DNA of 64,000 nt, taken from positions 186,001 to 250,000 of the forward strand of contig NZ_MPIY01000001.1 in NCBI RefSeq assembly GCF_001953355.1, given 5' to 3'. The notes below the pieces were generated by a model. It was given only the letters and a program-made list of their open reading frames with translations. It made no database searches and had not been told where the DNA came from. Of the stretch, positions 1 through 64,000 are shown piece after piece (position 1 is the first letter of the stretch; every line of letters starts with the position of its first letter). Position numbers and translations under genes: made by a program. This DNA is from Polynucleobacter sphagniphilus (GTDB lineage: Bacteria > Pseudomonadota > Gammaproteobacteria > Burkholderiales > Burkholderiaceae).

Positions 1-2
1 CT

Positions 3-110
3 GAGTACGCTGGTAAAACTATTGTTGTGGTACTGCCAGATGCGGCAGAACGTTACTTGAGTTCTGCTTTATTTGAAGGCGTCTTTGATGAAAAGGGTTT
101 GCCTGCCTAA
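3..110 (+). CDS. cysK: Cysteine synthase, C-terminal end (partial)
   Basis: Only the last 35 codons and the TAA stop lie in the window; the gene starts upstream. The frame reads EYAGKTIVVVLPDAAERYLS and then SSALFEGVFDEKGLPA. This matches the end of the CysK/CysM family of PLP-dependent O-acetylserine sulfhydrylases, which make cysteine from O-acetylserine and sulfide in the cytoplasm. The ERYLSSALF pattern is closer to CysK than CysM, but the fragment cannot settle the isoform. A strong terminator follows 30 bases later. Confidence 0.75.
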   Translation, partial: EYAGKTIVVVLPDAAERYLSSALFEGVFDEKGLPA

Positions 111-133
111 GTGCATGCATGAGAGCTAGGAAT

Positions 134-160
134 AAAAAAAGCACCCTCGGGTGCTTTTTT
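134..160. terminator. Bidirectional intrinsic terminator
   Basis: The 6-bp stem GCACCC/GGGTGC with a TC loop (141-154) has an A tract on its left (134-140) and a T tract on its right (155-160). It can therefore stop both the rightward cysteine synthase transcript and the leftward prfB-lysS transcript. The two genes converge here. Confidence 0.85.
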
Positions 161-196
161 ATTGCTACTGAGAATTCGCTTGCCCAATATTTAAAA

Positions 197-1741
197 TTAC
201 TCTTCCTCGCGACGTAAATGCGGAAACAAAATCACATCCCGAATGTTGGGTGCATCGGTAAGCAACATGACTAAGCGGTCAATACCAATACCGCAGCCGC
301 CAGTTGGAGGCATGCCGTATTCAAGAGCGCGGATGAAATCATGGTCAAAATACATAGCCTCTTCGTCGCCCGCCTCTTTTTGCTCCACTTGCTTGCGGAA
401 ACGATTGGCTTGATCTTCAGCATCATTTAATTCGGAGAAGCCATTGGCAATTTCACGACCGGTGATGAATAGCTCAAAGCGTTCGGTAATACCTGGGCGT
501 GTGTCAGACTCGCGTGCTAATGGGCTCACTTCAATCGGATAATCGATGATGTAAGTTGGCTCCCAGAGGTGCTCTTCAGCTACCAATTCAAAGAGGGCTA
601 ATTGCAAGGCACCAATACCGGCATTTTTAAGAGTGGGGCTATCTGGGTTCTCGCCACCTTTTTTCAGTTCAGTGCGAATGAAATCAGCGTCGTCTAATTG
701 AGATACCTCATAGCTTTTGCCAGATTGACCGCAGTATTTTAGGATGGCTTCATTGATCGTTAAGCGTTGAAAAGGCTTACTTAAATCTAGTTCACGACCT
801 TGATGCGTTAAGACGGCTGTACCTTGTGCATCGACTGCTGCTGCACGAATCAAGCCCTCAGTAAAGTCCATGAGCCAACGGTAATCCGTATAGGCTGCAT
901 AGAATTCCATCATCGTAAATTCGGGATTGTGACGTGGGCTGACGCCTTCGTTGCGGAAGTTGCGATTAATTTCAAAAACGCGCTCAAAGCCACCAACTAC
1001 CAAGCGCTTTAAATAGAGCTCTGGCGCAATACGCAAGAACATCTGCATATCCAAGGCATTGTGGTGGGTGATAAATGGCTTAGCGGTTGCGCCACCTGGA
1101 ATCGGGTGAAGCATTGGGGTCTCGACTTCCATGAAGTCAGCCTCAAGCATATGGCGGCGCAATGAAGCAATGGCATTGCTGCGTGCTTTAAATGTATTGC
1201 GACTCTCTGGATTCACAATCAGGTCAACATATCGTTGACGATATTTTGTTTCCAAATCAGATAAGCCATGAAACTTGTCTGGTAGGGGGCGTAGGGATTT
1301 GCTGAGAAGGCGTAAATTACTTGACTCTACTGAGAGCTCGCCTTTGTTGGTCTTGAAGAGCTTCCCTTCGGCTGAAATAAAGTCGCCCATATCCCAATGC
1401 TTAAATGCGCCATGGGTGTCAGCACCACTGATTTCATCATTGATATAAAACTGAATTTGTCCACTACGATCTTGAATCGTTGCAAAGCTGGCTTTACCCA
1501 TTACGCGCTTTAACACCATCCGGCCCGCAACTTTGACGTGAATGTTTTTCTCAGCCAATTCTTCTTTTGAAAAGCCATCGTAATGGGCGTGCAAGTCTGC
1601 GGCTAAATGGGTGGGTACGAAATCATTTGGAAAAGCTACCCCGCCTGCGCGTAGTTTGGCTAACTTCTCGCGACGCTCTGCAATGATGTGATTTTCATCA
1701 ACGGGTTCGTTTGCGGGGGATGGATGGGTTTTATCGTTCAT
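197..1741 (-). CDS. lysS: Lysine--tRNA ligase (class II)
   Basis: Charges tRNA-Lys with lysine in the cytoplasm. The 514-residue length is normal for bacterial LysRS. An N-terminal OB-fold anticodon-binding domain (about residues 60-165) precedes the class II core. Motif 2 is seen as [20 protein letters not shown] and motif 3 as [13 protein letters not shown] followed by [10 protein letters not shown]. The intact anticodon-binding domain rules out the shorter EpmA/GenX paralogue. The ATG follows prfB by 33 bp, the prfB-lysS order known from many proteobacteria, so the two are probably cotranscribed. The bidirectional terminator at 134-160 ends the unit. Confidence 0.97.
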
Positions 1742-1774
1742 GTCTTTAGCGCGATACGGGTAAGAGAATTCGGT

Positions 1775-2879
1775 TTAAACGCCTTGCTTCAGGCTGGCTT
1801 CAATAAAGGCATCAAGATCACCATCTAACACCTTCTGGGTATTGGAGATCTCAACGTTAGTGCGTAAGTCTTTAATGCGACTTTGATCAAGTACATACGA
1901 GCGGATTTGATGACCCCAACCAACGTCGGTTTTGCTAGCTTCCAACTTATCTTGTTCGGCACGACGCTTTTGCATCTCATGTTCGTATAGTCTTGACTTG
2001 AGCATGCTCATGGCTTCTGCGCGATTGCGGTGTTGGCTGCGATCGTTTTGACACTGCACCACAATACCTGTTGGTATATGAGTTAAACGAACTGCAGAGT
2101 CAGTTTTATTAATGTGTTGCCCACCCGCACCCGAGGCACGATAGGTATCAGTACGGATGTCAGCAGGATTGACGTCAATCTCAATCGAATCATCAATTTC
2201 AGGATAGACGTAAATACTGGCGAAGGAAGTATGACGTCCATTGGACGAATCAAATGGAGACTTACGTACTAAGCGATGGACACCTGTCTCTGAGCGTAGG
2301 TGTCCGTAGGCATACTCACCATCGACTTTAATCGTGGCGCTTTTGATGCCAGCAACGTCGCCATCAGACTCTTCCAAAATTTCAGTCTTGTAGCCTTTTC
2401 GTTCGCAATACTTGAGGTATTGACGATAGAGCATGCTCGCCCAGTCGCATGCCTCGGTACCACCAGCGCCCGCCTGAATATCAATAAAGCAATTGCAGGA
2501 ATCCATTTCGTTATGGAACATGCGACGGAACTCGAGGTCACCAATGATTTTGCTATAGGCTTCTGAGTCCTGCTCAATAGCAGCGATGGTCTCAAAATCA
2601 CCTTCTTCTTTGGCCATATCAAATAATTCAATGGCACCAGTGATATTGGTATTTAAATCAGTAAGAGTGGTAACAACACCATCAAGCAATTTTTTCTCTT
2701 TGCCGAGGGCTTGCGCTTTCTTCTGGTCATCCCAAATGGTGGGATCTTCCAGAATGAAATTAACTTCGGTAAGGCGGCGTGACTTTACTTCGAAGTCAAA
2801 GATACCCCCGAAGTGCTTGCTCGCGCACGAGCAGATCGGAGAGGGTGTTTGAAATACTGTTTAATTGTTCGGCTTCCAT
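1775..2879 (-). CDS. prfB: Peptide chain release factor 2, made by programmed +1 frameshift
   Basis: RF2 releases finished peptides at UGA and UAA codons. Translation starts at the ATG at 2879 and reads 27 codons (MEAEQLNS...ALRGYL) to an in-frame TGA at 2798-2796. A +1 slip on the CTT codon then reads GAC as Asp28 and continues to the TAA at 1775, giving 367 residues, the normal RF2 length. The SPF anticodon-recognition tripeptide is in [12 protein letters not shown] and the catalytic GGQ in [11 protein letters not shown]. Without the frameshift only an unnatural N-truncated 304-residue frame would be found. It sits between recJ (46 bp upstream) and lysS. The RF2-specific SPF, rather than the RF1 PxT, fixes the identity. 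Confidence 0.96.
2795..2810 (-). promoter_or_regulatory. prfB programmed frameshift site
   Basis: On the minus strand the site reads CGGGGGTATCTTTGAC: a Shine-Dalgarno-like G run (2809-2805), three bases, the slippery CTT codon and the UGA stop followed by C. It matches the E. coli RF2 recoding element except for one base before the G run. When RF2 is scarce, slow termination at UGA favours the slip and RF2 is made (autoregulation known for the family). Confidence 0.95.
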
Positions 2880-2925
2880 CCCCTAATTATAAGGTGGTTA
2901 TTGATCCTTGCCCTGAAGTAGGGGG

Positions 2926-4677
2926 TTAGGCAATATCTTCGTCATGCGCTTCAATCATCAGCTGTACACGGGCTTGCCCCTGATAGCGGTCCGTGGCAAT
3001 CCGATAGGCCAGCTTTGCTTTGGCTGGTAAGGTTTGTGTGCGATTGAACCAGACTCCCGTGAGGGGTTTCGAATCTAGAGCCCCATTTCCTAAGGGGCGA
3101 AGTTGTAGGCGCAGATGTTTTTCTTTCATGAGGCTTTGCTGTCCAATCTCAAACTCCCCATAAAAAATAGGCTGTGGAAAGCCTTGCCCCCAAATTTCCT
3201 CTGCTAATAGATCACCAATTTCTGGGGTAAAGTCTGCAGCAGATAAGGTGCCATCATGAATATGTTTACGCTCAAGCAGTTCATCGTTGAGCAATTCCTT
3301 TGATACCGTCTGAAAAAGGGTATCAAATTTTTCAAAATCAGCCTGACGAATCGATAAGCCTGCTGCCATGGCATGACCGCCAAATTTCAAGATTAAGCCT
3401 GGCTCACGCTTCGAAACAATATCCAAGGCATCTCTTAAGTGAAAGCCAGTGATAGATCTACCTGAGCCACGTAATTCTTCACCAGTAGCGCCATCGGCTG
3501 GAGCAAATACGATCGCGGGGCGATTAAAGCGCTCTTTGAGGCGAGAGGCAACAATCCCGACCACCCCTTGATGCCATTCTGAGTGCCATAAGCAAATACT
3601 GTTGCGTCCCTCAATACTCCCGGCAATCTGATCTTCTTGCAAATGGGCAAGAGCGGTCTCTTGCATACCCGTTTCAATGACGCGGCGTTCACGATTAATG
3701 CGATCCAACTCATGCGCTAGCTCATAGGCCTCTTCTTGTGTATCACTCAGTAATAAGCGGATGCCTAAAGTCATATCCGCAAGGCGCCCTGCAGCATTGA
3801 GCCTAGGCCCTACTGCAAACCCAAGATCAAATGTATTGGCTTTACGAGGATCTCGATTGGCTACTTGAAATAAGGCTTGCATACCGGCTTGCGAGATGCC
3901 GGCACGAATTCGTTTTAAGCCATTGGCAACTAGGATGCGATTATTACGATCTAGTTGCGCAACATCTGCCACAGTACCCAGTGCGACTAGATCTAACAGA
4001 TTTTCAATTTTCGGCTGGTTCTCGCTGGTAAATTTACCGCGCTTTCGTAGCTCTGCGCGCAGGGCAACTAAAAGATAAAAAATAACACCTACACCAGCTA
4101 AAGCTTTGCTGGGGAAGCTGCAGCCGGGTTGGTTGGGATTGACTAGCGCACTGGCTTTGGGGAGCGTATCTCCGGGCAGGTGGTGGTCCGTAACGATAAC
4201 TTCCATACCGAGTTCGCGCGCGCGATCTACACCAGCCACACTGGCAATCCCGTTATCAACGGTAATTAAGTAACGCGGTTTTGGTATTTGTTGCGCTGCC
4301 AATTCCACCACTTCAGGGGTCAGTCCATAACCCATCGTAAAGCGATTTGGCACCAGAAATTGCACGGGTATTTCAGGACCACCCAGCATTTTCAGCCCAC
4401 GAAGCGCTACGGCGCAGGCGGTCGCTCCATCGCAATCATAATCAGCCACCACCAGTATGGGCTCATTCTTCTCAAAGATGTCCGCTAAAAGTGCGGCAGT
4501 GCTAATGCAATTTTTTAATTCTGTGGGTGAGAGCAATCGCTTCAGATCTAAAGGGAGGTCTTCCGGAGAATCAACGCCCCTTGCGGCAAATAGCCTTGCA
4601 AGTAGGGGATGTAAGCCGCTTTGCTGCAGCCAAAGTGCAGTGCGTTCGGAGAAGGGACGTGCTGAAAATTGACTCAT
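2926..4677 (-). CDS. recJ: Single-stranded-DNA-specific exonuclease RecJ
   Basis: A 5'-3' exonuclease acting in RecF-pathway recombination and mismatch repair. DHH-family phosphoesterase motifs are present in order: ADYDCDGATACAV, VDNGIASV, and VTDHHLPG with the eponymous DHH. The DHHA1 domain follows with GGHAMAAGLSI, then a C-terminal OB-like domain. I chose the ATG at 4677 (MSQFSARPFSERT), giving 583 residues, typical of RecJ. The reading frame is open to 4761 but the extra 28 residues overlap the upstream gene and do not look like RecJ. The start lies 10 bp after the rpfE-like stop, so the two are likely coupled. Confidence 0.95.
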   Translation of the reverse strand: MSQFSARPFSERTALWLQQSGLHPLLARLFAARGVDSPEDLPLDLKRLLSPTELKNCISTAALLADIFEKNEPILVVADYDCDGATACAVALRGLKMLGGPEIPVQFLVPNRFTMGYGLTPEVVELAAQQIPKPRYLITVDNGIASVAGVDRARELGMEVIVTDHHLPGDTLPKASALVNPNQPGCSFPSKALAGVGVIFYLLVALRAELRKRGKFTSENQPKIENLLDLVALGTVADVAQLDRNNRILVANGLKRIRAGISQAGMQALFQVANRDPRKANTFDLGFAVGPRLNAAGRLADMTLGIRLLLSDTQEEAYELAHELDRINRERRVIETGMQETALAHLQEDQIAGSIEGRNSICLWHSEWHQGVVGIVASRLKERFNRPAIVFAPADGATGEELRGSGRSITGFHLRDALDIVSKREPGLILKFGGHAMAAGLSIRQADFEKFDTLFQTVSKELLNDELLERKHIHDGTLSAADFTPEIGDLLAEEIWGQGFPQPIFYGEFEIGQQSLMKEKHLRLQLRPLGNGALDSKPLTGVWFNRTQTLPAKAKLAYRIATDRYQGQARVQLMIEAHDEDIA

Positions 4678-4687
4678 GATGTGATGT

Positions 4688-5659
4688 TTATTCAGCAATT
4701 TCTTGCCAAGAGCGCATTGTTGGTTTATTCCAAATCTTCCAAGATCTCTTGTAGAGATCACCTATTTTGAAGATGCGTTGACGCAATTTACCTTTTGGAA
4801 AATCAATCAATTCAATTTCATCCAACTGCTTATCGATCAGTGCTTGAGTGAGTATTGGCCAAATACTCTCGGCCTGATTCAACCAGGCAAAAGTATTTAT
4901 CAATTGCGAAGGGTCTAATTGCTCTTGATGAGTAATTCCCAGATATTTTGCTAAACCAGGCAAAAGTGGATGAGATCCACAAAGCATTTTCACTTCTTGC
5001 AATGGCATGGGTGTCTGCACATCTTGGAGTTTGCCAATGCCGCTAATCCACAGGGAATTGATGCTGGGAAGGCCGCGTGCGGTACGTTCCTCATTTGTGG
5101 GGTCTACATGCCAAAGCATCTGGATTTCATTTTGAAGTTTGCGCCAACGCTTGGCTACCCCTTCCTGATCAGTATCTCTGGGCATCCACCAATCTATATT
5201 GCGGCCATGAGCTTGATCAACGCTATGCGTGGCTAGGCTTGTAAATGGCCCAGCCTGAATAAACCAATCATTTCCGCCATTAAAAAGGAGGGGTGATTCA
5301 AAGTCTTCCTCAATAAATGGAAGTGCTGCTTGCAGTAATTGGGCGGATTCTGAAGCTGTCAGATTCACCTGAGATTGGCCTAAGAGAACCAAGTGGTCTC
5401 GGGTGGCATGAAAATGAACTGGCTGTAGGCAGGCAATCGATAGGTTTGGATCGAATGCCTGGTCAGACTGACCAAGCAGAAGAACTGGGGCGATTGGTAG
5501 CTTAGCGCCAAGCAGAAAGCGCTCATGCGGTAAGCCATTGGCTGGGGCGCCATCTAAGGATTCTTGGACGTCGTTATCCAAAAAGTCTTCTCCAGACAGC
5601 ATGAGGGTAAAGCGTTTTAGGGTTGAATTTGCACTCATTCCCCTGATTTTAGGTGGCAT
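4688..5659 (-). CDS. RpfE-like protein, function unclear
   Basis: A 323-residue cytoplasmic-looking protein with no signal peptide or membrane span. Its place directly upstream of recJ in a recJ-prfB-lysS cluster is that of rpfE in the Xanthomonas rpf region, and burkholderial homologues are often labelled regulatory protein RpfE or phosphoglycerate-mutase-like. I can see no mutase catalytic motif, so no enzymatic role is claimed. Segments such as PAPVLLLGQSD are absent in exact form; recognisable blocks are IDWWMPRDTDQEG and GLPSINSLWISGIGKLQ. A second ATG at 5638 (MSANSTLKRF) may be the true start, but the upstream ATG has the better-spaced GGA ribosome site. It is divergent from lolC, 45 bp away. 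Confidence 0.6.
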   Translation of the reverse strand: MPPKIRGMSANSTLKRFTLMLSGEDFLDNDVQESLDGAPANGLPHERFLLGAKLPIAPVLLLGQSDQAFDPNLSIACLQPVHFHATRDHLVLLGQSQVNLTASESAQLLQAALPFIEEDFESPLLFNGGNDWFIQAGPFTSLATHSVDQAHGRNIDWWMPRDTDQEGVAKRWRKLQNEIQMLWHVDPTNEERTARGLPSINSLWISGIGKLQDVQTPMPLQEVKMLCGSHPLLPGLAKYLGITHQEQLDPSQLINTFAWLNQAESIWPILTQALIDKQLDEIELIDFPKGKLRQRIFKIGDLYKRSWKIWNKPTMRSWQEIAE

Positions 5660-5704
5660 TTAAGTATTCCATCAGATTGATGCGCAATTGTCTAAACTGT
5701 AGGG

Positions 5705-6967
5705 ATGTACAAACTACCTCTTGAACTGGAAATCGGCCTACGCTATACACGCTCTAAGCGTCGTAAAACGGTCGGTAAACGGGATGGCTTCTTATCCTTT
5801 ATCTCCGGAATATCCACTGCTGGCATTGCTTTAGGGGTTGCCTCATTGATTGTGGTCCTATCAGTCATGAATGGGTTTCAGAAGGATGTGCGTGATCGGA
5901 TGCTCTCGGTGCTATCCCATATTGAGATCACCACCCCTGATGGCCTAGCTAATTGGGAGGCGCTAGCAACAAAAGTGGCTCATCAGCCCCACGTCATTGG
6001 TGTTGCTCCGATGGTCAATTCACAAGGTTTGCTGACCCGAGAAAATGTCATGCGTGGCGTTTCCATTCGCGGAATTTTGCCAAGCGAAGAAGCTAGGGTT
6101 TCAGATTTGCCTAGGCAGTTTGTTGCAGGCAGTGTTGATGATCTGAAACCGGGAAGCTTTGGCGTTGCCTTAGGTGCCCAGTTGGCCTCTATGGTTGGGG
6201 CTCATGTTGGTGATCGCATTAATTTAATTGTGCCGGAGAGCGATTTAACTCCTGCGGGCTCGATGCCTAGAATGCGTACCCTACAAGTAGTAGGCATCAT
6301 CGATAGCGGTCATTACGAGTATGACAGCTCGCTTGCGGTAATGCATTGGAAGGATGCTGCTGCCTTACTGCGTCTGCATGATCCATCTGGGCTACGTGTG
6401 AAGGTCGACGATATGCAACATGCTCCAGAGATCGCAGCTCAATTGTCTGAAGTGGTTCCTCCGGAACTCTGGATCAGTGATTGGTCACGTTCTAATCGTA
6501 ATTGGTTTGCTGCGGTTCAAACCGAGAAAAAGATGATGTTCATTATCTTGACTTTAATTATTGCAGTAGCGGCATTCAACTTGGTATCCACTCTAGTAAT
6601 GACGGTCAATGAAAAACAGGCTGACATTGCGATTCTAAGAACGATGGGCGCGAGTCCTGGACTCATCCAGCGCATCTTTTTGGTTCAAGGTTTGGCTATT
6701 GGTTTGTTGGGTTCTTTGGCTGGTGTTGCTCTGGGGCTTCTGATCGCTTTGAATATTGATGTCATCGTGCCAGCGATTGAAGCTATCTTCAGGGTACGCT
6801 TCTTGCCTCGCGATGTTTATTTTATTAGCGAGTTACCTTCCGATGTCAGGTTTCATGATGTCTTAACCGTAGGCTTCATGGCTTTTGGTTTATCCGTTTT
6901 GGCAACGCTGTATCCGAGTTACCGCGCAGCAAAAGTACAACCTGCGGAGGCACTACGCTATGAGTAA
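5705..6967 (+). CDS. lolC: Lipoprotein-releasing ABC transporter permease LolC/LolE-type
   Basis: Inner-membrane permease that, with LolD, extracts mature lipoproteins and hands them to the chaperone LolA. The 420-residue protein has the MacB/FtsX topology: a first span near residues 30-55 ([20 protein letters not shown]), a large periplasmic domain (about 60-270), then three spans in the last 150 residues. The conserved end [16 protein letters not shown] is family-typical. The start has TAGGG just upstream. It overlaps lolD by 8 bp. Only one permease gene is present here, unlike the E. coli lolCDE set, so it may act as a homodimer. Confidence 0.93.
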
Positions 6968-7655
6968 TTCTGTTGAGTTGGTGCTTAGTGCCAAAAACCT
7001 CGCCAAGCAATACGGCGAAGGAGATACAGTAGTTGAAGTTCTTAAATCGGTCGATCTTGAGGTTGCGCCTTCTGAGAAGGTGGCAATCGTGGGTTCGTCT
7101 GGATCCGGAAAGAGTACGCTCTTACATATCTTGGGTGGCTTGGATACAGCCAGTTCCGGTACGGTCATCTTGGCGGGATCGAATCTCGCTAACATGTCGG
7201 TTGCCAAGTTAGATCGATTGCGTAATCAAAGTTTAGGTTTTATTTATCAGTTTCATCATCTTTTAGATGAGTTCAGCGCACTGGAGAATGTAGCCCTTCC
7301 TTTGCGGATTCGGGGCTTAAGCGCTGATGAGTCAATGGACAGGGCAAGCAAAATGCTCAGTTTGGTTGGCTTGCAGGCGCGAGAACTTCATACTCCCGGA
7401 GAACTCTCGGGTGGTGAGCGTCAGCGGGTAGCAGTGGCTAGAGCTTTAGTTGGGAATCCAGCTTGCGTATTGGCAGATGAGCCTACCGGAAATTTGGATG
7501 CCGAAACCGCTGATGGTGTCTTTGATTTAATGTTAGATGTGGCGCGCGAACAAGGCACTGCATTTGTTATCGTGACACATGATCCCATCCGTGCAAGACG
7601 ATGCGATCGCATTTTGCATTTAGAGCGCGGAGTATTAAAGACGTTTTCTCAATGA
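6960..7655 (+). CDS. lolD: Lipoprotein-releasing ABC transporter ATPase LolD
   Basis: Cytoplasmic ATPase that powers the Lol exporter. Walker A is GSSGSGKS at residues 45-52, the Q-loop segment is [18 protein letters not shown], the signature is [15 protein letters not shown], Walker B is [11 protein letters not shown] and the switch histidine is in VIVTHDP. The 231-residue length from the ATG at 6960 is normal. The frame is open further upstream, inside lolC, but [14 protein letters not shown] is the natural start, overlapping the lolC stop. It overlaps tatD by 4 bp (ATGA). Confidence 0.96.
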
Positions 7656-8500
7656 GCGTAAACCATCCATGGATTGATACCCATTGTCATTTAGACGCCT
7701 CTGAATTTTCCGAGGATCTAGATCGGGTGATTGCTGATGCCGCGCAAGCTGGCGTCAAGGCAATATTGCTGCCTACTGTCAAAGCGGCAGATTGTGAAAA
7801 CGTTCGCAATGTAGTTAAAAAATACAGCAATGCGATTCCTGGCTTGGTTTATACCTTGGGTATACATCCCATATTGATTCATCAGGCTCAAGAACATGAC
7901 CTTCAAACCCTTCGTCATGAAATTGAAACATCTCTAGCTGATCCTCGTTTTGTAGGAATTGGGGAAATTGGCTTGGATTACTTTTTACCGAATCTAGATC
8001 CCCAAAGGCAAGAATTCTTTTTCCACGAACAACTCGATATTGCCGCACAATTTCAACTGCCAGTGATATTGCATGTTCGTCGCTCGCAGGATGCCATTCT
8101 GAAAGCCTTACGTCGTCGCAATATCAATGGCGGTATTGCCCATGCTTTTAATGGCAGTCTTCAGCAGGCAGAGCAATTTATTGATCTGGGCTTTAAGCTT
8201 GGCTTTGGCGGGGCTGCTACCTATGAGCGTGCACTGCAAATTCGTCGGCTATTAACGAGCTTGCCTCTTAGTGCAATCGTTACAGAAACGGATGCCCCTG
8301 ACATTCCCCCGGCATGGTTGAGTGCAGAGGGTTTGAGATACAACGAACCCGCATTTTTACCTCGTATTGCAAAACAATTGGCTCAAATCGGCGCTATAGA
8401 TGATGGACAATTTGCAACTGCAGTATGGCGTAATGCGATGGACGCAATACCTCGCTGGTCAACCTTATTGACCTCACTCAATCTTCCTGTAGTTTCTTAA
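7652..8500 (+). CDS. tatD: TatD family metal-dependent DNase/hydrolase
   Basis: A TIM-barrel amidohydrolase-fold nuclease of the TatD/YcfH family; characterised members are 3'-5' DNA exonucleases or act in D-aminoacyl-tRNA or DNA repair. Metal ligands are visible in IDTHCHLD (His11, His13), [27 protein letters not shown] and [10 protein letters not shown]. The 282-residue length from the ATG at 7652 is typical, and the ATGA overlap with lolD supports this start. comEC follows after 4 bp. In many Burkholderiales the same lolC-lolD-tatD-comEC run is seen, so the exact substrate cannot be told from context. Confidence 0.92.
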
Positions 8501-8504
8501 GAAC

Positions 8505-11000
8505 TTGCGTTTCGCTATTGCGGCATTTATTGCCGGGGGTTCGCTTCTTCTATTTTTGCCGGTTTTACCCGGTTTATGGCTGGAGGGATCTCTCTGCGCA
8601 ACTGTGATCAGCCTCTTTGGATGCACATTCAGTGGGAGGGTATTAAAACATAATCGGGCCCCTTACCAGTATTTCTGTTTTTGCCTCATATTTTTCTCGC
8701 TAGGATTTGCCTGGAACGCATATTACGCACAAGGCCGCCTCAATAATTTATTGCCAACAGAGCTTGAAGGTAAAGATTTGCAGATTGAGGGTAGGGTAAA
8801 TTCACTCCCCCAAGGCAATGCCTCTGGCGCTAAGTTTTCCTTTTCCGTGGAACGAATGCTGCTTGCTCGTGAAGTAGTAGTTGATTTTCCAGAGCGCATC
8901 TATTTAAGTTGGCAGCCTGCTTGGCGCAATCCTGAGGATATTCCAGAAATCGTTCCTGGACAGCGCTGGAAATTACGGGTGAAGTTAAAGCAACCTTACG
9001 GCTCATTAAATCCATACACTTTTGATTTCGAGCGCTGGTCTTTTCATCAAAACTATGGCGCAAATGGTTCAGTTAGATCTGGAGAATTAATTTCCAAAAA
9101 AGATATTGGGGTAACTGAATTCCCTTTAGCTATCGAGCTCCAGAGATGGAAGTTAAGGAAGAAGATACAGCGTTTACTACCCAAGGGCGCCCCTTATGCA
9201 GGTGTGATTATTGCTTTAGTCATGGGCGACCAAAATGCGATTGATCAATCTGATTGGCGTGTATTTAATGCAACGGGTATCGGTCATTTGATTTCGATTT
9301 CCGGACTCCACGTCACGATGCTTGCTGGTTTAGGAGCCTCATTCGCTTCTTTTTTATGGCGGCGTCAATCCCTTCCTTTGATTATTCCGGTTAGCAAAGT
9401 AGCAGCGGCCTGTGGGTTTTTAACTGCTTTTGTTTATGCCTGGTTGGCTGGATTTCAAATCCCAGCGCAACGAACCATGTATATGGTTGGCGTGGTCGCT
9501 TTTGCTTTATGGTCTGGCAGAAATCCTAGATCTTTTGATATTTGGTGGTGGGCTTTAGCTTTAGTTCTGATCTTTGATCCTATGGCGCCCTACACCCCGG
9601 GGTTTTGGTTGTCATTTGGGGCGGTCGCGGCAATTCTATATGGGATGGGTAATTCGGATGGTTTATTGGGAATACCCACAGGCAGGGAATTGGAGCTAGG
9701 TAAACGAGAGCGTTTTTTGCAGGCGCTGCGAGAGGCATGTCGTGTGCAGGCAATAGTTACCTTTACTTTGTTGCCCGCCACGCTCTATTGGTTCTATCAG
9801 TTTTCAGTTATTTCACCAGTGGCAAATGCATTAGCAATTCCGATAGTGAGTTATATCGTTACTCCCTTAGCCATTGGGGGTGCACTTTTACCGGATTTTA
9901 TTGGTCAATACTTATTGTTACCAGCTCATGCCGCAATGGAATACTTGGCCATGTTCTTGAAATGGCTTGCCGACTTTGATTGGGCGGTAGTGTGGTCTTC
10001 ACAACCAAGATGGTGGGCTCTCATCATTGCTTTGCTTGGCATTGTTGTTGCTATTCGACCGGGAGAGTTGAAAACATCCTATTGCTCTAGATTGATAGGC
10101 CTTTCCTTGTCGACCTGTTTATTTTTCAATCCTGTGGGTTCTGTTCCCTTGGCCTCTGGTGATTTTCGCGCTCATGTGCTCGATATCGGGCAAGGCACAT
10201 CGGTTTTAATTGAGACGGCGTCACATCAGTTGCTTTATGACACCGGACCCATACAAGGAAAAAAGGATGATGCTGGGCAAAAGGTAATCTTGCCATTCCT
10301 GAGAGGAAAGGGGGTAAATCAAATCGATCGCATGGTCATTAGCCATAGCGATAGCGACCATATCGGTGGTGCTACAACGCTTTTAAGAGAAATTAAGTTT
10401 AATTTAATGATGGGGTCATTGCCGAGCGGCAATCCCTTATTGCTTGATTTAAAAGGCAGGGGGATTGCCAGCATCCCTTGCCGATACGGCCAGCAGTGGA
10501 ATTGGGATGGTGTAGATTTTTTAATCTGGCATCCGCAAGAATATACTTTATTTGAGGATCAATATCCCTATAAGCCAAATGAAATGAGTTGCGTGCTTGA
10601 AGTGCGCAATCAAAATCATTCGTTGTGGTTGACTGGAGATATAGAGAGACAGGGAGAGGCGGAGTTAGTTGATCGTTTAACGAGTAAACAGATAAAGCAT
10701 TTGGACGATAAGCAGTTGGTTTTTATGGCGCCACACCATGGAAGTAAGACCTCTTCTTCTATCGAGTTACTGAGCAAATTAAATCCCAATAGGGCCTTTG
10801 CTCAAAACGGCTACCGTAATCGATATGGCCATCCTCATCCTTTAGTTACTGCGCGTTATGCCGATCTAGATATTCCCTTTTATCACACCCCCTTAACCGG
10901 TATGCAAGAGTGGACTTTTTCTAATCATGCGTATTCAAGGGTCTTATTTTGGAGAGATGAGAATGTCCGTTTATGGCATCGTTTCAGTGGCGAACAATGA
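8505..11000 (+). CDS. comEC: DNA internalization protein ComEC/Rec2
   Basis: Inner-membrane channel for single-stranded DNA in natural transformation. The 831-residue protein has N-terminal spans and a soluble DUF4131 domain (about 1-220), the multi-span Competence domain (about 225-540; GIGHLISISGLHVTMLAG is its hallmark) and a C-terminal metallo-beta-lactamase domain (about 555-800) with HVLDIGQGTSVLIE, SHSDSDHIGG, LTGDIE and APHHGSKTSS. All metal-binding motifs look intact, so the gene appears functional. The start is TTG (MRFAIAAFIAGG), 4 bp after tatD. It converges on the outer-membrane factor gene with a 2-bp gap and no clear terminator. Confidence 0.93.
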   Translation: MRFAIAAFIAGGSLLLFLPVLPGLWLEGSLCATVISLFGCTFSGRVLKHNRAPYQYFCFCLIFFSLGFAWNAYYAQGRLNNLLPTELEGKDLQIEGRVNSLPQGNASGAKFSFSVERMLLAREVVVDFPERIYLSWQPAWRNPEDIPEIVPGQRWKLRVKLKQPYGSLNPYTFDFERWSFHQNYGANGSVRSGELISKKDIGVTEFPLAIELQRWKLRKKIQRLLPKGAPYAGVIIALVMGDQNAIDQSDWRVFNATGIGHLISISGLHVTMLAGLGASFASFLWRRQSLPLIIPVSKVAAACGFLTAFVYAWLAGFQIPAQRTMYMVGVVAFALWSGRNPRSFDIWWWALALVLIFDPMAPYTPGFWLSFGAVAAILYGMGNSDGLLGIPTGRELELGKRERFLQALREACRVQAIVTFTLLPATLYWFYQFSVISPVANALAIPIVSYIVTPLAIGGALLPDFIGQYLLLPAHAAMEYLAMFLKWLADFDWAVVWSSQPRWWALIIALLGIVVAIRPGELKTSYCSRLIGLSLSTCLFFNPVGSVPLASGDFRAHVLDIGQGTSVLIETASHQLLYDTGPIQGKKDDAGQKVILPFLRGKGVNQIDRMVISHSDSDHIGGATTLLREIKFNLMMGSLPSGNPLLLDLKGRGIASIPCRYGQQWNWDGVDFLIWHPQEYTLFEDQYPYKPNEMSCVLEVRNQNHSLWLTGDIERQGEAELVDRLTSKQIKHLDDKQLVFMAPHHGSKTSSSIELLSKLNPNRAFAQNGYRNRYGHPHPLVTARYADLDIPFYHTPLTGMQEWTFSNHAYSRVLFWRDENVRLWHRFSGEQ

Positions 11001-11002
11001 CT

Positions 11003-12514
11003 CTATTTGTCGGCAATTTGTTTGACATCCCAACCTCCCCCGAGCGCTGTAATCAAGCCTACATGGGCCGCAATCTGTCGATTTAGAAGGGACATCAATG
11101 TTCGTTCATTTGCGAGCTCAGACGCTTGCGATGTTGCCACATCTAAATAAGTGATGACTCCCTCTTTGTATTGGTTCATGCTAATACGTACTGCATCTTG
11201 AGCATGCTTGACTGCGCTGGCTTGAGACTTGCTTTCCTTTTGCAACAGCCGCAGAGCAACCAAATTGTCTTCGACGTTCTGAAAGGCTGCCAAAACAGTC
11301 TGACGATATTGCGCTACATTTTGGTCGTAGGCTGCCCCAGCTTGTTGATAGGCGCCGATACGAAGACCACCATCAAATAAAGGCTGTGCAAGAGCAGGAC
11401 CAATCGACCAGTAGCGTAAAGGCATACTTAAGAGACCAGGTAAATCAACACCTTGATATCCACCACTTGCTGAAATCGTTAGGGTGGGGAAGAAGGCGGC
11501 GGTGGCTACACCAATTTTGGCATTTGCGGCAGCCATTTGGCGTTCTGCAGCGGCAATGTCAGGACGTCGCTCTAAGAGTGTTGAGGGGACACCTACGGGG
11601 ACATCTGGTAATTCAGCGACTAATCTTGAGACCGGGCTTACTACCAGGCCAGTAACCGGATCAATTGTGCGCTCTTGAGCTTGCAAAGAGAAAGTTGATG
11701 GCGTTTGGCCAACGAGTACTGCAATAGCATGCTCGAGTTGTGCGCGTGCGAGTTGCACATCAATTGCAAGAGCAATTGTTGATTCGAGTAGTGTGCTGGC
11801 TTGGGCAACATCTAGCTGCGTTACTATGCCAGCGTTATATTGGTTTGTAGAAATCTGTAGAGATCTTTCGTAAGCTTTGATCGTATCTTCATACATCTTG
11901 ATTTGCATATCAGCGATACGAAGCTGAAAATACGTTTGGGCTAATGTTGCTTGGGTTGAAAGTCGCACAGCATCTAATTGGGCGGCGCTAGCTTGAGCAT
12001 TATCCCCACTAGCCTCTACATTGCGCCTCACTTGACCCCAAATATCGGGCACCCAACTGGCACCGATATTGGCATTGAAGGTTTGATCAATAGTTGAAAA
12101 TCCACCATTAGAGTTTCCGTTAAGTGTTCCTCTATTGCCACTACCATTTGCGGTTAATGTGGGGAAGAGTGCCGCCCGTGCTTGGGTTAGAAGGGCAGTT
12201 GCTTGACGGTATTGGGCATCAGCAGCAATGATATTTTGGTTGTCAACATTGACCTTCTCCATCAACTGATTAAGTACGGGGTCTTTATAGATCAGCCACC
12301 ATTTTGTATTCAAACCCGCTTCATTGGGCTGCGCAAGTTTCCAGCCATCACCGCTTTGCATGCCATCCAGCTCTTTATAGCTGGGTGCAGTTGCGCTGTC
12401 TGGTTTTTTGTAGTCAGGGCCAACCATACAGCCTGTCATTAGTGAAAAAAGACTAATCGCACATAGCGCCTTGAGTGCCGTATTGGGATGCATGATTTTG
12501 CTTGCGTTACTCAT
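11003..12514 (-). CDS. RND efflux outer-membrane factor (NodT/OprM family lipoprotein)
   Basis: Outer-membrane channel of a tripartite efflux pump. The signal peptide ends in the lipobox LMTGC, so the protein is lipid-anchored. Two OEP repeats follow, with family motifs [30 protein letters not shown] and [10 protein letters not shown] chose the ATG at 12514, which overlaps the mdtC-like stop as ATGA and has a GGAAAAG ribosome site; an in-frame GTG at 12526 is possible. It is the last gene of the mdtABC-like operon, a position where E. coli mdtABC lacks a dedicated channel and uses TolC instead. About 503 residues. Confidence 0.93.
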
Positions 12515-15500
12515 TTTCTTTTCCACTTCCAGGTACGAAAACGTTCCATGTAAAGATAAACCACTGGTGTTGTATAAAGCGTTAGTAGTTGACTCATGAT
12601 GAGTCCGCCTACGATCGAAATTCCTAAGGGTCTATGAAATTCTGCACCATCACCCGATCCAATGGCCAGTGGGATAGCCCCTAGAATCGCTGCCATTGTG
12701 GTCATTAAGATAGGGCGAAAGCGCAATAAACATGCCTTGTAGATTGCATCTTGCGCCGATAAGCCATCGGTTCTTTGTGCGTGAATAGCATAGTCAATCA
12801 TCATGATGGCATTCTTTTTAACAATGCCAATGAGCAAAATCACGCCAATTAAAGCAATGATACTAAATTCAGTATTGCAAATCATCAGCGCAAGAAGGGC
12901 TCCAACACCGGCTGATGGAAGAGTTGAGAGAATCGTAATGGGGTGAATCAAGCTTTCATACAAGATGCCCAAGACAATATACACAGTAATGAAGGCTGCC
13001 AATATCAACCAAGGTTGACTGGAGAGGGAATCTTGAAATGCCTTTGCGGTGCCCTGAAAGCTACCCCTGACGGTATTGGGAACATTAAGTCTATCCATCA
13101 TGGCATAAATAGCATCGGATGCTTGTCCAAGTGATACACCTTGTGGAAGGTTAAAAGAAATAGTATTGGCAGTAAATTGACTCTGGTGATTGACTACCAA
13201 AGGCGTATTAGTTGAGGCGTATGTAGAGAAGGCTGCCAGGGGAACTTGACCTCCTACCACCTTTGTACCCGGGGCATGCACAGCATTAATGGGTATAGTT
13301 GCCGCAGTTATTGACTGAGCAGCCCCAACGGAGAACGAGTTCGGGGTTGGTGCTGAAGTGCTGACATAAATCTGCTTTAGCGTTTCTGGGTTCTGCCAAT
13401 ATTTGGGAGCCACCTCCATCACCACATGATATTGATTGAGTGGATTAAAGATGGTGGAGACTTGGCGCTGACCAAAAGCATCATTCAGAGTGGTATCAAT
13501 GAGATTGGTAGTAAGACCAAGCTTAGCTGCCGTGTCGTGATCGATGGTGAGGGTTGTTTGAATGCCTTTATCTTGAGCATCGGTATTAACATCAACCAGT
13601 TCAGGCAAATCAGTCATAGCAAAACGAATCTTAGGCCCCCAGGTTCTTAGGTCCTCAAGGTTATCTCCCAGTAGCGTAAATTGATACAGGGCATTACTTG
13701 CTCTCCCGCCAATCCGAATATCTTGCACTGGCTGCAAGAAGAGTGTTGCACCTGCCACTACATTGAGTTTGCGGCGTAATCTACCAAGCACTTCATCCAT
13801 ACTGCTTTGACGAAGATCGAGTGGCTTAAGAACAATAAATAAACTTCCTGTATTGGTTTGACCGCCACCATTAAAACTGACTACTTTGCCTACATCCGGA
13901 TCTTGCATGGCAATTTTCATAAATTGCGCCATCTTTAATTGCATTGCCTGAAAAGAGATAGCTTGATCTGCCTGGACGCTGCCAATCATTCTGCCGGTAT
14001 CTTGTTGTGGAAAAAAACCTTTGGGTATGTTGATGTAAAGATAGATATTAAGTCCAATGACCGTAAATAAAATCATCATCATCATGCGTCGATGTTGCAG
14101 AGCGTATTCAAGTGAGCTCGCATAATGCTTATTTACACTGGCGAAGAACTTTTCAATTGCCAACATAAAACGGTTATGCGTTCCCTTATCGTGGGCTTTG
14201 AGTAATTTGGCACATAGCATTGGGGTTGCGGTGAGAGAAATTACCAGAGACACTGTAATAGCCACCGATAGAGTGATGGCAAATTCTCGGAAAAGCCGCC
14301 CAACAATTCCGCCCATCAATAGAATTGGAATAAATACAGCTACCAGCGAGATGGTGATCGATATCACTGTAAAACCAACTTCTTTTGCGCCTGCAATCGC
14401 CGCGGCTAGTGGCGTCTCGCCCTGTTCAATCCTGCGTGCAATCACTTCAAGAACCACAATGGCATCATCAACGACAAATCCAGTGGCAATCGTTAGGGCC
14501 ATTAAGGAAAGATTGTTGAGAGAGAAGCCGCATAAGTACATCGCGGCAAAGGTTCCAACCAGCGAGACTGGTACGGCAATGCTTGGAATAATGGTTGCAC
14601 GCGCATTACCTAAAAATAGGAACACCACCATCACCACCAGAATGACTGAGATGATTAGGGTGCGCTCGACCTCGCGCAAAGAGGCGCGAATGGTTGGCGT
14701 CCGATCTAATGCAATATCCATATCAATAGCCGCTGGTATGGAGGCCTTCAGTTGCGGTAGTAGGGCTTTAACACCCTCTACGGTATCGATGATGTTCGCG
14801 CCCGGCTGACGCCAGATGACCAGTAGTACAGCTGGCTTACCATTGGCTAGACCGCCATTGCGCAAATCCTCAACAGAGTCAACAACCTCTGCAAAATCCT
14901 GAATGCGCACCGGTGCACCATTGTGATAACCAACAATCACCGGCATATAGTCTTTTGCAGTACTGGAAGTGTCGTTTGCCACTAGTTGCCAGGCGCGATC
15001 GCCGCTTTCAATAACACCTTTGGGTCGAACCGTATTGGATGCCGCAATGGCGGTGCGGACATTCTCAAAACCAATCCCTAGTGCAGACATGAGGGTGGGG
15101 TTGATTTCCACTCGAACTGCTGGAAGAGAGCTGCCCCCCACCGTAACTTGTCCTACCCCTTTGGACTGCGAGAGCTTTTGTGCCAAGATAGTGGAGGCGG
15201 CATCGTACAGCTGCGCTCTGGGCATAGTGTCAGAGGTCAAGCTGATAATCAGAATCGGCGCATCGGCTGGATTGACTTTGCGATAAGTGGGATTACTTGG
15301 TAGTCCGGTTGGCAAAAGTGCGTGAGCCGCATTAATGGCGGCTTGGACATCATTTGCGGCACCATCAATATTGCGACTCAGATCAAACTGCAGGGTGATG
15401 CGGGTTGAGCCTAATGAGCTCGATGAAGTCATTTCGGTAACGCCAGCAATGCGGCCCAGTGAGCGCTCAAGAGGGGTTGCTACAGTTGCCGCCATCGTTT

Positions 15501-15669
15501 CTGGGCTAGCTCCAGGCAGACTGGCCGATACGGAGATCGTCGGAAAATCGACCTGTGGCAATGGCGAGACTGGCAGCAATCGAAATGCTGTAATACCTGC
15601 CAGCATGATTGCTAGCATCAATAGCGTGGTGGCAATTGGCCGATGAATAAATGGTACGGAGATATTCAT
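12511..15669 (-). CDS. mdtC: RND efflux transporter, MdtC-like subunit
   Basis: A 1052-residue inner-membrane proton/drug antiporter of the HAE1 class. It has the N-terminal span ([20 protein letters not shown]), two large periplasmic loops, and two blocks of spans. Proton-relay aspartates are in [14 protein letters not shown] of TM4. The sequence is closer to MdtC than to AcrB, and the partner gene upstream is MdtB-like, so the two probably form the MdtB2C heterotrimer. The ATG at 15669 follows a TTG; either could start. The second periplasmic loop contains an extra stretch around [20 protein letters not shown], absent from the MdtB-like partner. Substrates cannot be predicted. Confidence 0.9.
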
Positions 15670-15692
15670 CAACGAATTCGTTTATTCATGGA

Positions 15693-18600
15693 TTAATTGT
15701 TACGACTGGCTTGGTAAGTTTTAATGCGCCTAGAGAGTCGATCAAAGGCTAGATAAATTACCGGAGTAGTAAATAAGGTCAGCACTTGACTTAACAGCAA
15801 TCCACCGACCATAGTGATACCTAGGGGGTGGCGCAGTTCAGAGCCGGTACCCGTACCAAGCATGAGCGGTAAGGCGCCTAATAGAGCGGCCATTGTTGTC
15901 ATCAGAATCGGGCGCAAACGTAAGAGGCAAGCCTCATAAATCGCCTCCCTCGGTGTTTTACCTTCAACCCGCTCGGCCTCAAGAGCAAAGTCAATCATCA
16001 TGATGGCGTTCTTCTTCACAATGCCAATCAACAAGATAATGCCGATAACACCAATGATGCCTAAGTCATTACCAGAAATGATGAGTGCAAGTAATGCGCC
16101 TACACCAGCAGATGGTAGGGTCGACAAAATCGTAATCGGGTGGATATAGCTTTCATATAAAACACCCAAGACGATGTACATGCAAATAATTGCTGCAAAA
16201 ATAAGGGTGACGGTATTGCCTAGGGAGGCATTAAATGCTTTGGACGCACCTTGAAAGCGTGTAATTAAGCTGGCAGGAACCTGCATGTCATTTTGCGCAT
16301 CTGTAATTGCTTGCACAGCATCACCTAAAGAGGCAGTGCGACTAAGATTAAATGAAATGGTTGCAGCAGGAAATTGGCCTTGATGGTTAATATTCAGCGA
16401 ACCATAGCGCTCCTCAATATCAGCCAGCACGCTCAATGGGATTTGTTTGCCGCCTGCACCTGGAACATAAATTTGATCTAGGGCATTGAGTCCTGGTTCC
16501 GGGCTTGGCATAGCTTCGAGAACAACACGATATTGATTGGTCTGAGTAAAGATAGTTGAGATCAGTCGCTGACCATAAGCGTTATAAAGCGCATTATCGA
16601 TTGAGGCAATGGTTACTCCGAGGCGTCCAGCAATATCACGATCAATATTGATATAGGACTGCAAGCCCTTGTTCTGTAAATCGCTGGCAACATCACTTAA
16701 TTGGGAAAGCGTCTTGAGTTTCTCGACAATCTTCGGGGTCCACTCATTTAATTCGGCAGCATTAGCGTCCTCAAGGGTAAATTGATATTGAGTGCGACTC
16801 ACTCGATCTTCGATAGTGAGATCTTGTACCGGCTGAAGAAATAGTTTGATATCGGATAGTTGATCTACTTTGCTTTGCAGACGACGCAATACGGTTTTGA
16901 CATCATCACGCGAATTATGTGCCTTGAGATTGATGAGCATTCGGCCATTATTCAAAGTGGCATTAGTGCCATCGACCCCAATAAATGAAGATAGACTTTC
17001 AACATCTGGATCTTTGAGGATGATGTCTGCCAAAGCTTGTTGGCGACTGGCCATTGCTTGATAAGAGATTGACTGGGGTGCCTCTGAAATGCCCTGGATC
17101 ATGCCCGTATCTTGAATTGGGAAGAAGCCTTTCGGTATAAAGATATAGAGCAGAACAGTTAAAACCAAGGTCAGGACTGCTACTACTAGAGTTGATTTTT
17201 GACGATCAAGTACCCAGTTCAATCCGCGGCTATATTGATGAATGAGTCGATCAAACTGAGCGCCACTCCAGTGATAGAACTTCGATTGTTTGGATTCAGG
17301 GATATGGTGCAGCAGCAGAGCGCACATCATCGGCGTGAGGGTTAGTGACACTACTGCCGAAATAATGATGGCAACTGCTAAGGTCACAGCAAATTCTCTA
17401 AATAGTCTACCAACTACATCACCCATGAATAGCAGTGGAATCAGCACGGCAATCAGCGAAATAGTAAGTGAGATGATCGTAAAGCCAATTTGTTTCGATC
17501 CTTTGAGCGCAGCCTCTAAAGGCTTGTCACCCTCCTCGATATAGCGAGAGATATTTTCAATCATCACAATCGCATCATCAACCACAAAGCCGGTGGCAAT
17601 TGTTAAAGCCATCAGTGAGAGGTTATTGAGCGAGAAGCCTGCCCAACTCATGATTCCAAACGTACCAATTAATGATAGGGGAACTGCAACGCTTGGAATG
17701 ATGGTGGCTGGAACGCTTCGCAGAAATACGTAAATGACTAAAACAACGAGCAAGATGGAGAAAAGGAGCTCTATCTGGACATCATCAACAGAGGCGCGGA
17801 TCGTGCTTGTTCTATCGGTCAGAATATTAACTTCTAGTGACTGGGGCAGCGTGGCTGATAGTTGTGGCAATAGCTTTTTAATTTGATCAACTACTTGAAT
17901 CACGTTCGCGCCAGGTTGGCGCTGAATGTTCAGAATGATCGCCGGCTGCTTATTGGCCCATGCTCCTAGGCGAACGTTTTCAGGACCGCTCACCACCTTA
18001 GCAACATCCGATACCCTGACAGGGGCACCATTGTTGTAGGTGATGATCAGGTTCTCATAACCCTCAGCCGATTTAATTTGATCGTTTGCATCAATCGTTG
18101 AAGATTGGAATGGACCATCAAAACTGCCTTTTGCTGAATTGACATTGGCATTGCCAATCGCTACCCGGACATCATCCAAGCTCAAGCCTTTGCTCGCGAG
18201 CGCTCGAGGGTTAGCAATAATGCGTACCGCTGGTCTTTGGCCACCAGAAACGCTGACTAAACCAACGCCTGGAATTTGTGAGATCTTTTGTGCAAGGCGG
18301 GTATCGACTAAATCCTCGACGCGAGTTAATGGGAGCGTAGCTGAAGTGATCGCTAAAGTCAGAATTGGGGTATCGGCGGGATTTACTTTGTTGTAGATCG
18401 GGGGCGCAGGTAGATCGCCTGGCAATAAAGAGTTGGCGGCGTTAATGGCTGCCTGAACTTCTTGTTCTGCTACATCAAGACTGAGATCGAGTCCAAATTG
18501 CAGAACAATCACTGAGGCCCCACCGGAGCTCACAGAAGACATTTGATTTAAACCCGGCATCTGACCAAACTGGCGCTCAAGCGGGGCTGTCACTAATGAG

Positions 18601-18779
18601 GCCATGACATCAGGACTACCGCCTGGGTAAAGGGTGACTACTTGAATGGTCGGGTAGTCAACTTGAGGCAGGGAAGAGATTGGCAAACTGCGATAGGCCA
18701 GAATACCGCCCAATAAAATTGCCACCATCAATAATGAGGTGGCAATCGGGCGGAGGATGAATATCCTGGATGGATTCAT
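15693..18779 (-). CDS. mdtB: RND efflux transporter, MdtB-like subunit
   Basis: A 1028-residue inner-membrane RND pump subunit. It starts [20 protein letters not shown], close to MdtB, with [20 protein letters not shown] in the first periplasmic segment and the TM4 proton-relay pair in [16 protein letters not shown] good AAGG ribosome site precedes the ATG. The stop is 23 bp before the mdtC-like start. Together with the MdtA-like adaptor (39 bp upstream) and the outer-membrane factor it completes a tripartite exporter; E. coli MdtABC exports bile salts, novobiocin and zinc-related compounds, but that range should not be assumed here. Confidence 0.9.
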
Positions 18780-18818
18780 GGGGACCTTAGAAGCTCTCTA
18801 TGTAATGAGGTGGGGTAA

Positions 18819-20351
18819 CTAAGGCTTACTGGCTTGACCGGAACCCTTAGCTCCTTTACCACCAGCATTTGCAGCCCCAGATGCTTGCCCAACCATGACT
18901 TTTGCGCCATTGCGCAACTTATCTGTGCCATCGACTACTACGATGTTTCCAGGCTCAAGACCTTCAAGTACCTGCACGTTATAGCCATCGACAGGGCCGA
19001 GCTTGACAGGCACAACTGAGACGGTATTGTTTGAGTTGAGTCGGTATACAAAGGTGCCTGGTGTACCACGCTGAACCGCGGGCACTGGAACGACCACAAC
19101 ATCGGATAGAACGTCCAGTATCACCCGAACATTAACAAATTGATTCGGGAAAAGATTCATCTCATCGTTAGAGAAAATGCCCCGTAACTTTACCGTTCCT
19201 GTGGTGATATCAATTTGGTTATCAATGCTTTCAAGATAACCTGTGGATAATTTTTTAGTACTATCACTGTTCCAGGATTCCACTGGAATAATTATTTTTT
19301 CAGGGGCATTGCTTGTGCTATCGGTTTTGGCGCTGCGGTTTTGCTTACTATGATCTGTATATGAGGCATTAGCTGGAGGCACGGTTTTAATGGTGTCAAC
19401 GATCGCTATGACTTCAGGAGGCGGTGGCTCTTGTAAGAATTTTCTAAACGAAGGAATGACTTCCTGGGGAACTGAGAAAAGAACCGTAGTGGGTTGTAGT
19501 TGGGTAATAACAAATAAACCAGTGGCATTATTTGGTTGCACCAAATTACCTGGGTCAACTAGTCGCATACCAATTCGACCATTGATGGGGGATGTAATGT
19601 GCGCAAATTCGAGTTGCAATTTTGCGTTGCTGACCAAGCCTTCATCAGTGAGGACATTGCCTTTGTACTGCTCTACTAAGGACTTTTGAGTTGCGTAGAC
19701 TTGCTTGGATATCGAATCTTGCTTGAGCAATGTGTCGTAACGCTTCAAGTCGAGCTCAGCATTGGCTAACAGGGCTTTGTCTTTACTTAAAGTACCTTCA
19801 GCTTGCTTGAGACTTGCCTCAAAAGGGCGGGGGTCAATCAGGGCTAGTAATTGACCGGCTTGAACCAGGTCACCCTCTTTAAAAAATACTTTACTCAAGA
19901 TGCCACTTACTTGTGGAAAAACGGTCACAGTATTTCTTGGGGTAACGGTACCTAGCGCAGTCTGGACCACCGTAATTTTGCCAAGCTTTACCGGGGATGT
20001 GACTACTGAAACAGGGCGCATCCGGGCATCACGTGCTTTAGTGTCCTCTACAAATCCACCAATGAAATGCCAAAGGGTACTGAGCACAATATAAATGGCG
20101 ATATAGAGAATAATTTGAGTAGCTTTAAAGCTGAGTGCGAACTCTTGATTTTTACTGACGCGACGAACGAGTGTTTCCAGCCTTGGTTGGGTGTAAGCAA
20201 CCATCTTGAAGTTCGCCACCTTTAGTTTTTGGATGCCCAATAAGATCTTCACCTTGCAGTAATTGAAAGTCCTTAACCAAACAGGATTACTTTTCAGACG
20301 TCCCCATAAATTTTGACTGGCTGAAAGCAGTTTTTCTAATAATTTTTTCAT
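18819..20351 (-). CDS. mdtA: RND efflux periplasmic adaptor, MdtA-like, extended N terminus
   Basis: Membrane fusion protein linking the RND pump to the outer-membrane channel. One span lies at residues 76-97, then the barrel-sandwich half-motifs (VFPQVSGILSKVFFKEGDLV and ITSPINGRIGMRLVDPGNLV) flanking an alpha-hairpin, a beta-barrel and a membrane-proximal domain. At 510 residues it is about 100 longer than E. coli MdtA. The extra length is an N-terminal basic segment (1-75) and a polar, Ser/Thr/Asn-rich insert (about 305-353) before PVESWNSDSTKKLS. An in-frame ATG at 20204 preceded by AAAGGTGG could be the real start and would remove 49 residues. It is the first gene of the efflux operon. 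Confidence 0.9.
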   Translation of the reverse strand: MKKLLEKLLSASQNLWGRLKSNPVWLRTFNYCKVKILLGIQKLKVANFKMVAYTQPRLETLVRRVSKNQEFALSFKATQIILYIAIYIVLSTLWHFIGGFVEDTKARDARMRPVSVVTSPVKLGKITVVQTALGTVTPRNTVTVFPQVSGILSKVFFKEGDLVQAGQLLALIDPRPFEASLKQAEGTLSKDKALLANAELDLKRYDTLLKQDSISKQVYATQKSLVEQYKGNVLTDEGLVSNAKLQLEFAHITSPINGRIGMRLVDPGNLVQPNNATGLFVITQLQPTTVLFSVPQEVIPSFRKFLQEPPPPEVIAIVDTIKTVPPANASYTDHSKQNRSAKTDSTSNAPEKIIIPVESWNSDSTKKLSTGYLESIDNQIDITTGTVKLRGIFSNDEMNLFPNQFVNVRVILDVLSDVVVVPVPAVQRGTPGTFVYRLNSNNTVSVVPVKLGPVDGYNVQVLEGLEPGNIVVVDGTDKLRNGAKVMVGQASGAANAGGKGAKGSGQASKP

Positions 20352-20375
20352 TACATTCGCATTGTGAGCTACATC

Positions 20376-20412
20376 AAGTCATGCCTCAGGAGGACCGCTC
20401 CAGGCTTGACTT
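20376..20412. repeat. Inverted repeat upstream of the efflux operon
   Basis: Arms AAGTCATGCCT (20376-20386) and AGGCTTGACTT (20402-20412) are inverted copies with one mismatch in 11 and a 15-base spacer. The nearer arm ends 24 bp before the mdtA-like ATG. Position and symmetry suit a repressor site or an mRNA hairpin in the leader. There is no T run, so it is not an intrinsic terminator. Confidence 0.5.
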
Positions 20413-20480
20413 AGTTTAACAAGACTACAGGTACTGCCGGTGGCGCATCAAGGTATGTTTAGTAGCTCCGCCAAAAGTAT

Positions 20481-21110
20481 CTAGTTGGGCGCCCATTTGC
20501 CATTATCGGCTGGAGGGTTGCCACCCATATCCGGCAGGTTGTAGCTCGACTGATTGGGGAGTTTTTGGGGGCTTGCGGCAATAAAGCTGCTTATTTTGCT
20601 GTCAAAAATACCTTTTTGTTCATTGCTTAGGAGTTTGTAGAGGGGTTTGGCGGTTTCCTCAACTTCTTTTAGGCTGGTATAGCGGCTTTTTGCATTTTCC
20701 TCAGCAGTATTGAGATACTTGAGGGCATCGCCTTGGGGTGCTGTACCACTATTGAGCCTAGCCCTTTCTTTGGCAACATCGCTGGCATAGATACGCACCT
20801 TGCTTGCAAAGTTATCCCAAGCTTTTGTTTGATCTTGCGTGAGCTTTAGGCTGGTTTCCAGCTGAGAAAGGCCTGCCTCCATTTGTTCATAAGTCAATAG
20901 ATTGGCCCCTGGGCTTGGGGTATTGGCATGGTTATTCTGGGAGCCGGCATTGCTATTTGAGTTCTGGCTATTGGAATTGCCGCCACGTCTCATGCTGGAC
21001 ATGCCTGAATTGATCAGGCCGCCCCATTGCGCATTGGCCTCCTGTATGGGTGACAAGACAGTCAGTAGGGTTAGTATGAAAAGAGTGGATCGAAGTGAAA
21101 AAGCGGTCAT
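20481..21110 (-). CDS. Spy/CpxP-like periplasmic protein (LTXXQ motif)
   Basis: A 209-residue exported protein. A signal peptide (residues about 1-27, SPIQEANA before QWGG) is followed by an Asn/Ser-rich linker (RRGGNSNSQNSNSNAGS) and a helical domain that starts LKLTQDQTKAWDNF, the LTXXQ signature of Spy/CpxP/ZraP-type periplasmic chaperones and sensors. It faces the secreted repeat protein and ECF sigma operon across a 147-bp control region and lies 129 bp upstream of the efflux operon on the same strand, so it may be cotranscribed with it. No strong ribosome site is seen before the ATG. The role (chaperone or stress sensor) is inferred. Confidence 0.65.
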   Translation of the reverse strand: MTAFSLRSTLFILTLLTVLSPIQEANAQWGGLINSGMSSMRRGGNSNSQNSNSNAGSQNNHANTPSPGANLLTYEQMEAGLSQLETSLKLTQDQTKAWDNFASKVRIYASDVAKERARLNSGTAPQGDALKYLNTAEENAKSRYTSLKEVEETAKPLYKLLSNEQKGIFDSKISSFIAASPQKLPNQSSYNLPDMGGNPPADNGKWAPN

Positions 21111-21163
21111 GGCAGTTATGAAGTGATTAATCGGATGCAGCTCATTAGACTAATTGGACGCTT

Positions 21164-21214
21164 AAATACTTACGATCATGATGAAATATATTTTTGTACA
21201 AGCCATAAGTATTT
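21164..21214. repeat. Nested inverted repeats in the divergent control region
   Basis: Perfect 9-bp arms AAATACTTA (21164-21172) and TAAGTATTT (21206-21214) are centred at 21189. The 10-bp palindrome AAATATATTT (21184-21193) is centred at 21188.5, almost the same point. The element sits between the Spy-like gene (-) and the repeat protein/ECF sigma genes (+). It could be an operator or a DNA-bending site; no confident promoter match was found around it. Confidence 0.5.
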
Positions 21215-21257
21215 CATAGGCTATCCAGTCTAAATGCCAACAAATAAGGAGAAATAG

Positions 21258-21698
21258 ATGAAAAGAGCAATACAGGGTTTCATGATGGCAAATATTTTAT
21301 TGGTTAGCACTATTGGGCTAGCTTCAGCGGCTTTGCCTGAGCCTCAAGACCCTCAGGTTGTGGCGAATATGACTTTTGAGCAAAGAATGCAAATGTCAAA
21401 GGATTTGCGTGAGCAGTTTAAGCAGGCGACCCCAGAGGAGCGTCGTGAGTACCGCCAAAAACTGCATGCCAAATTTAAGGCTTTAAGCCCCCAGGAGCGT
21501 AAAGCATTGCGTGACAAGATGCATGCGCAGTGGGAGGCCTTAACACCCGCCCAAAAGAAGGAGTTGCGTGATAATCGCAAAGCAATGATTGCCTCTATGA
21601 CTCCTGAGGAACGCGCGGAAATGAAAAAAGAGCGGTCCGAGTGGATGCAGGCTCATCCAAATGCGCAAGATCATTGGAATAAGCCAATGAATAACTAG
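21258..21698 (+). CDS. Secreted helical-repeat protein (DUF3106/Spy-like)
   Basis: A 146-residue protein with a signal peptide (about residues 1-25, LASAALPEP). The mature part is five copies of a 19-residue charged helical unit. Thr/Ser at 39, 58, 77, 96 and 115 begin blocks TFEQR, TPEER, SPQER, TPAQK and TPEER, each followed by LR/MK and basic residues. The pattern resembles DUF3106 and the LTXXQ motifs of Spy-type proteins. An AAGGAG ribosome site precedes the ATG. The ECF sigma gene starts 8 bp after the stop, so this is likely its periplasmic partner or first target. No catalytic motif is visible. Confidence 0.7.
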   Translation: MKRAIQGFMMANILLVSTIGLASAALPEPQDPQVVANMTFEQRMQMSKDLREQFKQATPEERREYRQKLHAKFKALSPQERKALRDKMHAQWEALTPAQKKELRDNRKAMIASMTPEERAEMKKERSEWMQAHPNAQDHWNKPMNN

Positions 21699-21706
21699 GA
21701 ATCGGT

Positions 21707-22279
21707 TTGAGTTTATTTACCGGTAAACAATATCGGGCTGAGCAGGATTTACTGAAAAAAGCAGTAGCTGGTGATTCTGGTGCGTCGCAGGAGATTATCC
21801 GATCCCTTAGCCAGTCAGCCTACTCGCTTGCCTGGAAAATGCTAGGGCGCCGTGAAGATGCTGAGGACGTTGTGCAAGAGGCCTTCATCAGGCTTTGGCG
21901 CTCAGCAGCTAACTTTAATGGCAAGTCAGCTTTATCCACTTACTTTTATGCAATTGTGAGCAATCTGAGTTTGGATCGCTTAAAAGCAATGAATAAAACG
22001 GCTTTTGAGGTGTTTGACGAGTTAGAGAATCTGCCTGCCGAGTTGGTTCATGTCGATTTTTCGGACACGTTTGATTCTGGGCGAATTTCAGAAGCAGTGC
22101 GTTCTTTGAGTGTGAAGCAGAGGATGGCAATCTTAATGTGGGCATATCAAGATTTAACTGCGGCAGAAATTGCCAAGGTCATGGGGATGAATAAGAACAG
22201 CGTCGATCAGCTATTGTTTCGCGCTAAATTGAAATTGAAGTCTGAATTAGAAAAAGGTGGTGCATATGCGGACAACTGA
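21707..22279 (+). CDS. RNA polymerase sigma factor, ECF subfamily
   Basis: A 190-residue alternative sigma factor. Region 2 is seen in MLGRREDAEDVVQEAFIRLW and STYFYAIVSNLSLDRLK; region 4 in SVKQRMAILMWAYQDLTAAE and IAKVMGMNKNSVDQLLFRAK. Both are intact and there is no extra C-terminal domain. The start is TTG (MSLFTGKQYRAEQDLL) with AGGA upstream. The 3' end overlaps the small membrane protein gene by 14 bp, the usual sigma/anti-sigma coupling. The gene follows the secreted repeat protein by 8 bp. Target promoters are unknown; the divergent Spy-like gene and efflux operon are candidates. Confidence 0.9.
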   Translation: MSLFTGKQYRAEQDLLKKAVAGDSGASQEIIRSLSQSAYSLAWKMLGRREDAEDVVQEAFIRLWRSAANFNGKSALSTYFYAIVSNLSLDRLKAMNKTAFEVFDELENLPAELVHVDFSDTFDSGRISEAVRSLSVKQRMAILMWAYQDLTAAEIAKVMGMNKNSVDQLLFRAKLKLKSELEKGGAYADN

Positions 22280-22571
22280 AAACAAAAATCTACAAAAACT
22301 GTTGGACCAAATATCTGTCCCCTGCTCTTCTGTTCATTTTGAGAAAACTCTGCATCAGGATTGGCGCAGAGTGGTGCATCAGGAGGTTTACCCCAGTCAT
22401 CGCATGTCTCATGTGCTGACCTTGGCAAAGTCGCATCGCCGCCTTACTGCTTTTATAGTGGCCGCTGCATTTTTGGCTTCAGCCCTGATGGGCCAACATT
22501 TACTGAGCTCTCAAGAAGAGGATTTACGTCAAATGGATACGCTTTCAGAATTGAGTCTATCGACTCTTTAG
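22266..22571 (+). CDS. Small one-span membrane protein, probable anti-sigma factor
   Basis: A 101-residue protein with a basic N-terminal cytoplasmic part (about 1-59), one membrane span (about 60-76, LTAFIVAAAFLASALMG) and a short acidic periplasmic tail. The ATG at 22266 has AAAGGTGG upstream; two in-frame GTG codons lie just before it. The start overlaps the sigma gene. There is no zinc-binding HxxxCxxC motif. Size, topology and position match small anti-sigma factors such as CnrY, but sequence similarity is not evident to me, so the function is inferred from context. Confidence 0.65.
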   Translation: MRTTENKNLQKLLDQISVPCSSVHFEKTLHQDWRRVVHQEVYPSHRMSHVLTLAKSHRRLTAFIVAAAFLASALMGQHLLSSQEEDLRQMDTLSELSLSTL

Positions 22572-22598
22572 GCGGCTTAAAGAAGTCTCTTCCCTTTG

Positions 22599-22630
22599 CC
22601 CCTCTCCCGATTAAGGTTGAGGGGTTTTTT
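22599..22630 (+). terminator. Probable terminator of the ECF sigma operon
   Basis: Stem CCCCTC (22599-22604) / GAGGGG (22619-22624) with a 14-base loop is followed by TTTTTT (22625-22630). It lies 28 bp after the small membrane protein stop and overlaps the last codons of the convergent CLC gene. Confidence 0.6.
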
Positions 22631-23843
22631 CTTGATGGGATCGTTGCGCGCTATAAATGCTCGAATGACCAGAGAATAGATAGCTCACCACGCAAGTAAT
22701 GGCAGCATAGATGCCTACTTCCCCGCCAAACAATTCCATGGCCATGACCATGGATGCAAGAGGTGTGTTTGCGGCGCCTGCAAATACCGCAACAAAACCC
22801 ACACCCGCTAATAATGAGAAGGGCATATCCAAGAGGGGGGCCAAGGCGTTCCCTAAGGTCGCCCCTATATAAAACAGGGGAGTGACTTCGCCCCCTTTAA
22901 ATCCGCTGCCAAGAGAGGTGATCGTGAAAATCATCTTTCCTAAAAAATCGTACGGAGCGACTGGTTGATTAAAGGCCTCATAGATAGTGGGGATGCCCAA
23001 CCCAATATAGCGATCTGACCCCATTAGATAAGTGGCAGCTATGATCGCTATCCCGCCAATGAATGGCCTCAGAGGAGCATAAGCAACGATCTTCTTAAAG
23101 TAGGCCGTAAGGTGATGGGTAGTCTCTGCAAAAGCTTTTCCAGTCAGGCCAAACGCTACGCCGGCAATCACCATGGCAAATAGTCCCCATGACGTTATTG
23201 CAGGGATTACTTGAATGCTGTATTGGGTGTGGTGAACACCCCAAAGTAAAGAAATCTGATCTGCAATGATGGCGGCAGTCATGCAAGGAAAAATCGCATC
23301 GTAGCGCATGCTGCCAACAATCAGGACCTCAAGGCCGAAGATGGCGCCAGCCAAGGGCGTTCCAAACACGGAGGCAAAGCCAGCGCTAATACCGGCCATG
23401 AGAATAATTTTGCGATCTTCGGAATTAAATTGAAAGAGATGGGTGAGTTGGTCTGCTAACGCGCCACCCATTTGAACTGCCGTTCCTTCTCTGCCAACCG
23501 ATGCACCAAATAGGATGGAGATGATATTGCCAAAAAAGACGAAGGGGGCCATCCGAAAAGGGATGATTCTTTTAGGATCATGAATTTCATCGATCAGCAG
23601 GTTATTGCCTCTTTCGACATGTTCCCCAAACCGTAAATAGATCCAACCTACAGCAAAGCCAGCCACTGGCAGTAAAAAGATGAGCCAGTGATTTGCGGTG
23701 CGGGTATCGGATGCCCATTCCAAGGCAATCAAAAGAAATGCGGATGCTGTTCCTGAAAGAATTGCAATTGCCGTTGTGATTACCAGCCATTTACCCAAAT
23801 AGGGAATCAGCTTCATTTGCTCGAAAAATGGTGGTTTTGGCAT
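22611..23843 (-). CDS. CLC-family anion/proton antiporter, possibly fluoride type
   Basis: A 410-residue multi-span transporter of the CLC family. The gating-glutamate motif is GASVGREGTAVQMGG. The helix N region reads FKGGEVTPLFYIGATLGN where chloride types have GGIFAP, and the N-terminal selectivity segment reads RGNNLLIDEI where chloride types have GSGIP. Both changes recall CLC-F fluoride/proton antiporters, which protect cells from fluoride. No cytoplasmic CBS domains are present. I found no convincing fluoride riboswitch in the 181 bp upstream. It is convergent with the ECF sigma operon and divergent from a lipoprotein gene. Family assignment is firm; substrate is tentative. Confidence 0.88.
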   Translation of the reverse strand: MPKPPFFEQMKLIPYLGKWLVITTAIAILSGTASAFLLIALEWASDTRTANHWLIFLLPVAGFAVGWIYLRFGEHVERGNNLLIDEIHDPKRIIPFRMAPFVFFGNIISILFGASVGREGTAVQMGGALADQLTHLFQFNSEDRKIILMAGISAGFASVFGTPLAGAIFGLEVLIVGSMRYDAIFPCMTAAIIADQISLLWGVHHTQYSIQVIPAITSWGLFAMVIAGVAFGLTGKAFAETTHHLTAYFKKIVAYAPLRPFIGGIAIIAATYLMGSDRYIGLGIPTIYEAFNQPVAPYDFLGKMIFTITSLGSGFKGGEVTPLFYIGATLGNALAPLLDMPFSLLAGVGFVAVFAGAANTPLASMVMAMELFGGEVGIYAAITCVVSYLFSGHSSIYSAQRSHQEKTPQP

Positions 23844-24024
23844 ATGTGTGAATATTCTAAGTGAATAGGCCCTCAGTTAAGCTAAAAACTTCGTTTTCGG
23901 CCCAAAAGTCAGCGACATCACCCAGATTGACTTATTTTGTTTCTTGGAAATATGAAACAATGGGTTTTGACTGATTTGGCGCTATTGCCACATCCAATCT
24001 TTTATTCAAATTAAAGGCTTCAAA

Positions 24025-24564
24025 ATGTACCGTATCGCTCTTTTCCTCCTGCTGACTATGAGTCTGGTTGCTTGTCATAACAACGAGAAGATAATTGAGG
24101 CGCAAGAAGCAAATGATGTTTACAAGGCAACCATGGCTTCGCCAAGCCCCCTTAATGGTGAGAAGGTGTATGTTGGGCCATCAATCAATACTATGGATGA
24201 TGCCAACACATTTGAGATGTATAGCTTGGTAAGTGAGGCCTCTCCAAAGGGATCGAAGTCTTATCAGTTGATGGTATTGCTGACCTACTTTAAAGAGTGG
24301 CGTTACTACGATTCAGCTACCTTGGAGAATAATCCAGCCACTACCTTCAAATCCGTCTCCAGGGAGGCAGGGGTTTGTGATGATAGGGGTTGTATTTTCA
24401 AAGAGTTGATGTCCATTCAGCTGACGGATGCTTTTTTACGCGACCATCTTAAAAAAGGTTTTCAGATCAGCGTTTCATCAAAAGTTGGCATTAAGAGTGA
24501 CCTCTTCGTGCCGCCCGAATACATAAAGGGCTACCTCAAAGCTGTAGATGGGCCTAGTAAGTAA
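24025..24564 (+). CDS. Putative lipoprotein, unknown function
   Basis: A 179-residue protein with a lipoprotein signal peptide ending in LVAC (Cys17 becomes the lipid-anchored first residue). The mature part is mixed alpha/beta in character and contains a Cys pair in GVCDDRGCIFKEL that could form a disulfide in the periplasm. AAAGG lies upstream of the ATG. I do not recognise the family. It is divergent from the CLC gene and is followed by two small envelope genes. Confidence 0.7.
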   Translation: MYRIALFLLLTMSLVACHNNEKIIEAQEANDVYKATMASPSPLNGEKVYVGPSINTMDDANTFEMYSLVSEASPKGSKSYQLMVLLTYFKEWRYYDSATLENNPATTFKSVSREAGVCDDRGCIFKELMSIQLTDAFLRDHLKKGFQISVSSKVGIKSDLFVPPEYIKGYLKAVDGPSK

Positions 24565-24584
24565 GACCTCGAAGGCCCTTGCAA

Positions 24585-24695
24585 ATGAGTGATGATTTAA
24601 AAAACACAAACAGAGTCAAATTCGAAAAAAGAGTGCAAATTGCCATATTTACACTCATTGTCTTGGTATTCGTGCTGGCCTACGTACCATGGTGA
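24585..24695 (+). CDS. Possible 36-residue single-span membrane protein
   Basis: An ATG at 24585 opens a 36-codon frame ending in TGA. It has a charged N terminus (MSDDLKNTNRVKFEKR) and one hydrophobic stretch (residues about 19-33, IAIFTLIVLVFVLAY). It is 20 bp after the lipoprotein stop. The ribosome site is weak (AAGG about 10 bases upstream). The span/charge layout is that of a real membrane miniprotein, but there is no other support. Confidence 0.45.
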   Translation: MSDDLKNTNRVKFEKRVQIAIFTLIVLVFVLAYVPW

Positions 24696-24717
24696 TGTCC
24701 TTTACTAAAGAGATCAA

Positions 24718-25020
24718 TTGAACAAACAAAGCACCCATTTCACTCTATTGATGGTATCGCTCCTACTTACCATTCCTATGGGCGCACATGCTCAAAATAC
24801 TACCTACTCTCCTTATACAAAGGAGCAGTTAAAGGAATTCAATTCTCAACCGCTGGCACCCGCAGTTGCTGTAGATGAAGTAGATGGAGAATCAAACCCC
24901 AGAGTGCCAAAGATTGATAGTAAGTACTTTCGTCAGCCTGAGGGCGAGGAGGAAGCCGAAGTACTAGAAACTGGATCCTCAGATCCCTACACCCCAATAC
25001 AACCGATGTTTACCTTCTAA
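24718..25020 (+). CDS. Small secreted protein, unknown function
   Basis: A 100-residue protein starting at TTG (MNKQSTHFTLLMV) with a signal peptide cleaved near AHAQNTT. The mature part is short, acidic and proline-rich (QPEGEEEAEVLETGSSDPYT) and looks disordered. AAAGAGA precedes the start. I do not recognise a family. The next element is the tRNA-fMet terminator on the other strand. Confidence 0.6.
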   Translation: MNKQSTHFTLLMVSLLLTIPMGAHAQNTTYSPYTKEQLKEFNSQPLAPAVAVDEVDGESNPRVPKIDSKYFRQPEGEEEAEVLETGSSDPYTPIQPMFTF

Positions 25021-25032
25021 GGTCAGAAAAGC

Positions 25033-25067
25033 AAAAAGGCTTCTGAGTCAATTGACCTAGAAGCCTT
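25033..25067 (-). terminator. Intrinsic terminator of tRNA-fMet
   Basis: On the minus strand, stem AAGGCTTCT (25067-25059) / AGAAGCCTT (25044-25036) encloses the palindrome GTCAATTGAC and is followed by TTTGCTTTT. It begins 9 bases after the tRNA 3' end. It may also stop the converging small secreted protein transcript. Confidence 0.75.
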
Positions 25068-25075
25068 CTACTGTT

Positions 25076-25152
<77 letters not shown>

Positions 25153-25164
25153 TCTGAAGCTAAT

Positions 25165-25194
25165 ATTCTACCATTTTTTCAACCCCTGTGTCGA
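25165..25194 (-). promoter_or_regulatory. Probable sigma-70 promoter of tRNA-fMet
   Basis: On the minus strand TCGACA (25194-25189) and TAGAAT (25170-25165) are separated by 18 bases. The -10 lies 12 bp before the tRNA 5' end, so the transcript would start a few bases upstream of the mature tRNA. Confidence 0.6.
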
Positions 25195-25230
25195 GGCTTT
25201 CCTTCAATAAAGTAATAAATAAGGGGGTTT

Positions 25231-25252
25231 TGAGGGGTAAACTCACCCCTCA
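25231..25252. repeat. Perfect hairpin upstream of kup
   Basis: TGAGGGGT (25231-25238) and ACCCCTCA (25245-25252) form an 8-bp stem with a 6-base loop, 56 bp before the kup ATG. No T run follows on either strand, so a regulatory or protein-binding role is more likely than termination. Confidence 0.45.
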
Positions 25253-25277
25253 ATCAGCTGGCATAAGGAGTAATATA

Positions 25278-25322
25278 TTGCCACGCAACAACAGGGCGGA
25301 ACATATTCATGTCAGTCAGTAA
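25278..25322 (+). CDS. Possible 14-codon leader ORF overlapping the kup start
   Basis: The strongest ribosome site in the kup leader, AAGGAG (25265-25270), is not placed for the kup ATG (38 bases away). It is ideally spaced (7 bases) for the TTG at 25278, which opens a 14-codon frame ending in TAA at 25320-25322, just after the kup ATG at 25309. It could couple translation to kup or be chance. Confidence 0.3.
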
Positions 25323-27252
25323 TCCAGAGTTTTCAGAGTCATCCTTGCTAAGGCCAGTAGAGATCTCCCGCGAAGACCATCTACCTAAAAAAGGTGCCTC
25401 TCTTGCGCTAATGATGGCAGCCATTGGCGTTGTGTTCGGAGATATTGGCACTAGTCCTCTCTATGCCCTTAAGGAATGCTTCAGTCCTGAGCACGGTATT
25501 CCATTCTCGGCGGATGCGGTTTATGGCGTTATTTCAATGGTCTTTTGGGCCTTTGCAATCGTTGTGTCTCTAAAGTACGTCTTGTTTGTGATGCGTGCGA
25601 ACAATAATGGAGAAGGCGGCATCTTAGCCTTAATGGCTTTGGCCTTGCGTACTGCACCAGCCGGATCCAAAAGAGCGTTTTTGATCATCATGTCAGGTGT
25701 CTTTGGTGCCTGTATGTTTTATGGCGATGCAATTATCACTCCAGCAATTTCAGTTTTATCTGCGGTTGAAGGTATGGAAGTGATTTCACCTGATTTCACA
25801 CGCTATGTTCTGCCGACCACCATTCTCATTCTAATTCTTTTATTTTTTATTCAAAAAACGGGTACCGCGGTTGTAGGAAACCTTTTTGGGCCAGTCATGT
25901 TGGTATGGTTTGCGGTGATTGGCCTGATGGGTCTCAATCAGGTGGTTCAGAACCCGGCCATCTTCGCCGCTGTTAATCCCTTATATGCGGTGCGTTTCAT
26001 GCAGGAGAACGCTCTGCAAGGTTTCATTGTGCTTGGCGCTGTTTTCTTGGTGCTGACAGGTGCTGAAGCGCTCTATGCAGACATGGGTCATTTTGGGGCT
26101 AAACCAATTCGTATGGGCTGGTTCTTCGTGGTCATGCCATGCTTAATATTGAATTACTTTGGCCAAGGCGCAATGTTTTTAAATAATCCTGAAGCCATTC
26201 AAAATCCATTCTTTTTGATGGTTCCAGAAGCCTTTGTTTTCCCTCTCGTAATCCTGGCAACTGTTGCCACGGTGATTGCTTCGCAAGCCGTCATTTCTGG
26301 CGCGTTCTCGATGACTAGTCAAGCTATCTTGTTGGGATTTGTACCGCGCATGAAAGTGCAGCATACCTCTGATAAAGAGATTGGCCAAATTTATATGCCA
26401 TTGATCAATTGGACCTTATTGGTTTTGGTAGTAGCTGTTGTATTGGCTTTCAAGAAGTCTGAAAACTTGGCGGCTGCCTATGGCATTGCTGTGACGACCA
26501 CTATGATCGTGACAACATTTTTAGCGGCCATTGTGATGCGTGTGGTGTGGCGCTGGAACACGATTTTAGTATCTTTGGTTATTGGCGCCTTCTTGGTAGT
26601 GGACTTTGCTTTCTTGCTGGCAAACTTATTAAAAATCATGGAGGGTGGTTGGTTCCCATTGCTATTGGGTGCCGCCTGCTTCTTACTCCTAATGACTTGG
26701 TATCAAGGGCGTCAATTACTGCGCCAACATGCGACTGATAACGGTATCGAATTAAAAGGCTTCATTGACAGCCTGATGAAACATCCGCCCCATCGGGTGG
26801 AGGGTACTGCCATCTTCTTAACTGCTCACGTTGATTATTTGCCAGTGTCTTTCTTGCACAATCTCAAGCACAATCATGTCTTGCATGAGCGGGTCTTCTT
26901 CTTAAAAGTGAGTATTTGGGATGTACCTTATGTGAAAGACGATGAGCGAATTACTTTGCGAGATCTAGGTAATGGTATTTACGTCGTCCGTGCCGTATAT
27001 GGCTTTAATGAAACGCCAGATATGTTGAAGATTTTGGAGTTGATTGAGCATAATTCTGATCTGAAATTTGACTTAATGAATACCTCCTTCTTCTTATCTA
27101 GGGACACGATTGTTTCTACGGAAATTCCAGGAATGGCCATGTGGCGTGAACGTTTATTCTGCTGGATGTATCAGAATGCTGGTCGCCAATCCGATTTCTT
27201 TAAGATTCCCACCAATCGTTTGGTTGAACTGGGCGCGAAGGTAGAAATTTGA
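25309..27252 (+). CDS. kup: Low-affinity potassium uptake protein Kup
   Basis: Proton-coupled K+ importer of the KUP/HAK/KT family in the inner membrane. The signature [19 protein letters not shown] is near residues 40-58, followed by about twelve spans (to about 455) and a soluble C-terminal domain. The 647-residue length is at the upper end for bacterial Kup. The ATG at 25309 lacks a good ribosome site; the 20-residue polar N terminus before the core is variable in the family. The stop overlaps the next gene's TTG (TTGA). The initiator tRNA lies upstream on the other strand. Confidence 0.95.
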
Positions 27253-27758
27253 GAGTCTGTTTTTCATTACGTGCCAAAGTATTTTTATCAATACTGCTTT
27301 TGGTTTGCTCTTTTAGTAGGGTGGCATTCGCTACCCCCGAAGAGGACGCCGAGTTAGTGCGCTTGGATAAAATTGACCAAGAGCTTGAATTGCAGCGAGA
27401 TTGGGCTAAGTACCGCTGGGGTGCTGCCCAGCATGATTGCTATAGCCTTTATTTGGTGAACCGCTGTTTGCGTAATGCACGTGCTCAATATCGCAAAGAA
27501 ATTGATCCCATTCAGGAGCAGCAGGTAGCACTCCATGCAGTGCAGAGAAAGCTAAAGGCGAGTGTCAAAGATCAGAATGATGCTAAGCGTGCAGCAGATC
27601 TGGCATCTCCAGAAAAGGCTGCAGAGCGGGCGGATAATCAACGTGAATTCGAGCAAAAACAAAAAGATGCGGCAGCACGTGCAGCAGATTTAGAGCAGCG
27701 TCGTAAGGATGCGCCAAAACGCTCGCAAGAAAATAAAGCGGGCACCCAGCTCGATTGA
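27249..27758 (+). CDS. Exported coiled-coil protein, unknown function
   Basis: A 169-residue protein starting at the TTG of a TTGA overlap with kup. A signal peptide (about residues 1-28, cleaved near VAFATPEED) precedes a segment with a Cys pair ([20 protein letters not shown]), then a long Lys/Glu/Ala-rich helical tail ending [13 protein letters not shown]. The pattern is that of a periplasmic coiled-coil protein found in Burkholderiales; I know no function. Coupling to kup may be positional only. Confidence 0.65.
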
Positions 27759-27795
27759 TCTGTTTCCACCGACCCTCATTTAATTAGGTAAAGCT

Positions 27796-29160
27796 TTGGC
27801 CAAGGTAAAAACGATTTATATCTGCCAGTCCTGCGGTGGCACCTCTGCTAAGTGGCAGGGACAATGTCCCTCTTGCCAGGCCTGGAACACGATGGAAGAG
27901 GGTTTGCCGGAGGTAAGTGCCAATTCGCGTTTTCAGGGATTGGCCCAAGCACTACCAAGACAAAAACTATCTGCCATTACGGCAGAAGACTTGCCTCGCT
28001 TTTCTACAGGCGTTGAGGAGTTTGACCGCGTATTGGGCGGTGGTCTCGTTCCCGGTGGAGTAGTCTTGTTGGGCGGGGATCCTGGTATCGGCAAATCAAC
28101 TTTGCTATTGCAAGCTCTGGCTGAGATGAGTTCTGCAGGTATGAATGTGCTTTATAGCAGCGGCGAAGAATCAGCAGCCCAAATTGCGCTGCGAGCAAAG
28201 CGGATTGCACTCGACGCACCTCAGCTAGAGGTGCTTGCAGAAATTCAGCTCGAAAAGTTGCTCTCCATTATGGATACCGTTAAGCCTCAGGTATTGGTGG
28301 TGGATTCGATTCAGACCTTGTATTCAGAGGTGCTGAGCTCAGCGCCAGGATCGGTTGCTCAGGTTCGTGAGTGTGCCGCACAACTTACCCGAGCAGCTAA
28401 GTCGAGTGGTATTTGCGTATTAATGGTTGGCCACGTCACAAAAGACGGTCATTTAGCTGGGCCGCGTGTGCTTGAGCACATTGTTGATACTGTTTTGTAT
28501 TTTGAGGGTGACACCCATTCTTCATTCCGTTTAGTTCGCTCCATTAAGAATCGCTTTGGAGCCGTCAATGAACTTGGCGTTTTTGCAATGACAGAGAAGG
28601 GTTTGCGCGGTGTTGCCAATCCTTCAGCAATCTTTTTATCCCAGCATGCTGAAATGGTCCCTGGCGCTTGCGTTCTTGTGACCCAAGAGGGTAGTCGCCC
28701 CTTGTTGGTGGAGATTCAGGCTTTAGTGGATACTGCCCACATTCCCAATCCAAGAAGGTTGGCGGTTGGACTTGAGCAGCATCGTTTAGCCATGTTGCTG
28801 GCGGTATTGCATCGTCATGCTGGCGTTGCGTGTTTTGATCAAGATGTCTTTTTAAACGCCGTAGGTGGTGTGAAGATTTCTGAGCCAGCAGCTGACTTAG
28901 CAGTGTTGCTGGCGATTCAATCGTCGATACGTAATCGCGCACTGCCAAAAGAACTCATTGTGTTTGGTGAGGTTGGCCTAGCTGGAGAAATTCGTCCATG
29001 CCCTCGTGGTCAAGAGCGCCTTAAAGAAGCGGCAAAACTTGGGTTTACGGTGGCGATTATTCCGAAGGCGAATATGCCGAAATCTAAAATTCCTGGTTTG
29101 CGTGTGATTCCAGTTGAGCGGATTGATCAAGCCATTGCCGCTGCTGCCGAGCTAAGTTAA
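27796..29160 (+). CDS. radA: DNA repair protein RadA (Sms)
   Basis: A RecA-like DnaB-type helicase that helps branch migration in recombination repair. It has an N-terminal zinc finger (Cys10, Cys13, Cys24, Cys27 in CQSCGG...CPSC), a RecA-like ATPase (Walker A GGDPGIGKST, Walker B VLVVDSIQTL), the RadA-specific KNRFG motif and a C-terminal Lon-protease-like domain from about residue 300 (GGVKISEPAADLAVLLAIQS). The 454-residue length is standard. The start is TTG with AGGT upstream. It converges on prmB with a 3-bp gap. Confidence 0.96.
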   Translation: MAKVKTIYICQSCGGTSAKWQGQCPSCQAWNTMEEGLPEVSANSRFQGLAQALPRQKLSAITAEDLPRFSTGVEEFDRVLGGGLVPGGVVLLGGDPGIGKSTLLLQALAEMSSAGMNVLYSSGEESAAQIALRAKRIALDAPQLEVLAEIQLEKLLSIMDTVKPQVLVVDSIQTLYSEVLSSAPGSVAQVRECAAQLTRAAKSSGICVLMVGHVTKDGHLAGPRVLEHIVDTVLYFEGDTHSSFRLVRSIKNRFGAVNELGVFAMTEKGLRGVANPSAIFLSQHAEMVPGACVLVTQEGSRPLLVEIQALVDTAHIPNPRRLAVGLEQHRLAMLLAVLHRHAGVACFDQDVFLNAVGGVKISEPAADLAVLLAIQSSIRNRALPKELIVFGEVGLAGEIRPCPRGQERLKEAAKLGFTVAIIPKANMPKSKIPGLRVIPVERIDQAIAAAAELS

Positions 29161-29163
29161 CTT

Positions 29164-30060
29164 CTAATGCAGATCTTCCGCCTGAATTAAGAGAACTTGC
29201 TCTTCGCCGGCAGAAACCTCCATCCAGATGACTGGGATTTGTGGAAAGGCATTTTTGAAGTTCTCATATTCATTGCCAATTTCAAGAAGGAGTGCGCCGC
29301 GTTCAGTGAGGTAGTCAGGTGCGGCGGCAATGATGCGTCTAATCAAATCCATGCCATCTTCACCACCGGCTAGTGCAAGCTCAGGCTCTGCGTGATATTC
29401 AGCAGGCAAAGTATTCATCGAGCTGGCATTCACATAAGGAGGATTGCAAATAATTAAATCAAAGCGATTGTCATCATTCGCTTCAGGCAAGGCATCCCAC
29501 AGATCGCCATCTAATAAATCAATCTGGGAGCTAAGACCATGGCGATCTAGATTGCGTGATGCAACCGCCAGCGCAGGAAGACTAATATCACATGCGGTTA
29601 CCTGAATATCTGGGCAGCTTAACGCTAGCAAAATCGCTAGTGAGCCATTACCAGTGCAAAGATCAAGCGCCTTGCCATCGGCGGGTAACCAGGGTTCTAA
29701 GGAGCCATCGGTAATCAGTTCGGCAATCCAAGAGCGCGGCACAATGCTTTGCTCACTGCAGAAAAAGGGAACGCCCATTAACCAGGCTTCACCCAGAATG
29801 TAGGCAAGTGGTTTGCGCGTTTGAATCCGCTCCTGGGTGATTTCCAATGCTTTAGCTTGATCTGTTTCGCTGATCAAGTCATTCAAGTGATCAAGTGCCT
29901 CTGCAGGGCTCATATCCAGTTGCTTGCTAACTAGCCACAAGGCTTCGCTGCGAGCATCGATAGCGCCATGACCGTAGTGCAAATCAGCAGCTTCTAACTG
30001 CTGTGTAATATGATCAATAAATTGGTTAATGCTGATTACTTGGGCAGGCTCAGGGTCCAT
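29164..30060 (-). CDS. prmB: Ribosomal protein L3 N5-glutamine methyltransferase PrmB
   Basis: Class I SAM-dependent methyltransferase that methylates a glutamine of ribosomal protein L3. The SAM-binding motif is KALDLCTGNGSLAILLA and the glutamine-methylase motif is LIICNPPYVN. The following stretch EPELALAGGEDGMDLIRRII and an N-terminal helical domain favour PrmB over the release-factor enzyme PrmC. 298 residues. It lies 25 bp downstream of dapE and is probably cotranscribed with dapD-dapE. Confidence 0.9.
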   Translation of the reverse strand: MDPEPAQVISINQFIDHITQQLEAADLHYGHGAIDARSEALWLVSKQLDMSPAEALDHLNDLISETDQAKALEITQERIQTRKPLAYILGEAWLMGVPFFCSEQSIVPRSWIAELITDGSLEPWLPADGKALDLCTGNGSLAILLALSCPDIQVTACDISLPALAVASRNLDRHGLSSQIDLLDGDLWDALPEANDDNRFDLIICNPPYVNASSMNTLPAEYHAEPELALAGGEDGMDLIRRIIAAAPDYLTERGALLLEIGNEYENFKNAFPQIPVIWMEVSAGEEQVLLIQAEDLH

Positions 30061-30085
30061 GATGGATTAGTTAGATTTGAGGAAA

Positions 30086-31237
30086 TTAAGCAACAAGTTG
30101 CTCAAGGGTCTTGCGATAAATATTTTTCAAGGGTTCGATGTCATCAACAATGACGCTCTCATCAATCTTGTGACTAGTGGCATTGAGTGGGCCGAATTCA
30201 ACTACTTCTTTGCAGATCTTGGCAATAAAGCGACCATCACTGGTGCCGCCAGTAGTTGATAGCTCAGTATCAATTTCTGTTTCAGTTTTGATGGCATAGC
30301 GCAGAGCATTAGCCAGGGCACCATCCCCAGTAATAAATGGGTTACCACTTAAAGACCATTCGATTTCAAACTCAACCCCCGCAGCCTTCAGTATTTGCTC
30401 TAAGCGTTCGCGTAATTGCTCAGGCTTACTCTCGGTAGAAAATCGAAAGTTGAAATCAATGGCAAGTTCGCCTGGAATCACGTTGTTGGCACCAGTACCA
30501 GCGTGAATGTTGGAGATCTGAAAACTAGTCGGCTGAAAATATTCATTACCTTTATCCCACTCGGTCTCTACCAGATTCTGAATAGCAGGCGCTGCTAGGT
30601 GAATTGGGTTTTTTCCAAGATGTGGGTAGGCAATATGCGCCTGAATTCCTTTGATCTTGAGCTTGCCAGATAGGGAGCCGCGACGACCATTCTTAATCAT
30701 ATCGCCCAAGTAATTTACAGAGGTTGGCTCACCAACGACACAGTAGTCAAGCCGCTGACCGTGTTTTGCAAGACGTTCACACATGATGACAGTGCCGTCG
30801 TGTGCAGGCCCTTCTTCATCGCTGGTAATTAAAAAGGCGATGGAACCTTGGTGGTCGGGGTGTTTGACAACGAATTCCTCTGCGGCAACTACAAAGGCTG
30901 CGAGAGAGGTTTTCATATCAGCGGCACCACGACCATATAAGTAGCCATCACGAATACTTGGCTCGAAAGGATCGCTGGTCCATTTTTCCAGTGGGCCAGT
31001 TGGAACAACATCAGTGTGTCCTGCGAAGAGAAGAACCTTCCCCTGATCGCCAGACTTACCTTTTTTGATTGCCCACAAATTAGTTACTTGGAATGATTCT
31101 GGTCCACTGACCACGCTCTCAGTATGAAAGCCGATCGCTTTGAGGCGATCGGCAATCAATTCTTGGCAGCCGCCATCTACTGGCGTAACAGAACGACAGG
31201 AGATGAGGGCTTGAGTTAGCTCAAGAGTGGCGCTCAT
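30086..31237 (-). CDS. dapE: Succinyl-diaminopimelate desuccinylase
   Basis: M20-family zinc peptidase that removes succinate from N-succinyl-LL-diaminopimelate in lysine and peptidoglycan precursor synthesis. Metal and catalytic motifs are [37 protein letters not shown] and ATSHKIDES. The dimerisation domain occupies about residues 180-290. 383 residues, typical. It starts 8 bp after dapD, giving two steps of one pathway in one operon; dapC is not in the window. Confidence 0.96.
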
Positions 31238-31245
31238 AAAAAGTC

Positions 31246-32073
31246 TTAGTCGCGGAGTAATTCATTGATGGCAGTTTTTGCTCTGGTTTGAGCATCCACT
31301 TTCTTCACAATGATTGCGGCATAAAGACTGTACTTGCCGCAAGCAGATGGCAGTGAGCCAGGAACCACTACGGAGCCAGCAGGAACGCGGCCGTAATGAA
31401 CCTCGCCAGTTTCGCGATCGTAAATTTTGGTACTTTGACCAATGTAGACACCCATTGAAAGCACAGCGTTTTCTTCGATAACAACCCCTTCAACAACCTC
31501 GGAACGAGCCCCGATAAAGCAGTTATCTTCAATAATGACTGGACCAGCTTGGATCGGCTCTAAAACGCCGCCAATGCCTACGCCACCAGAAAGGTGTACG
31601 TTTTTACCAATTTGAGCGCAAGAACCCACGGTCGCCCAGGTATCAACCATCGTACCTTCGCCTACATAAGCACCAATATTGACATAGGAGGGCATTAAAA
31701 CAGCATTTTTGCCAATAAAGGAGCCGCGACGGGCTACTGCAGGAGGTACTACGCGAAATCCACCTTTGGCGAAGTCCTCAGCAGTGTAGTTTTCAAACTT
31801 GCTTGGAACCTTGTCATAGAACTGGGTAAATCCACCCGCGGACATTGGTTTGTTGTCTTCAAGGCGGAATGAAAGCAAAACAGCTTTCTTGACCCACTGA
31901 TTGACTTCCCATTTGCCAACGCTTTGGCGTTCAGCCACGCGAATCGTGCCTGAATTAAGGCCTTCAAGTACCGCATTGACTGCATTGCGGATTTCCGCTG
32001 GGGCAGCCTCTGGAGAGAGGTTTGCGCGGTTTTCCCAGGCTTGTTCGATGATGCTTTGTGGTGATTGGCTCAT
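31246..32073 (-). CDS. dapD: Tetrahydrodipicolinate N-succinyltransferase
   Basis: Transfers succinyl from succinyl-CoA to tetrahydrodipicolinate in the diaminopimelate/lysine pathway. An N-terminal helical domain (about 1-95) precedes a left-handed beta-helix of hexapeptide repeats ([20 protein letters not shown] and later turns). [20 protein letters not shown] is the active-site region. 275 residues, typical. A TATAAT element 58 bp upstream probably drives dapD-dapE-prmB. Confidence 0.96.
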
Positions 32074-32130
32074 GCTTTTTAGTTAACTATCAGATTGTTA
32101 AGGGATTTTGACCCTGAAGGTAGATTTATC

Positions 32131-32159
32131 ATTATATCGGTGGGGCAAAATCCCGTCCG
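32131..32159 (-). promoter_or_regulatory. Probable promoter of dapD-dapE-prmB
   Basis: A perfect TATAAT lies at 32136-32131 on the minus strand. The -35 about 17 bases upstream (CGGACG, 32159-32154) is a poor match. The region also holds an extended -10 (TTGCTATCAT, 32173-32182) on the plus strand that could serve smc. Confidence 0.4.
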
Positions 32160-32245
32160 AGAAGCCCTAAGCTTGCTATCATCTTCCAACTTAAGTTTTA
32201 AATAAATTACCTCCTTTCTGACCCTTTTTCCCTACAAAGTCCGCC

Positions 32246-35200
32246 GTGCAACTGAAATCCATCAAACTTTCCGGCTTTAAGTCTTTCGTTGACCCAACCC
32301 ATTTTGAGATGCCAGGCCAATTAATTGGCGTAGTTGGTCCAAATGGTTGTGGAAAATCAAACATCATTGACGCTGTTCGTTGGGTCTTGGGTGAATCCCG
32401 CGCCAGCGAACTGCGCGGCGAATCCATGCAAGATGTCATCTTTAATGGTTCTGGATTGCGTAAACCTTCAGGGCGTGCCAGTGTTGAATTGATTTTTGAT
32501 AATTCAGACGGTCGGGCACAAGGGCAGTGGGGTGCATTTACCGAATTAGGGGTCAAGCGCGTTTTGACTCGTGATGGCAACTCTAGTTACTACGTTAACA
32601 ACCAAGTAGTGCGTCGTAAAGATATTCAAGATATTTTTCTGGGCACTGGTATGGGCCCGAGAGGTTATGCCATTATTGGTCAAGGCACCATTAATCGTAT
32701 CTTGGAATCTAAGCCTGAAGAATTGCGCGTCTTCTTGGAAGAGGCCGCTGGTGTTTCAAAATACAAAGAGCGTCGCAAAGAAACTGCTTCACGATTGGAA
32801 GATACCAAAGAGAATTTAGTTCGTGTAGAAGATATTTTGCGCGAGCTTGAGCAGCAACTCAATCGCTTAGAAAAACAAGCTACCGTAGCAGAGCGTCATG
32901 CCGAACTTTCAGCGCAGATGAAGTCGCAACAACAGCTCTTGTGGTTCGTGCGTCAAACTGAGGCAGGTAAGGAGCAAGAGCGTCATGCCAATGGTATACG
33001 TGATACTCAGGTGAGCCTTGAAGAGCAAACCGCCAAGCTACGTCATGCCGAGGCTGAATTAGAAACCATGCGTACTCATCAGTACGCGTTGCAGGACAAA
33101 GTATCACAGGCCCAGGGCGATCTCTACCAAACCAATTCTGATGTAAGTCAAGTCGAGTCTCAGATTCATTATGTGCAAGAGGCGCGTCAGCGCTTACAAC
33201 AGCAAACCCAGGATTTACAGGCGCAGCTCCAACGTTGGACAGTGCAAGAGCAGGATGCAGCGCAAGCACAGCGTTCTGCTGAACACGAGTTAAGTCTGGC
33301 TGTAGAAAAGGAAGAGTCTTTGCTTGCTGATTTGGCCGGCTTGCAAGAGCAAATGCCTGGAAGCGAAGAGATGTATCAAGTCAATATGCGTGAGTTAAAT
33401 GAAGCACGCAATCATTTGGCTTCGATTGATCAAAGATTGGCTAGCTTAGGCGAGCGCACTCGCTCTTTGAGTGCGCAGCTGGATGAATTAAAGGGTCGCG
33501 AAACCCGTCTGAATGGTGAGTTAGGCGGTATGCGTAAGCCCGATGCGGAAGCCTTGCAAATGGCGCTTGATCGTCATGCAATGGCTCAACGTAAAGTCGA
33601 AGAGACGCGTAACCGTGCGATTGAAACCCAACAGCGCGTTCCAGCGGCTGATGAGGCGCGCAGTACTGCCCAGCAACAAATTCAATCTGCTAATCAAGAT
33701 TTGGCTCAAACAGAAGCCAAATTGACAGCCTTAACCGCTTTGCAGGCCAGCGTGCAAGCACAAGGCAAGATTGGTCCTTGGTTAGAAAGTAAAGGTCTTA
33801 AAGAAAGTAAGCGCCTTTGGCAAGAGTTAAAGGTAGAGAGTGGCTGGGAAGCCGCTCTGGAGTCAGTTCTGCGTGAACGCTTGGCAGCCATTACTGCTAA
33901 GAGCGTTCAGGAAACGTTAGCACTTGCACAAGAGGCGCCACCAAGTCGCTTGGCTATTTTGCTCACCGATGAAATTATCCCCGCACATACCGCGATACCC
34001 GCTAACTTCATAGCGTTGCTTACTCGCGTACAAAGTGCAGGTGCGCCTGGAGTGGCTGCTGTATTAGAAGAGTGGCTTGACAATGTTTATATTGCTGACA
34101 GCATAGAAGATGCTTTAAACCGTCGTGAAAAATTACCAGCCGGCGGTGCCTTGGTAACTCAGCAAGGTCACTTAATCAGTCGGGTTGGTGTTCAGCTCTA
34201 TGCAGCTGATTCTGAGCAAGCTGGCATGTTGGCGCGCGCTCAAGAAATGGAAAGTCTTGAGAAGCAATTACGGGCACAACGATTAATGCAAAGTGAATTG
34301 CAAGGTGAGCTGGATCAATGCGTCGCCAATTATCAAGCTGCCCATCAAGCGGCGGAACAAGCTCGTATCGCCGCTGAACAAGCTGTGCAAGAAGCGCATG
34401 GCTTTGAAGTTGAAAGAATGCAGTTAACTCAGGCTGAAGAGCAATATAGTCAGCGCGCCACGCAAATTCAAGGTGAGTTGGGTGAGCTACGTGAGCAAAT
34501 GGAACAGCTTGGCGTAAACCAAGAGCAGTCTGCTGCTGAATTGATTCAAACCGAAGAGACTAAGCAAGCTTGTGGAGAAGGTCTGGCGATTGCTCAAGAA
34601 AAATTAGAGCAGGCCAGCCAAGAGCGTGATCATTTACGCGAATCTCTGCGTATTGCTGAGATGGCAGCACAAGAAGCAGCCTTTACGACTCGCTCCCTGC
34701 AGCAACGCATCGCTGATTTGCAGCGCGATCAAAGTACTGCACGTACTCAGATCATGGAGATTCAGGATAAGCATGCTTTGGCCGAGCAAGAGCTTGAAAC
34801 TTTGAGCGATGTTGAGGCGCAAGAAAAATTACAGGGTTTATTGGTTACCCGCAGTGAGCGTGAAGGTTTGCTTGCGAATGCCCGTACGGAACAAGATGCT
34901 TTATTGCATCAACTGCGTGAAGCTGATGAAGTGCGTATGCAAATAGAGCGTAGCTTGCAGCCCATGCGCGATAAGGTGGTTGATTTGCAATTGCGCGAAC
35001 AGGCTGCTCGTTTGAACTTTGAACAGTTCGCAACCTTGCTGGCAGATGCAGAGGCCGATTTAATTGCGCTTGAGGCCAGCTTCAGTGCTGACCTCAAGGT
35101 GGGTGCATTGCAGACTGAAGTAAATCGCTTAACGAGTGAAATTCAATCGCTCGGACCAGTCAATATGGCAGCCTTGGATGAATTGGCTAGCTCACGTGAG

Positions 35201-35767
35201 CGCAAGCAATTCCTCGATGCGCAATCAGCTGACTTAAATGAGGCCATGCAAACCTTGACGGATGCCATTGCTAAGATTGATGCTGAGACACGTGACTTAT
35301 TGCAAGGCACATTTGATCAAGTAAATGGTCATTTTGGACGGCTATTTCCTGAGTTATTCGGTGGCGGTCATGCTGAATTGGTAATGACCGGGGAAGAGAT
35401 CTTGGATGCGGGTGTTCAGGTAATGGCTCAGCCGCCTGGCAAGAAAAACAGCTCTATCTACCTGCTTTCCGGTGGAGAAAAAGCCTTGACTGCCATTGCC
35501 TTAGTTTTCTCATTATTCCTTTTGAATCCAGCCCCATTCTGCTTGCTTGACGAGGTTGATGCACCATTAGATGATGCGAATACCTTGCGTTACGCGCAAA
35601 TGGTTGCCAAAATGTCAGATAAGACCCAGTTTGTATTTATCTCGCACAACAAGATCACTATGGAAATTGCTCATCAATTAATCGGTGTGACCATGCAGGA
35701 ACAGGGCGTATCTCGAATTGTGGCTGTCGACATTTCCTCTGCGGTGTCGATGGTGGAGGCTGCCTAA
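32246..35767 (+). CDS. smc: Chromosome segregation protein SMC
   Basis: Condensin ATPase that organises and segregates the chromosome. The 1173-residue protein has the N-terminal Walker A GPNGCGKSNIIDAVRWVLGE, a long coiled coil, a hinge (about 500-680), a second coiled coil, and the C-terminal head with the signature LLSGGEKALTAIAL and Walker B FCLLDEVDAPLDDAN. The start is GTG (MQLKSIKLSGFKSF, the canonical SMC N terminus). zipA begins on the base after its stop. ScpA and ScpB partners are not in the window. Confidence 0.97.
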   Translation: MQLKSIKLSGFKSFVDPTHFEMPGQLIGVVGPNGCGKSNIIDAVRWVLGESRASELRGESMQDVIFNGSGLRKPSGRASVELIFDNSDGRAQGQWGAFTELGVKRVLTRDGNSSYYVNNQVVRRKDIQDIFLGTGMGPRGYAIIGQGTINRILESKPEELRVFLEEAAGVSKYKERRKETASRLEDTKENLVRVEDILRELEQQLNRLEKQATVAERHAELSAQMKSQQQLLWFVRQTEAGKEQERHANGIRDTQVSLEEQTAKLRHAEAELETMRTHQYALQDKVSQAQGDLYQTNSDVSQVESQIHYVQEARQRLQQQTQDLQAQLQRWTVQEQDAAQAQRSAEHELSLAVEKEESLLADLAGLQEQMPGSEEMYQVNMRELNEARNHLASIDQRLASLGERTRSLSAQLDELKGRETRLNGELGGMRKPDAEALQMALDRHAMAQRKVEETRNRAIETQQRVPAADEARSTAQQQIQSANQDLAQTEAKLTALTALQASVQAQGKIGPWLESKGLKESKRLWQELKVESGWEAALESVLRERLAAITAKSVQETLALAQEAPPSRLAILLTDEIIPAHTAIPANFIALLTRVQSAGAPGVAAVLEEWLDNVYIADSIEDALNRREKLPAGGALVTQQGHLISRVGVQLYAADSEQAGMLARAQEMESLEKQLRAQRLMQSELQGELDQCVANYQAAHQAAEQARIAAEQAVQEAHGFEVERMQLTQAEEQYSQRATQIQGELGELREQMEQLGVNQEQSAAELIQTEETKQACGEGLAIAQEKLEQASQERDHLRESLRIAEMAAQEAAFTTRSLQQRIADLQRDQSTARTQIMEIQDKHALAEQELETLSDVEAQEKLQGLLVTRSEREGLLANARTEQDALLHQLREADEVRMQIERSLQPMRDKVVDLQLREQAARLNFEQFATLLADAEADLIALEASFSADLKVGALQTEVNRLTSEIQSLGPVNMAALDELASSRERKQFLDAQSADLNEAMQTLTDAIAKIDAETRDLLQGTFDQVNGHFGRLFPELFGGGHAELVMTGEEILDAGVQVMAQPPGKKNSSIYLLSGGEKALTAIALVFSLFLLNPAPFCLLDEVDAPLDDANTLRYAQMVAKMSDKTQFVFISHNKITMEIAHQLIGVTMQEQGVSRIVAVDISSAVSMVEAA

Positions 35768-38868
<3,101 letters not shown>

Positions 38869-38884
38869 AGCCGCTCTAGGAGTC

Positions 38885-41485
38885 TTAAGCTACCAAAGCC
38901 TCTAAGAGTTCAGTCTCAAGCTGTATTTGTAATTTCGGATTTTTACTCAGATTCACAGCGTCTAATAGCAATACGTCCTCTACGCGCTCACCTAGGGTAT
39001 TAATGCGCGCAGTGTGAAGTGAAATGTGGTGTTTCGCCAGCACTCTGGAAATTGCATATAACAAACCAGTGCGATCACTAGCAGAAATCGACAATGAGTA
39101 ATAGCGACCCCGATCATCAGGAGTCATGTGGACTCGAGGCTGAATTGGGAAGGTGCGAGATTGCCTGGAGAGACGACCCATACTTGCATTGGCGAGCGGT
39201 TCAGCGTTCGTAAGAGCTTCGGTAAGCTCGTACTCAACTAACTGAATGAGGTCACGATATCCACCACCTTCGCTTACTAAATTACCGCCTGATATCTGGA
39301 AAGTATCCAGTGCATAACCACTATTGGTTGTGTGAACTCGGGCATCCCAAATGGAGAAGCCGTGACGCTCAAAGTAGGCGCAAATGCGTGAGAATAAATC
39401 CTCTTGGTCTTTGACATAGACGGCAACTTGTAGGCCTTCGCCTATGGGTGAGAGGCGCGCACGTACGACTGGTTTATCACTATCGACTTTATTAAACAGA
39501 TGGCGTGTCAGCCAGGCGATGTCTGCTGAATCCTGGCGCAAGAAAAATCCAACATCCAATTGCTTCCAAAAATTTTCATAAGCAGAATCTTCGATGCCAT
39601 AGAGGCGCAATTTGGTTCTGGATTCTTCTTGGCGCTGAGCAAACTCAGAGGAGGCATCTGGTTTAGCACCGCCAAGCACTCTGAGTGTCGCTCGATATAA
39701 ATCTTCGAGTAATTTGCCTTTCCAGGCATTCCATACTTTTGGACTGGTTCCCCTGACATCAGCAACAGTGAGTAGGTAGAGTGCGGTTAAATGACGCTCA
39801 TCCCCAACCTTCTTGGCAAATGCCCTAACAACATCTGGGTCAGTAATGTCTTGCTTTTGAGCAACCTGACTCATTTGTAGATGTTCAGCAACCAACCAGA
39901 TTAACAATTCTGTATCGGCCTTGTCTAGGCCATGCTCTTTAGCAAACTTACGGGTATCGGCTTTTCCGAGAAGGGAGTGATCACCACCGCGTCCTTTTGC
40001 GATATCGTGAAAAAGAGCGGCAATCACTAGCAGCCATGGTTTCTCAAAGTGCGCAATCAGGCGACTGCAAAAAGGAAATTCATGTGCATGTTCAACCACC
40101 ATAAAGCGCCGTACGTTGCGTAACACCATCAGTATGTGTTGATCAACGGTATACACATGGAACAAGTCATGTTGCATCTGACCGACAATTTTTCTGAAGG
40201 CTGGTAAGTAACGCCCCAGCACACTAGTGCGATTCATTAGCTGAAAAGCTCGGCTCACACCCTCTGGTTGCTTTAAGAGCTCAATGAAGAGTTTCCGATT
40301 GCTAGGATTATTACGCCACTGCGCATTCATTCTGTGGCGTGCGTTATACAGGGCTCTGAAAATTGTGGCTGACAAGCCCTTGACGCTGGAAGTTTGTGAA
40401 AAGACTAAAAAGGTGCGCAGGATTTGATCGGGATCTTTTTCATAGAGCTGCGGATCTTTAATATCAAGTACGCCTTGGCGTTCAATGAAATGTTCATTTC
40501 CTTCGCCTGGTATGGGGTAAGTGGTTTTGGATTCTTTAGGAAAAAGCAGTGCCTCAATATTTTGTAAGAGCACATCATTGAGCTGGGTTACCGCTTTTGC
40601 AGCCCAGTAGTAGCGCCGCATAATGGCTTCACTAGCAAGGCGTGAAGAGTTCTCTTTGATACCCATAGCTGCCGCTAAGCCTGCTTGCAAATCAAATACA
40701 AGTACATCCTGTCTACGGCCCGCTAACAGATGCAGGTTAGCGCGCAAGGTTTCCAGGAAGCGTTGATTGCGCGTGAGCTCTTTAAGTTCATGCTCAGTAA
40801 TCAAGCCTTCTAGATTTAAGTCTTTAAATGTATTCCCTAAATGTGCAGCTTTACTTACCCAGGAGATCACCTGAAGATCACGCAGGCCGCCGGGGCTTTC
40901 TTTGCAGTTGGGCTCCAGTGAGTAGGGGGTGCTTTGATATTTGTAATGACGTTGTATTTGCTCTGCTAACTTTGCCTGAAAGAATGCTTTCGGGTCGAGT
41001 GTTTTTGCAAACGCAGATTCAAATTCTTTAAATAAGATTTTTTTGCCACAAATTAGGCGTGACTCCAGCATGGCAGTGCGCACAGTAATATCTTGTTCTG
41101 ATTCAGAAATGCACTCCGATACAGATCGAACGGATGAGCCAATTTCAAGGCCGGTATCCCAGCATTTAGCTATAAAGGATTCGATCTTGGTGGCTAAAAT
41201 TTCTTCAAAGAGTTTTTTATCACTAGGAACCAAAATCAGAATATCGATATCGGAGTAGGGGAATAGGCTGCCTCTACCAAACCCACCTACAGCAATCAGT
41301 GCGGCCTGATTATTCAAGCCACATGTATCCCACAGGCTAATCAGTAATTGATCGCTTAATTTTGTTAAGGTCTTTGCTAGCCTACCAACAGATTGTGTTT
41401 TACGAAATTGGGCATACGCTTGCTCGCGTGCAGCTCGTAGCTGGGCAATATCCGTAATGTGATTGGCTTGTGTTGCGGCTTGCAT
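38885..41485 (-). CDS. glnD: PII uridylyltransferase / uridylyl-removing enzyme
   Basis: Bifunctional nitrogen sensor that adds UMP to PII proteins when glutamine is low and removes it when high. Domains in order: nucleotidyltransferase with GGFGRGSLFPYSDIDIL, GlnD-type PII domain, HD hydrolase domain with ALFHDIAKGRGGDHS (about residue 490), and two C-terminal ACT domains (RICAYFERHGFSIWDARVHT; DRTGLLYAISRVLAKHHISL) that bind glutamine. 866 residues, standard. It starts 3 bp after map, so the two are cotranscribed. Confidence 0.97.
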   Translation of the reverse strand: MQAATQANHITDIAQLRAAREQAYAQFRKTQSVGRLAKTLTKLSDQLLISLWDTCGLNNQAALIAVGGFGRGSLFPYSDIDILILVPSDKKLFEEILATKIESFIAKCWDTGLEIGSSVRSVSECISESEQDITVRTAMLESRLICGKKILFKEFESAFAKTLDPKAFFQAKLAEQIQRHYKYQSTPYSLEPNCKESPGGLRDLQVISWVSKAAHLGNTFKDLNLEGLITEHELKELTRNQRFLETLRANLHLLAGRRQDVLVFDLQAGLAAAMGIKENSSRLASEAIMRRYYWAAKAVTQLNDVLLQNIEALLFPKESKTTYPIPGEGNEHFIERQGVLDIKDPQLYEKDPDQILRTFLVFSQTSSVKGLSATIFRALYNARHRMNAQWRNNPSNRKLFIELLKQPEGVSRAFQLMNRTSVLGRYLPAFRKIVGQMQHDLFHVYTVDQHILMVLRNVRRFMVVEHAHEFPFCSRLIAHFEKPWLLVIAALFHDIAKGRGGDHSLLGKADTRKFAKEHGLDKADTELLIWLVAEHLQMSQVAQKQDITDPDVVRAFAKKVGDERHLTALYLLTVADVRGTSPKVWNAWKGKLLEDLYRATLRVLGGAKPDASSEFAQRQEESRTKLRLYGIEDSAYENFWKQLDVGFFLRQDSADIAWLTRHLFNKVDSDKPVVRARLSPIGEGLQVAVYVKDQEDLFSRICAYFERHGFSIWDARVHTTNSGYALDTFQISGGNLVSEGGGYRDLIQLVEYELTEALTNAEPLANASMGRLSRQSRTFPIQPRVHMTPDDRGRYYSLSISASDRTGLLYAISRVLAKHHISLHTARINTLGERVEDVLLLDAVNLSKNPKLQIQLETELLEALVA

Positions 41486-41488
41486 TGC

Positions 41489-42325
41489 CTAAGCGATGAC
41501 AGGCGTAGGTCGGAAGGATAAGCCTTTGACGCAATCGGGTGGGGGATTGCTGCCCTCTGACCAAGTAAGCACCTCAACGCCAGTTGCCGTAACTAAAAGT
41601 GTGTGTTCCCATTGCGCCGAGAGGCTACGATCCTTAGTTTTCACGGTCCATTGATCTGGCATCGTGCGAATTTCGCGGCGACCAGCATTAATCATTGGCT
41701 CAATCGTGAAAGTCATACCTTCAACCAATTTCTCGCCCGTGCCGGCGCGACCATAGTGAAGAATTTGTGGATCTTGGTGAAACACCTTGCCAATGCCATG
41801 ACCACAATATTCTCTGACGATGGAGTAGCCCGCATTTTCAGCATGTCTTTGAATCACATAACCAATGTCACCCAATGTAGCCCCAGGTTTCACTTGGGCG
41901 ATGCCAAGCCAGAGGCATTCGAATGTAATTTGAGTCAGGCGCTTGGCTAAAACTGAAACATCGCCAACCATAAACATGCGGCTGGTATCGCCGTAATAGC
42001 CATCTTGGGTAATTACGGTGATATCTAGGTTTACGACATCACCCGATTTGAGGACTTTTCCCCCGGGAATGCCATGACAGATGACATCGTTTACGGATGT
42101 GCAAATGGATGCTGGAAATGGGGGGTATCCAGGGGGTTGGTAATTTAATGGGGCAGGGATGGTTTTTTGGACGTCACGCATATATTCGTGGCAAATCCGA
42201 TCAAGCTCACCGGTGCTCACCCCAGGCTTTACATGGGGGGTCACATGGTCCAAGACCTCGCTGGCTAAGCGGCCAGCCTCACGCATCCCTAAGATGTCTT
42301 TTTCGGCAGTAAATACACTATTCAT
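41489..42325 (-). CDS. map: Methionine aminopeptidase, type I
   Basis: Removes the initiator methionine from nascent proteins. The five metal ligands are visible: Asp in VVNLDITVI, Asp in YGDTSRM, His in CGHGIGKVFHQDP, Glu in FTIEPM and Glu in QWEHTLLV. The 278-residue length lacks a zinc-finger extension, so type Ia. map next to rpsB in opposite orientation is a common arrangement. The 258-bp gap to rpsB carries an inverted repeat and the rpsB promoter. Confidence 0.97.
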   Translation of the reverse strand: MNSVFTAEKDILGMREAGRLASEVLDHVTPHVKPGVSTGELDRICHEYMRDVQKTIPAPLNYQPPGYPPFPASICTSVNDVICHGIPGGKVLKSGDVVNLDITVITQDGYYGDTSRMFMVGDVSVLAKRLTQITFECLWLGIAQVKPGATLGDIGYVIQRHAENAGYSIVREYCGHGIGKVFHQDPQILHYGRAGTGEKLVEGMTFTIEPMINAGRREIRTMPDQWTVKTKDRSLSAQWEHTLLVTATGVEVLTWSEGSNPPPDCVKGLSFRPTPVIA

Positions 42326-42367
42326 GTCTTGATTATCAACGACTTGACGAATTTTAGTTACCCATAA

Positions 42368-42386
42368 TTGCCTAAATATTAGGCAA
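42368..42386. repeat. Perfect inverted repeat between map and rpsB
   Basis: TTGCCTAA (42368-42375) and TTAGGCAA (42379-42386) are exact inverted copies 3 bases apart. The element is 43 bp upstream of the map ATG and about 85 bp upstream of the rpsB -10. An A run follows on the plus strand and none of the terminator hallmarks fit, so an operator is the more likely reading. Confidence 0.4.
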
Positions 42387-42445
42387 AAAACCTCAATTTA
42401 CCCTCTCCAGCCCCTATACCTCCAGTGACAGCGACTAGATAAACG

Positions 42446-42475
42446 TCGCTAGAGTACTGATATTTAAGCTATAAT
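42446..42475 (+). promoter_or_regulatory. Probable rpsB-tsf promoter
   Basis: A perfect TATAAT lies at 42470-42475. The best -35 (TCGCTA, 18 bases upstream) is weak. Transcription from here would give an mRNA leader of about 100 bases. Confidence 0.5.
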
Positions 42476-42509
42476 TCGGTTCTCAAGACTTTTTTGACTT
42501 GAAATCGCG

Positions 42510-42557
42510 GGTTAAGCCTTCCAGGGTGGCGTTTTTTAGCGCAGCTAGGACTTAACC
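42510..42557 (+). promoter_or_regulatory. Candidate structured leader of rpsB mRNA
   Basis: GGTTAAGCCT (42510-42519) pairs with AGGACTTAACC (42547-42557, one bulged A). Inside, GCG (42529-42531) and CGC (42540-42542) close a T-rich loop. The helix ends 26 bases before the rpsB ATG and its AGGAGA ribosome site. In other bacteria rpsB leaders bind S2 for autoregulation; here this is inferred. Confidence 0.4.
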
Positions 42558-42583
42558 TTAGAACACAACCCTTAGGAGAAGTT

Positions 42584-43333
42584 ATGTCAGTAACTATGCG
42601 TCAAATGCTGGAAGCCGGTTGCCATTTTGGTCACCAAACCCGTTTCTGGTCCCCAAAGATGGCCCCTTATATTTTCGGCCATCGCAATAAAATCCACATC
42701 ATCAACTTGGAAAAAACATTGCCAATGTTTCAGGACGCCCTGAAGTTTGCAAAACAAGTTGCTGCCAATCGTGGCACTATTTTGTTTGTTGGTACAAAGC
42801 GCCAGTCCCGTGAAATCATTGCTGAAGAAGCTGCACGTGCTGGTATGCCTTACATCGACAGCCGTTGGTTGGGCGGTACGCTCACCAACTTCAAAACCGT
42901 CAAGGGTTCGCTCAAGCGTTTGAAAGATATGGCAGTTGCTAAAGAAGCGGGCGACTGGGAAAAGCTTTCCAAGAAAGAAGCTTTGACAAACGACCGTGAT
43001 CTCGACAAGTTGCAAAAAGCACTTGGCGGTATTCAAGATTTGAATGGCGTTCCTGATGCTATTTTTGTAGTGGACGTTGGGTATCACAAGATTGCTATTA
43101 CTGAAGCCAACAAGCTTGGTATTCCTGTGATTGCTGTAGTGGATACTAACCATTCACCAGAAGGTGTTGATTACATCATTCCTGGTAACGATGACTCCAG
43201 TAAAGCTGTTCTTCTGTACGCTCGTGGAATTGCTGATGCAATCCTTGAAGGTAAAGCAAGTTCAACTCAAGAGATCTTGACTGCTGTTAAAGAGGGTGAA
43301 GAGGAGTTTGTTGAAGAAGGGAACGCAGAATAA
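42584..43333 (+). CDS. rpsB: Small ribosomal subunit protein S2 (uS2)
   Basis: Structural protein of the 30S subunit. It starts [20 protein letters not shown], the canonical S2 N terminus, with the second signature [10 protein letters not shown] near residue 205. 249 residues. An AGGAGA ribosome site precedes the ATG. The TAA overlaps the tsf ATG by one base, as in most bacteria where S2 and EF-Ts are cotranscribed. Confidence 0.98.
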
Positions 43334-44217
43334 TGGCCGCTATTACCGCTGCAATGGTTGGCGAGTTACGCGCCAAGACGGATGCTCCAATGATGGAGTG
43401 CAAAAAAGCTTTGACCGAAGCCGATGGGGATATGGCGAGAGCGGAAGAAATTCTGCGCGTCAAATTAGGTAGCAAAGCTGGTAAAGCAGCTTCACGCGTT
43501 ACTGCTGAAGGTGTTGTAGCTTCGTTTATCAATGGCACTACTGGCGCTCTGCTTGAAGTAAATTGCGAAACTGACTTCGTATCTAAGAACGATGACTTTT
43601 TGGCTTTTACTGCTGACTGTGCAAAGTTGGTTGCTGAAAATAATCCTGCTGATGTCGCTGCTTTGTTGGCCTTACCTTTGAATGGCTCTACTGTGGATAC
43701 GATTCGCAGCGCCTTGATTGGTAAGATCGGTGAAAACATCATGCCACGCCGCTTCAAGCGTTTTGCTGGTAGCAATAAGCTGGTTTCCTACCTGCACGGC
43801 ACACGTATCGGTGTAATGGTTGAGTTTGAAGGCGATGAAATTGCCGCTAAAGATGTGGCTATGCACATTGCTGCGATGAAGCCAGTGGCTTTGTCGATGG
43901 CTGATGTACCTGCTGAGTCAATCGCTATTGAGCGCAGCGTTGCTGTGCAAAAGGCGGCTGAATCTGGCAAGCCACCAGAGATCGTTGAAAAAATGGTTGA
44001 AGGTTCTATCCAGAAGTACCTCAAAGAAGTATCTTTGTTGAACCAAACTTTTGTGAAGAACGACAAGCAAACCGTTGAACAGATGCTCAAGGCTGCCAAT
44101 ACAACTATCAAAGGATTTACGATGTTTGTTGTTGGTGAAGGTATTGAAAAGCGTCAAGACGACTTTGCAGCTGAAGTAGCCGCACAGGTTGCTGCTGCGA
44201 CTAAAGCTACAGCGTAA
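43333..44217 (+). CDS. tsf: Elongation factor Ts
   Basis: Guanine nucleotide exchange factor for EF-Tu. The N-terminal UBA-like domain has [20 protein letters not shown], and the core exchange motif TDFV is in [12 protein letters not shown]. 294 residues, standard. A strong hairpin terminator ends the rpsB-tsf unit 33 bp after the stop. Confidence 0.98.
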
Positions 44218-44249
44218 TCGTTGCAGGCTCTGGCCGGACTGAAATGCTC

Positions 44250-44289
44250 AAAAGGGCATAGAAACCTTGGTTTCTATGCCCTTTTGTTT
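44250..44289 (+). terminator. Intrinsic terminator after tsf
   Basis: A perfect 17-bp stem, AAAAGGGCATAGAAACC (44250-44266) with GGTTTCTATGCCCTTTT (44269-44285), has only a TT loop and ends in GTTTT. The outer A-T pairs provide the T tract. In practice the apex would open to a 4-base loop. Confidence 0.9.
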
Positions 44290-44307
44290 TATTGAGCCCA
44301 AGCCCTT

Positions 44308-44313
44308 TATAAT
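44308..44313 (+). promoter_or_regulatory. Probable -10 element of the pyrH operon
   Basis: TATAAT at 44308-44313 lies 80 bp upstream of pyrH and just after the tsf terminator. No good -35 is seen at 16-18 bases, so the call rests on the -10 and the location. Confidence 0.4.
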
Positions 44314-44392
44314 TCAGCTGAGATATTAAAAGTACTTAAAGATCAATAAGCTAAGAGAGTAAATTGCTTAGCAAATTACGGAAAAGATAATC

Positions 44393-45103
44393 ATGCCAAC
44401 CTACAAACGCGTCCTACTAAAACTATCAGGTGAAGCCCTTATGGGGGATGATGCTTTCGGTATCAATCCAGTAACCATTGACTTAATGGTGAAAGAAATT
44501 GCCGAGGTGGTGAATAGTGGGGTCGAGTTGGCAATTGTGATTGGCGGTGGAAATATTTTCCGCGGAGTGGCTGGTGGGGCAGCAGGCATGGATCGCGCTA
44601 CAGCTGACTATATGGGTATGTTGGCAACCATGATGAACTCCCTTGCCTTGCAAGATGCCTTGCGTCAAAAGGGTGTCGAGGCACGCGTTCAATCTGCTTT
44701 GCGTATGGATCAGGTAGTTGAGCCCTATATTCGCCCGCGCGCCATTCGCGCCTTAGGTGAGGGTAAGGTGGTTATATTCGCAGCCGGTACGGGCAATCCT
44801 TTCTTTACAACAGATACTGCCGCCGCTTTGCGTGGCGCTGAAATGGGTGTCGAAATTGTTCTGAAAGCAACTAAGGTAGATGGCATTTATACCGCTGATC
44901 CAGTGAAGGATCCGAGCGCCACTTTGTACAAGACCATTACTTTTGATGAGGCCATCATTAAGAACTTGCAGGTTATGGACGCGACGGCCTTTGCTTTATG
45001 TCGCGATCGCAAACTACCAATCAAAGTGTTTTCGATTCTTAAACCAGGCGCTCTCATGCGCGTGGTCCAAGGAGAGTCTGAGGGCACGTTAGTACACGTT
45101 TAA
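44393..45103 (+). CDS. pyrH: UMP kinase
   Basis: Phosphorylates UMP to UDP in pyrimidine synthesis. Amino-acid-kinase fold with [11 protein letters not shown] at the N terminus, the nucleotide motif IGGGNIFRG and [19 protein letters not shown]. 236 residues, typical hexameric bacterial UMPK. frr follows after 11 bp. pyrH opens a run of 14 same-strand genes with gaps of at most 47 bp. Confidence 0.97.
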
Positions 45104-45114
45104 TAGGAGGCTTG

Positions 45115-45675
45115 ATGTCTGCAGCAGAAATTAAAACCAATACCGATCAAAAGATGCAAAAGTCTCTTGATGCATTGAAAACCAACTTAGCCAAAATTCG
45201 TTCGGGTCGTGCAAATCCAGGAATTTTGGAACACATTCAGGTGGACTACTACGGTAATCCAACGCCCTTGAGTCAGGTAGCTAGCTTAGGCTTGGCCGAT
45301 GCCCGCACCATCAATGTTCAACCCTTTGAAAAAACAATGGTTGCAGTCATTGAAAAGGCTATTCGTGATTCTGATTTGGGTTTGAATCCAGCTTCTCAAG
45401 GCACGGTTATTCGTGTTCCAATGCCAGCCTTAACTGAAGAGCGCCGTCGTGACTTAACAAAGGTAGTAAAAAACGAAGGTGAAGAGGCCAAAATTGCGAT
45501 ACGTAATTTACGTCGTGACGCTAATGAGCATCTTAAACGCCTAACCAAGGATAAGGAAATCTCTGAGGATGAAGAGCGCCGTGCAACTGACGAAATCCAA
45601 AAGATGACTGATAAGGCGGTTTCGGATGTGGACAAGATTGTTTCTGAAAAAGAAAAAGAGATCATGACGGTTTAG
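45115..45675 (+). CDS. frr: Ribosome recycling factor
   Basis: Splits post-termination ribosomes with EF-G and IF3. The 186-residue three-helix-bundle protein shows [20 protein letters not shown] and the C-terminal KEKEIMTV. The ATG at 45115 sits 4 bases after a perfect AGGAGG; a TTG one codon earlier is also in frame but less likely. Confidence 0.97.
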
Positions 45676-45706
45676 CCGTCGCCGATTTGATTTTTACTTT
45701 TACCCC

Positions 45707-46480
45707 ATGACGAGCCACGCTAGTTCCACGCAAACTATTCCAGAGGTCAGTGCGATTCCACGTCACGTGGCAATCGTCATGGATGGTAATGGTCGCTGGG
45801 CAAGCAAACGCCTTATGCCTAGGGTAGCGGGTCACTCAGAAGGTCTTGGTGCTGTCCGCAAGATTGTTGAAGAATGTCGCAAACTCGGCGTTCAATACCT
45901 CACTGTGTTTGCATTTAGTTCCGAGAATTGGCGCCGCCCACCCGAAGAGGTGGGCTTTTTAATGAAGCTGTTTCTGAAATCGTTGAAGGGTGAAGTATCG
46001 CGCCTTGCAGAAAATGATATTTCATTGCGGCTTATTGGAGACTTAAGTCGTTTTGATTCTGCCATCCAAGAGATGGCGCAATTTTCTGAAGAAAAAACAG
46101 CTGGCTGCAAAGGTTTGACTTTCACGATTGCTGCTAACTATGGCGGACGCTGGGATATTTTGCAGGCGATGCGTCAATGCCTGGCAAATAATCCAGGCTT
46201 ACAGCCTGAGCAAGTGACAGAAGATTTGCTCACCTCTTATTTGTCGATGGCTTATGCCCCTGAACCGGATCTATTTATTCGTACCGGTGGCGAGCAGAGG
46301 GTCAGCAATTTCTTGTTGTGGCAACTCGCTTATACCGAGTTATATTTCACTGATGTCTTATGGCCTGACTTTGATGTAGCCCATTTACATCGCGCTTTCG
46401 ACTGGTTTTCTCAGCGAGAGCGTCGTTTTGGCCGCACCAGTGCGCAGCTTGCATCGGCGGGCGCTGACAATCCAGTCTGA
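45707..46480 (+). CDS. uppS: Undecaprenyl diphosphate synthase
   Basis: cis-Prenyltransferase that makes the C55 carrier lipid for peptidoglycan and O-antigen. Motif I is [13 protein letters not shown] with the catalytic Asp, then [11 protein letters not shown], and the C-terminal [20 protein letters not shown]. 257 residues, typical. It is 31 bp after frr and 23 bp before cdsA in the conserved order. Confidence 0.97.
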
Positions 46481-46503
46481 CCTTCATTTACTAAACTCCC
46501 CTC

Positions 46504-47331
46504 ATGCTAAAAACCAGAGTGCTTACTGCCATTGTTCTTTTGGCGGTTCTTTTGCCGATCTTATTTTTCCTGCCGCCCATTTACTTGAGTATATTTTTGT
46601 TGATTGCTGTTGTTGCTGCAGCCTGGGAGTGGAGTCGTATGATTGCACCCAATGCTAAGTACTCCGCTTGGATTTATGCCGCCTTATGTTTATGTATTAT
46701 TTTTGCTTTGTTTGGCTTGAATGATCCGACTTGGCAGTTTGGCTTGCTGTTTATTGCTGTTTTGTTTTGGTTTTTTAATGCACCTTTTTTGCTTGCCAGG
46801 GGGATGAGGCTATCTTTAGAGAAGTGGCGTTATTACTATGGAGTCTTGGGTTTAATTCTTTTGCCAGCCACATGGTTTGCCCTGATTTTCTTACGAGAAA
46901 TCGGCCTTATTTTTATGCTTTCCACTATGGCTTTGGTGTGGATCGCCGATATTGGTGCTTACTTTGTCGGCAAGGCTTTTGGAAAGCGCCGCTTAGCAGC
47001 TCAAATTAGCCCTGGTAAGTCAGTGGAAGGGGCCTTGGGTGGCATGGTGCTCTGTTATGTATATGCACTTGCCTGCGTATTTTTTCTCCCTTTGGACGCC
47101 ACGTTATTTGGCGCCTGGGCATTTCGTTTTGGTTGGATTCCGCTTTGGTTGATGGTCACTGTACTGGTAGCCTTTAGTATTTTTGGTGACTTGTTTGAGT
47201 CCCAGTTAAAGCGCTTGGCAGGAGTTAAAGATAGTAGTCAGCTTCTGCCTGGTCATGGCGGCGTCTTAGATAGGGTAGATGCCTTATTGCCGGTCATGCC
47301 TATTGCTGCCTTGTTAGCTGGATTTATTTGA
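46504..47331 (+). CDS. cdsA: Phosphatidate cytidylyltransferase
   Basis: Makes CDP-diacylglycerol, the precursor of all membrane phospholipids. A 275-residue multi-span protein with the C-terminal CDS signature [19 protein letters not shown] followed by [10 protein letters not shown]. The TGA stop overlaps the dxr ATG by one base. Confidence 0.95.
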
Positions 47332-48524
47332 TGGCTATTCAGCGTGTAGCAATTCTGGGCTCTACGGGCTCTATTGGGGTAAGCACTTTAGATGTGATTC
47401 GAGCTCACCCCGATCGCTTTCAAGTAGTTGCCTTAACAGCAGGTCGGCAGGTCGAACGCTTGGCTGAGCAATGTCTTGAATTCAAACCCCTGATTGCGGT
47501 TGTGACTGATGCGGTAGGGGCGAGCCGGTTGTCAGACTTGCTGCGCGAGCAACATTGCACAACAGGGGTTTTATACGGCCCAGAGGCATTAGTGAGTGCA
47601 GTGCTAAATTCTGACTGCGATACGGTAATGGCAGCCATTGTCGGTGCTGCCGGTTTGGCCCCTACATTAGCGGCAGCCAAAGCGGGGAAGCGGGTATTGT
47701 TGGCAAATAAAGAATCATTGGTAATGGCTGGCGATTTATTTATGCAAGCTATGAAGTTGGGTGGTGGCGAGTTATTGCCAATCGATAGTGAGCACAATGC
47801 CATTTTTCAATGCTTGCCAGCAGACTTTACGAGTGCCCCGCAGGCAAGTTTCGGTGTTGAAGAGCTATGGTTAACTGCTTCTGGTGGCCCATTTAGAAAC
47901 ACCCCCCTTGCAGATTTGGCCATGATTACTCCCGATCAAGCTTGCGCCCATCCCAATTGGGTGATGGGTAGGAAGATTTCGGTGGACTCTGCCACCATGA
48001 TGAATAAAGGCCTGGAAGTGATTGAAGCTTTATGGTTATTTGGCCTACCTTTGGAAAAAATTAAGGTGGTAATTCATCCACAAAGCGTAGTGCATTCTAT
48101 GGTTCGGTATCGAGATGGTTCTGTCATTGCTCAAATGGGCCAACCTGATATGCGAACACCGATTGCATACGGACTTGCATGGCCAGAAAGAATCGACGCA
48201 GGAGTCGCGCAGTTAAATTTGACGCAGCTTTCTGCTTTAAATTTTGCCGAACCTGATCTTGAGCGTTTCCCGTGCTTGAATATGGCATTTACTGCAGCCC
48301 GGGCTGGAGGTACAGCTCCCACGGTATTAAATGCGGCCAATGAAATTGCTGTCGCTGCATTTTTGGATCAAGGCTTGCCTTATTTGCAGATACCCGCAAT
48401 CGTAGAGCAGACTCTTGACCAAATTCAAGTCAGTCCCGCCACTTCCATAGAGCATCTCTTGGAGATGGACGCTCAAGCTAGACAGTTGGCGGGTAAATTG
48501 GTTACGCAAGTCAGCTCCCGTTGA
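47331..48524 (+). CDS. dxr: 1-deoxy-D-xylulose 5-phosphate reductoisomerase
   Basis: Second enzyme of the MEP isoprenoid pathway; makes 2-C-methylerythritol 4-phosphate with NADPH. The NADPH motif is [14 protein letters not shown], metal and substrate residues are in [24 protein letters not shown] and TASGGPFR, and [19 protein letters not shown] follows. 397 residues from the ATG at 47331; a TTG at 47328 is in frame but less likely. The product chain leads to the substrate of uppS upstream. Confidence 0.97.
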
Positions 48525-48549
48525 TGGGTTCTTTAAGGAGTCCCTTTTC

Positions 48550-49692
48550 TTGCATCCCTTGATCACGCTACTAGCATTTATTGCAACCCTCGGTATCCTG
48601 GTAACTTTTCATGAGTTCGGGCATTACTTGGCTGCTCGCTGTTGCGGTGTGCGGGTTTTGCGCTTCTCATTGGGCTTTGGCAAGGCAATTTTTACCTATC
48701 GTTTTGGAGGTAATCAAAATGCAACCGAGTGGGTGATTGCTTCGATTCCCTTGGGTGGCTATGTCAAGTTATTGGATGGTCGAGATCGGCAGCAGCTTAT
48801 TTCAGAGATCGATCGAACTAAAGCATTTGATCTTAAGCCCTTATGGCAACGCTCAATCATTGTGGCTGCTGGCCCCCTAGCTAATTTTGTATTGGCCATT
48901 CTTCTCTTTGCGGCAATTTACCTTAGAGGTGCTCCCCAGGTGCCATCCTTTTTACAAGCTCCTCCCGAGAATTCGGTAGCAGCCAGGTTGGATATACAGG
49001 CGGGGGATCGGGTAATTGGATGGAAAGAGTTGGGTGCAACCCCTGGTGCCAATGAAGAAGAGGGTGGCTTTGACCCGATTTTGAGTTGGAATGCCCTGCG
49101 CTGGAATCTCCAGGATGCCATCACTGCTCGACAGGGCTTTGTGCTGGAGGTGCTAGCGCCATCTAAAGACATTTATATCAAGGTCATTCAGAAGGCTGAT
49201 TTACCCAGGCTGGACCCCGATTCAGACCCATTTTTGACTCTTGGGCTCCTGCCAGCCCCGATCTCCGCAGATGGGATGCAAGTGCTCAAACTGGGCCCTG
49301 TTGACGCTTTGGTTTATGCGGGCAAAAGGGTTTGGCAAATCACCAAGGTTTCTACTCGGATGATGCTTGGATTTTTGACTGGAAATACCTCATTTAAGCA
49401 GCTTGGAGGCCCCTTGAGCATTGCTGATATGGCTGGGAAGTCAGTCCAGGTTGGCTGGCAGCCTTTTTTAGGGTTTTTAGCGCTTCTTAGCATCAGTATT
49501 GGCCTATTAAATTTGGTGCCTTTACCAATGCTGGATGGGGGTCAGCTACTGTATGATGCATGGGAGTTGGTTTCCGGTAAGCGGATTTCGATATCCATGC
49601 AAGAGCATTTTCAAAAAATTGGCTTTTTCTTGTTGATTTCGATGTCTCTTCTGGCTTTGTTTAACGATTTGCAACGCTACTTTTTATCTTGA
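48550..49692 (+). CDS. rseP: Site-2 metalloprotease RseP, short form
   Basis: Intramembrane zinc protease that cuts anti-sigma factors and cleaned signal peptides. The zinc motif HEFGH is at residues 21-25, and the third ligand is in PLPMLDGGQLLYDAWE. At 380 residues it is about 70 shorter than E. coli RseP. The periplasmic part holds only one recognisable PDZ-like segment (about 135-235, SVAARLDIQAGDRVIGWKEL) instead of two. The start is TTG, with AAGGAG 9 bases upstream. The stop overlaps bamA (TTGA). Confidence 0.93.
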   Translation: MHPLITLLAFIATLGILVTFHEFGHYLAARCCGVRVLRFSLGFGKAIFTYRFGGNQNATEWVIASIPLGGYVKLLDGRDRQQLISEIDRTKAFDLKPLWQRSIIVAAGPLANFVLAILLFAAIYLRGAPQVPSFLQAPPENSVAARLDIQAGDRVIGWKELGATPGANEEEGGFDPILSWNALRWNLQDAITARQGFVLEVLAPSKDIYIKVIQKADLPRLDPDSDPFLTLGLLPAPISADGMQVLKLGPVDALVYAGKRVWQITKVSTRMMLGFLTGNTSFKQLGGPLSIADMAGKSVQVGWQPFLGFLALLSISIGLLNLVPLPMLDGGQLLYDAWELVSGKRISISMQEHFQKIGFFLLISMSLLALFNDLQRYFLS

Positions 49693-52037
49693 ATTTTTTA
49701 ACCTCTTCATTCCGCGCTGTTACCCATTTTGCTGTGCAGGCTGCTTTTATATTTTTGGCTACCCTCAGTGTTAATGCACATGCAGCTGATACCTTTGTCA
49801 TTAAGGATATCCGCATCGAAGGTTTGCAGCGCGTTGAGCCTGGAACCGTATTTAGTTACTTACCAGTTCAGGTTGGTGATACATTCAACGAAGAGAAAAG
49901 TGCTGAAGCAATTAAAGCTTTGTACACCACCGGCTTTTTTAAAGACGTTCAAATTCAAGCTCAGGGCGATGTATTGATTGTCATCGTCGACGAGCGCCCA
50001 ACGATTTCCCGAATTGAATTTACCGGCATGAAAGAGTTCGACCAGGAAACGGTACGCAAATCTTTGAAGGCGGTAGGGGTTGCAGAAGCCCGCTTCTATG
50101 ATAAGGCTCTGATTGATAAAGCCGAGCAAGAATTAAAGCGTCAATATGTCGGTAAGGGAATGTATGCCGCAGAAGTCGTGGCGACGGTTACTCCTGTTGA
50201 GCGTAATCAAGTGGCTATCTACTTCAATATTGATGAAGGCCCTACAGCAAAAATTCAAGAAATTAAATTTATTGGCAATCAAGAGTTTAGCGAAAGTACC
50301 TTGACTGGCATGATGCAGTTAAAAACGGGCGGCTGGCTGTCTTGGTACAGCAAAGATAATTTGTATTCCAAGCAAAAGCTGACTGCTGACTTGGAAACAA
50401 TCCGTTCGTATTACCTCAATCGTGGCTATTTAGAGTTTGCCATTACCTCCACTCAGGTTTCTATTACGCCCGATAAAAAAGGGATTTACCTGACCATTAG
50501 TGTTAAAGAGGGGCAGAAGTTCACCGTGAAGGATGTTCGTCTGGCTGGTGATCTATTGGGCAAGGAAGATGAGCTCATGCAGTTAATTACCCTAAAGCAG
50601 GGTGATACTTATTCTTCAGCCAAGTTAACTGAGAGCACTAAAGCAATCGCAGAAATTCTGGGTTCATATGGTTATGCGTTTGCAGTTGTTAATCCCCAGC
50701 CCGATATTCGCCGTGAATTAAGCGAGGTAGATCTCACTTTGGTGGTTGATCCTGGTCGACGTGTATATGTCCGTCAAGTGGTCATTACTGGCAATGCAAA
50801 AACACGCGATGTGGTTATTCGTCGCGAGATGCGCCAATATGAGAGCTCTTGGTTTGATAGCTCCAAAATTGACTTGTCGAAAAAGCGTGTAAATCGCCTT
50901 GGTTACTTTACCGAGGCTGAAATTACCACTGAAGATGTCCCCGGAGTGTCTGATCAAGTGGACGTTAAAGTAAATGTGAAGGAAAAGCCCACAGGATCGG
51001 TATCTGTTGGCGCGGGCTATTCTTCTACAGAAAAAATCATGCTTACCGCCGGTATTAATCAGGACAATGCATTCGGTACTGGAACGGCTATTGGCTTGAA
51101 CGCTGGCCTGGGTAAGATTAATCAAAGCTTAACCCTGTCGCAGTATGACCCATATTTCACGGATGATGGTATCAGTCGTTACTCTGATGTCTACTACCGC
51201 TCATCTAAACCGCTTTATTACGTAGGCGATCCCGACTATCAAATTAAGTCCGTTGGTACGAGTCTGAAGTTTGGTGTTCCGTATACCGAAGTAGATCGTG
51301 TGTTCTACGGTACAGCGTTTGAGGCGTTCCAAATTAGTTCCACAGTAAATACGCCTCAACCCTATCTCAACTACATGCAGAGTTACGGGGTGGCTGCTCC
51401 TGGTTATCCAGCTACTTTGAATACCTATAACGTTCCAGTGACCGTTGGTTGGACAAGGGATGGCAGGGATAGCGCTTTAATTCCTTCTACAGGTTCTCTC
51501 GAGACATTATCTGCAGAAGTGGGTACTCCAGTTGCTAATATGGAATATTGGCGTCTTTATGGCAAGTATCAGCAATATCATTCCTTTGATAAAGGCAATA
51601 TCTTGTCTTTCAATGGAGAGGTCGGTTATAGCCAGGCTTATGGTAGCAACCCCTTCCCGATTACTAAAAACTACTATGTTGGAGGTATCGGTTCCGTTCG
51701 TGGCTATGCGCCAGGCTCATTGGGCCCCACCTACTACAACACACTTGCAGGAATTTGGATGCCAACAGGTGGCCAATCAAAGATTGTTGGTAATGTGGAA
51801 TACACTGTTCCAGTGCCGGGGACTGGTGTTGACAAGACTCTGAGAACCTTTGTCTTTACCGATGGCGGTAATGCTTTTGGAAGCAATCTTAATCTGGTCT
51901 TGCGCTACTCTTACGGTATAGGTTTAGAATGGATATCACCGTTGGGACCGCTAAAATTCAGTTATGGTATTCCGATCAGCCCACAGCCTACGGATAATAT
52001 TCAGCGGTTACAGTTCCAGATCGGTACAGCGTTTTAA
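49689..52037 (+). CDS. bamA: Outer membrane protein assembly factor BamA
   Basis: Essential core of the BAM complex that inserts beta-barrel proteins into the outer membrane. A signal peptide (cleaved near NAHAADTF), five POTRA domains (about 35-430, starting VIKDIRIEGLQRVEPGTVFS) and a 16-strand barrel with the conserved GGIGSVRGYAPGSLGP motif are visible. It ends in Phe, as outer-membrane barrels do. 782 residues. The TTG start overlaps rseP by 4 bp and has no clear ribosome site, suggesting translational coupling. Confidence 0.96.
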   Translation: MNFLTSSFRAVTHFAVQAAFIFLATLSVNAHAADTFVIKDIRIEGLQRVEPGTVFSYLPVQVGDTFNEEKSAEAIKALYTTGFFKDVQIQAQGDVLIVIVDERPTISRIEFTGMKEFDQETVRKSLKAVGVAEARFYDKALIDKAEQELKRQYVGKGMYAAEVVATVTPVERNQVAIYFNIDEGPTAKIQEIKFIGNQEFSESTLTGMMQLKTGGWLSWYSKDNLYSKQKLTADLETIRSYYLNRGYLEFAITSTQVSITPDKKGIYLTISVKEGQKFTVKDVRLAGDLLGKEDELMQLITLKQGDTYSSAKLTESTKAIAEILGSYGYAFAVVNPQPDIRRELSEVDLTLVVDPGRRVYVRQVVITGNAKTRDVVIRREMRQYESSWFDSSKIDLSKKRVNRLGYFTEAEITTEDVPGVSDQVDVKVNVKEKPTGSVSVGAGYSSTEKIMLTAGINQDNAFGTGTAIGLNAGLGKINQSLTLSQYDPYFTDDGISRYSDVYYRSSKPLYYVGDPDYQIKSVGTSLKFGVPYTEVDRVFYGTAFEAFQISSTVNTPQPYLNYMQSYGVAAPGYPATLNTYNVPVTVGWTRDGRDSALIPSTGSLETLSAEVGTPVANMEYWRLYGKYQQYHSFDKGNILSFNGEVGYSQAYGSNPFPITKNYYVGGIGSVRGYAPGSLGPTYYNTLAGIWMPTGGQSKIVGNVEYTVPVPGTGVDKTLRTFVFTDGGNAFGSNLNLVLRYSYGIGLEWISPLGPLKFSYGIPISPQPTDNIQRLQFQIGTAF

Positions 52038-52055
52038 TTGTTTAAGGAAAGTTTT

Positions 52056-52583
52056 ATGAAGCTGCGTCAATCCTCTAAGTGGATTCAATTGAGTTTGGTA
52101 GCCTTTGCCTCTGCCCTTTTGGCATCACATGCATTTGCTCAGGATGCTGGTACGCGTGTTGCAGTGGTTAACTCAGAAAAAGTGTTTAATGAGTCAAACT
52201 TGGCAAAGGCGATGCAAACGCGTTTGCAGAACGAATTTACCAAACGTCAAAATGACTTACGTGATAGTGCTCAAAAAATTAAGAGTGCCGCTGAGAAATT
52301 GGATCGTGATGCGGCTGTCATGACCGAGGCAGAGCGTATCCGTCGTCAACGTGAATTGGCAGATCAAGATCGCGAGCTGCAACGTAAACAACGTGAGTTC
52401 ACTGAAGATTTGAATCAGCGTACTTTTGAGGAGCGCGCCAAAATTGCTGAAAAGGCTAATGCGGTTCTCAAGCAAATCGCTGAGCAGCGCAAAATTGATC
52501 TCATCGTGCAAGAGGCAGCATATGCCAATCCAAAAGCTGACGTAACCGATGACGTCATCAAGGCTTTGAACAGCCAGAAGTAA
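52056..52583 (+). CDS. skp: Periplasmic chaperone Skp (OmpH family)
   Basis: Holds unfolded outer-membrane proteins on their way to BamA. A signal peptide (cleaved near SHAFAQDAG) precedes a beta-strand segment ([15 protein letters not shown]) and a long charged coiled coil (about 60-150) forming the trimer tentacles. 175 residues from the ATG at 52056, which has AAGGAAA upstream; the open frame extends 6 codons further but lacks a start signal. It sits between bamA and lpxD, the standard location. Confidence 0.94.
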
Positions 52584-52588
52584 GTCTT

Positions 52589-53656
52589 ATGCCCACTGCC
52601 ATCCAGCTGGCCGAACAGTTTCACATCAGCTTGGTGGGAGAGGGCTCTGCGGTGTTCCGTGGGTTAGCCCCCTTGGAGCAGGCTCAAGCAGATCAAATCT
52701 CTTTTCTTTCAAATCCACTTTACCGTACTCAAGCTCTAGACAGTGCGGCTGGTGGTTTAATTCTTAGTCAATCAGACTATGAGTTTCTTAATGCGAACTC
52801 AACTAGCGCTAGTTCTAAGCGGGTTTATTTTGTTGCAAAAAATCCCTATGCAACTTTTGCTAGAATGGCGCAGTATTTTGCTAAAGCCTCTGCTAGAGAG
52901 CATATGCCAGGCATTCATGCCAATGCAGTAATTGACCCTTCAGCAGTCATTCCTGACTCTTGTCATATTGGCCCCTTTGTCCAAATTGGATCGGGAGTGC
53001 ATTTGGGTGAGCGGGTAGTCATTTTAGGAAATGTCTCGATTGCCAATGGGGTAGTTATTGGAGGTGACACAACCATTCATCCAGCGGTATCCATTTACGC
53101 TCAAACACAAATTGGTGAGCGTTGCATTATTCATAGTGGAGCTATTCTAGGCGCGGATGGTTTTGGTTTTGCCCCTGATTTTTCAGCAAGCGGCGGTGAG
53201 TGGGTCAAGATTCCTCAAACTGGTAGGGTTGTCATTGGTAATGATGTGGAGATTGGCGCCTCTACTACGATTGACCGTGGCGCAATGACTGACACTACCA
53301 TTGGCTCCGGAACCAAGATTGATAATCAAGTTCAGATTGCACACAACGTGATTATTGGTAATTGCTGCGTGATTGCTGGATGTGCTGCAATTTCAGGGAG
53401 CACCAAGATCGGTAATTTTTGCATCATAGGTGGGGCAGCCAATTTTGCTGGTCACCTGACGATTGCTGATAGAACAACAGTTTCTGGAAATACATCTATT
53501 ATTCGCTCCATTACAGAGCCTGGACAGCACTTCACAGGTGTTTATCCCTCCATGCTGCATGCGGCCTGGGAGAAAAATGCCGCAATTTTGCGTGGGCTCG
53601 ATAAAATACGTCAACGCTTACGTTTGCTAGACAAGAATAAAGCGACAGAGTCATAG
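52589..53656 (+). CDS. lpxD: UDP-3-O-acylglucosamine N-acyltransferase
   Basis: Adds the second acyl chain in lipid A synthesis, using acyl-ACP. An N-terminal uridine-binding domain (about 1-105) is followed by a left-handed beta-helix of hexapeptide repeats ([20 protein letters not shown] and later turns) containing the catalytic His region [20 protein letters not shown]. 355 residues. It starts 5 bp after skp. Confidence 0.96.
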
Positions 53657-53703
53657 GCTGTTAGCAGTCATTTCATCATTCATCTTTTTATGTAGGTAAG
53701 CTC

Positions 53704-54153
53704 ATGAGTAAAGCAATCGCAATCGACATCAATCAAATTTTGAAGTTATTGCCACATCGCTACCCTTTTTTATTGGTTGACCGCGTACTGGAGTTAACTC
53801 CACGCGAAAGCATTACAGCCTTAAAAAATGTCACAATGAATGAACCTTTTTTTCAAGGACATTTCCCTGATTTTCCGGTGATGCCTGGCGTCTTAATTAT
53901 TGAAGCCCTTGCTCAAACTGCTGCTTTACTGACCTTCTCTGAAGAGCGTCAAGAGGATGCAATTTATTACTTTGCTGGGATCGATGGCGCACGCTTTAAA
54001 AAGCCTGTTTTACCTGGGGATCAGTTGATCATGACCGCTAAATTAGAGCGTGAACGCGCTGGAATCTATAAGTTTCAAGTCCAAGCAACTGTAGATGGTG
54101 AATTAGCGGCAGAGGCTAATATTACTTGTGCGGTACGTACGAAAGGCGCGTAA
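53704..54153 (+). CDS. fabZ: 3-hydroxyacyl-ACP dehydratase FabZ
   Basis: Dehydrates 3-hydroxyacyl-ACP in fatty acid synthesis and so competes with LpxA/LpxD for substrate. Hot-dog fold with [16 protein letters not shown]; the catalytic His53 is in [14 protein letters not shown] and Glu67 in [10 protein letters not shown]. 149 residues. The TAA overlaps the lpxA ATG by one base. Confidence 0.97.
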
Positions 54154-54950
54154 TGACTCGGATTCATGCATCCGCTCTTGTAGATAGTAAAGCTGAGTTA
54201 GCTGACGATGTCGAGATCGGCCCCTATTCCGTAATTGGTCCTAATGTCAAAATTGACTCTGGCACTAAGGTTGGCTCTCATACAGTCATTGAGGGTTACA
54301 CCACAATCGGCCGGGAGAATAATTTTGCTCACTTCGCTGCTATTGGTGGCGCGCCGCAGGATATGAAATATCGTGGTGAACCAACCCAATTAATTATTGG
54401 CGATCGTAATACGATCCGTGAATTCACCACCATTCATACTGGTACCTCACAAGATGAGGGGATCACGCGTATTGGTGATGATAATTGGATCATGGCTTAT
54501 GTGCATATTGCCCATGATTGTCAAATTGGTAATCACACTATATTTTCAAGTAATGCGCAGATTGCGGGTCACGTGCAAGTCTGTGATTGGGCGATCATGG
54601 GTGGTATGTCAGGCGTACATCAATTTGTGCGCGTTGGCCAACATGCCATGCTAGGTGGGGCATCTGCTTTGGTACAAGATATCCCGCCATTTGTCATTGC
54701 TGCTGGCGATAAAGCATCACCACATGGCATTAACGTTGAGGGTTTAAAGCGTCGGGGATTTTCTAGCGAAACCATTTCTGCATTACGCCAAGCCTATAAG
54801 GTGCTTTACAAAGATGGTCTCAGTTTTGAAGAGGCAAAAGTAGAAATTCAAAAAATAGCCCTTGCTCATTCAGCCGATGCTGCTACTGCAGAAAAGCTTA
54901 CCCAGTTCCATGATTTTATTGCCGCCTCAACGCGCGGCATTATTCGTTAA
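54153..54950 (+). CDS. lpxA: UDP-N-acetylglucosamine acyltransferase
   Basis: First acylation of lipid A synthesis. A left-handed beta-helix of hexapeptide repeats starts [20 protein letters not shown]; the active-site region has [18 protein letters not shown], and the helical C-terminal domain contains [20 protein letters not shown]. 265 residues from the ATG at 54153; the frame is open 9 codons upstream inside fabZ but the MTRIHAS start is canonical. Confidence 0.97.
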
Positions 54951-54964
54951 CGATAGGTAAGGCT

Positions 54965-56158
54965 TTGCCAAAATTAGCCTGCGTAGCTGGTGAGCCATCG
55001 GGTGATTTACTGGCTGCCCCTGTTTTAAATGCGCTTCAGCAAATTCCAGATATGTCTGGAATAGAAATGTATGGCATCGGCGGCCCTCGGATGCAGGCGG
55101 AAGGCTTTCGTTCCGATTGGTCAATGGAAACACTCAGTGTGCGCGGCTATGTTGAGGCTATTAAACAATTACCTGCAATTCTGAAATTACGTCGACAACT
55201 CATTGACAATTTAATGGGGGAAGGGCGCCCTGATGTTTTTTTAGGAATTGATGCGCCTGACTTTAATTTGGGTGTGGAGTTAAAGTTGCGTGAAGCAGGT
55301 ATTCCTACTCTGCATTTGGTATCCCCTTCGATTTGGGCATGGCGTGCTAGCCGCATCAATAAGATTGCACGCGCTGTAGACCGAATGTTGTGCATCTTCC
55401 CGTTTGAAACGGAAATATATGCACGTGCTGGTGTCCCGGCAACTTATGTCGGTCATCCGCTAGCCAGTGATATTCCACTTCTCCCGGATACAAGTAGCGC
55501 CAGAAATAAAATTGCCTCACTAATGCATATTGACCGTCCTAACTTAGATGGGACTGTCATCGCTGTGTTGCCTGGTAGCCGGGGCTCGGAGATAGAGCAT
55601 ATCGCGCCAATATTCTTTGAAACCATGAGTCTGATAGCCCATAGAATGGCTGGGCAAAAACTACACTTTTTCATTCCAGTTGCTACACCACGCCTTCGAG
55701 AGCCGTTGGAGGCTTTACTTGTTCAAGTTAAAAAAAGAAATCCTGACATTCGGATTCACTTGATAGACGGTCATGCGGACCCTATCTTGGAGGCAGCGGA
55801 TGCTGTTCTGATTGCTAGTGGCACAGCCACCTTACAAGCTGCTTTATGGAAAAAGCCAATGGTAATTTCTTATAAGGTGCCTTGGTTAACGGCGCAAATC
55901 ATGAAGCGTCAAGGCTACCTGCCATATGTTGGGTTGCCTAATATTCTTTGTGGTGAGTTTGTTGTTCCAGAGTTACTGCAAGATGATGCTACGCCAGAAA
56001 ATTTAGCCAATGCGGTAATGAACTGGTTAGATCATCCCGAGAAGGTATTGCAGTTGAAGGAGCGCTTTATGCAGATGCATGAAACCTTGCGCCGACCCAC
56101 TGGCTTGCTGGTTGCGCAGGCTATCACTCAAGTCATTCAAGCTGGTCATAGCACATGA
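54965..56158 (+). CDS. lpxB: Lipid-A-disaccharide synthase
   Basis: Joins UDP-2,3-diacylglucosamine and lipid X into the lipid A disaccharide at the inner membrane. GT-B/family 19 fold with [56 protein letters not shown] and [20 protein letters not shown]. 397 residues. The start is TTG with AGG upstream, 14 bp after lpxA. It overlaps rnhB (ATGA). Confidence 0.96.
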
Positions 56159-56745
56159 GTGCTATATGGATATGTGGGGTAGATGAGGCAGGTCGTGGCC
56201 CCTTAGTGGGGTCGGTAGTTGCTGGCGCCGTAGTATTGGATTCGAATCACCCGATTGAGGGTTTGAGGGACTCCAAAAAATTGTCCCCTGCAAAGCGAGA
56301 GTTTCTCTTTGAGCAAATTGTTAGCAATGCCAAAGCCTGGGGAATTGGTGAGGCTAGCGCGCAAGAGATTGATCAAATCAATATATTGCAAGCTACTATG
56401 CTGGCTATGCGTCGTGCAATAGAGGACCTGACTACCCGTTTAGGTGCTTGGCCGGATAAAGCCTTAATTGATGGTAATCGCTGCCCTGAGTTGACGATTC
56501 CAGCAGAGGCAATTGTGAAGGGTGATTCAAAAGAGCCTGCTATTTCAGCGGCATCTATTTTGGCTAAGGTAACGCGTGATCGGCAGATGATGGTTTTACA
56601 TGAGCAGTATCCACATTATGGCTTTGCGCAACATATGGGTTACCCCACAGAATTTCATTTTGCTGCTTTAAAACAGTTTGGTGCATGTGACCAACATCGC
56701 CGCAGTTTCTCGCCCGTAAGAAATGTTTTAGAGGTGAATGCGTGA
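56155..56745 (+). CDS. rnhB: Ribonuclease HII
   Basis: Removes ribonucleotides from RNA-DNA hybrids. Active-site acidic residues lie in [30 protein letters not shown] and the later [12 protein letters not shown] region; the [11 protein letters not shown] motif is intact. 196 residues. The ATGA overlap with lpxB and the lpxA-lpxB-rnhB order are conserved in proteobacteria. Confidence 0.96.
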
Positions 56746-57569
56746 TGGCGTTTGATTTAATTTCATCAAAAGAAAATTCTTTATTTAAAGAGCTGCGTCT
56801 CTTGCAGGCTACGGGTTCAAAAGGTCAGAAGGTACGCTTGGCAAGTGGCCATGCTTTGCTTGAGGGCATTCATTTAATTCAGACTTGGGTAGGCGATCCT
56901 GCCCTTAAAACACTCTTCACTTCAGAGTTTGGATTGCAAAATCCCGAAATCTCAGAGGCAGTTTATTCTCACCTTGAGATTTGCCCAGAAACCCGAATAT
57001 TTCAATTGGACTCGAGTCTGTGGGATCAATTAAGCGAACTGGCAAATGCACCGCACATCGCCGGCTTACTCAATCTTCCGGCTTCACGCCTTAAAGCGCC
57101 GCAATCGATTTCAAACTTAGAGGGTGATCTAGTCATCTTGGATCGGATTCAGGATGCAGGCAATGTAGGTTCTATTCTACGCACAGCCGCAGCGGCAGGT
57201 TTTACACAGGTTATAGCCCTATCGGGATGTGCGCACTTATGGTCTAGCAAGGTATTAAGAGCCGGTATGGGCGCTCATCGTCTTTTGGATTTATATGAGG
57301 GCTGGTCCAATCAGCAACTCTTGAGTGCCGTGACAGCACCTTTGCTTGCAGCTGCTGCCGATGCTCCGCAGGATTTATTTGATCTTCGAGAAGAGCTCAT
57401 GCATCCAGTGGCGTGGGTAATGGGGAGCGAGGGGCAAGGTGTTTCAAGTGATTTGATGGCGCAGGCCAAACCCGTCTCCATCCCAATTGACCCACGGGTT
57501 GAATCACTCAATGTTTCTACAGCAGCTGCTATTTGTCTTTTTGAAACAGTTCGAGTTCGACGCTCTTAA
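56745..57569 (+). CDS. SpoU-family RNA 2'-O-methyltransferase
   Basis: A TrmH/SpoU-type SPOUT methyltransferase for rRNA or tRNA ribose. An N-terminal substrate-binding domain (about 1-105) precedes the knotted catalytic domain with motif 1 (RIQDAGNVGSILRTAAAAGF), motif 2 (WVMGSEGQGVS) and motif 3 (SIPIDPRVESLNVSTAAAI). About 274 residues from the ATG at 56745; a GTG at 56742 is in frame. It overlaps or abuts rnhB. The exact RNA target (RlmB-like or other) cannot be read from the sequence. Confidence 0.9.
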   Translation: MAFDLISSKENSLFKELRLLQATGSKGQKVRLASGHALLEGIHLIQTWVGDPALKTLFTSEFGLQNPEISEAVYSHLEICPETRIFQLDSSLWDQLSELANAPHIAGLLNLPASRLKAPQSISNLEGDLVILDRIQDAGNVGSILRTAAAAGFTQVIALSGCAHLWSSKVLRAGMGAHRLLDLYEGWSNQQLLSAVTAPLLAAAADAPQDLFDLREELMHPVAWVMGSEGQGVSSDLMAQAKPVSIPIDPRVESLNVSTAAAICLFETVRVRRS

Positions 57570-57576
57570 GTGACTC

Positions 57577-58404
57577 TCATCCCAAAATCGTTTTATCGGA
57601 TTTAATGGCCTGAAGAACGGTTGTCGCGATTTCTTCGATTGATTTGCTAGTGGTTGCCACCCAGGGAATAGATTCCTTTTTCATCATTGCGGTAGCCTCA
57701 TTGATTTCATAGCGACAATTCTCTAATTTGGCATAGTTACTGCCTGGACGTCGTTCATTGCGAATTTCAGATAAGCGCTCAGCATCGATCATCAACCCAA
57801 AAATTTTATGGCGGTAAGGTGCTAAATCTTTAGGCAATTGACCGCGTTCAAAATCCTCTGGGATGAGGGGGTAATTAGCCGCCTTCATGCCGTACTGCAT
57901 TGCCAAATAGAGGCTGGTAGGGGTCTTACCAACACGGGAAATGCCCACAAGAATGACATCTGCATCAGCTAGATTTTTATTCGACTGCCCATCATCGTGA
58001 GCCAGGGAGTAGTTAATCGCTTCAATACGGTTTTTATAGGCCGCAGTGTCAGCATTGTGATGCAAGCGGTTCATTGCATGGGTCGATTTCAGGCCAAGCG
58101 CTTGTTCGAGGGGCGCAACAAAGGTTTGGAACATATCCAAAATTAAGCCATTAGCCCGAGCAACAATGGCATTTAATTCAGGGGTAATAAGAGTAGTAAA
58201 AACAATGGGTTGGACACCATACTTAGAGGCAGCCTGATTAATCGCTGCAACGGCATCATGGGCTTTATCGACGCTATCTACAAAAGGCACCCGAATATGC
58301 TTAAAAGTGGCCTCAAATTGCGCCAAAATTGACTGGCTGAAGTTCTCGGCAGTAATGCCAGTGCCATCGGAAACAATAAAAACAATGCGGGGGTCGTTGG
58401 ACAT
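57577..58404 (-). CDS. ppsR: PEP synthase regulatory protein (kinase/pyrophosphorylase)
   Basis: DUF299 bifunctional enzyme that inactivates PEP synthase by ADP-dependent phosphorylation of a threonine and reactivates it with phosphate. The N-terminal IVFIVSDGTGITAENFSQSI and the P-loop-like VGISRVGKTPTSLYLAMQYG are diagnostic. About 275 residues from the ATG at 58404 (MSNDPRIVF); an ATG at 58425 is also in frame and neither has a clear ribosome site. It is divergent from its target ppsA, the usual pairing. Confidence 0.95.
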   Translation of the reverse strand: MSNDPRIVFIVSDGTGITAENFSQSILAQFEATFKHIRVPFVDSVDKAHDAVAAINQAASKYGVQPIVFTTLITPELNAIVARANGLILDMFQTFVAPLEQALGLKSTHAMNRLHHNADTAAYKNRIEAINYSLAHDDGQSNKNLADADVILVGISRVGKTPTSLYLAMQYGMKAANYPLIPEDFERGQLPKDLAPYRHKIFGLMIDAERLSEIRNERRPGSNYAKLENCRYEINEATAMMKKESIPWVATTSKSIEEIATTVLQAIKSDKTILG

Positions 58405-58511
58405 AGGATTTGGGCTAAAAGTCATGGTCAGCACTACAATATGAGGTTATTGAAGTATGCCGTATTTTGTTCGGCCGCTCGACCAGTTTCCTTATCCTTA
58501 GAGAGTTTTAT

Positions 58512-60908
58512 ATGTCCAACCAACAGCAGCAAAATAGCAATGTAGCAAACGCCTATGTTCTCCCTTTTGAGCAACTCCGCATGACCGATGTTGAATCGGT
58601 TGGCGGTAAGAATGCTTCTTTAGGAGAGATGATTTCTCAATTGGCTACTACCGGTGTGCGTGTGCCAACCGGTTTTGCAACCACAGCCTTAGCCTTCCGT
58701 GACTTCTTAGAGCACAATAATTTGACTGAGCGCATTCAAAAGCGCTTGGAAAATCTCAATATTGATGATGTGCGTGCATTGGCTGAAGCCGGTAAAGAAA
58801 TCCGTCATTGGATCGAAACTGCACCATTTCAGGAGCGCTTGGATCAAGAAATCCGTGAGGCATTCGCTAAATTAGACGATTCTGGTAAAGGCTCATTTGC
58901 AGTGCGCTCCTCTGCAACAGCGGAAGACTTGCCAGATGCTTCTTTTGCTGGTCAGCAAGAGACCTTCCTGAACGTGGAAGGTATTGATGATGTTCTAAAG
59001 AAGATTCGTGAAGTATTTGCATCCCTTTATAACGACCGCGCTATTTCTTATCGCGTTCATAAGGGTTTTGCTCATGCCGAAGTTGCCTTGTCTGCAGGCA
59101 TTCAGCGCATGGTACGTTCTGACTTAGGTGCAGCCGGTGTGATGTTTACTCTGGATACTGAATCTGGTTTTGAAGATGTCGTGTTTATTACTTCTAGCTA
59201 TGGCTTGGGTGAAACAGTGGTGCAGGGCGCGGTTAATCCGGATGAGTTTTATGTATTCAAAACCACTTTAGCTAAAGACAAAAAAGCGATCATTCGCCGT
59301 TCTTTAGGTTCTAAGTTAATTCAGATGCAATTTGCTCCAGCAGGCTCGACTGAAAAAGTGATCACCGTTGATGTTAGCCCAGAGAAACGCAACCGGTTTT
59401 CTTTAGAAGACGCAGATATTACTGAGTTAGCTAAATACGCAGTCATTATTGAAAAGCACTATGGTCGTCCAATGGACATCGAGTGGGGTAAGGATGGTCA
59501 AGATGGCCGTATCTACATCTTGCAAGCTCGCCCAGAGACCGTAAAGAGTCAGGCAGCTGGTCAGGTAGAGATGCGCTATAAATTGAAGGGCAGCTCTAAG
59601 GTTTTGGCTAAAGGACGTGCAATTGGTCAAAAAATTGGTGCGGGCCCCGTTCGCGTGATTCGCGATCCAAGCGAAATGGATCGTGTACAACCTGGCGATG
59701 TATTGGTTGCCGATATGACCGACCCGAACTGGGAGCCGGTGATGAAGCGTGCTTCAGCGATCATTACTAATCGCGGCGGCCGTACTTGCCATGCTGCAAT
59801 TATTGCCCGTGAGTTGGGTGTGCCAGCGGTTGTAGGTTGCGGTGACGCTACTGAACATTTGCAAGATGGCATGATGGTGACCGTTTCTTGTGCAGAGGGT
59901 GATGAGGGTCACATTTACGATGGCTTGATTGAGACTGAAGTCACTGAGGTTTCTCGCGGAGCTCTCCCAGAGATTCCTGTGAAAATCACCATGAACATTG
60001 GCAATCCTCAGTTGGCATTTGATTTCTGTCAGATCCCCAATGCTGGGGTTGGCTTAGCCCGTCTTGAGTTCATTATCAATAACTACATTGGTGTTCATCC
60101 GCGTGCTGTTTTGGAGTATCCAAATATTGATGCTGACCTGAAGCGTGCCGTTGAAAGTGTTGCGCGTGGTTATGCAAGTCCACGTCAGTTTTATGAGGAT
60201 AAATTAGTTGAGGGTGTTGCTACCATTGCGGCTGCTTTCTATCCAAAGCCAGTGATTGTGCGTTTGTCTGACTTTAAGTCAAACGAGTACAAAAAGCTGA
60301 TTGGTGGTTCACGTTATGAGCCGGATGAAGAAAATCCAATGCTTGGTTTCCGCGGCGCATCCCGTTATGTGTCTGCTGATTTTGGCGAGGCTTTTGCTTT
60401 GGAGTGCGCTGCAATGAAGCGTGTTCGTGAAGATATGGGCCTGGACAACGTTGAAATCATGGTTCCATTTGTGCGTACGATCAAGCAGGCTGAGCGTGTC
60501 ATTGACATGATGGCTAAGTTAGGCCTCAAGCGTGGTGAAAATGGCTTACGTCTCATCATGATGTGCGAAATTCCTTCAAATGCTATTTTGGCCGATCAGT
60601 TCTTAGAGCATTTTGATGGTTTCTCCATTGGCTCTAACGATATGACTCAGTTAACTCTGGGTCTTGACCGTGACTCTGGTATGGAGCTGTTGGCGATCGA
60701 CTTTGATGAGCGTGATCCTGCGGTTGAGTTCATGATTGCGCGCTCTATCGAAGCTTGCCGTAAGCAAAATAAATATGTTGGAATCTGTGGTCAAGGACCT
60801 TCTGATCACCCTGACTTTGCTCGTTGGTTGGTGGAGAAGGGCATTACTTCCATCTCATTAAATCCTGATAGCGTAGTTGCTACATGGGAAATGCTTGGTA
60901 AGCAGTAA
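58512..60908 (+). CDS. ppsA: Phosphoenolpyruvate synthase
   Basis: Converts pyruvate and ATP to PEP, AMP and phosphate for gluconeogenesis. The ATP-grasp-like N-terminal domain starts at [11 protein letters not shown] and contains [20 protein letters not shown]. The swivelling domain carries the catalytic His427 in [14 protein letters not shown], next to the regulatory Thr425. The C-terminal PEP/pyruvate TIM barrel ends with the conserved [11 protein letters not shown]. 798 residues from the ATG at 58512 (MSNQQQQ), with TTAGAGAG upstream; the frame is open 15 codons further. It is divergent from ppsR and convergent with the Anbu gene. Confidence 0.97.
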
Positions 60909-60924
60909 GCAGCAAAAGAAGTTT

Positions 60925-60953
60925 GATCAAGACCTCTCAATAAGGTCTTGATC
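60925..60953. terminator. Hairpin between ppsA and the Anbu gene, possible terminator
   Basis: GATCAAGACCT (60925-60935) and AGGTCTTGATC (60943-60953) form a perfect 11-bp stem with a 7-base loop in the convergent gap. Neither side has a solid T run; the minus strand side (AAACTTCTTTT) is the better one. Confidence 0.55.
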
Positions 60954-60967
60954 CCAAGGCGGTTTGT

Positions 60968-61843
60968 TTAGGCTTTTGCCTTTACAGCCGCCTTTTTCTT
61001 TTTAGCCGGCGCAATGGCCTTAACTGACTTTTTTCCTTTGGTCATACTTAGACTCGGTTTATTGATTGGCACCAAGCCCATTTTCTTTGCAGGTGCCGAG
61101 ATAGAGCCACCCGGCGTGCTAGTTGACCAAGTGGGTTCTGCAATGGAGTTAAATGCAGACCGCAATTTTTCTCCCCAAAGCTGATGAATCATCTGGAAGT
61201 AGGGGTTGGATTCATCCAGGGTGACGAGCTTATTGGGTTTTAAGGAGTTCTTCTCATACACCAATAAATCAAGTGGTAGGCCTACGGAAATATTACTGTT
61301 GAGCGTTGAGTCCATTGAAATCAGGGCACACTTAGTTGCTAGGTCTAGTGAGGTATCAAAGCCCAGGACGCGATCTAGGATGGGTTTGCCATACTTAGAT
61401 TCACCAATTTGGAAATAACAAGTCTCAGGGGTAGCTTCAATAAAATTACCAGCTGAGTAGATGTTAAAAAGTCTTGGTCTTTCGCCTTTAATTTGACCGC
61501 CAAAAATTAAATTGCAATTAAAGTCAATGCCGGCTTTTTCTAGGGCCGCATGATCTCTCTCGTAGACCTGCTTTACTGCATCTCCAACCACTACGGCTGC
61601 ATCATGCGCATTTTTGATATTCCACAAGTTTTTGCCATTGAGCAATTGACCCTGAAGCAAGATTTCTTTTATGGCCTGAGTAATAGCTAAATTTCCAGCA
61701 CTCATCAGCGCAAAAAATCGATCGCTGCTTTGAAACAATGACATCTTTCGAAAGGTGCCGATCTGGTCAACGCCAGCATTGGTGCGTGTATCAGATAAAA
61801 AAACTAAACCATCCTTTAGGCAAAGCCCAACACAATATGTCAT
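60968..61843 (-). CDS. Anbu-type proteasome-like peptidase with lysine-rich tail
   Basis: Ntn-hydrolase of the Anbu (ancestral beta subunit) family, related to HslV and 20S beta subunits. MTYCVGLCLKDGLVFLSDTR matches Anbu; after removal of Met1 the nucleophile would be Thr2, with Asp18 and Lys33 in the usual positions of the Thr-Asp-Lys active site. The core spans about 1-250. The last 39 residues form a tail with 13 lysines (ending AKKKKAAVKAKA), an extension I would not expect in Anbu. GAAGGGG lies 7 bases before the ATG. It is the last gene of an operon with transglutaminase-like, alpha-E and ATP-grasp genes. No ATPase partner such as HslU is nearby; the substrate is unknown. Confidence 0.9.
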   Translation of the reverse strand: MTYCVGLCLKDGLVFLSDTRTNAGVDQIGTFRKMSLFQSSDRFFALMSAGNLAITQAIKEILLQGQLLNGKNLWNIKNAHDAAVVVGDAVKQVYERDHAALEKAGIDFNCNLIFGGQIKGERPRLFNIYSAGNFIEATPETCYFQIGESKYGKPILDRVLGFDTSLDLATKCALISMDSTLNSNISVGLPLDLLVYEKNSLKPNKLVTLDESNPYFQMIHQLWGEKLRSAFNSIAEPTWSTSTPGGSISAPAKKMGLVPINKPSLSMTKGKKSVKAIAPAKKKKAAVKAKA

Positions 61844-61895
61844 ACAACAACCCCTTCAATTAATTTCCTAGAATTATCTCTTAATTGTGGGGTAC

Positions 61896-62693
61896 TTAGT
61901 CCAACTTCTGAATAGAGATATTGGCGGTTAATTCTTCACCGCCGCCGCCTGATCGAACGCCCTTCACAGGGGCGGCAGAGTAGTAGTCGCGGCCAATTGC
62001 TAGGCGAATATGGCGTGCGTCTACTAAGCAGGCATGAGTGATGTCTACGCTGTGCCAGATACCTTTGGCGATGTCACTACAGAAATCAATCCAAGCATGG
62101 CTGGCAAGATTAGGTGATTCTTCTGCAAAGAAATAGCCGCTGACATAGCGTGCTGGAATATTGGAGGCGCGACAAATGCTAAGCATGACGTGGGCGTGAT
62201 CTTGGCAAACTCCTGAGCGCATTGCAAATGATTGAGCTGCTGTGGTTGCGAAATTAGTTTGTCCTGGATTGTATGTAATGGCTCCTTGTACTGCTCCAGC
62301 AAGCTTTAATACTGCATCCACCGAGTTTGTCTTTGGAAGGTGTGGGGCAAAATATTCGAGCATGGCTTCAGAGGGCTCAGTCAAATTAGTTTGCTGTAAA
62401 AGATAAAAGGGCGACACAGCCTTAGCATCATCGATAAACTCAGATGCCCCTTCTGTTTGTACTTCACCCTCGGCTTCAATCATCATTGAGGTGTATGGCG
62501 ACTCCTGAACAAATACGCTATAGGTGTTACCAAAAGCGTCTATTGAGTTGCTGGCCTTGATGGGCGTGCTAATTTTCCACTTATCAATTTTTTGACCTGC
62601 CACATTGGCAGGCGTTAGGCGCAACTCTTGAATCGAGTAGTGAACCGGTGTTTCATAGCGGTACTCGGTGCGATGGCGAATTTTTAGGTGCAT
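61896..62693 (-). CDS. Transglutaminase-like cysteine peptidase-fold protein
   Basis: A 265-residue cytoplasmic protein. It has the bacterial transglutaminase-like N-terminal domain (about 1-80, IRHRTEYRYETPVHYSIQEL) and then the transglutaminase-like core with a full catalytic triad: Cys163 in SGVCQDHAHVML, His199 in ASHAWIDF and Asp217 in HSVDITH. No signal peptide is seen. It may act as a peptidase or amide-forming/breaking enzyme on a peptide made by the ATP-grasp partner. It is 6 bp after the alpha-E gene and 52 bp before Anbu. Confidence 0.92.
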   Translation of the reverse strand: MHLKIRHRTEYRYETPVHYSIQELRLTPANVAGQKIDKWKISTPIKASNSIDAFGNTYSVFVQESPYTSMMIEAEGEVQTEGASEFIDDAKAVSPFYLLQQTNLTEPSEAMLEYFAPHLPKTNSVDAVLKLAGAVQGAITYNPGQTNFATTAAQSFAMRSGVCQDHAHVMLSICRASNIPARYVSGYFFAEESPNLASHAWIDFCSDIAKGIWHSVDITHACLVDARHIRLAIGRDYYSAAPVKGVRSGGGGEELTANISIQKLD

Positions 62694-62699
62694 ATGTTC

Positions 62700-63677
62700 T
62701 TAGGCTACCGCTAAAGGTATGAGATAAGCATTACTAAATTCATCAGCAATGTGGTTGATGCGAGCCAAAAATTCCTCAATATATTCTTCAAGACCCTGGG
62801 CAAATACTTCATCGATATCGGAATAATCTAAATTGGCCTTGAGCTTTCCTAGCAGACGTTCAATTTCTTTGGATTGAGCATTTTTGATTTCCGCTACCAA
62901 TGGAATGAGTTCATTTACGCAGCAAACCAAGGAGCGCGGCATTTGTTTATTGAATATCAATAATTGAGCGACTTGTTTGGGTGTTACTTGATCAGAATAG
63001 ATTTGGCGGTAGATTTCAAAAGCGGAGACGGAGCGTAGTAAGGCAGCCCAGTGATAAAAATCAAAGAACTCACCATCAGTGCCATCATCCGCGCGCTTCT
63101 CATTTGCGCCTAAAACCTTTGCGCTCTGACCTTCATATTTAGTTTGCAAGATGCGGGCGGTATTGTCTGCGCGCTCTAAAAGAGTTCCCACATTCATGAA
63201 GTAGAAAGATTGATTCTTAAGCATGGTGCCATGCATTACCCCTCTAAAGAGGTGGCAGCGATGTTTTACCCATTCGAGCAATCTACTAGGGTCGGCTGAG
63301 TTACGCGCCTCCACAATCCTCTGCCATTCGAGCCAAGTGGTATTTTGAGTTTCCCATACTTCCGAGGTAATTTTTCCACGTATAACGCGTGCATTCTCAC
63401 GGGCGGCAAATAGGCACGAAGCAATGCTAGAGCTATTACTGGTTTCATAAATCATAAAATCCAATACATTCTCACGATTGATCACTTCATATTTTGCTAA
63501 AAAACTATCTTCGAGTTTGGAGATGGTCAGCAATTTTTTCCAGCTTTGCTCTAAAAATTCTTCGGGCTGGGGAAGCAATGACGTCTGGTGATTGACATCA
63601 AGCATGCGCGCGGTATTCTCAGCGCGTTCTGTGTAACGGGCCATCCAGTAAAGGCAATCAGCGGTGCGACTCAGCAT
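62700..63677 (-). CDS. Alpha-E domain protein
   Basis: A 325-residue all-helical protein of the alpha-E (DUF403) family. It begins MLSRTADCLYWMARYTERAE and NTARMLDVN, the family hallmark, with a repeat-like GTLLERADNTARILQTKYEG in the middle. The biochemical role is unknown; the family is nearly always encoded next to a circularly permuted ATP-grasp enzyme and a transglutaminase-like protein, as here. It starts 20 bp after the ATP-grasp stop. Confidence 0.92.
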   Translation of the reverse strand: MLSRTADCLYWMARYTERAENTARMLDVNHQTSLLPQPEEFLEQSWKKLLTISKLEDSFLAKYEVINRENVLDFMIYETSNSSSIASCLFAARENARVIRGKITSEVWETQNTTWLEWQRIVEARNSADPSRLLEWVKHRCHLFRGVMHGTMLKNQSFYFMNVGTLLERADNTARILQTKYEGQSAKVLGANEKRADDGTDGEFFDFYHWAALLRSVSAFEIYRQIYSDQVTPKQVAQLLIFNKQMPRSLVCCVNELIPLVAEIKNAQSKEIERLLGKLKANLDYSDIDEVFAQGLEEYIEEFLARINHIADEFSNAYLIPLAVA

Positions 63678-63697
63678 ATTTTTTCTTCGCTCTTCTT

Positions 63698-64000
63698 TTA
63701 TTCTTCTAGAACCCAGGTGTCCTTCGTGCCGCCACCTTGTGAGGAATTCACCACCAAGGAGCCTTCTTTTAAGGCAACTCGTGTTAATCCGCCTGGAACC
63801 ATTTTGATGGTTTTTCCTGAGAGGACAAATGGACGTAAATCAATATGACGAGGTGCTACACCAGACTCAACAAAGGTTGGGCAAGTCGATAGCGCTAAGG
63901 TAGGCTGAGCAATGTATTTATCTGGATTGGCTAGCAAGTGAACTCTAAATTCCTCAATCTCTGCTTTGGTAGATGCTGGGCCAACCAACATGCCGTATCC
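63698..64000 (-). CDS. Circularly permuted ATP-grasp type 2 protein, C-terminal part (partial)
   Basis: The frame runs from the window edge to a TAA at 63698 and shows the family's C-terminal block: [44 protein letters not shown] and [13 protein letters not shown]. This is the end of a circularly permuted ATP-grasp (DUF404/407) protein, a predicted peptide or amide ligase. About 100 residues are visible of an expected 450-500; the 5' end lies outside. It is the first visible gene of the Anbu operon. Confidence 0.9.

Follow-up and report, generated by a model that had tools for sequence, protein, structure and literature searches.

Anbu is a widespread bacterial relative of the proteasome that was named in 2008. 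The operon to which it belongs is known in Pseudomonas putida (PP_2685-2688), Yersinia bercovieri and other bacteria (Fuchs 2017, Piasecka 2018), and citing papers also credit it to Valas 2008 and Iyer 2009. The ring form of Anbu is published. In the available text of two reports, no peptidase activity was detected in vitro, standard proteasome peptides were left uncut, the operon partners formed no stable complex in vitro and no substrate, tag or tagged protein is reported (PMC6376114, PMC5666114); pull-downs likewise gave no specific complex (PMC6376114). Genes of PP_2685-2688 are reported to be induced in nitrogen-limited P. putida. In one study, if the relevant column is read as the rpoN mutant, induction of PP_2686-2688 persists without RpoN, and PP_2685, which encodes Anbu, hardly changed in the wild type. 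A Burkholderia cenocepacia cluster, I35_5080-83, encodes ATP-grasp, alpha-E and transglutaminase proteins and no Anbu, and is reported to depend on NtrC and sigma-54 (PMC5491218). As to NtrC itself, the GAFTGA loop is reported to be deleted in Caulobacter and Rhodobacter capsulatus (PMC10274813). In one open-licence collection, no title or opening of an abstract pointed to work on Polynucleobacter Anbu or NtrC.

The window analysed here, a stretch of 64,000 nucleotides from Polynucleobacter sphagniphilus (contig C1, 186001-250000), ends in an intact minus-strand operon that reads ATP-grasp, alpha-E, transglutaminase (TGase)-fold protein, Anbu. Its features, by increasing coordinate, are:

60968..61843, minus strand: Anbu, a proteasome-family N-terminal-nucleophile protein with Thr2/Asp18/Lys33 (291 aa)
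60968..61129, minus strand: C-terminal tail of Anbu, rich in Lys and made up of residues 239-291 plus the stop codon (net charge +13; predicted disordered)
61896..62693, minus strand: TGase-like protein, Bact_transglu_N plus Transglut_core, with Cys163-His199-Asp217 (265 aa; triad in 71/71)
62700..63677, minus strand: alpha-E (PF04168), all-helical (325 aa; profile match)
63698..64000, minus strand: final 100 codons (3' end) of the ATP-grasp gene (circularly permuted), with which the operon begins

The tight same-strand spacing given in the initial annotation was recovered when the gaps were re-derived from the open reading frames (52, 6 and 20 bp, from Anbu to ATP-grasp). The full ATP-grasp gene, which that annotation had proposed to seek beyond position 64000, was found at L003:4699-6144 and extends to window-equivalent base 65143; the promoter region of the operon lies outside the window, beyond base 64000. 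The neighbours of the operon are smpB, upstream and on the same strand, a ratA-like and a ppsA-like gene, and no gene for an AAA+ ATPase or unfoldase is annotated among them. Within the stretches fetched, smpB stands directly upstream in 18/22 genomes of the genus and ppsA stands behind the operon in 16/22. Conservation of these flanks makes the operon an old resident, and an acquired or chance cluster is ruled out. The gene set and its order are known and already in print; what is new here is the control region of the operon.

The four families, their order and their catalytic residues are those of the P. putida and Y. bercovieri operons. In profile searches ATP-grasp belongs to CP_ATPgrasp_2 (E 4e-166), and its PDB ortholog is 3n6x (E 2.6e-217), an entry named putative glutathionylspermidine synthase. 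Counted from the first ATG it has 481 codons; since the alignments of many relatives begin only at residue 9, the conserved Met12 is the likelier predicted start. Alpha-E matches PF04168 over profile positions 1-294 of 294 (E 5.6e-97; 325 bits against a cut-off of 20.8), and its AlphaFold model is helical throughout (pLDDT 84.9). A search of PDB sequences gave it no relative at E<=0.05, and fold comparison gave nothing above the helical-bundle background, which does not amount to a new fold. The TGase-like protein contains Bact_transglu_N (2e-20) and Transglut_core (2e-17). Both active sites that had been judged intact from the window alone proved invariant: Cys163/His199/Asp217 in all 71 aligned TGase-like sequences (the window protein and 70 of 73 relatives, three being omitted as another paralog), and Thr2/Asp18/Lys33 in 47/47 aligned Anbu sequences. 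With the Met counted, the latter residues are Thr1/Asp17/Lys32-33 of the Anbu criteria.

Anbu (Proteasome family, E 9e-6) is the sole PF00227 match in the genome, and hence no HslV was found there. BPH has been described in the related Cupriavidus. The proteasome family is common to Anbu, BPH and HslV, but at E<=0.001 the present protein matches five PDB sequences (best 5.3e-83), all of them from Anbu structures, including one designed Anbu and entries named 'Peptidase' within the same structure series; no BPH or HslV chain is among them, which rules out either identity. By contrast with the solved Anbus, the protein carries a Lys-rich tail, some 50 residues long, that extends past the aligned part of every one of those matched. 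This tail is present across most of the genus and is probably disordered. Residues 236-291 of the Anbu model mostly have a pLDDT below 50, so that the model is uninformative on the tail, including whether it packs against the body. In those genus loci examined that have the tail, the TGase-like gene lies beside Anbu. A functional link between the two was considered and rejected, since common descent accounts for their co-occurrence.

A palindrome, TGCAC-N7-GTGCA, precedes the operon by about 80 bp (L003:6175-6191; window-equivalent 65174-65190). Allowing at most one mismatch, it is found in 60 of 62 Polynucleobacter-like loci, at -77 to -82 relative to the ATP-grasp start, against 0.57 expected from dinucleotide shuffles, a figure that ignores relatedness (the 62 loci include at least four contigs that were counted twice). 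The exact palindrome occurs at three places in the 2.04 Mb genome and the reversed control at none, and the core GCAC-N7-GTGC has six copies in 67 kb of selected DNA from the same genome. The core stands twice before glnA, and one-mismatch copies of the palindrome likewise number two before glnA and one before glnK-amtB. A sister ATP-grasp/alpha-E cluster is preceded by the core in 8/8 genomes having that cluster. On contig C3 (L004) this cluster encodes fused ATP-grasp and alpha-E, TGase domains and a DUF2126 protein, with no Anbu. Judged from printed domain names, the B. cenocepacia I35_5080-83 cluster is of the same kind as this sister cluster. Clusters of this kind have ATP-grasp, alpha-E and TGase domains homologous to those of the present operon and differ from it in lacking Anbu; in L004 the fusion and the DUF2126 protein are further differences.

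By its sequence, compared with the NtrC operator consensus, the palindrome looks like a putative NtrC operator common to the operon, glnA and glnK-amtB. One alternative is that it is the operator of another regulator, or a structural element at the boundary between smpB and the operon. This would accommodate the palindrome's not being enriched before the operon outside Burkholderiales (1/40 phylum loci against 0.57 expected). I nevertheless consider it improbable, because the core, or a copy with one mismatch, also stands ahead of glnK, of the sister cluster and, twice, of glnA; moreover, the palindrome is kept at -81 in L045 and L096, where smpB was not found upstream, and unlike a terminator it is followed by no T run.

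The -24/-12 sigma-54 box, scored as TGGCAC-N5-TTGC with at most one mismatch, precedes the Anbu operon in 17/40 phylum loci (0.87 expected; 23/40 are without it) and in 16/46 further Burkholderiales loci (0.98 expected). None of the 62 Polynucleobacter-like loci has it. The operon here differs from that of P. putida and Y. bercovieri in that its promoter region lacks this box and has the NtrC-type palindrome at -80. In G127 and G156, which belong to the genus, the search yielded neither element. Sigma-54 itself (PF04552) has 0 matches in the genome, the same search, as a control, being positive in 4 of 14 named genomes. NtrC is encoded in a glnA-ntrB-ntrC row (TIGR01818, 638 bits against a cut-off of 559), and its motif reads GAFPGA in place of GAFTGA, a Thr to Pro substitution. 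GAFPGA is found in 17 of the 21 intact NtrC sequences of the genus, and GAFTGA in the other four. The tie to glnA and an expected sigma-54-independent action are common to this protein and the Caulobacter and R. capsulatus NtrC. However, the loop deletion of those proteins is absent from the 21 intact genus sequences, where the loop is kept, here with its one substitution and in a genome without a sigma-54 match. Scans near the operon stood at chance level for sigma-70 promoter-like sites (8 against 8.9 expected) and for terminator-like sites (6 against 5.5), and no transcription start is therefore claimed.

The initial annotation had treated the four genes as one set and had counted independent loss of partners against it. 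Such loss is mostly absent: all four genes are present in 21/22 genus genomes, and alpha-E accompanies Anbu in 84/85 Anbu-bearing genomes of a phylum sample (n=249) and in 135/136 of a family sample (n=200). While co-retention is thus upheld, linkage is looser than had been implied, Anbu being more than 5 kb from alpha-E or off its strand in as many as 17 of the 83 phylum genomes that could be placed. Could the four genes be neighbours through inheritance alone, with no common pathway? The pull-downs without a specific complex in the available text of PMC6376114, the TGase-like gene lying outside the operon in 2/22 genus genomes (G127 and G156), and an Anbu without a partner match in the surrounding DNA examined of L126, L139, L147 and L149 would all fit. 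The idea is nonetheless highly improbable, for Anbu is almost never without alpha-E in the genome, even unlinked, and the 22nd genus genome, G094, has ATP-grasp, alpha-E and the TGase-like gene frameshifted and Anbu shortened, stopping at residue 238, where a stop stands in place of the tail. In G094 the operon and ntrB/ntrC may have decayed together, 5 of 6 genes being broken against 1 of 12 neighbours (Fisher p 0.004). As evidence this is weak, because opdA, which adjoins ntrC, is also broken and the genus includes endosymbionts with decaying genomes.

The reading I favour, with a probability of roughly 0.45, is that the Anbu operon is here a nitrogen-starvation module that makes and breaks amide-linked peptides or tags. 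Nitrogen control, which the initial annotation had not considered, is the most informative clue. Under nitrogen shortage NtrB would phosphorylate NtrC, as is established for the family. NtrC would then bind the palindrome, its predicted site some 80 bp before the start of ATP-grasp, and activate a promoter that is presumably of housekeeping type, since the genome lacks sigma-54. Tight same-strand spacing and co-retention suggest that the four genes would be produced together. Because they are fused in the sister cluster, ATP-grasp and alpha-E may form one amide-ligase unit, whose acceptor would receive either amino acids or a peptide. The TGase-fold cysteine enzyme would transfer or trim the ligase product and the open ring of Anbu would cut it, so that the set would build, and recover, amide nitrogen. 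Anbu probably acts last, since its partners often lack an Anbu match (48/132 alpha-E genomes are without one) and Anbu almost never lacks alpha-E. The gene set and order, the active-site residues, the common palindrome, NtrC and the absence of sigma-54 are properties of the sequence; the chemistry of the operon and its direction I infer.

Two other accounts of that chemistry deserve attention. In the first, ATP-grasp and alpha-E put a peptide tag on proteins, the TGase-fold enzyme edits the tag, and Anbu degrades or de-tags the proteins so marked; a peptide or tag synthesis-and-degradation scheme, which the initial annotation also suggested, has already been published (Iyer 2009, cited in PMC5666114 and PMC6376114). 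Anbu as the only PF00227 protein, two probable amide-forming enzymes within one operon and a Lys-rich tail supplying amines are what such a system might look like. It is nonetheless unlikely, with no unfoldase gene among the annotated neighbours and neither a tag nor a protein bearing one, nor any peptidase activity, in the available text of either report; furthermore, the frequency of alpha-E without an Anbu match indicates that the central task is something other than degradation by Anbu. In the second account no protein is targeted; the ligase product would be an amide-rich reserve, or an osmotic or redox peptide, and Anbu would be the amidase for it. The nitrogen-type palindrome, the name given to 3n6x, the uncut proteasome peptides (PMC6376114, available text) and the Anbu-free sister cluster all suit it. 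I regard it as doubtful, since Anbu has lost none of the catalytic residues of the proteasome type and has a published ring form, and no compound is known.

The nitrogen-starvation reading can be carried further, to a proposal that is decidedly improbable as a whole. The Polynucleobacter nitrogen switch would have been rebuilt without sigma-54, the GAFPGA NtrC serving as a plain activator at a fixed -80 operator before housekeeping promoters, with both ATP-grasp/alpha-E clusters in the core regulon. The Anbu tail would in addition be its own amine acceptor, or a tether for the conjugate made by its partners, and ligase, TGase-fold enzyme and hydrolase would constitute a build-and-recover cycle for amide nitrogen.

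The sequence link to the nitrogen regulon, with two promoter forms by lineage, points to a condition in which the Anbu substrate should appear, and the long-open Anbu question can be put to the test in common laboratory strains. With its identical operator core, the sister cluster offers an Anbu-free version of the same chemistry for comparison, and an NtrC without sigma-54 merits attention in its own right for what it may reveal about regulators swapping sigma-factor partners.

Four genes, identified by Pfam, PDB and residue checks, lie in the final 3 kb of the window (G000:C1:186001-250000), which belongs to a 2.04-Mb genome in 17 contigs:

60968-61843, minus strand, Anbu
61896-62693, minus strand, transglutaminase-fold (TGase-like) protein
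62700-63677, minus strand, alpha-E
63698-64000, minus strand, last 100 codons of the circularly permuted ATP-grasp gene

The gaps between them are 52, 6 and 20 bp, as the initial annotation had it, and the full ATP-grasp gene that it proposed to seek beyond base 64000 is indeed complete on the adjoining stretch (L003:4699-6144), with smpB as its upstream neighbour on the same strand. Anbu alone matches PF00227 in this genome (E. coli served as positive control); its nearest named relatives are from Polynucleobacter, the best matching at 83% over residues 1-290. The operon as such was already known, and what is added here is evidence on its regulation.

Association of the genes was assayed with the window protein as query for Anbu and PF04168 for alpha-E. 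Among 249 genomes of the phylum, 85 matched Anbu (with this one query, which distant Anbus may escape), 132 alpha-E and 84 both (Fisher p 2e-30, kinship ignored); among 200 genomes of the family, the counts were 136, 166 and 135. ATP-grasp matched in 136 of the 249 phylum genomes (133 above cut-off), a list in which, compared by eye, all alpha-E genomes appear along with four weaker matches. Since Anbu is nearly always accompanied by alpha-E, Anbu depends on the partner genes, whereas alpha-E often occurs without an Anbu match (48 of 132 phylum genomes). All 22 genomes of the genus sample matched ATP-grasp, alpha-E and Anbu. The earlier view that the operon genes belong together therefore stands as regards co-retention, but not as regards constant linkage: G127 and G156, two genus genomes, have an operon devoid of the TGase-like gene and one PF08379 match each elsewhere, and of the 83 phylum genomes with both genes placed, at least 66 have alpha-E within 5 kb of Anbu on the same strand and at most 17 do not, an upper bound because mostly one alpha-E position per genome was compared (three of these have it within 5 kb on the opposite strand).

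The operon is decaying in some genomes. In the genus genome G094 (L051, L191), frameshifts interrupt ATP-grasp, alpha-E and the TGase-like gene, and Anbu ends at residue 238; ntrB and ntrC are also broken, glnA and most neighbours are intact, and opdA, broken as well, points to general decay under way. A second case is L064 (genome G023), where the matches to ATP-grasp and to Anbu each fall into several frames and alpha-E (one TAG noted) and the TGase-like gene are each matched as a single piece. Separately, contig CALPOM020000191.1 (L121; 3.4 kb), assigned to Thermoflexus hugenholtzii, carries a Polynucleobacter-like operon (Anbu identity 62%) and looks mis-binned.

A sister cluster on contig C3, found in 8 of the 22 genus genomes (PF08379 counts), comprises a TGase-like gene, an ATP-grasp/alpha-E fusion (867 aa) and a TGase-DUF2126 protein (1131 aa), and no Anbu. 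Because ATP-grasp and alpha-E are fused there, the sequences suggest that the two may act as one enzyme. The two types of cluster adjoin in three relatives (L140, L150, L151), namely Derxia lacustris and two Burkholderiales MAGs, in which the fusion/DUF2126 cluster sits beside the Anbu operon; in L150 and L151 no TGase-like match was found between alpha-E and Anbu.

An alignment of the smpB-to-ATP-grasp interval from 18 genus loci revealed a palindrome, TGCAC-N7-GTGCA, which is new here as a control region. It was scanned for, with at most one mismatch, within 250 bp upstream of the conserved ATP-grasp Met in 108 of 121 loci (the others had no usable ATP-grasp start or less than 150 bp upstream), expectations being taken from dinucleotide shuffles. 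The palindrome was present in 60 of 62 Polynucleobacter-like loci (ATP-grasp identity over 84%; at least four contigs, recognised by identical length, appear twice: L038/L098, L042/L104, L044/L105, L046/L107) against 0.57 expected, and the best site fell at -77 to -82 in all 62. Among 46 further Burkholderiales loci, which include the genus-sample members L053-L055, it was present in 7 against 0.62 expected; the P. rarus / P. kasalickyi group in this set (L118-L120) has weaker versions at -79 to -80. No enrichment was found in 40 operon loci outside Burkholderiales (1 against 0.57 expected).

The palindrome resembles what I take to be the NtrC consensus, and this reading was checked by the company that the motif keeps, namely glnA, glnK and the sister cluster. 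The exact palindrome occurs three times in the whole genome, and the reversed control pattern never:

C1:251174-251190, before the Anbu operon
L190:7450-7466 (contig C17), before a porin-like gene (PF07642) that is roughly 3.4 kb away from glnK-amtB
L190:15758-15774 (contig C17), some 200 bp upstream of an RND efflux adaptor gene that adjoins a CzcA-type pump

One-mismatch versions stand before glnA (two copies) and 126 bp before glnK. In 67 kb of the genome chosen around these genes, the core GCAC-N7-GTGC occurs six times, where base composition predicts about one; one copy precedes the sister cluster, as in all seven other genus genomes having that cluster (once per 601-bp stretch). Judged from sequence, NtrC control of the operon in the genus is thus a well-supported prediction, and the porin-like and RND adaptor genes may be further targets.

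NtrC (TIGR01818, 638 bits, cut-off 559) is the only strong PF00158 protein of the genome and sits in a glnA-ntrB-ntrC row with NtrB (NF008293, 306 bits, cut-off 240). Sigma-54 (PF04552) was found in 8 of the 22 genus genomes and not in the other 14, G000 included. The loop of the 21 intact genus NtrC proteins (G094 being left out) reads GAFPGA in 17 and GAFTGA in 4, and 13 of the 17 GAFPGA genomes lack sigma-54, versus none of the 4 GAFTGA genomes (Fisher p 0.012, kinship ignored).

Loci of the NtrC copies compared: L189:4455-8472 (G000, contig C9), L192-L194, L196, L197, L239-L253

This is, by its sequences, an apparently sigma-54-free NtrC system that retains the loop, as GAFPGA. Some NtrC proteins without GAFTGA are known, according to an excerpt of PMC10274813, to act at sigma-70 promoters.

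The operon promoter was also scanned for a -24/-12 box, TGGCAC-N5-TTGC with one mismatch allowed. Of 40 phylum loci, 17 had such a box against 0.87 expected (350 bp scanned; these are 40 of the 63 non-genus loci where Anbu and alpha-E adjoin, some near-identical and two with a poorly placed start), as had 16 of the 46 further Burkholderiales loci (expectation 0.98), but none of the 62 Polynucleobacter-like loci had one (expectation 0.73). Within the genus, G163 has a perfect box at -60, GAFTGA and sigma-54, and neither palindrome nor box was found in G127 and G156. G188 combines GAFTGA and sigma-54 with the -80 palindrome and lacks a box, so the switch of promoter may have preceded the changes in regulator and sigma factor.

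Excerpts of published work on Pseudomonas putida bear on the same genes. On nitrate versus ammonium, PP_2685 ('bacterial proteasome, beta subunit') changes by log2 4.44 and PP_2688 ('circularly permuted ATP-grasp type 2') by log2 3.99, and the PP_2688 promoter responds 3.7-fold upon nitrogen depletion (PMC8050072). Under nitrogen limitation, PP_2686-2688 reach 11 to 15 in the wild type (read as fold changes), compared with only 1.12 for PP_2685; NtrB/NtrC are named as controllers of PP_2686-2688 (PMC7801951). Because PP_2686-2688 values are equally high (14 to 20) in the column taken as the rpoN mutant, these excerpts disfavour strict sigma-54 dependence in that strain.

In the Anbu of the window, residues 239-291 are Lys-rich (net charge +13), extend past the aligned part of solved Anbus, are predicted to be disordered and begin with a better conserved stretch, roughly IxxPAKKMGxVPI. 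A tail of net charge at least +8 is found in 18 of 22 genus genomes and, among named loci, in 45 of the 46 whose identity reaches 70% (a set that overlaps the genus set; the 46th is truncated by the contig end) versus 0 of the 34 below 70%; both thresholds were picked after inspection. It is also absent from 16 further loci of the family and present in 1 of 27 wider loci. A shorter basic tail (net +8, 35 residues) in L172 (G207), from another class of the phylum, is possibly a convergent gain. My guesses are that the tail is a tether to a polyanion or an amine acceptor.

The hypothesis that I favour, at slightly less than even odds (about 0.45), is that the operon is a nitrogen-starvation module: the ATP-grasp/alpha-E ligase would make an amide-linked product, which the TGase-fold enzyme and then Anbu, as last actor, would process. 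The proposed chemistry draws on family knowledge and gene order. With the regulatory evidence and the Anbu tail, the Polynucleobacter operon is a variant that merits bench work.
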